NCBI GenBank assembly: GCA_002688965.1
Contig: NZEE01000007.1
Location: 31,058-37,433 of the forward strand
Length of the DNA stretch: 6,376 nt
Direction of reading: 5' to 3'
Source of the DNA: an archaeon
Lineage (GTDB): Archaea; Aenigmatarchaeota; Aenigmatarchaeia; GW2011-AR5; GCA-2688965
In this document: piece after piece, positions 1-6,376 of the stretch
How positions within the stretch are numbered: the first letter of the stretch is position 1
Layout of the letters: each line of letters opens with the position of its first letter
Notes under the pieces: generated by a model
The model's input: the letters and a program-made list of their open reading frames with translations, nothing else
The model's database searches: none
Told to the model about the DNA's origin: nothing
Program-made: the position numbers and the translations under genes

Positions 1-78
1 TTGTGCAAATTGTCTACCTATACAATGATCACAAACATTTTCCTGAAGGATTTTTCCAGCCTTTTTAATTACATTCAT
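1..78 (-). CDS. pus10: tRNA pseudouridine synthase Pus10, N-terminal fragment (cut by window edge)
   Basis: Reading the minus strand from the ATG at 78 gives 26 codons with no stop before the window ends. The peptide contains CDHCIGRQFAQ at residues 16-26, preceded by a short helix (MNVIKKAGKILQENV). A CxxC pair followed by GRQFA about 15-20 residues from the start is the hallmark of archaeal Pus10, which makes pseudouridine 54 (and often 55) in the T-loop of tRNA; the cysteines belong to its N-terminal zinc-binding module. The catalytic domain lies outside the window, so identity rests on this motif alone. The start is supported by a TATA-like box centred about 26 nt upstream, implying a leaderless mRNA. 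A second ATG at 74 is out of frame. It lies 41 nt beyond the stop of the permease-methyltransferase gene and seems to be transcribed separately. Confidence 0.8.
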   Translation of the reverse strand, partial: MNVIKKAGKILQENVCDHCIGRQFAQ

Positions 79-99
79 ATAATCAAATCAGTCAAATGT

Positions 100-107
100 C
101 TTTTAAA
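100..107 (-). promoter_or_regulatory. TATA-like box for pus10
   Basis: The minus strand reads TTTAAAAG, centred about 26 nt before the pus10 ATG at 78. This is the archaeal spacing between TATA box and transcription start, so the transcript would begin at or very near the start codon. No Shine-Dalgarno site is present in the intervening bases, in keeping with a leaderless mRNA. The box sits inside a perfect 6+1+6 inverted repeat (98-110). Confidence 0.5.
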
Positions 108-119
108 GACTTAAGAAAA

Positions 120-695
120 TTATTTTTTTCCGTAAATAAACCAATAAACAACGCCTTTCTTACGTTCTTTTTCAATTTTAACTTTCATGCCAATTGATTC
201 AAACAACTCTCTTATATTTTCTTCCTTTTTCAGATGAGCACGTGCTGGCATTCCTAAACTAGTTCCAAATGACATAAAGGAAAAAGTTCCACCTTTTTTC
301 AAAAACGATAAAAGTTGCTTAATATCTTTTTCTGGTTCAGGAAAATGTTCCATTACACCTACACATGTAATTACATCAAAAGAACGACCAAAAGGAGCAA
401 GCTCATTTTCCTTAATAAATATCACATTTGAATAATCTAAAGCTTTTCCTATTTTTTTTACAGCCCGTTCTAATTGTTTTTGACTTAAATCAACTGCAAC
501 AACAGTTCCATCAGTCTTAACTTTTTTAGCAACAGCTAAAGTTGTTATACCAGTTCCACATCCAAAGTCTAATACCGTATGTTTTTTTTTCAATTTAGCA
601 TTTTTTATTATTTTTTCAACATCTTTTTCTGTGTACCATAATGAAAAGGTTTTGCTCCAGAACCATGAAAATTTATCAAAGAATTTCTCTGTAAA
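120..695. repeat. Methyltransferase-domain direct repeat, copy A
   Basis: This segment encodes the methyltransferase domain plus stop codon and matches 2015-2590 without gaps at protein level (143 of 191 residues identical). At DNA level it holds long identical runs: 244-302 matches 2139-2197 with one mismatch in 59 bases, 455-494 matches 2350-2389 exactly, and 670-695 matches 2565-2590 exactly. Similarity falls off sharply past 695, where the permease coding region begins. Confidence 0.85.
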
Positions 696-2018
696 TCTTC
701 CATCTGTTTCTAATTTAATCACAACGTACATAGGTATACCTAGGAAAATCAAGGAGATTCCTATAGAAAATATTGCTAAAGAATTTTGTACTTCAATTAA
801 CCAATAACCGAGTAAAGCTACATTAAATATTACTATTAGAATAGGACCTACTCGACCAAAAGGAGCTTTGAAATGTCTCTTTAGGTTTGGTTTTGATATT
901 CTTAATTTTACAACAGATAGCAAGACACCTGAATACAGAATTAATATGAGCGGAAGGAGAAGTGACAATAATATCATGAAGTCAGCAAAGCCTATGAAAG
1001 TTACAGCGCATGTAATTACTGTCTGGAATAATATTGCGATGTATGGTGTGCCATATTTTTTATGAATTTTTCCAAACTTTGGTAAGAGAACTTTATCTCT
1101 TGACATTGCATAGAGAAGTCTAGGTGATGATACAATCCAAGTAGCTGCTGTTCCTATTAATGGAATAAATATTAACAATGCAAATATTTTAGAGAATTCT
1201 GTACCAAACAGCATTGATGAAACAAACACTAATGGAGCACTTTGTCCAGCTAACGCCTCCCAACCACCAACCCCTATGGATACTACAACAGTCAAAACAG
1301 CTAATATTCCTACAATAATTGTAGCTATTACAAGAGTTTTTGGAAGTACCTTTCTTACATTTTTTATTTCTTCTGATAAATATGTAGCTGTCTCCCATCC
1401 AAAAAAGGTTTCCGAAATAAAATATATAGCCAAAAAAACAGCTGGAAATGAAAATACAAATAAAGAGTCAAATGCTCCAGGATTTATTTGTGGGATACCA
1501 GGTATTATTAACATTAGTAAAGTAGCTACAGTCATTAATCCAAAAAATAAAAGTAATCTAGAAGATATATTCATACCTCTATAACTAATGTAATTAAACA
1601 GAACTATTATGGAAACAGAAAAAATTGCATTAAATAATAGAGTTTCATTTGGAAAAAGATACATAATTGAACCAACAACAAGCATTGCAATTGTTATATT
1701 TGCAACTATCCATGCAATCCATCCAAAAATAAATGAGTAAAATTCGCCAAATGCTTTTTTAATAAATTCATACACACCACCTGCTTTAGGAAATAATGAA
1801 ACAAGTTCTGCAAAATATAATGATATAACAATTGCAATGAATGACATTATTATCCATGAAAGAAGTGATGATGCACCTGCATGGATAGCACCTATAGCTG
1901 GCAAGAAAAATATACCTGTTCCTAAAATAGCATTTATCGTAATAAATAGTAACGTTTTCTTACCAATAGTTCTTCTTAAAGAACTTTTTTCTTTATCTTT
2001 TTTCATATAATCCCTCAT
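120..2018 (-). CDS. APC-superfamily permease fused to SAM-dependent methyltransferase (copy A, downstream gene)
   Basis: The 632-residue product has two parts. Residues 17-435 form an APC-superfamily transporter of about 12 helices. Helix 1 carries the glycine-rich unwound motif ILGTGIF (31-37), the region after helix 6 has GWETATYLSEEIKN (207-220), and the loop after helix 8 has PRLLYAMSRD (299-308), all hallmarks of amino-acid/polyamine permeases. Residues 442-632 are a class I methyltransferase of the UbiE/Methyltransf_11 type: SAM-binding motif I VLDFGCGTG (482-490), the acidic residue ending strand 2 (D510 in VVAVD), a standard post-motif loop GVMEHFPEPEK (554-564), and GGTFSF (576-581). 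APC termini are normally cytoplasmic, so the enzyme would face SAM. Both substrates are unknown. The start overlaps the upstream stop (ATGA), pointing to translational coupling; a second in-frame ATG at 2006, behind GAGGGA, would give 628 residues and is equally plausible. A paralogue lies directly upstream. Fold assignment is firm; any function beyond that is inference. Confidence 0.9.
   Translation of the reverse strand: MRDYMKKDKEKSSLRRTIGKKTLLFITINAILGTGIFFLPAIGAIHAGASSLLSWIIMSFIAIVISLYFAELVSLFPKAGGVYEFIKKAFGEFYSFIFGWIAWIVANITIAMLVVGSIMYLFPNETLLFNAIFSVSIIVLFNYISYRGMNISSRLLLFFGLMTVATLLMLIIPGIPQINPGAFDSLFVFSFPAVFLAIYFISETFFGWETATYLSEEIKNVRKVLPKTLVIATIIVGILAVLTVVVSIGVGGWEALAGQSAPLVFVSSMLFGTEFSKIFALLIFIPLIGTAATWIVSSPRLLYAMSRDKVLLPKFGKIHKKYGTPYIAILFQTVITCAVTFIGFADFMILLSLLLPLILILYSGVLLSVVKLRISKPNLKRHFKAPFGRVGPILIVIFNVALLGYWLIEVQNSLAIFSIGISLIFLGIPMYVVIKLETDGRFTEKFFDKFSWFWSKTFSLWYTEKDVEKIIKNAKLKKKHTVLDFGCGTGITTLAVAKKVKTDGTVVAVDLSQKQLERAVKKIGKALDYSNVIFIKENELAPFGRSFDVITCVGVMEHFPEPEKDIKQLLSFLKKGGTFSFMSFGTSLGMPARAHLKKEENIRELFESIGMKVKIEKERKKGVVYWFIYGKK
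2011..2016 (-). promoter_or_regulatory. Possible Shine-Dalgarno site for copy A (alternative start at 2006)
   Basis: The minus strand reads GAGGGA, then four bases, then an in-frame ATG at 2006. The site lies at the overlap of the upstream stop with the first ATG at 2018. It resembles the archaeal GGAGGTGAT consensus with one base missing, so ribosomes finishing the upstream gene could restart at either ATG. Confidence 0.4.
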
Positions 2019-2590
2019 TTTTTTCCATAAATAAACCAGTAAACAGCACCTTTCTTATGCACTCGGTCAATTTTAACTTTAATTCCAATTGATTTGAACA
2101 ATTCCTTTATACTTTCTTCAGATTTCAAATATGAAGGAGCTGGCATTCCTAAACTAGTTCCAAATGACATAAAGGAAAATGTTCCACCTTTTTTCAATAA
2201 TGAAAACATTTTTTTCAAAGTATTTTTAGGAGTACTAATATATCCCAATACACCCGCACATGTTATTGAATCAAATACTTTTCCAAATGGAGCAAGCTCA
2301 CGTTCTTTGATAAATATAACATTTGAATAGTCAAGAGCCTTTTCAATTCTTTTTACAGCCCGTTCTAATTGTTTTTGACTTAAATCAACAGCAACAACAG
2401 TTCCCTCTCTTCTAACTTTCTTAGCTACTGCTAATGTAGTATTTCCAGTACCACATCCAAAGTCAAGTACAGTATAGCCTTTTTTCAGTTTAGAGTTCTT
2501 AATAACTTTCTCAACATCTTTTTTAGTGTACCAAAAAGTAAATGTCTTATTGAAAATCCATGAGAATTTATCAAAGAATTTCTCTGTAAA
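2015..2590. repeat. Methyltransferase-domain direct repeat, copy B
   Basis: Partner of 120-695. Its upper limit at 2590 is the first base of the codon for F449, the exact equivalent of F442 in the other gene, and the last 26 bases (2565-2590) are identical in both. An internal island (2195-2248, residues 563-580) is strongly divergent although its flanks are nearly identical. Confidence 0.85.
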
Positions 2591-3934
2591 AGATTTACTT
2601 GTATATAATTTTACAAGGATGTATAGCGGTATGCCTAATACAATTAAACTAGCTGCTTTGAGAATAAGATCAGGTTGTTCTACTGTTAAGAAAGAACCAA
2701 TCACAAACACATATACTGCCGATACTGCAGGTATTACAAATTTCAGAGGAGCTCGATAATACGCTTTCTTTCTCGAATGTTTTTGTCTTATCTGCAATAG
2801 AGATAGATAAACAAGGAAGTATATGAATAAAGTAACTGGCATTGTAGTTAGTAATAGAATTTCAAACCCACTTCCTAATAAAAATTCTGCAACAAAAACT
2901 ATTATCGACGTAATAACAAACTGAACTATTAGAGAGTTTACAGGCGCACCGTTTTTATTTAATTTCAAAAATATATCTGGTAAAGTTTTATCTTTAGCCA
3001 TTCCATATGGTAAACGAGCAGCAGTTGTTATCCAACTATTCAAAGCACTGAAAATAATTACTATCGCAGATAATGATAACAATAATCCACCATTATCATA
3101 CAGATGTTCCATTAATCCTGCAAATGGAGCTTCTGTTGCTGCAAATTCTGTTAAACCACCAGGAAGAATATGGACAGCGCCTATAGTTGTAATTGTAACA
3201 GCAAGATAAATGACCGAAACTATAATTGTTCCATATATAATAGCTTTTGGTACAATTTTTCGACTATTTTTAACTTCTTCTGAAACAAAAGTTGCTTCTT
3301 GCCAACCTATGTAAGGCTGTATAATAATTGCTGCAGCAAGTAGAACTGTTCCTATAGTGAATGATTTTATATCAAAAACAGTTGCTGTCGAAAAGTCAAA
3401 GAAAAACGATAATGCGATTGTAATAATAATCAAAGCTACAATTGCGAAACTTGTAAGAATAATTTGTGTCCTAGCACTACTTTTTATTCCATGTAAATTA
3501 ATTAAAGTAAAAAATCCAATAACCATTACTGCTGTAAAAACTTTTCCCAATGGATCTAAAGGGTATATAGCTGAAATATAAGCTATTCCTCCCATTGCAA
3601 GCATTCCAGCATATGTCCAAGAAACAACCCAAGCACTCCATCCAGATAAAAATCCTACATGTTCACCAAATGCATCCCTTACATACTTGTAAATACCGCC
3701 AGAATCTTCATACATTGATGTTAATTCAGCAAAAATAGTTGACATTGCTATAGCAATGATACTTGTGAATATCCATATCCATAAAGATGCATAACCAAGA
3801 ATTCCTGCTGCTAAAGCAGGTATGATAAAGATTCCAGAACCAACAATAGCACCTACGCATAAGAACGTTACATCTAGTAAACCTAATGTTTTTTTCAAAT
3901 CCTTACTCTTATTACTAGCTTTGCCTTTTACCAT
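2015..3934 (-). CDS. APC-superfamily permease fused to SAM-dependent methyltransferase (copy B, upstream gene)
   Basis: The 639-residue product has the same two-part design as its downstream neighbour. The permease part (about 15-442, about 12 helices) shows GAIVGSGIF (28-36) in helix 1, GWQEATFVSEEVKN (210-223) after helix 6 and ARLPYGMAKD (306-315) after helix 8, placing it in the APC superfamily. Residues 449-639 are the methyltransferase: VLDFGCGTG (489-497), D517 ending strand 2, and GGTFSF (583-588). The loop after strand 4 is unusual: where copy A has MEHFPEPEK this protein has LGYISTPKN (563-571), so the usual E-H pair is lost and activity or substrate may differ. The permease half differs substantially from copy A, consistent with a different transported substrate. 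The ATG at 3934 is well supported by a TATA-like box centred 26 nt upstream (leaderless). It is the first gene of a probable two-gene unit; its stop overlaps the next start by 4 nt. Confidence 0.9.
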   Translation of the reverse strand: MVKGKASNKSKDLKKTLGLLDVTFLCVGAIVGSGIFIIPALAAGILGYASLWIWIFTSIIAIAMSTIFAELTSMYEDSGGIYKYVRDAFGEHVGFLSGWSAWVVSWTYAGMLAMGGIAYISAIYPLDPLGKVFTAVMVIGFFTLINLHGIKSSARTQIILTSFAIVALIIITIALSFFFDFSTATVFDIKSFTIGTVLLAAAIIIQPYIGWQEATFVSEEVKNSRKIVPKAIIYGTIIVSVIYLAVTITTIGAVHILPGGLTEFAATEAPFAGLMEHLYDNGGLLLSLSAIVIIFSALNSWITTAARLPYGMAKDKTLPDIFLKLNKNGAPVNSLIVQFVITSIIVFVAEFLLGSGFEILLLTTMPVTLFIYFLVYLSLLQIRQKHSRKKAYYRAPLKFVIPAVSAVYVFVIGSFLTVEQPDLILKAASLIVLGIPLYILVKLYTSKSFTEKFFDKFSWIFNKTFTFWYTKKDVEKVIKNSKLKKGYTVLDFGCGTGNTTLAVAKKVRREGTVVAVDLSQKQLERAVKRIEKALDYSNVIFIKERELAPFGKVFDSITCAGVLGYISTPKNTLKKMFSLLKKGGTFSFMSFGTSLGMPAPSYLKSEESIKELFKSIGIKVKIDRVHKKGAVYWFIYGKK

Positions 3935-3955
3935 AATAAATAATTTTTAAAGTGG

Positions 3956-3963
3956 TATTTATA
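3956..3963 (-). promoter_or_regulatory. TATA-like box for the permease-methyltransferase pair
   Basis: The minus strand reads TATAAATA, preceded by TTTC, centred about 26 nt before the ATG at 3934, so transcription would start at the start codon. It lies in the 42-nt gap after the RNase Z stop, giving the pair a promoter separate from rnz. A second AT-rich stretch (TTTAAAAA, 3944-3951) is too close to the ATG to serve the same start. Confidence 0.55.
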
Positions 3964-3976
3964 GAAAGCGATTTAG

Positions 3977-4891
3977 TTAAATCTTAAGTTGCATAAAGTC
4001 TTTTGCTAAAATAACTGAAGGATATTTTTCAACCATCTCTTTCAACTTTCTTATATCACTATACCTTCGACTGATATGTGTAAGGGCAAGTTGTTTGACA
4101 CCAGCTTCCTTAGCTATTTTCAAAACATCTTTGAAAGTTGTATGTTTGCGTTTAAAATCCTCAAAATAAGTTGAATCATGTATAAGCAAGTCAGCATTTT
4201 TAGATAAATTTATTATATTCTGAGATGGACGAGTGTCACCACTATACACAACCTTCTTCCCTTCTTCAACCAAAGAAATATCCTCTAGTTTTACCACCTT
4301 ATCTTTGAAAATTACTTTTCCATTGGCTTTCAATTTATGATAAATTGGCCCTTTATCTGGCAATCCTAAAGCTTTAGCTTTATCTTTGTCAATATTTACG
4401 CGATTTTTTTCAATAAAACCATATCCAACTGCAGGTATACCATGATCAACAGGAATACCAACTATCTGATATTCTTCTTCGTCTATTAGAACTTGCGGTT
4501 TAGTTCCAATATGTTCAACATTAATTGGAATAATATTGAAAGGTTTGCTAGAATATCCAAAAGAATCAATTAATGAAACAAATTCTTCAGCTTCAGGAGC
4601 AAATATCCTCAAATCACGTTTGCGTCCTTCCAAAGACAATGTTTCTAATAATCCAAATAAGCCTGCAAAATGATCAGCATGCCAGTGAGTAATAAAAATA
4701 TCATTAATTCTCATAAAATTTACACTTGGATCACCTAAGATAGTGATTTGTCTTTGAGTTCCCTCACCACAATCAAATAAATAAACATGTTCTTGTTCAC
4801 TCTGATATCTAAGAAAAATAGCAGGATGATTCCTATATTTAGTTGGTATTGACGCTGTTGTACCTAGAAATGTTACTTCAATATGTGTCAT
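3977..4891 (-). CDS. rnz: Ribonuclease Z, tRNA 3'-end endonuclease
   Basis: A 304-residue metallo-beta-lactamase-fold protein that cuts the 3' trailer from precursor tRNAs in the cytoplasm. The two-zinc site is complete: HWHADH (69-74), H150 in VDHGIP, D219 in SGDTR, and H272 in THISRRY; HDS at 238-240 and the histidine of KRKHTTF (H250) also fit the family. The segment GLPDKGPIYHKLKANG (176-191) corresponds to the short-form RNase Z region GxPxGPxxxxLK. Length matches the short (ELAC1/bacterial-archaeal) form. An in-frame ATG lies five codons upstream at 4906, but the perfect archaeal Shine-Dalgarno GGTGAT lies between the two, 3 nt before the ATG at 4891, and the beta-strand start (MTHIEVTFLGT) fits family N-termini, so 4891 is chosen. 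The gene begins 45 nt after the small membrane-protein gene and is probably cotranscribed with it. Confidence 0.95.
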   Translation of the reverse strand: MTHIEVTFLGTTASIPTKYRNHPAIFLRYQSEQEHVYLFDCGEGTQRQITILGDPSVNFMRINDIFITHWHADHFAGLFGLLETLSLEGRKRDLRIFAPEAEEFVSLIDSFGYSSKPFNIIPINVEHIGTKPQVLIDEEEYQIVGIPVDHGIPAVGYGFIEKNRVNIDKDKAKALGLPDKGPIYHKLKANGKVIFKDKVVKLEDISLVEEGKKVVYSGDTRPSQNIINLSKNADLLIHDSTYFEDFKRKHTTFKDVLKIAKEAGVKQLALTHISRRYSDIRKLKEMVEKYPSVILAKDFMQLKI

Positions 4892-4894
4892 GAC

Positions 4895-4900
4895 ATCACC
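4895..4900 (-). promoter_or_regulatory. Shine-Dalgarno site deciding the rnz start
   Basis: The minus strand reads AAGGTGATGTC just before the ATG at 4891. GGTGAT is complementary to the archaeal 16S rRNA 3' end. It lies inside the longer reading frame that begins at 4906, which argues that the upstream ATG is not the main start. Use of a Shine-Dalgarno here, unlike the leaderless genes nearby, agrees with rnz being internal to an operon. Confidence 0.7.
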
Positions 4901-4936
4901 TTCCATATTTCAGGAAGCAAGAGCCTGTAACGATTT

Positions 4937-5143
4937 TCATCGTTTTATTCGCTTTTCTCTATTTTCAATTAATAGCAAAACCAAACCAATTGATAATGCT
5001 GCTAATCCAACATAAGTATAAATTTGAAATATAAAACATGCAAGCGCCATTCCAAATACTAATCCTGTTGTAAGTAGCAATACTTTATCTTCATCATGTG
5101 GACTAAGATTTAGTAAACCTTTTTTTTTCTTAACCATAAACAT
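4937..5143 (-). CDS. Small two-helix membrane protein of unknown function
   Basis: A 68-residue protein that I do not recognise. It has a basic N-terminus (KKKK at 5-8), a short polar stretch (SPHDEDK, 14-20), two hydrophobic helices (about 21-42 and 44-59) joined by a very tight turn near TY (43-44), and a charged tail (ENREKRIKR). This predicts a helical hairpin with both ends in the cytoplasm by the positive-inside rule. Two starts are possible: ATG at 5143 and ATG at 5137 (66 residues, MVKKKK). The TATA-like box centred at about 5162 lies 26 nt before 5137, so the inner ATG may be the leaderless start. The gene is followed by rnz after 45 nt on the same strand, with no promoter evident between them. 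The reading is supported by the promoter, the membrane pattern and the absence of a competing frame, but without a known homologue. Confidence 0.65.
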   Translation of the reverse strand: MFMVKKKKGLLNLSPHDEDKVLLLTTGLVFGMALACFIFQIYTYVGLAALSIGLVLLLIENREKRIKR

Positions 5144-5158
5144 AATTTGAAATCAGTA

Positions 5159-5166
5159 TATATAAA
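5159..5166 (-). promoter_or_regulatory. TATA-like box for the small membrane protein-rnz unit
   Basis: The minus strand reads TTTATATA within a longer TTTTTATATATA run. Its centre is about 26 nt before the ATG at 5137 and 20 nt before the one at 5143. It lies in the 92-nt divergent intergenic region shared with the LamG gene. Confidence 0.5.
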
Positions 5167-5191
5167 AAGAACGCAATAATTGAAAAAAGCC

Positions 5192-5199
5192 TAAATATA
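5192..5199 (+). promoter_or_regulatory. TATA-like box for the LamG surface-protein gene
   Basis: The plus strand reads TAAATATA (continuing to TATAC), preceded by an A-rich stretch that could act as a TFB recognition element. Transcription would start near 5222, leaving a leader of about 14 nt before the ATG at 5236. That leader contains GTGA (5226-5229), a partial Shine-Dalgarno site 6 nt from the ATG. Confidence 0.45.
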
Positions 5200-5235
5200 T
5201 ACACATTCTCGCATATAATTACACAGTGAATTCGG

Positions 5236-6376
5236 ATGATTAGCCAAGATAACGCTAGATACTTAGTGGTGTTAGTATTTGCAATAGTATTTGCAGCAAC
5301 AATTGGTGTTATAGGACAATCACCTACAGGAAATATTATTGGTATACTTCCACCAACTCCAGATGATGCAACAATAACAACAAACCTTTCAACAGAAATA
5401 AAAGTAAATTTAACTGAGTTCAACTTAACAAATATGACATACACTTGGAACACTACAAGTTATGCAATTTATAATAACTCGCTTGTTCTTATGTTAAATT
5501 TTGATAATGTTTCTAGTTTAGGAGAAAATCAAACAATCGTTACTGACGTAAGTAAGTATGGAAATAATGGAACTATTGTTGGAGCAGTTTGGAATTCTAG
5601 TGGAAAGTATGGTGGTGGGTTTGAATTTGATGGTGTTTCCGGTTCAATTGATTTAGGGAAGCCAGCTAGCTTAAACATAAGTGGGAATATAACAATATCC
5701 GCATGGATAAAAATGAGAACACCTTCAAATATTCTGCCAAGGATTGTAGATAGTTGGGATACAGATGGTGATGATCAAGGATTCATACTACACATAGTTG
5801 ATGCGGGTGATTTAGCTAAATTTTCTGTGGGCAGTGGTTCAGCTATATCTGCTTTTGCTATACCTCAGGAGCAGTGGGTCCATTTAGTAGGAAACTGGAA
5901 TGGTTCTCATATAAATTTATATGTCAACGGTTCATTAGTAAATTCTACAAGTTATGCAGGACAAATGGGCATTTCTAAAAGAAACGTTGTGATTGGAAAT
6001 ATTGATATAGGTACAAGAGAATTCAACGGTACAATCGATGAAGTAAGAATTTGGAACATAAGCTTAACTGCAGATCAAATACGTCAGCAATATATGACTA
6101 ATCTAAATAAATATGGTACAGATGATTGGTTACTATATGTAAATCAAACAGTAGCCGAACCATATAAGAATTATACTTTTCCTTACCAAGCATGTGCTTT
6201 TGATAATTTGGGAAATGAAAATTGTACCGGATCTAGAGAAATAACAATACTGGGTGTAGCGCCACCAATTACTTATAACAATCCAACACCCGCTAACCAA
6301 ACTATAACAACTAACACTTCTTTCATAGTAAATGTTTCTATTAATGAATCATCTTTAGGACAAGTCAAATATATTT
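5236..6376 (+). CDS. Secreted or anchored LamG-domain surface glycoprotein, N-terminal part (runs off window)
   Basis: An open frame of 380 codons continues past the right edge. The ATG at 5236 is the first in frame after a TGA at 5227. Residues 8-27 are a hydrophobic signal or anchor segment (RYLVVLVFAIVFAATIGVIG). Residues 50-82 are threonine- and asparagine-rich (TYTWNTTSYAIYNNS). Residues 83-286 match a concanavalin A-like LamG_3 domain: LVLMLNFDN, DVSKYGNNGTIVGA, FEFDGVSGSIDLG, ISAWIKM, WVHLVGNWNG, INLYVNGSLV, and the closing FNGTIDEVRIWN. Residues 290-340, with cysteines at 320 and 330, look like the end of an Ig-like module; PTPANQTITTN (350-360) starts another. I count 24 N-X-S/T sequons, which fits a heavily N-glycosylated extracellular protein. 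LamG domains bind carbohydrate or protein ligands; the target here is unknown. It is transcribed divergently from the small membrane-protein gene. Confidence 0.9.
   Translation, partial: MISQDNARYLVVLVFAIVFAATIGVIGQSPTGNIIGILPPTPDDATITTNLSTEIKVNLTEFNLTNMTYTWNTTSYAIYNNSLVLMLNFDNVSSLGENQTIVTDVSKYGNNGTIVGAVWNSSGKYGGGFEFDGVSGSIDLGKPASLNISGNITISAWIKMRTPSNILPRIVDSWDTDGDDQGFILHIVDAGDLAKFSVGSGSAISAFAIPQEQWVHLVGNWNGSHINLYVNGSLVNSTSYAGQMGISKRNVVIGNIDIGTREFNGTIDEVRIWNISLTADQIRQQYMTNLNKYGTDDWLLYVNQTVAEPYKNYTFPYQACAFDNLGNENCTGSREITILGVAPPITYNNPTPANQTITTNTSFIVNVSINESSLGQVKYI

What the first reader, a model, noticed from the sequence alone, without database searches (positions are those of the whole stretch)
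120..3934. Two tandem APC permeases, each fused to a complete SAM-dependent methyltransferase
Each gene has full permease motifs followed within a few residues of the last helix by a full class I methyltransferase (motif I VLDFGCGTG, acidic strand-2 end, GGTFSF). APC transporters with C-terminal stress-protein-like domains are known to me; a methyltransferase fusion is not. Two copies in tandem make an assembly or frameshift artefact unlikely. Inference: transport coupled to methylation on the inner face, so the imported amino acid, amine or similar compound is methylated and trapped (vectorial methylation), or the permease part senses or anchors an enzyme acting on membrane targets.
Basis: partly seen in the sequence, partly recalled or inferred. 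Interest (0 to 1): 0.85.

Follow-up and report, generated by a model that had tools for sequence, protein, structure and literature searches.

The report
Amino-acid permeases fused to methyltransferase domains
Many small-genome archaea carry amino-acid transporters joined at a fixed distance to a methyltransferase-like domain, an old fusion that may let the cell's methyl-donor state control uptake rather than methylate the cargo.

Summary
In detail: two tandem genes (A 2015-3934, B 120-2018, both minus) each encode an APC permease followed by a class I methyltransferase (MT) fold with intact SAM motifs. It is no artefact: 77 of 80 best related loci carry the fusion (71 of 80 labelled DPANN), and by hand count 93 of 279 and 30 of 145 genomes of two DPANN phyla have it. 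Fused permeases lie on one side of a branch against 47 unfused relatives. Records name them as ordinary permeases; I found no paper on the fusion.

In the window the permease halves are 31% identical, the MT halves 73%, and the two domains give conflicting trees: one MT module replaced its neighbour's. Permease-to-MT spacing is nearly invariant. The SAM motif changed state at least 10 times in the family (6 times by loss of a glycine), and one member lacks the SAM-binding half. Sister permeases in the same phylum carry CBS domains instead. This favours a docked sensing or gating domain over cargo methylation. Against it: most members keep the SAM site, and one genome has the MT alone. Nothing biochemical could be tested.

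One related branch adds an N-terminal KvAP-like voltage sensor.

The parts
2015..3934 (-). Gene A: APC permease + methyltransferase-fold fusion, 639 aa
   Evidence: ORF; Pfam; model (mean pLDDT 88.9, pTM 0.86)
120..2018 (-). Gene B: second APC permease + methyltransferase-fold fusion, 632 aa (probable start at 2006, 628 aa)
   Evidence: ORF; Pfam; one search shows GAGGGA before the second ATG; P0008 is 628 aa
2600..3934 (-). Permease part of A (residues 1-445)
   Evidence: AA_permease_2; Foldseek best matches BasC 9h76 and 6f2g, then SLC7A10 8wnt
2015..2599 (-). MT-fold part of A (residues 446-639)
705..2018 (-). Permease part of B (residues 1-438)
   Evidence: 31% identical to A's permease part
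120..704 (-). MT-fold part of B (residues 439-632)
   Evidence: 73% identical to A's MT part
2444..2470 (-). SAM motif I VLDFGCGTG of A
   Evidence: sequence
549..575 (-). SAM motif I VLDFGCGTG of B
   Evidence: sequence
2350..2389 (-). 40-nt run of A's MT part identical to B's
2139..2179 (-). 41-nt run of A's MT part identical to B's
2004..2018 (-). A/B junction: ATGA stop-start overlap, GAGGGA, second ATG of B

Best explanation
These are members of a DPANN family, probably of single origin, of amino-acid permeases (LAT/BasC/AdiC-like fold) whose C-terminus runs, with almost no change in length, into a class I methyltransferase-fold domain; by the usual APC topology (recalled) that end is cytoplasmic. 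Shown by sequence and trees: the fusion, its spread, a tree consistent with one origin, the fixed spacing, replacement of the MT module between tandem permeases, and repeated alteration of the SAM motif. Inferred: the permease imports or exchanges an amino acid or related amine, and the MT-fold domain works chiefly as a docked SAM- or SAH-responsive regulator that couples uptake to the cell's methyl-donor state. Where the SAM site is broken the domain would remain as a gating or assembly part. In the window both SAM motifs are intact, so SAM binding, and possibly methylation, is expected.
For: 33 fused permeases lie on one side of a branch (SH-aLRT 98) against 47 unfused ones. P436 to G493 spacing is 57 in 88 of 103 sequences and 55-59 in all; F613 to K639 is 26 in 94 of 103. 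pTM 0.86 for a 445+194-residue chain is more than I would expect with undefined domain orientation (inference, no PAE). The MT of A and B form one clade (100/99) while their permeases do not (AU p 1.9e-5), and the A-type grouping of the MT is rejected (AU p 0.0028): one module serves two unlike permeases. SAM-motif state needs 10 changes on the permease tree of 113 rows, loss of a motif glycine 6. In altered non-voltage-sensor members motif I and strand 2 are looser (entropy ratio 1.29, 1.33) while the strand 5-helix E loop, helix E and strands 6/7 are not (0.81, 0.86, 0.78). L114 keeps the permease and only the C-terminal half of the MT (profile positions 75-158 of 165). Five of five examined ~600-aa permeases of the Aenigmatarchaeota phylum carry paired CBS domains in the same place; that CBS pairs bind adenosine ligands, SAM included, is recalled. 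29 of 39 genomes behind the related loci encode a SAM synthetase. Foldseek also lists KimA and NKCC/NCC, APC-fold transporters with C-terminal cytosolic domains.
Against: 74 of 95 non-voltage-sensor members, including every complete member of the two Aenigmatarchaeal clades that hold A and B, keep the SAM motif, as an enzyme would; of the 21 others, 16 differ by one acidic residue only and may still bind SAM. Even in altered members motif I columns vary no more (1.53 bits) than the loop (1.67). One free-standing MT of the family with an intact motif exists (L109, 42% identical to the MT of L049), so the domain can persist without a permease. No ligand, transport or gating data; the interface rests on one model without PAE or coordinates.
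Confidence: 0.45

Rival explanations
1. Vectorial methylation: the MT domain methylates the imported amino acid or amine as it leaves the permease, trapping it.
For: Intact SAM motifs in both window genes; the MT fold matches small-molecule MTs such as 3dh0, UbiG and phosphoethanolamine MTs among many others; the near-fixed spacing would suit hand-over.
Against: The same MT module was exchanged between permeases only 31% identical; the SAM motif is altered repeatedly and half the domain is missing in L114; no shared pathway gene seen among the neighbours (ORFs within four places).
Confidence: 0.18
2. Membrane-anchored methyltransferase: the permease positions an MT that acts on another target (lipid, protein, small molecule) near the membrane.
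For: One shared MT on two permeases fits one common target; a free-standing family MT with an intact motif exists in G159.
Against: The permease is fully constrained: TM6 and TM1 columns (1.06 and 1.22 bits) are as conserved as SAM motif I (1.19) in intact members, more than an anchor needs; SAM motif altered in 39 of 113.
Confidence: 0.2
3. Structural domain only: the MT fold is a folding, stability or oligomerisation module, SAM binding being incidental.
For: Regions away from the SAM site stay constrained when it is altered; L114 keeps only the C-terminal half; all 18 voltage-sensor variants fail the motif test.
Against: SAM motif kept in 74 of 95 non-voltage-sensor members over deep divergence, which a purely structural role would not preserve.
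Confidence: 0.15

Closest known systems
LAT/SLC7 and bacterial APC transporters (BasC, AdiC, GkApcT)
   Different: The matched chains cover the permease only; none is listed with an MT domain
APC permeases with C-terminal CBS pairs (L115-L119)
   Same: APC permease plus C-terminal soluble domain, in the same phylum
   Different: CBS domains, and permeases that score far lower with the fused family's profile (E about 1e-55 to 1e-62 over the permease part)
KimA (K+ transporter, c-di-AMP bound) and SLC12 NKCC/NCC transporters
   Same: APC-fold transporter plus C-terminal cytosolic domain; Foldseek ranks 20 and 32 (KimA) and 26-50 (NKCC/NCC). That KimA's UspA-type domain controls transport is recalled, not read here
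   Different: No UspA hit in the window proteins; good superposition covers the permease only, rmsd 12-16 when both domains are forced
APC permease + UspA fusions
   Same: C-terminal soluble domain on an APC permease; example P0107, 780 aa, with PF00582
   Different: UspA, not MT fold
Class I small-molecule methyltransferases (3dh0, UbiG, UbiE, ArsM, PMT)
   Same: Fold, motif I, acidic strand-2 end
   Different: Free-standing soluble enzymes; the only close free-standing relative I met is L109, while a protein search with the MT part gave one weak hit
SLC9C1, voltage-gated Na+/H+ exchanger
   Same: Transporter carrying a voltage-sensor domain, as in the related 18-member branch outside the window
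   Different: Another transporter family; the abstract of PMC10620092 (start of abstract seen in a search listing) calls it the only known transporter regulated by voltage-sensing domains

Membership tests
APC superfamily amino-acid permease (PF13520) | Pfam score over gathering cut-off across the transporter core | tested here: met
   186.2 and 167.7 bits, cut-off 27
APC superfamily amino-acid permease (PF13520) | APC fold | tested here: met
   model of A; B was not modelled
APC superfamily amino-acid permease (PF13520) | Transports amino acids | not testable with these tools
   needs a transport assay
NCBIfam TIGR00905 / TIGR00909 transporter subfamilies | Score over curated cut-off | tested here: not met
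   A 176.3 and 168.9 bits, B 98.8 and 185.8 bits, cut-offs 409.05 and 556.8
Class I SAM-dependent methyltransferase | Fold, motif I, acidic end of strand 2 | tested here: met
   for A and B; fold of A's domain
Class I SAM-dependent methyltransferase | Methyl transfer activity | not testable with these tools
   acceptor unknown
KimA-type ligand-regulated APC transporter | C-terminal UspA domain | tested here: not met
   PF00582 not among the hits
KimA-type ligand-regulated APC transporter | C-terminal ligand binding controls transport | not testable with these tools
   works-like proposal only
Group translocation / vectorial methylation | Cargo chemically modified during uptake | not testable with these tools
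   module exchange and SAM-motif alteration argue against

The most novel reading that the evidence does not exclude
DPANN archaea evolved a class of sensor-gated amino-acid permeases: the docked MT-fold domain reads SAM/SAH to set uptake, and one branch added a KvAP-like voltage sensor, giving a voltage-gated secondary transporter of a fold not known to have one.
Probability: 0.25. Interest if true: 0.88.

Novelty: new variant of a known kind. Interest (0 to 1): 0.64.

Why it matters
A transporter fused to an enzyme-like domain and kept across DPANN lineages with small genomes (assemblies of carriers mostly 0.4-2.1 Mb) points to a control point in how these archaea take up nutrients. It offers a testable link between methyl-donor status and amino-acid uptake, a natural series from intact SAM site to broken and half-deleted domain, and, in a side branch, a candidate voltage-gated amino-acid permease.

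Tried and rejected
SAM auxotrophy / SAM importer: archaeal SAM synthetase PF01941 is in only 2 of 39 genomes behind the related loci, which looked striking, but bacterial-type MetK (PF02773) is in 27 of 39; 10 of 39 show neither. Across 279 genomes one or the other is in 75 of 93 fusion-positive and 88 of 186 fusion-negative genomes, so the fusion does not go with lack of a synthetase. Rejected as a general explanation.

Assembly or frameshift artefact, and a fusion unique to this window: rejected.

My own first statement that no close free-standing MT exists was wrong: on recheck, G159 holds one (L109:2539-3126, 195 aa, no permease match in that 5-kb stretch). Three other lone MT matches looked at (G085, G052, G088:C15) end at contig ends. 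G161's match is a divergent fusion (L113). The odds of the main reading were left at 0.45 because L109 speaks against it and L114 and the CBS permeases, found in the same recheck, for it; two rivals moved by 0.02.

Patchy recent gene conversion: synonymous codons are identical at 97 of 138 sites against 71.8 expected, but clustering of identical codons is not significant (p 0.30), and the MT tree does not settle gene-wise or species-wise grouping (AU p 0.10-0.49). Module replacement is shown, continuing conversion is not.

Neighbourhood: RNase Z and, by eye only, S7, EF-2, IF1A, Dph2-like and aminoacyl-tRNA synthetase genes; no pathway clue. Viral contigs: no confirmed relative. Defence reading: the PADLOC mad2 hit covers only the generic MT part.

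Literature: the listings showed no paper describing the fusion; for PMC11237513 (archaeal fusion survey) I saw passages only, with 'permease' occurring 0 times in the main text; supplements were not read. Only an open-licence library was searched.

Limits: one search kept 80 of 416 relatives, so members outside DPANN are not excluded. L066 (labelled LCP-89 bacterium) may be misbinned; L071 (labelled Methanosarcinales) lies in G038, which one search lists in the phylum of G018. L067 lacks an MT, L080 is cut at the locus end, and L057 could not be judged because part of it is masked. A second frame in L067's 3.8-Mb bin (G036) matches nearly the whole model, but the bin may be mixed.

Rows left out or repeated: one search judged 102 of 103 rows; those rows include near-copies (for example P0008 = B, P0004 and L003). 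Trees left out P0001 and P0008; one search left out frames cut by contig ends, among them L014, an Aenigmatarchaeal frame that reads as altered; one search left out P0015, P0016, L010, L012 and L020. The 33 fused and 47 unfused rows were picked by me. Genomes with the fusion were counted by hand at best E below 1e-130 (93 of 279) and 1e-110 (30 of 145); a few are cut at contig ends, and at least G088 and G161 lie below the line, so the counts are rough.
Full report
Observation. The window holds two tandem minus-strand genes, A (2015-3934, 639 aa) and B (120-2018, 632 aa), that each encode an APC permease followed by a class I methyltransferase (MT) fold. AA_permease_2, Methyltransf_31 and Methyltransf_25 score above their curated cut-offs in both. 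The A stop and the first ATG of B overlap as ATGA; a second ATG behind GAGGGA makes a 628-aa B likely. Upstream on the same strand is an RNase Z gene (3977-4906). RNase Z-like neighbours, recognised by eye, stand within four ORFs of the fusion in 10 of the 80 related loci: seven are labelled Aenigmatarchaeota, and the genomes of the other three (G005, G008, G012) are listed in the phylum of G004, an Aenigmatarchaeota-labelled genome. So the window most likely comes from that phylum. No genome is held for it.

Spread. A protein search with A scored 7998 candidates and gave 237 hits, of which the top 17 clusters are 606-642 aa fusions; the two with organism names are Aenigmarchaeota / Aenigmatarchaeota. 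A genome-contig scan found 416 relatives and kept 80; by label 71 are DPANN lineages, 7 plain 'archaeon', one LCP-89 bacterium and one Methanosarcinales. 77 of the 80 loci hold at least one frame with both profiles, 85 fused frames among 92 permease frames; the other three are L057 (partly masked), L067 (coiled-coil tail instead) and L080 (cut at the locus end). By hand count, 93 of 279 genomes of the phylum of G018 and 30 of 145 of the phylum of G004 have the family at E below 1e-130 and 1e-110. A woesearchaeal member as query gave 1004 protein clusters, unfused permeases included; the best 120 all bear both kinds of Pfam domain, and where named are called amino acid permease, transporter or antiporter, with one 'hypothetical protein' that UniRef calls a methyltransferase. 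Viral contigs gave no confirmed relative.

Free-standing and shortened forms. A protein search with the MT part alone gave one weak hit (E 2.8e-5, 33% identity; 119 candidates). On recheck, one genome (G159) holds a free-standing MT of this family: L109:2539-3126, 195 aa, SAM motif intact, 42% identical to the MT of L049, with no permease match in that 5-kb stretch and a ribosomal S7-like gene (by eye) nearby, as beside several fused genes. Conversely L114 (G088) is a 581-aa fusion in which only the C-terminal half of the MT profile (positions 75-158 of 165) is found, and L113 (G161) is a very divergent fusion.

Origin. In a tree of permease parts, 33 fused proteins lie on one side of a branch (SH-aLRT 98) against 47 unfused relatives (short search, some long branches, rows picked by me). 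One old fusion is the simplest reading.

Module exchange in the window. The permease parts of A and B are 31% identical, the MT parts 73%. The DNA similarity begins at the domain joint (79% over 574 nt) and includes runs of 41 and 40 identical nucleotides. In the permease tree A-type proteins group with P0004-P0006 (100/100), whereas in the MT tree the six A and B domains form one clade (100/99). Forcing the six together in the permease tree is rejected (AU p 1.9e-5), and so is forcing the A-type grouping in the MT tree (p 0.0028). So the MT module of one gene replaced that of its neighbour; whether conversion continues is not settled. Four other tandems (L018, L028, L031, L047) show a milder form (permease 36-39%, MT 43-49%) and L078 hardly any (30%, 34%), while pairs of an ordinary and a voltage-sensor form show the reverse (permease 56-57%, MT 21%).

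SAM site. Of 102 fused MT domains judged, 77 keep the SAM motifs I tested and 25 do not. In the set of 113 the figures are 74 and 39, with 10 changes of state as the minimum on a quick permease tree. The alteration is often mild: of the 21 altered members without a voltage sensor, 12 lack only the strand-2 acid, 4 only the first acid of motif I, and 5 a motif glycine; glycine loss alone needs 6 changes. All 18 voltage-sensor variants fail the glycine test, but seven keep the strand-2 acid. In altered members without a voltage sensor the SAM motifs are looser than in intact ones (mean entropy ratio 1.29 and 1.33), while the N-cap (0.81), motif IV (0.77), the loop after strand 5 (0.81), helix E (0.86) and the last two strands (0.78) are not; strand 5 is 1.04 and permease segments 0.91-0.96. 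The sets differ in size and kinship, so only the contrast counts; in absolute terms motif I still varies no more (1.53 bits) than the loop (1.67). I take this, with L114, to mean that the domain has a role apart from SAM binding, most simply contact with the permease.

Parallel. Frames of about 600 aa in the phylum of G004 matched the family profile only over the permease. I examined five (L115-L119): each is an APC permease with a C-terminal CBS pair. CBS pairs are known to bind adenosine ligands (recalled). So APC permeases of the same phylum carry a regulatory-type domain at the place where the MT sits here.

SAM supply. I tested whether the fusion goes with lack of SAM synthetase. PF01941 is in 2 and PF02773 in 27 of 39 genomes behind the related loci. 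In 279 genomes one or the other is in 75 of 93 fusion-positive and 88 of 186 fusion-negative genomes; at 1 Mb or more 59 of 71 and 51 of 80, and at 1.3 Mb or more there is no clear difference (35 of 40, 20 of 25). The SAM-importer idea fails as a general explanation.

Mechanism. A module shared by two unlike permeases, altered or halved in some lineages and matched by CBS domains on sister permeases, is unlikely to exist only to methylate a specific cargo. A docked SAM- or SAH-reading regulatory domain fits best, at about 0.45. Against it stand the many members with intact SAM motifs and the free-standing L109. In the window, methylation is not excluded.

Side finding. Eighteen related proteins (731-793 aa; three in Woesearchaeota-labelled loci, fifteen in genomes reached by handle) carry an N-terminal domain of up to about 150 residues in front of the permease (the called frames of L093 and L094 lack its first part). 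A profile of 16 matches the KvAP voltage sensor (1ors, E 1.9e-5), and 6 of 16 match Ion_trans (best 9.4e-7; L047 is below the curated cut-off). The S4-like stretch has repeated arginines. The branch needs one gain on the tree. The start of an abstract (PMC10620092, search listing) calls SLC9C1 the only known transporter regulated by voltage-sensing domains.

Known or new. The parts are known families, and APC permeases with UspA (P0107) or CBS tails exist. I found no paper on the MT fusion in the searches named. I rate it a new variant of a known kind.

Noticed in passing
L017:5928-8255, L031:6094-8427, L047:9919-12252, L091-L105: Triple fusion: KvAP-like voltage-sensor domain + APC permease + MT fold with altered SAM motif, 18 proteins. 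In L017, L031 and L047 it lies directly downstream of an ordinary fused permease.
   Followed up: partly
L115-L119: APC permeases with a C-terminal CBS pair in genomes of the Aenigmatarchaeota phylum, 5 of 5 frames examined.
   Followed up: partly
L109:2539-3126 (+): Free-standing MT of the fused family, no permease match in the 5-kb stretch; a possible fission or permease loss.
   Followed up: partly
L114:971-2716 (-): Fused permease keeping only the C-terminal half of the MT domain.
   Followed up: partly
window 5236-6375 (+): Start of a protein with a Laminin_G_3 (concanavalin-like) domain (E 6.5e-29), open at the window end; possibly a cell-surface adhesin.
   Followed up: no
window 4937-5143 (-): Small 68-aa hydrophobic protein without a Pfam hit between RNase Z and the lectin-domain gene.
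   Followed up: no
L018:3256-5358, L028:2881-4959, L031:9473-11518, L047:13303-15432: A further fused subtype of 681-709 aa with an N-terminal extension, near ordinary fused permeases; extension not identified.
   Followed up: no
L067:7776-10016: Undinarchaeal-labelled relative with a coiled-coil-like tail in place of the MT domain.
   Followed up: no
G001-G039: These genomes mostly carry bacterial-type MetK rather than archaeal SAM synthetase (27 against 2 of 39).
   Followed up: partly
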